Shown here one piece after another: positions 1-7,901 of a stretch of 7,901 nt of DNA. The position numbers and the translations under genes were made by a program. The stretch's first letter is position 1. The number at the start of each line of letters is the position of its first letter. The DNA comes from Planctomycetota bacterium. Lineage in GTDB: Bacteria > Planctomycetota > Phycisphaerae > WQYP01. The stretch spans positions 1 through 7,901 of the forward strand of contig JAJZCT010000136.1 in the NCBI GenBank assembly GCA_021828925.1, in the 5' to 3' direction. Below the pieces are notes generated by a model. The model did not search any database. It was not told where the DNA came from and saw only the letters and a list, made by a program, of their open reading frames with translations.

Positions 1-7
1 CCAATTA

Positions 8-1828
8 TCATCCACTTGACAATAAATTGCCCAGGCTGTTTGTTGCGATGAACTCATCGGCTCGATTAAACACATTCAAAAAGAGCGGTGTACCAGCGAA
101 TGACAGTGGGCTAATTGGCCCTATCGTCATGAAAGAGTACTGACGGCTGGAAATATCAAATGAAGAATGTGGATCACGGAATAAGCCGTAAAGGCGCAGC
201 GCCGAATCATCACCACCAATCAACTGCCGTAGTGCCTGAAATTCTTGCCCCATCGACAGCCCGAATCCGAAAAATTGAATGCGAAGCTGCTGTAAAATTT
301 CAGTATGGAGGGAACCGAGGGTCTGGCTTATGAATAACCACCCCAATCCGTATTTACGCGTGGTACGAACAGCGTCTATCAATACATTTCGAACCGCGCC
401 AGCGGCATTTCCGTCCTCAGGTAATTGGCGTGGCGCGAGGCGGTGCGCTTCATCCATCAATACCAATGTGTTCAGCCCTTTCTCCTTGCCCTCTTGAAAG
501 CGCTTTTCGGCAATCGATGTAACACCATCAAGCAATCGCTTAATTACCAGGGATTGAATCGTATCCGTCCAAAGCATTCCAGCCGCCTGCTCTCTGGATA
601 AATCTATTACCAGCACTGGACGAACACCTTCCTTCGGATTCAGATCAAGCAGCCAATTCAGCGCACTCTCGACTGTTCTAGCCTGCTCCCTTGATTTATC
701 GAACAACGCCGTGACTGGTTTCCAATAGCGATCAAAGAAAACGTTTGCATCCGCATCGACCCGGGCGGACTCAAAACGCTCACGGGTACCTGGGGTACGG
801 TAAAACACCTGCTGAACCTTAGTGTCTGCTAGAATCGCCCATGCTGTGTCAAACGCCGGCCGCTCATGAAGATCTTCCAACTTGACCTTCTTTTTCTTCA
901 GCTCGTCTGCTAGTTTTGCGCACGCATCCCGGCGATTATCGCCTTTCGGCATGGTTAATTGCTGAAAGAAATCGCTTTCAAACAGAATCTCCTCAAACAG
1001 TTCCCACCGGTCAAGGACAAGGTTTTGAACCGAAAGCTTGGCTACTTTCTTCCTAAACTTCCTGGCAACATCCGCGAGAGGTATACGCATTTCACCGCTT
1101 CCACCGCCCTGAAAATCTTTTGCGAACTCCCCTTGAGGATCAAGGATGAGTAACCCCATTTGCTCATACCTCATATACGCACATAGCGCCATCTTCGCCA
1201 ACACACTCTTCCCGCTACCAGTTTTTCCAAAGATGCCGATATGGTAAGCCTCTCCTGCCCCATCGGGACCCCGATCAAAATGCTTGAACCATAATGGCAA
1301 CCTCGGCGTCGATCCGTACACATTTCCCAGATAGAATATTTGATCCCTATAGCGGCGCAAGACAGTCCCAAGGACGTCATCGTTCACGATATGTATGGCC
1401 GTACCAGTCGATGGCACCGTACCCATTATACTCGGCTCATAACTAATTCCGCCCTTCGCGTCCGACGTACCCGTTGGCAATGCCACATGCTTGAATACCG
1501 CACTAATCGTCATCTTGCCAAGGTGTGTATCTTGGCGTTCACTGACCGCCTCGATCCTTCCCCGTTGTCGAATGAGCGATCGCATCGTTGGATCCTCATG
1601 CCAGACATTGCGAAGCTCAATCTCAGTAATCTGGCCGAGCGCGTAGTGGGGAGTGCCGTCCTGAGCGAAGGAGAACACAGCGAGCTCACCGACCAGCTTA
1701 CGACCTGCCGCAGTGCCAATGACATCAACCGCAAATTCGGAGGTACTTGAAGGCGATCCAATTACGCCAAGGCGCTCTGTCCGAGCAACCACTGCATCAA
1801 GTTGTTCAGCACGAGATGTTTCGGCCAT
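8..1828 (-). CDS. herA: HerA-type FtsK-like DNA translocase ATPase (DUF87 family)
   Basis: 606 residues. HerA proteins form hexameric rings that use ATP to move along DNA and drive a partner nuclease, usually NurA. Visible features: an N-terminal HAS-barrel-like segment at about residues 30-60, Walker A GKTGSGKS at 201-208, DPQGEF at 230-235, Walker B TLVLMDEAHR at 454-463 (D459, E460), and the sensor/arginine region DAVRTTRKYGLG at 485-496 followed by the polar motif SQT at 501-503. All catalytic motifs look intact. No signal peptide or membrane segment is seen, so it should be cytosolic. The ATG at 1826-1828 has the Shine-Dalgarno sequence AAGGAG at 1836-1841, overlapping the stop of the nuclease gene upstream, so translation is probably coupled. 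It is the last gene of the operon seen here; it stops 8 bases from the window edge, so a further gene or terminator could lie outside. Family assignment is firm; the defence role is inferred from its neighbours. Confidence 0.93.
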   Translation of the reverse strand: MAETSRAEQLDAVVARTERLGVIGSPSSTSEFAVDVIGTAAGRKLVGELAVFSFAQDGTPHYALGQITEIELRNVWHEDPTMRSLIRQRGRIEAVSERQDTHLGKMTISAVFKHVALPTGTSDAKGGISYEPSIMGTVPSTGTAIHIVNDDVLGTVLRRYRDQIFYLGNVYGSTPRLPLWFKHFDRGPDGAGEAYHIGIFGKTGSGKSVLAKMALCAYMRYEQMGLLILDPQGEFAKDFQGGGSGEMRIPLADVARKFRKKVAKLSVQNLVLDRWELFEEILFESDFFQQLTMPKGDNRRDACAKLADELKKKKVKLEDLHERPAFDTAWAILADTKVQQVFYRTPGTRERFESARVDADANVFFDRYWKPVTALFDKSREQARTVESALNWLLDLNPKEGVRPVLVIDLSREQAAGMLWTDTIQSLVIKRLLDGVTSIAEKRFQEGKEKGLNTLVLMDEAHRLAPRQLPEDGNAAGAVRNVLIDAVRTTRKYGLGWLFISQTLGSLHTEILQQLRIQFFGFGLSMGQEFQALRQLIGGDDSALRLYGLFRDPHSSFDISSRQYSFMTIGPISPLSFAGTPLFLNVFNRADEFIATNSLGNLLSSG

Positions 1829-1840
1829 TTTGCACGCTCC

Positions 1841-3019
1841 TTACCGTCCACCTTCGCTGCGGTATCCATGCATCGCGAAAAAGACCTCGCCTATATCGCC
1901 ATCATAATCAACACTTATTCTTTGAGTTGCAACCTGGCGGAACGCCGGTATAGCCGCCGCCAATGACTTGGCCATGCGATCGGCCATATAGAGCGGATAC
2001 GGTTCCAGCATAGATGCTACGATTGTTTGTTCCTTCAGCCCGCGCAAAACCACCGCTAATCGATGTGGATTGTCTGCCACAGCAGAACCCACCTCGACAC
2101 GCATTGCCGGGATAAACCCATGTGGTCGATAATACACCACCTTTATTGTTTTAAGCGCTGCGACAATCTCATCCGCAATGGCCTTTAACGCATCGGCTGT
2201 CGCACCGCCAGCCGTGGCCGTATGCAGGTGGAAATTATTGTCCAACATTGTCTGAGGTCGCGTGAATTCCCCTGGCCGAAGTAGCATCGTCAGCAGCGAG
2301 CGATCGTCGTGGTGAGACGGCCAGCCGGCCCTTTCGCCGATTTCACGCCTGGTCGCATATTTGGGCAGCCCTGCGTATGCCTTGTCCGACCTCGGGCATC
2401 TCAGGACATCGCGGTAATGCTCAATGAATTCAAGTGCGCGCCGCTGGAACTCGTCGACGCAGGCGAGTGCCGTGGCCCCCAACTTTCCGGTGATCTCGTG
2501 TGCTTTAGCAAACGCTTGGTTGAAATAGATCACGGGCAATGACAATGTCATGTCGAGCAACACAAGATCATGCGGAGCGCCAATCGCCAATTCCAGCTCA
2601 CGCCCCAGCATCACCGCCCGTAAAACTGTGGGAGTACTGTCATTATGTACTTCGGCATGAACAAAAGTGCGGTAGTGGGGTGCGTCCCAGTGCCTAGTCT
2701 CGCTCGGCGGGGTGAGCCCCTCAACAGCAACCGCCGCAGCGGCAGCCAGATCAGCCGCCAATAACCTTTCGATAGCGTACGAACCATCCGTGGCGCAAGT
2801 TGTCGGAATGGCGGGGCTGGGCAGCTCAGACTCATGAGCGATCAGCCGTTCATTTTCCAGCCTCTTTCGTAATCCTGCCTTTTCTTGCTTAATGCGAGTG
2901 AAGTCTCCAAGCAGGTGAGCCCCGACCTGAACCGCGCTGGCCAACACTTCTTCGACCAAACCGGCTGGCAAGTCCGCAAAGGGTCTGGCCTGCCTAACGC
3001 CATCTATTGAATCGGCCAT
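1841..3019 (-). CDS. nurA: NurA-family nuclease
   Basis: 392 residues from the ATG at 3019. NurA is a metal-dependent, RNase H-fold 5'-to-3' exonuclease/endonuclease that docks as a dimer on the HerA ring. Supporting motifs: ATDGSYA with D78 (motif I, the DGS signature), the acidic pair in GRELELA (E141/E143), DLVLLDMTL with D156 (motif II), DRSLLTMLLRPGEFT at 239-253, and a C-terminal region with YYRPHGFIPAMRVEV at 296-310 and EPYPLYMADRMAKSL at 339-353, matching the usual NurA C-terminal pattern. An in-frame GTG at 3022 is possible, but the ATG has a better spaced GGAGG about 8 nt upstream and gives a TGATG one-base overlap with the druA-like stop. The next gene, herA, begins 12 nt downstream. 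Sequence divergence within this family is high, so the assignment rests on motif order plus the HerA neighbour. It probably cuts or resects the DNA that HerA pumps. Confidence 0.85.
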   Translation of the reverse strand: MADSIDGVRQARPFADLPAGLVEEVLASAVQVGAHLLGDFTRIKQEKAGLRKRLENERLIAHESELPSPAIPTTCATDGSYAIERLLAADLAAAAAVAVEGLTPPSETRHWDAPHYRTFVHAEVHNDSTPTVLRAVMLGRELELAIGAPHDLVLLDMTLSLPVIYFNQAFAKAHEITGKLGATALACVDEFQRRALEFIEHYRDVLRCPRSDKAYAGLPKYATRREIGERAGWPSHHDDRSLLTMLLRPGEFTRPQTMLDNNFHLHTATAGGATADALKAIADEIVAALKTIKVVYYRPHGFIPAMRVEVGSAVADNPHRLAVVLRGLKEQTIVASMLEPYPLYMADRMAKSLAAAIPAFRQVATQRISVDYDGDIGEVFFAMHGYRSEGGR

Positions 3020-4170
3020 CACCCCGCCCTCCGATCACTTGGAGTCCACAAGCGATAGGATTCTGGATCAAAACACCGAAACTCCGGGCAACGCTTCGCC
3101 CTGGCGAGAAACCATCGATCACGAAACATTTCCCACGCGTCCTGCTCAGTCATTTTAAAGAACCGCGGACGACTCAGTTCACCCCTCAGGAAAGCCAGAG
3201 CATCATGTCCGAGCGGCGCACCATAAATCTCTCGCTGAATCCCATGATTGGCGAGCTTAGCGGACAACCCGATTCGAGACAATACCTTGCGGATCACCTC
3301 CCGTTTGTTACGAAAACCATCTCCCCATGGTTCTTTCTTGGCAGTCGCTTCGCACCATCGATCAGCATACGTGCGGATGTCACCATAAACGCCATTGGAA
3401 AAATGGAATTCGCCCCAACCCTCCGTGGTGCCAATACGGTGCCAATAATTCGTGCCATCGATTCGCAAGCGATTGTAGAGGCTTGACCGCCCAAGCGCGG
3501 AAGTAGTCGTGATCAACGCCAAGTATGGTTTTCGCACTTCACCGCTAATCACAGTTTGGCGTCCGCCGTACCGTCGCCGGAAGGCCTCGCGCACTGTTTG
3601 AGTCATCGCCAACATGGCCACCAGCTTTCCACACAGCAAACCGCTATACGGTGGGACCGCTCCGAGCACGAAGGCGTCCATAACATGATACAAGCGCTCT
3701 TTCTTTGCCAAGGCGTCCCAGCCAATCCACTGATCACGCGCTCGGAGTGAGTAAACAGGATCGCCAAGTCCAAAAATTCCTATCAACTTACCATTGCTCT
3801 GATCTTCCACTAAAAATCGCAACCGTCTGCCATAGCCTGACGAAACTGGAATGCTCCAGTGTAGGCAGACATACCGAAAGAGTAATTCATCTTCGGTATT
3901 GGTATGTACCTCAATCAGCCTAGGCCTGACATTTCCCGGTAACAAATCCGAACCAAACGCGATGCGCTTTAATAAGCGATCCTCATACCGCGAAAGCCGC
4001 TGCCGGGCTTCCTCGCGCTTCTTAAGGCAGGCCATCTCGTTGATGCGACGAAGATCACCTTTTGTTGAGTCGGCGGGCAATTCCACTCGGCCACCACATA
4101 TGGTATAACCCTGCTTCCTTAAACTGCGAAGTATGTTCCTTCGCAGTATAGCTTTAGATTTCGGTCGCAT
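3019..4170 (-). CDS. DUF4338 protein, DruA family (Druantia-associated)
   Basis: 383 residues from the ATG at 4170. The central part reads as the DUF4338 domain: GRRLRFLVED at 114-123, LIGIFGLGDPVYSLRARDQWIGW at 129-151, the run VMDAFVLGAVPPYSGLLCGKLVAML at 163-187, and the motif TTTSALGRSSLYNRL at 221-235. DUF4338 proteins are the DruA component of Druantia anti-phage systems; no enzymatic activity is established that I can name. The N-terminus is very basic (MRPKSKAILRR) and may bind nucleic acid. An in-frame ATG at 4194 would add 8 residues, with a stop codon just before it; I prefer 4170 because a GGGGG tract sits six bases before it, though that signal is weak. The start overlaps a small ORF upstream by 17 nt, and the stop overlaps the NurA start by one base. 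No Druantia DruE helicase is present; HerA-NurA takes that place in this operon. Confidence 0.85.
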   Translation of the reverse strand: MRPKSKAILRRNILRSLRKQGYTICGGRVELPADSTKGDLRRINEMACLKKREEARQRLSRYEDRLLKRIAFGSDLLPGNVRPRLIEVHTNTEDELLFRYVCLHWSIPVSSGYGRRLRFLVEDQSNGKLIGIFGLGDPVYSLRARDQWIGWDALAKKERLYHVMDAFVLGAVPPYSGLLCGKLVAMLAMTQTVREAFRRRYGGRQTVISGEVRKPYLALITTTSALGRSSLYNRLRIDGTNYWHRIGTTEGWGEFHFSNGVYGDIRTYADRWCEATAKKEPWGDGFRNKREVIRKVLSRIGLSAKLANHGIQREIYGAPLGHDALAFLRGELSRPRFFKMTEQDAWEMFRDRWFLARAKRCPEFRCFDPESYRLWTPSDRRAG

Positions 4171-4273
4171 CGTACCCCCAGCGACTCTCCACATTGACGC
4201 TTATCCGTACATCCATCGTTTTTTCTGTGAAGTCGTTGATGGCCATCATCGGATATTGCATTTGTTTGGCCAT
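4154..4273 (-). CDS. Candidate 39-residue small protein or leader peptide, first ORF of the operon
   Basis: A short ORF beginning MAKQMQYPMMAIND and ending SRWGYDATEI. I do not recognise it. Support comes from the expression signals: GGAAGG at 4281-4286 is 7 nt before the ATG at 4273, and a TTGACA promoter lies about 37-45 nt further up. It overlaps the druA-like start by 17 nt, an arrangement typical of translational coupling. It is met-rich (five Met) with no membrane segment. The reading frame is open further up to a TTG at 4345, but that codon is part of the predicted -35 box, so the ATG is the sensible start. It could be a real small component, a leader peptide that sets druA translation, or a chance ORF under a good ribosome site. 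Confidence 0.5.
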   Translation of the reverse strand: MAKQMQYPMMAINDFTEKTMDVRISVNVESRWGYDATEI

Positions 4274-4280
4274 CTTTGTG

Positions 4281-4286
4281 CCTTCC
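4281..4286 (-). promoter_or_regulatory. Strong Shine-Dalgarno site for the small ORF
   Basis: Minus-strand GGAAGG, seven bases before the ATG at 4273. It is the main reason to believe the 39-residue ORF is translated. Confidence 0.55.
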
Positions 4287-4316
4287 GTCACCACCTTGAT
4301 GGAGCAAGATCCAACT

Positions 4317-4345
4317 ATTTCACAGCTATTCGCCGTTGGTGTCAA
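4317..4345 (-). promoter_or_regulatory. Sigma70-like promoter of the smORF-druA-nurA-herA operon
   Basis: On the minus strand a perfect -35 box TTGACA (4340-4345) is followed by a 17-bp spacer and the -10-like TGAAAT (4317-4322, four of six consensus positions). Transcription would begin near 4310, giving a leader of about 37 nt with the GGAAGG site correctly placed before the ATG at 4273. No operator-like palindrome overlaps it that I can see. Confidence 0.6.
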
Positions 4346-4521
4346 TGCCTGGAAATACCAGCCTGCTCACGTATTTTTCTTCGCTGGCCCTGGCGGTGTT
4401 GATCTGTTGCACCGGTCCGCCACCCTCGTAAAAAACCTGAATTTACCGACCGCAGACGAAGCATTAACCGCTGCCACCGTATTTCTCCCGTTGGGTGGCA
4501 GCATTTGAACTGTCGGTAGTT
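4346..4521. other. Intergenic stretch between the defence operon promoter and the origin-like region
   Basis: No convincing gene. The minus strand has only short broken frames. The plus strand has an open frame from a TTG at 4194 to 4508, but it has no proper ribosome site and runs antisense over the operon promoter and the small ORF. The only clear structure is the 9-bp inverted repeat at 4470-4502. The stretch could be the eroded remains of whatever flanked the origin before the operon arrived. Confidence 0.5.
4470..4502. repeat. Perfect 9-bp inverted repeat
   Basis: GCTGCCACC (4470-4478) pairs exactly with GGTGGCAGC (4494-4502) across a 15-nt loop. Neither strand has a T-run after it, so it is not a standard intrinsic terminator. 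An outer 7-bp pair, TACCGAC (4444-4450) and GTCGGTA (4512-4518), encloses it, so a larger cruciform or a protein site is possible. Confidence 0.6.
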
Positions 4522-4522
4522 T

Positions 4523-4531
4523 TGTGGATAA
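4523..4531 (-). promoter_or_regulatory. DnaA box 1 (perfect)
   Basis: Reads TTATCCACA on the minus strand. It lies within TTGTGGATAAGTAG, which recurs with one mismatch at 4847-4860 (box 5). Confidence 0.75.
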
Positions 4532-4592
4532 GTAGTGGAAAAGCTATCTGACCCATTGGCTCAGGTACGATAAATAGCGAGTTTTTAATGTG

Positions 4593-4601
4593 TTATGAAC
4601 A
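4593..4601 (+). promoter_or_regulatory. DnaA box 2 (degenerate)
   Basis: TTATGAACA, two mismatches to the consensus. It is followed by ATCC exactly as boxes 3 and 4 are, which suggests a shared element rather than chance. Confidence 0.4.
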
Positions 4602-4624
4602 ATCCCTTACTGGTTTGTTAACAG

Positions 4625-4633
4625 TTTTGGACA
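4625..4633 (+). promoter_or_regulatory. DnaA box 3 (degenerate)
   Basis: TTTTGGACA, three mismatches, followed by ATCC. The segment ACAATCCGACAGG (4631-4643) recurs with one mismatch at 4752-4764 next to box 4. Confidence 0.35.
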
Positions 4634-4680
4634 ATCCGACAGGTTTGCCAAACATGCAACCGTCCGAATTTCCACGACTG

Positions 4681-4735
4681 AAAAGATATGTGTAAAAGAA
4701 TGTAAGTGCATATAAATAATAAACTTACGCATAAT
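4681..4735. other. AT-rich stretch, candidate DNA unwinding element
   Basis: About 78% A+T by hand count, between DnaA boxes 3 and 4. It contains small arms GTAAGT (4702-4707) and ACTTAC (4723-4728) around an all-AT core. Position and composition fit an origin melting site; no 13-mer repeats are evident. Confidence 0.45.
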
Positions 4736-4745
4736 CCATGCGGTA

Positions 4746-4754
4746 TTATCCACA
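4746..4754 (+). promoter_or_regulatory. DnaA box 4 (perfect)
   Basis: TTATCCACA on the plus strand, followed by ATCC as in boxes 2 and 3, immediately to the right of the AT-rich stretch. Confidence 0.75.
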
Positions 4755-4847
4755 ATCCAACAGGGCTTATAACGGTGATGATGTTCTTATCTTTTCATTA
4801 TTAATACAGCCAGGGACCACCTTACGTATGGACATACACCTATAAAT

Positions 4848-4856
4848 TGTGGATAA
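4848..4856 (-). promoter_or_regulatory. DnaA box 5 (perfect)
   Basis: TTATCCACA on the minus strand, ending ten bases from the dciA stop codon. It shares the 14-bp context TTGTGGATAAGTNG with box 1. Confidence 0.75.
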
Positions 4857-4865
4857 GTTGTTGAT

Positions 4866-5390
4866 TCAGCCAGTTACGATGCTCCGATCCACGACTGATT
4901 TTACTTTAAAAATCAGGCCTTTTGTGGCTATTTGCAGGTGTCTTAAATTGGAACTTCCGGCCCGCAGGATCATGTCAAGTTCCATCTTGGCGGTGCTGCT
5001 GCTGCAGTATATTGTCAGAAGCCCGCGTTGGACCGGGCCAAGGGCAATGTTGCACCACAGTTTCGCCGGTAATGCAGCCTGGATGGTTTCACTGGCCAGG
5101 GCCAGCAATTCACCGGATTGGACCACATTCTTTTCAAACCATGACGGCAAAAAATCGCCGAGCTTTTCAGGTGGGTGCCGATCCAACGGTGGAGCTAACG
5201 CAATTTTTCTTTGAAGCGTGTTGAGGCGTATGCGTTCTTGACTGCTGCGCAGATCATCAACGGTTATGCGCTGGAGGCGTTGAACCGATTTGGCGGAGGA
5301 AGCTTTGCCGCCGGTCCGGGCACGCGACTTTTTTTTGAATGCCGCGGGCGGCTTTGCGTTATCTGGTTGATTGGTATGTTTCGGCCGCAT
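4866..5390 (-). CDS. dciA: DciA-like replicative helicase loader (DUF721)
   Basis: 174 residues from the ATG at 5390. DciA loads or assists the replicative helicase DnaB at the origin in bacteria lacking DnaC/DnaI. The C-terminal 90 residues match the DUF721 pattern: a helical stretch (LASETIQAALPAKLW), the strand-turn GPVQRGLLTIYCSSS where the family has G-x-L-x-V-x-x-x-S, then a helix and a final strand (GLIFKVKSVVD). The first 60 residues are basic, Lys/Ser/Ala-rich and probably disordered. An ATG at 5414 is in frame, but GGAG lies 8 bases before the ATG at 5390, so the shorter form is preferred. The gene ends directly at a DnaA box, and an RNase HII-like gene lies 155 nt upstream on the same strand. 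The match is to a short, poorly conserved domain, so the call leans partly on the origin context. Confidence 0.72.
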   Translation of the reverse strand: MRPKHTNQPDNAKPPAAFKKKSRARTGGKASSAKSVQRLQRITVDDLRSSQERIRLNTLQRKIALAPPLDRHPPEKLGDFLPSWFEKNVVQSGELLALASETIQAALPAKLWCNIALGPVQRGLLTIYCSSSTAKMELDMILRAGSSNLRHLQIATKGLIFKVKSVVDRSIVTG

Positions 5391-5545
5391 CGGGAAAACT
5401 CCGCCATGATCCATTGAGCCTGCCCTACGGATTGTGCCGCTGCCGTAATGGTGCGTTCAAGGACTATCGGAAGATTATATCGCTAAATGCTAAATGCTAA
5501 ACAACATTCATCGGCGAAAAATGCCGCTGGCGGATAAACAGGATA
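5391..5545. other. Intergenic spacer between dciA and the RNase HII-like gene, with a 7-bp tandem repeat
   Basis: No gene. It contains three tandem copies of a 7-mer, GCTAAAT, GCTAAAT, GCTAAAC (5482-5502). A weak minus-strand promoter for dciA is possible: TTGAAC (5455-5460) with CACAAT 18 bp downstream, four of six matches each. No T-run hairpin ends the RNase HII-like gene, so read-through into dciA is plausible. Confidence 0.4.
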
Positions 5546-6538
5546 CTATTTGATTCGTACAACCGTTTCGCGCTGGATGCCCAGCGGTGCAAATTCCGGC
5601 TCGGCTTGAGCCAGCCAGCGCATGGCATCGGTGTAATAGCCCGCGGTGGCTTTGATTTCTGGAATATGCAGCGACCACCAGCGATTGAACATGGTCATAT
5701 ACAATTCACGTATATATTTACATGCCATACTGGCCAATGCGGTTGCCAGGCAGTGTTGCTCGGCTTTTTCCCGGAAAACAAGCAGCGTTTTTCCCGGTCG
5801 CGGCGGCGCAGTGATTAAGTAGCGGCTTTCCTGCGCGGATTCCATAAGCACTTTAAGCGGCATATCAGGAAACGTGTTCATCAGCAGCCGGGTGTAATGA
5901 TCGCGTCCGCCCTGCTTGTCGATAAACAGCAGTAAATCCGATTCATGAAACTGATCATGCAGATGGCGCGCATGCATCATGGTAATGCTGGTAAGCACCG
6001 ATGCTTTATTACCCGTTGCCGTGACCAGGCGGTTAAATTCAGGGACATCCATTACACGGGTCCATAAACCCGCCGGCGGCGTCTTGCCGTCGCGTACAAT
6101 GCTTTGCAGCATATTGCCGGCAATGGCGATAGACCCGGAATCGCCGAATGCCGGAAGGGGCAAATTGCTTTGCCAGGGCAATGGTGGGGAAAAGTGATTG
6201 GTTTTCGCGGGTGTGCCAAGCGAATCAATGAGTTGATTCCAATTTTCCGGTGCCGCGGCGTATTTGGGATTTAATCGGTGAATGGCCAGAACAGAGCGTT
6301 CCAGATATTTGTTACCATCGGATAATCGATGCACCACTTTACTGTCGGCAATGATTAATTTGCCGGACTTCACCGGCGGCCTGGAAACCACCACGGGGGA
6401 AAGTCTGTGCCAGAGTTTTGTCCCGCAACTCAGGTCCGTCGGATCCAGAGGTTCTGGAAATTCAAACGCCGCCGCCGAAACCACCAGCGGCCCCAGCAAA
6501 GGCCCGTATCCCGCTTCATCAATACCCGCAATTAACAT
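5546..6538 (-). CDS. RNase HII-like ribonuclease, long form
   Basis: 330 residues. RNase HII cuts the RNA strand of RNA-DNA hybrids and single ribonucleotides in DNA. The N-terminus GIDEAGYGPLLGP carries D7 and E8 where RNase HII has DE(A/V)GRGPLAGP. ADSK at 64-67 matches the DSK motif, FIDKQGGR at 206-212 gives the third acidic residue D207, and ASMACKYIRE at 269-278 aligns with the family's AS-x-x-AK-x-x-RD, with E278 replacing Asp. The Arg of GRG is Tyr here (Y11), as part of the tyrosine-containing subgroup rather than classical RnhB, whose GRG motif recognises the RNA-DNA junction. At 330 residues it is about 100 longer than classical RNase HII; the extra length lies around residues 75-200. 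The ATG at 6536-6538 has AAGG five bases upstream. Substrate preference is uncertain. Confidence 0.8.
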   Translation of the reverse strand: MLIAGIDEAGYGPLLGPLVVSAAAFEFPEPLDPTDLSCGTKLWHRLSPVVVSRPPVKSGKLIIADSKVVHRLSDGNKYLERSVLAIHRLNPKYAAAPENWNQLIDSLGTPAKTNHFSPPLPWQSNLPLPAFGDSGSIAIAGNMLQSIVRDGKTPPAGLWTRVMDVPEFNRLVTATGNKASVLTSITMMHARHLHDQFHESDLLLFIDKQGGRDHYTRLLMNTFPDMPLKVLMESAQESRYLITAPPRPGKTLLVFREKAEQHCLATALASMACKYIRELYMTMFNRWWSLHIPEIKATAGYYTDAMRWLAQAEPEFAPLGIQRETVVRIK

Positions 6539-6692
6539 TGCAGCCTTATAATCATCCCGGCTTGGGAAGGCAAATGCCGGCAGCAGGCCTCCACGAACTT
6601 CCCGTTTCCATTTCGTCCGGGCGGTAGTGAGGTTTATAGTATGGGAAACGGCCAGGCGCTACGCGGATGGAAAGAATTCTGGAGTTGATGTC
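6539..6692. promoter_or_regulatory. Divergent promoter region
   Basis: A 154-bp gap between two genes pointing apart, so it must hold both promoters. For the plus strand, TATAGT at 6635-6640 is a good -10 candidate, with no clear -35 box. For the minus strand only TATAAG close to the start is visible, which is too near the ATG to be convincing. Confidence 0.35.
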
Positions 6693-7901
6693 ATGGGCAT
6701 GATCGATAAATTACGGACGTACATAAAGCCGGAGAGAAAAGCATTTGCGCGCCTGCTGATGAAACATTTCAGGGCCGCCAATCCGGGCGTAACGGTGCAT
6801 TTTGACGAAGAAAAATTCTGTATTTCACTGCGTCGGGCGGATAAACCCGATGCACAATATTTTCTTGGCACACTGTTCGCGGATTATTGCCGTGCCAAGC
6901 CTGCGGATCGAACGCGTATGATTGCGGCGTTAACCGCAACCACAATGGAAGCGGTTCCTGATTCCTACGCGACTTCCTGGCAGGAGGCCAAAAGCCATCT
7001 TTTGCCGCGTGTCCGCGATCGGGTGACCTATGCACTGATGCGTAAACGGGCGGATCAGGATAAAAAAGTGAATTTCACCGATGAGCCGTTTACAGAACAT
7101 CTGGCACTGGAACTGGTATATGACCTGCCAAACAGCATCGGTTCGGTCAATCATGATCAGTTGTCCGGATGGGGCGTTACGCGCGATGAGGCGCTGGCGG
7201 TGGCGCGGGACAACCTTTGGGCGATAAGCAACCGTGATTTTAAATCGGTGGCTCCGGGCGTGCACGTATCGGATTGGCATGATTCTTATGACGCTTCAAG
7301 GCTGTTTCTGCATGACCTGATCTGGCAACTTCCGGTGCGCGGAGATCATGTGGTTATGACCCCAAGCCGCAATGACCTGTTTGTGACCGGATCGGAGGAT
7401 CCCGATGGTCTGGTTGCCATGGCTACCATGGCAGCGCGTTGCCTGGCTGATCCGCGGTTTATTACCGGCGCAGCGGTGCGGCTGGAAAAAAATAAATGGA
7501 GATCATTTATGCCGCCGGAACAATCGCCGGCTTATGAGCTTTTTCGGAAGGTAGCCTTGATCGGTTTTGGCCGGGATTACCAGCAACAGTGCGAGGTGCT
7601 TTCCAGTGCGCTGGACGAACATGATTCAGAAACACATATCGGCCGATATTTACTTTTCGAAGCAGTTGAATCGAAAGCTGTGTCATCGAAAACACTGTGG
7701 ATTGAAGGTTGCACGAATATTTTGCCGATTGTGGATCAGATCATGTTCATGGCACGCGATAAAAACGACGAATTCCGATCGCTGGGCCAATGCACCTGGC
7801 AAGCCGTTCAGGCGGCATTTGGCGACATGATTACACCAACCGATGATTATCCGCCAAGGTTTATGGCCACAGGTTTCCCGACAGAGCACTGGAAAGCACC
7901 T
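6693..7901 (+). CDS. DUF1444-like protein (YtpQ-related), truncated by the window edge
   Basis: An open frame of 403 codons without a stop up to the last base, so the C-terminus is missing. Start: ATG at 6693 with GGAG eight bases upstream (6681-6684); the ATG at 6688 is out of frame and stops at once. The segment LVYDLPNSIGSVNHDQLSGWGV at 141-162, followed by TRDEALAVARDNLWAIS, resembles the DUF1444 family (B. subtilis YtpQ), whose function is unknown. It is already longer than that protein (about 270 residues), with added sequence at both ends. No signal peptide or membrane helix is seen. The assignment rests on one conserved block, so a related but separate family is possible. Confidence 0.6.
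   Translation, partial: MGMIDKLRTYIKPERKAFARLLMKHFRAANPGVTVHFDEEKFCISLRRADKPDAQYFLGTLFADYCRAKPADRTRMIAALTATTMEAVPDSYATSWQEAKSHLLPRVRDRVTYALMRKRADQDKKVNFTDEPFTEHLALELVYDLPNSIGSVNHDQLSGWGVTRDEALAVARDNLWAISNRDFKSVAPGVHVSDWHDSYDASRLFLHDLIWQLPVRGDHVVMTPSRNDLFVTGSEDPDGLVAMATMAARCLADPRFITGAAVRLEKNKWRSFMPPEQSPAYELFRKVALIGFGRDYQQQCEVLSSALDEHDSETHIGRYLLFEAVESKAVSSKTLWIEGCTNILPIVDQIMFMARDKNDEFRSLGQCTWQAVQAAFGDMITPTDDYPPRFMATGFPTEHWKAP

What the first reader, a model, noticed from the sequence alone, without database searches (positions are those of the whole stretch)
8..4194. DruA-family protein in one operon with a HerA-NurA translocase-nuclease
The sequence shows DUF4338, NurA and HerA genes coupled end to end. 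DUF4338 is known as Druantia DruA, normally found with the large helicase DruE and other Dru proteins, and HerA is known in defence with Sir2 or DUF4297 partners. Here HerA-NurA stands in for DruE. I infer a compact defence system in which the DruA-like protein marks or recognises foreign DNA and HerA-NurA degrades it. I cannot tell without a search whether this exact combination is already catalogued.
Basis: partly seen in the sequence, partly recalled or inferred. Interest (0 to 1): 0.85.

Follow-up and report, generated by a model that had tools for sequence, protein, structure and literature searches.

The report
DruA-NurA-HerA operon, likely phage defence
Three neighbouring bacterial genes, coding for a relative of a DNA-modifying enzyme, a DNA-cutting enzyme and a ring-shaped DNA pump, recur together in unrelated bacteria and on one virus-labelled contig, and probably form a compact, so far unnamed defence against foreign DNA.

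The parts
3019..4194 (-). druA-like gene (PF14236 / DUF4338), 391 aa, first gene of the operon; predicted GNAT fold, top structural row phage Mu Mom (tied with other GNATs)
1841..3022 (-). nurA-like nuclease gene, 393 aa from GTG 3022 or 392 aa from ATG 3019; conserved Asp in the TDGSY stretch
8..1828 (-). herA-like translocase ATPase gene, 606 aa; Walker A GKTGSGKS at 201-208, MDEAH (Walker B) from residue 458
3019..3022 (-). 4-base druA/nurA overlap (stop and start codons interleaved)
1829..1840 (-). 12-base nurA-herA spacer

Best explanation
A compact three-gene DNA-targeting defence operon. HerA (hexameric ring pump) and NurA (nuclease dimer) form one machine that threads double-stranded DNA and destroys both strands; DruA is an exchangeable GNAT-fold, Mom-like module that licenses or aims this machine, most likely by acyl-modifying DNA bases so that self and foreign DNA differ. 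Shown here: the operon, the predicted folds, the recurrent adjacency and the swapping of partners. Inferred: complex formation, defence, and the chemical activity of DruA. I put about 0.6 on defence in general and about 0.35 on the base-modification step; the first rival below shares the defence part, so the odds overlap.
Confidence: 0.55

Rival explanations
1. DruA is a non-modifying recognition subunit: its GNAT-like domain binds DNA ends, replication intermediates or a phage protein and loads HerA-NurA, as a sensor rather than a writer.
For: In Druantia DruA works beside a helicase with, to my knowledge, no modification reported (recalled); the Mom match is tied with other GNATs.
Against: 43 invariant positions in 34 DruA sequences, among them G189-K190 just after a predicted strand (171-179) where GNATs have their CoA loop (recalled), and a TTSALGRSSLYNR stretch; this suggests a kept active site rather than a relic (inference).
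Confidence: 0.3
2. A DNA repair (double-strand-break end processing) module, with DruA as an accessory, not defence.
For: HerA-NurA is mostly studied as a repair pair (papers in the listing); many flank genes are metabolic; one lineage keeps the pair in a fixed place without DruA (G572, G620, G628).
Against: Very patchy: 1 of 61 relatives and 1 of 392 in the phylum, 14 strong of 301 elsewhere; swapping of partners; occurrence on a virus-labelled contig.
Confidence: 0.2
3. Cargo or accessory genes of a transposon-like element, since short PF14236 proteins sit beside transposases.
For: 4 of 10 short-form loci opened in the second phylum adjoin a gene over a Pfam transposase cut-off (Tn5-like, IS66, DDE_Tnp_1-associated) and a fifth has a sub-threshold match; an ORF that reads like an integrase core lies about 6 kb from the G063 trio (by eye).
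Against: None of those 10 has a HerA or NurA hit in the stretch scanned; no transposase family is among the 25 commonest Pfam families of 133 trio-flank ORFs (25 of 161 families shown).
Confidence: 0.05
4. Chance neighbours.
For: None found.
Against: Adjacency in distant genomes and co-occurrence p 2.7e-11 and 1.2e-4.
Confidence: 0.01

Closest known systems
Druantia type I (DruA...DruE; definition recalled)
   Same: DruA family protein; the window's DruA is 35-42% identical to DruA of plasmids of Meiothermus, Pseudomonas putida and Nitrosococcus, near each of which a large DEAD/DEAH helicase is annotated
   Different: No DruE-sized gene in 21 trio or trio-like loci of 7-20 kb; NurA and HerA instead
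HerA-Sir2 and HerA-DUF4297 anti-phage systems
   Same: A HerA-class ring ATPase coupled to a nuclease-type partner gene
   Different: Partner is NurA, with DruA as third gene; NCBIfam anti-phage HerA models score 19.9 of 800 and 13.4 of 850 bits
Archaeal and Deinococcus HerA-NurA
   Same: Same pair of families, same predicted NurA fold
   Different: Operon with DruA and patchy spread; whether mre11/rad50 are linked was not tested (2 of 133 flank ORFs match AAA_23 and 2 SMC_N, loci not resolved)
Mom of phage Mu and Mom-endonuclease fusions of jumbo phages (PMC7824862, passages seen)
   Same: GNAT-fold protein next to a DNA nuclease; top structural row
   Different: Sequence link only sub-threshold and only for one short DruA; partner is a translocating nuclease, not a fused REase domain
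HerA/FtsK capture systems, DndFGH (PMC10853773, passages seen)
   Same: That paper assigns DUF4338 to GNAT, fused to some DndF, in systems with HerA/FtsK domains
   Different: NurA does not occur in its text; no Dnd model hit among the six window ORFs scanned

Membership tests
Druantia type I | DruA (DUF4338) gene | tested here: met
   PF14236 376.4 bits; PADLOC DruA 367.5 bits
Druantia type I | DruE large helicase in the operon (feature recalled) | tested here: not met
   no stop-to-stop frame over 1,200 aa in the window or in 21 trio or trio-like loci of 7-20 kb; what lies beyond HerA is unseen in the window and in G001, whose contig begins inside HerA
HerA-NurA pair | NurA nuclease fold with motif Asp | tested here: met
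HerA-NurA pair | HerA central domain with Walker A/B | tested here: met
   PF01935 47.9 bits; GKTGSGKS and MDEAH
HerA-NurA pair | Physical complex and DNA digestion | not testable with these tools
   needs protein
HerA-Sir2 / HerA-DUF4297 | Known anti-phage HerA model and Sir2 or DUF4297 partner | tested here: not met
   anti-phage HerA models far below cut-off; neighbour is NurA
Mom DNA modification enzymes | GNAT fold like Mom | tested here: met
Mom DNA modification enzymes | Sequence match to Pfam Mom | tested here: inconclusive
   none for 16 DruAs at 0.05; E 1.6e-4, below cut-off, for the short DruA of G596
Mom DNA modification enzymes | Acyl modification of adenine | not testable with these tools
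   needs DNA analysis

The most novel reading that the evidence does not exclude
A restriction-modification system of a new mechanistic type: a Mom-like GNAT (DruA) writes an acyl mark on host DNA bases and a ring translocase-nuclease (HerA-NurA) shreds DNA that lacks it; DruA in Druantia would then be a base-modifying enzyme too.
Probability: 0.25. Interest if true: 0.85.

Novelty: new variant of a known kind. Interest (0 to 1): 0.66.

Why it matters
What DruA does in Druantia is, to my knowledge, not known (recalled). Finding DruA repeatedly with a second, different DNA motor (HerA-NurA instead of DruE) suggests that DruA is a portable module that can steer different motors, and the Mom-like fold turns its unknown role into a direct test (does it modify DNA?). 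It would also give bacterial HerA-NurA, mostly seen as repair, a defence context. The set of three genes is small enough to move into a laboratory host.

Full report

Is it recurrent? A scan of genome contigs with NurA gave three loci, in MAGs labelled Nitrospinota, Proteobacteria and Clostridiales, and all three carry DruA, NurA and HerA in this order. A scan of viral contigs gave one locus, on a 37.8-kb IMG/VR contig, again with the trio, DruA cut by the contig end; whether that contig is truly viral was not tested. Among the window's own relatives the NurA is rare: 1 of 61 genomes and 1 of 392 of the phylum, both times G001, which shares the window's sequence; and 1 of 18 in the phylum of the Nitrospinota MAG, the MAG itself.

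Two phyla were surveyed in both directions. In that of G063, 22 of 301 genomes match the NurA profile, 14 of them at 3.1e-28 or better and 8 at 3.4e-12 to 4.5e-15; 18 of 301 hold PF14236; 10 hold both, all among the strong 14, and in all 10 the genes are neighbours. Fisher p is 2.7e-11 with the strong 14 and 1.4e-8 with all 22. G554 and G594 are near-identical and G502 and G566 are 88-95% identical, so the independent number is about eight. The 4 strong NurA genomes without DruA are G572, G620 and G628, which keep the pair in one fixed setting, and G636, whose copy is broken. Of the 8 other DruA genomes, G510 has PF09376, PF01935 and DruA together, NurA and HerA being far-diverged; G596 has a short DruA, an unassigned 353-aa protein and a protein with weak HerA likeness; G746 has DruA, two unassigned genes and a PF01935 gene; G562 and G711 have DruA beside genes of 1,820 and 1,827 aa (helicase domains confirmed for G562 only); G532 and G462 end at or near contig ends; G741 is a 1,247-aa protein with a DruA domain. 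In the phylum of G064, 6 of 299 genomes hold the NurA and 37 hold PF14236; 5 hold both, all adjacent (G1042 only up to the contig end, HerA unseen; in G1011 the order is NurA-HerA-DruA), p 1.2e-4; the sixth, G829, has the pair without DruA. I opened 13 further PF14236 loci there: G862 has PF09376-PF01935-DruA, G845 has DruA, an unassigned 385-aa gene and PF01935, G926 has no NurA and only a conjugation-type ATPase, and 10 short-form loci have no HerA or NurA hit, 4 of them adjoining a transposase over its cut-off and a fifth a sub-threshold one. So in this phylum most DruA-family genes are not in a trio.

Modularity. Over 16 trio loci the pairwise identities of NurA and HerA correlate at r 0.89, those of DruA and NurA at 0.30 (Mantel p 0.043). 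Much of the contrast comes from G480 and the two short-DruA loci: without them the values are 0.76 and 0.60 (the G973 NurA in it is the larger of two broken frames). G566 and G502 have a DruA of 17-20% identity to the window's; G480 has an ordinary DruA (46%) with a NurA of 27% and a HerA of 36%. I take this as exchange of DruA while the slot stays filled. But the pair also exists without DruA, as on plasmids of Rhizobium leguminosarum and Euzebya.

How it likely works. [quoted passage not shown] With the same pair of families here, the most likely mode is a translocating nuclease that removes foreign DNA. DruA would provide the choice of target: I favour chemical marking of bases, with recognition without marking as the main rival. 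These steps are inferred.

Setting. Among 133 flank ORFs of 17 loci, PADLOC matches at E<=1e-10 include a CBASS cyclase with a 2TM effector and a IIG-like enzyme at G480, a IIG enzyme at G1011, AbiEi/AbiEii at G510, a GajA/OLD-like ATPase at G554 and an MkoA/C-like protein at G877, that is at least 5 of 17 loci. The families shown for the 131 control ORFs are type II methyltransferase, PD-T4-6, a CARF fusion, mad proteins and a kinase. Many flank ORFs match metabolic or transport families. This is compatible with, but no proof of, defence.

Known or new. Papers holding at least three of DruA, HerA, NurA, Druantia: 0; of Mom, HerA, NurA, DruA: 0; DUF4338 occurs in 3 held papers. The library lacks most subscription journals, and current DefenseFinder and PADLOC releases could not be run, so an existing name cannot be excluded. 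I rate it a new variant of a known kind.

Noticed in passing
L042:6586-8580 (G001) and L071:499-2329 (G062): An HD-domain-like phosphohydrolase gene followed by a roughly 187-aa gene lies near the trio in two genomes of different origin (HD proteins 35% identical over 319 aa); a PADLOC dGTPase model matches the G062 one weakly.
   Followed up: partly
L144, L147, L148, L152 (and L146, sub-threshold): Short PF14236 proteins, named DruA by Pfam, sit beside Tn5-like, IS66 or DDE-type transposases; the name DruA may mislead for these.
   Followed up: partly
window 5546-6538 (-): 330-aa protein with a Pfam RNase HII match only over residues 4-25; the rest is unassigned.
   Followed up: no
L156 (Rhizobium leguminosarum pRlX5) and L157 (Euzebya plasmid): NurA-HerA pairs without DruA on plasmids, with other, unassigned genes upstream.
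   Followed up: partly
L090:9667-15183: DruA followed by two unassigned genes and a PF01935 ATPase; the 429-aa gene has a DGS motif and may be a far NurA relative (no profile support).
   Followed up: partly
BFVD rows: The DruA model matches uncharacterised proteins of giant viruses (Faunusvirus E 1.5e-16, Yasminevirus E 5.6e-15) and of a Caudovirales phage (E 1.1e-8).
   Followed up: no
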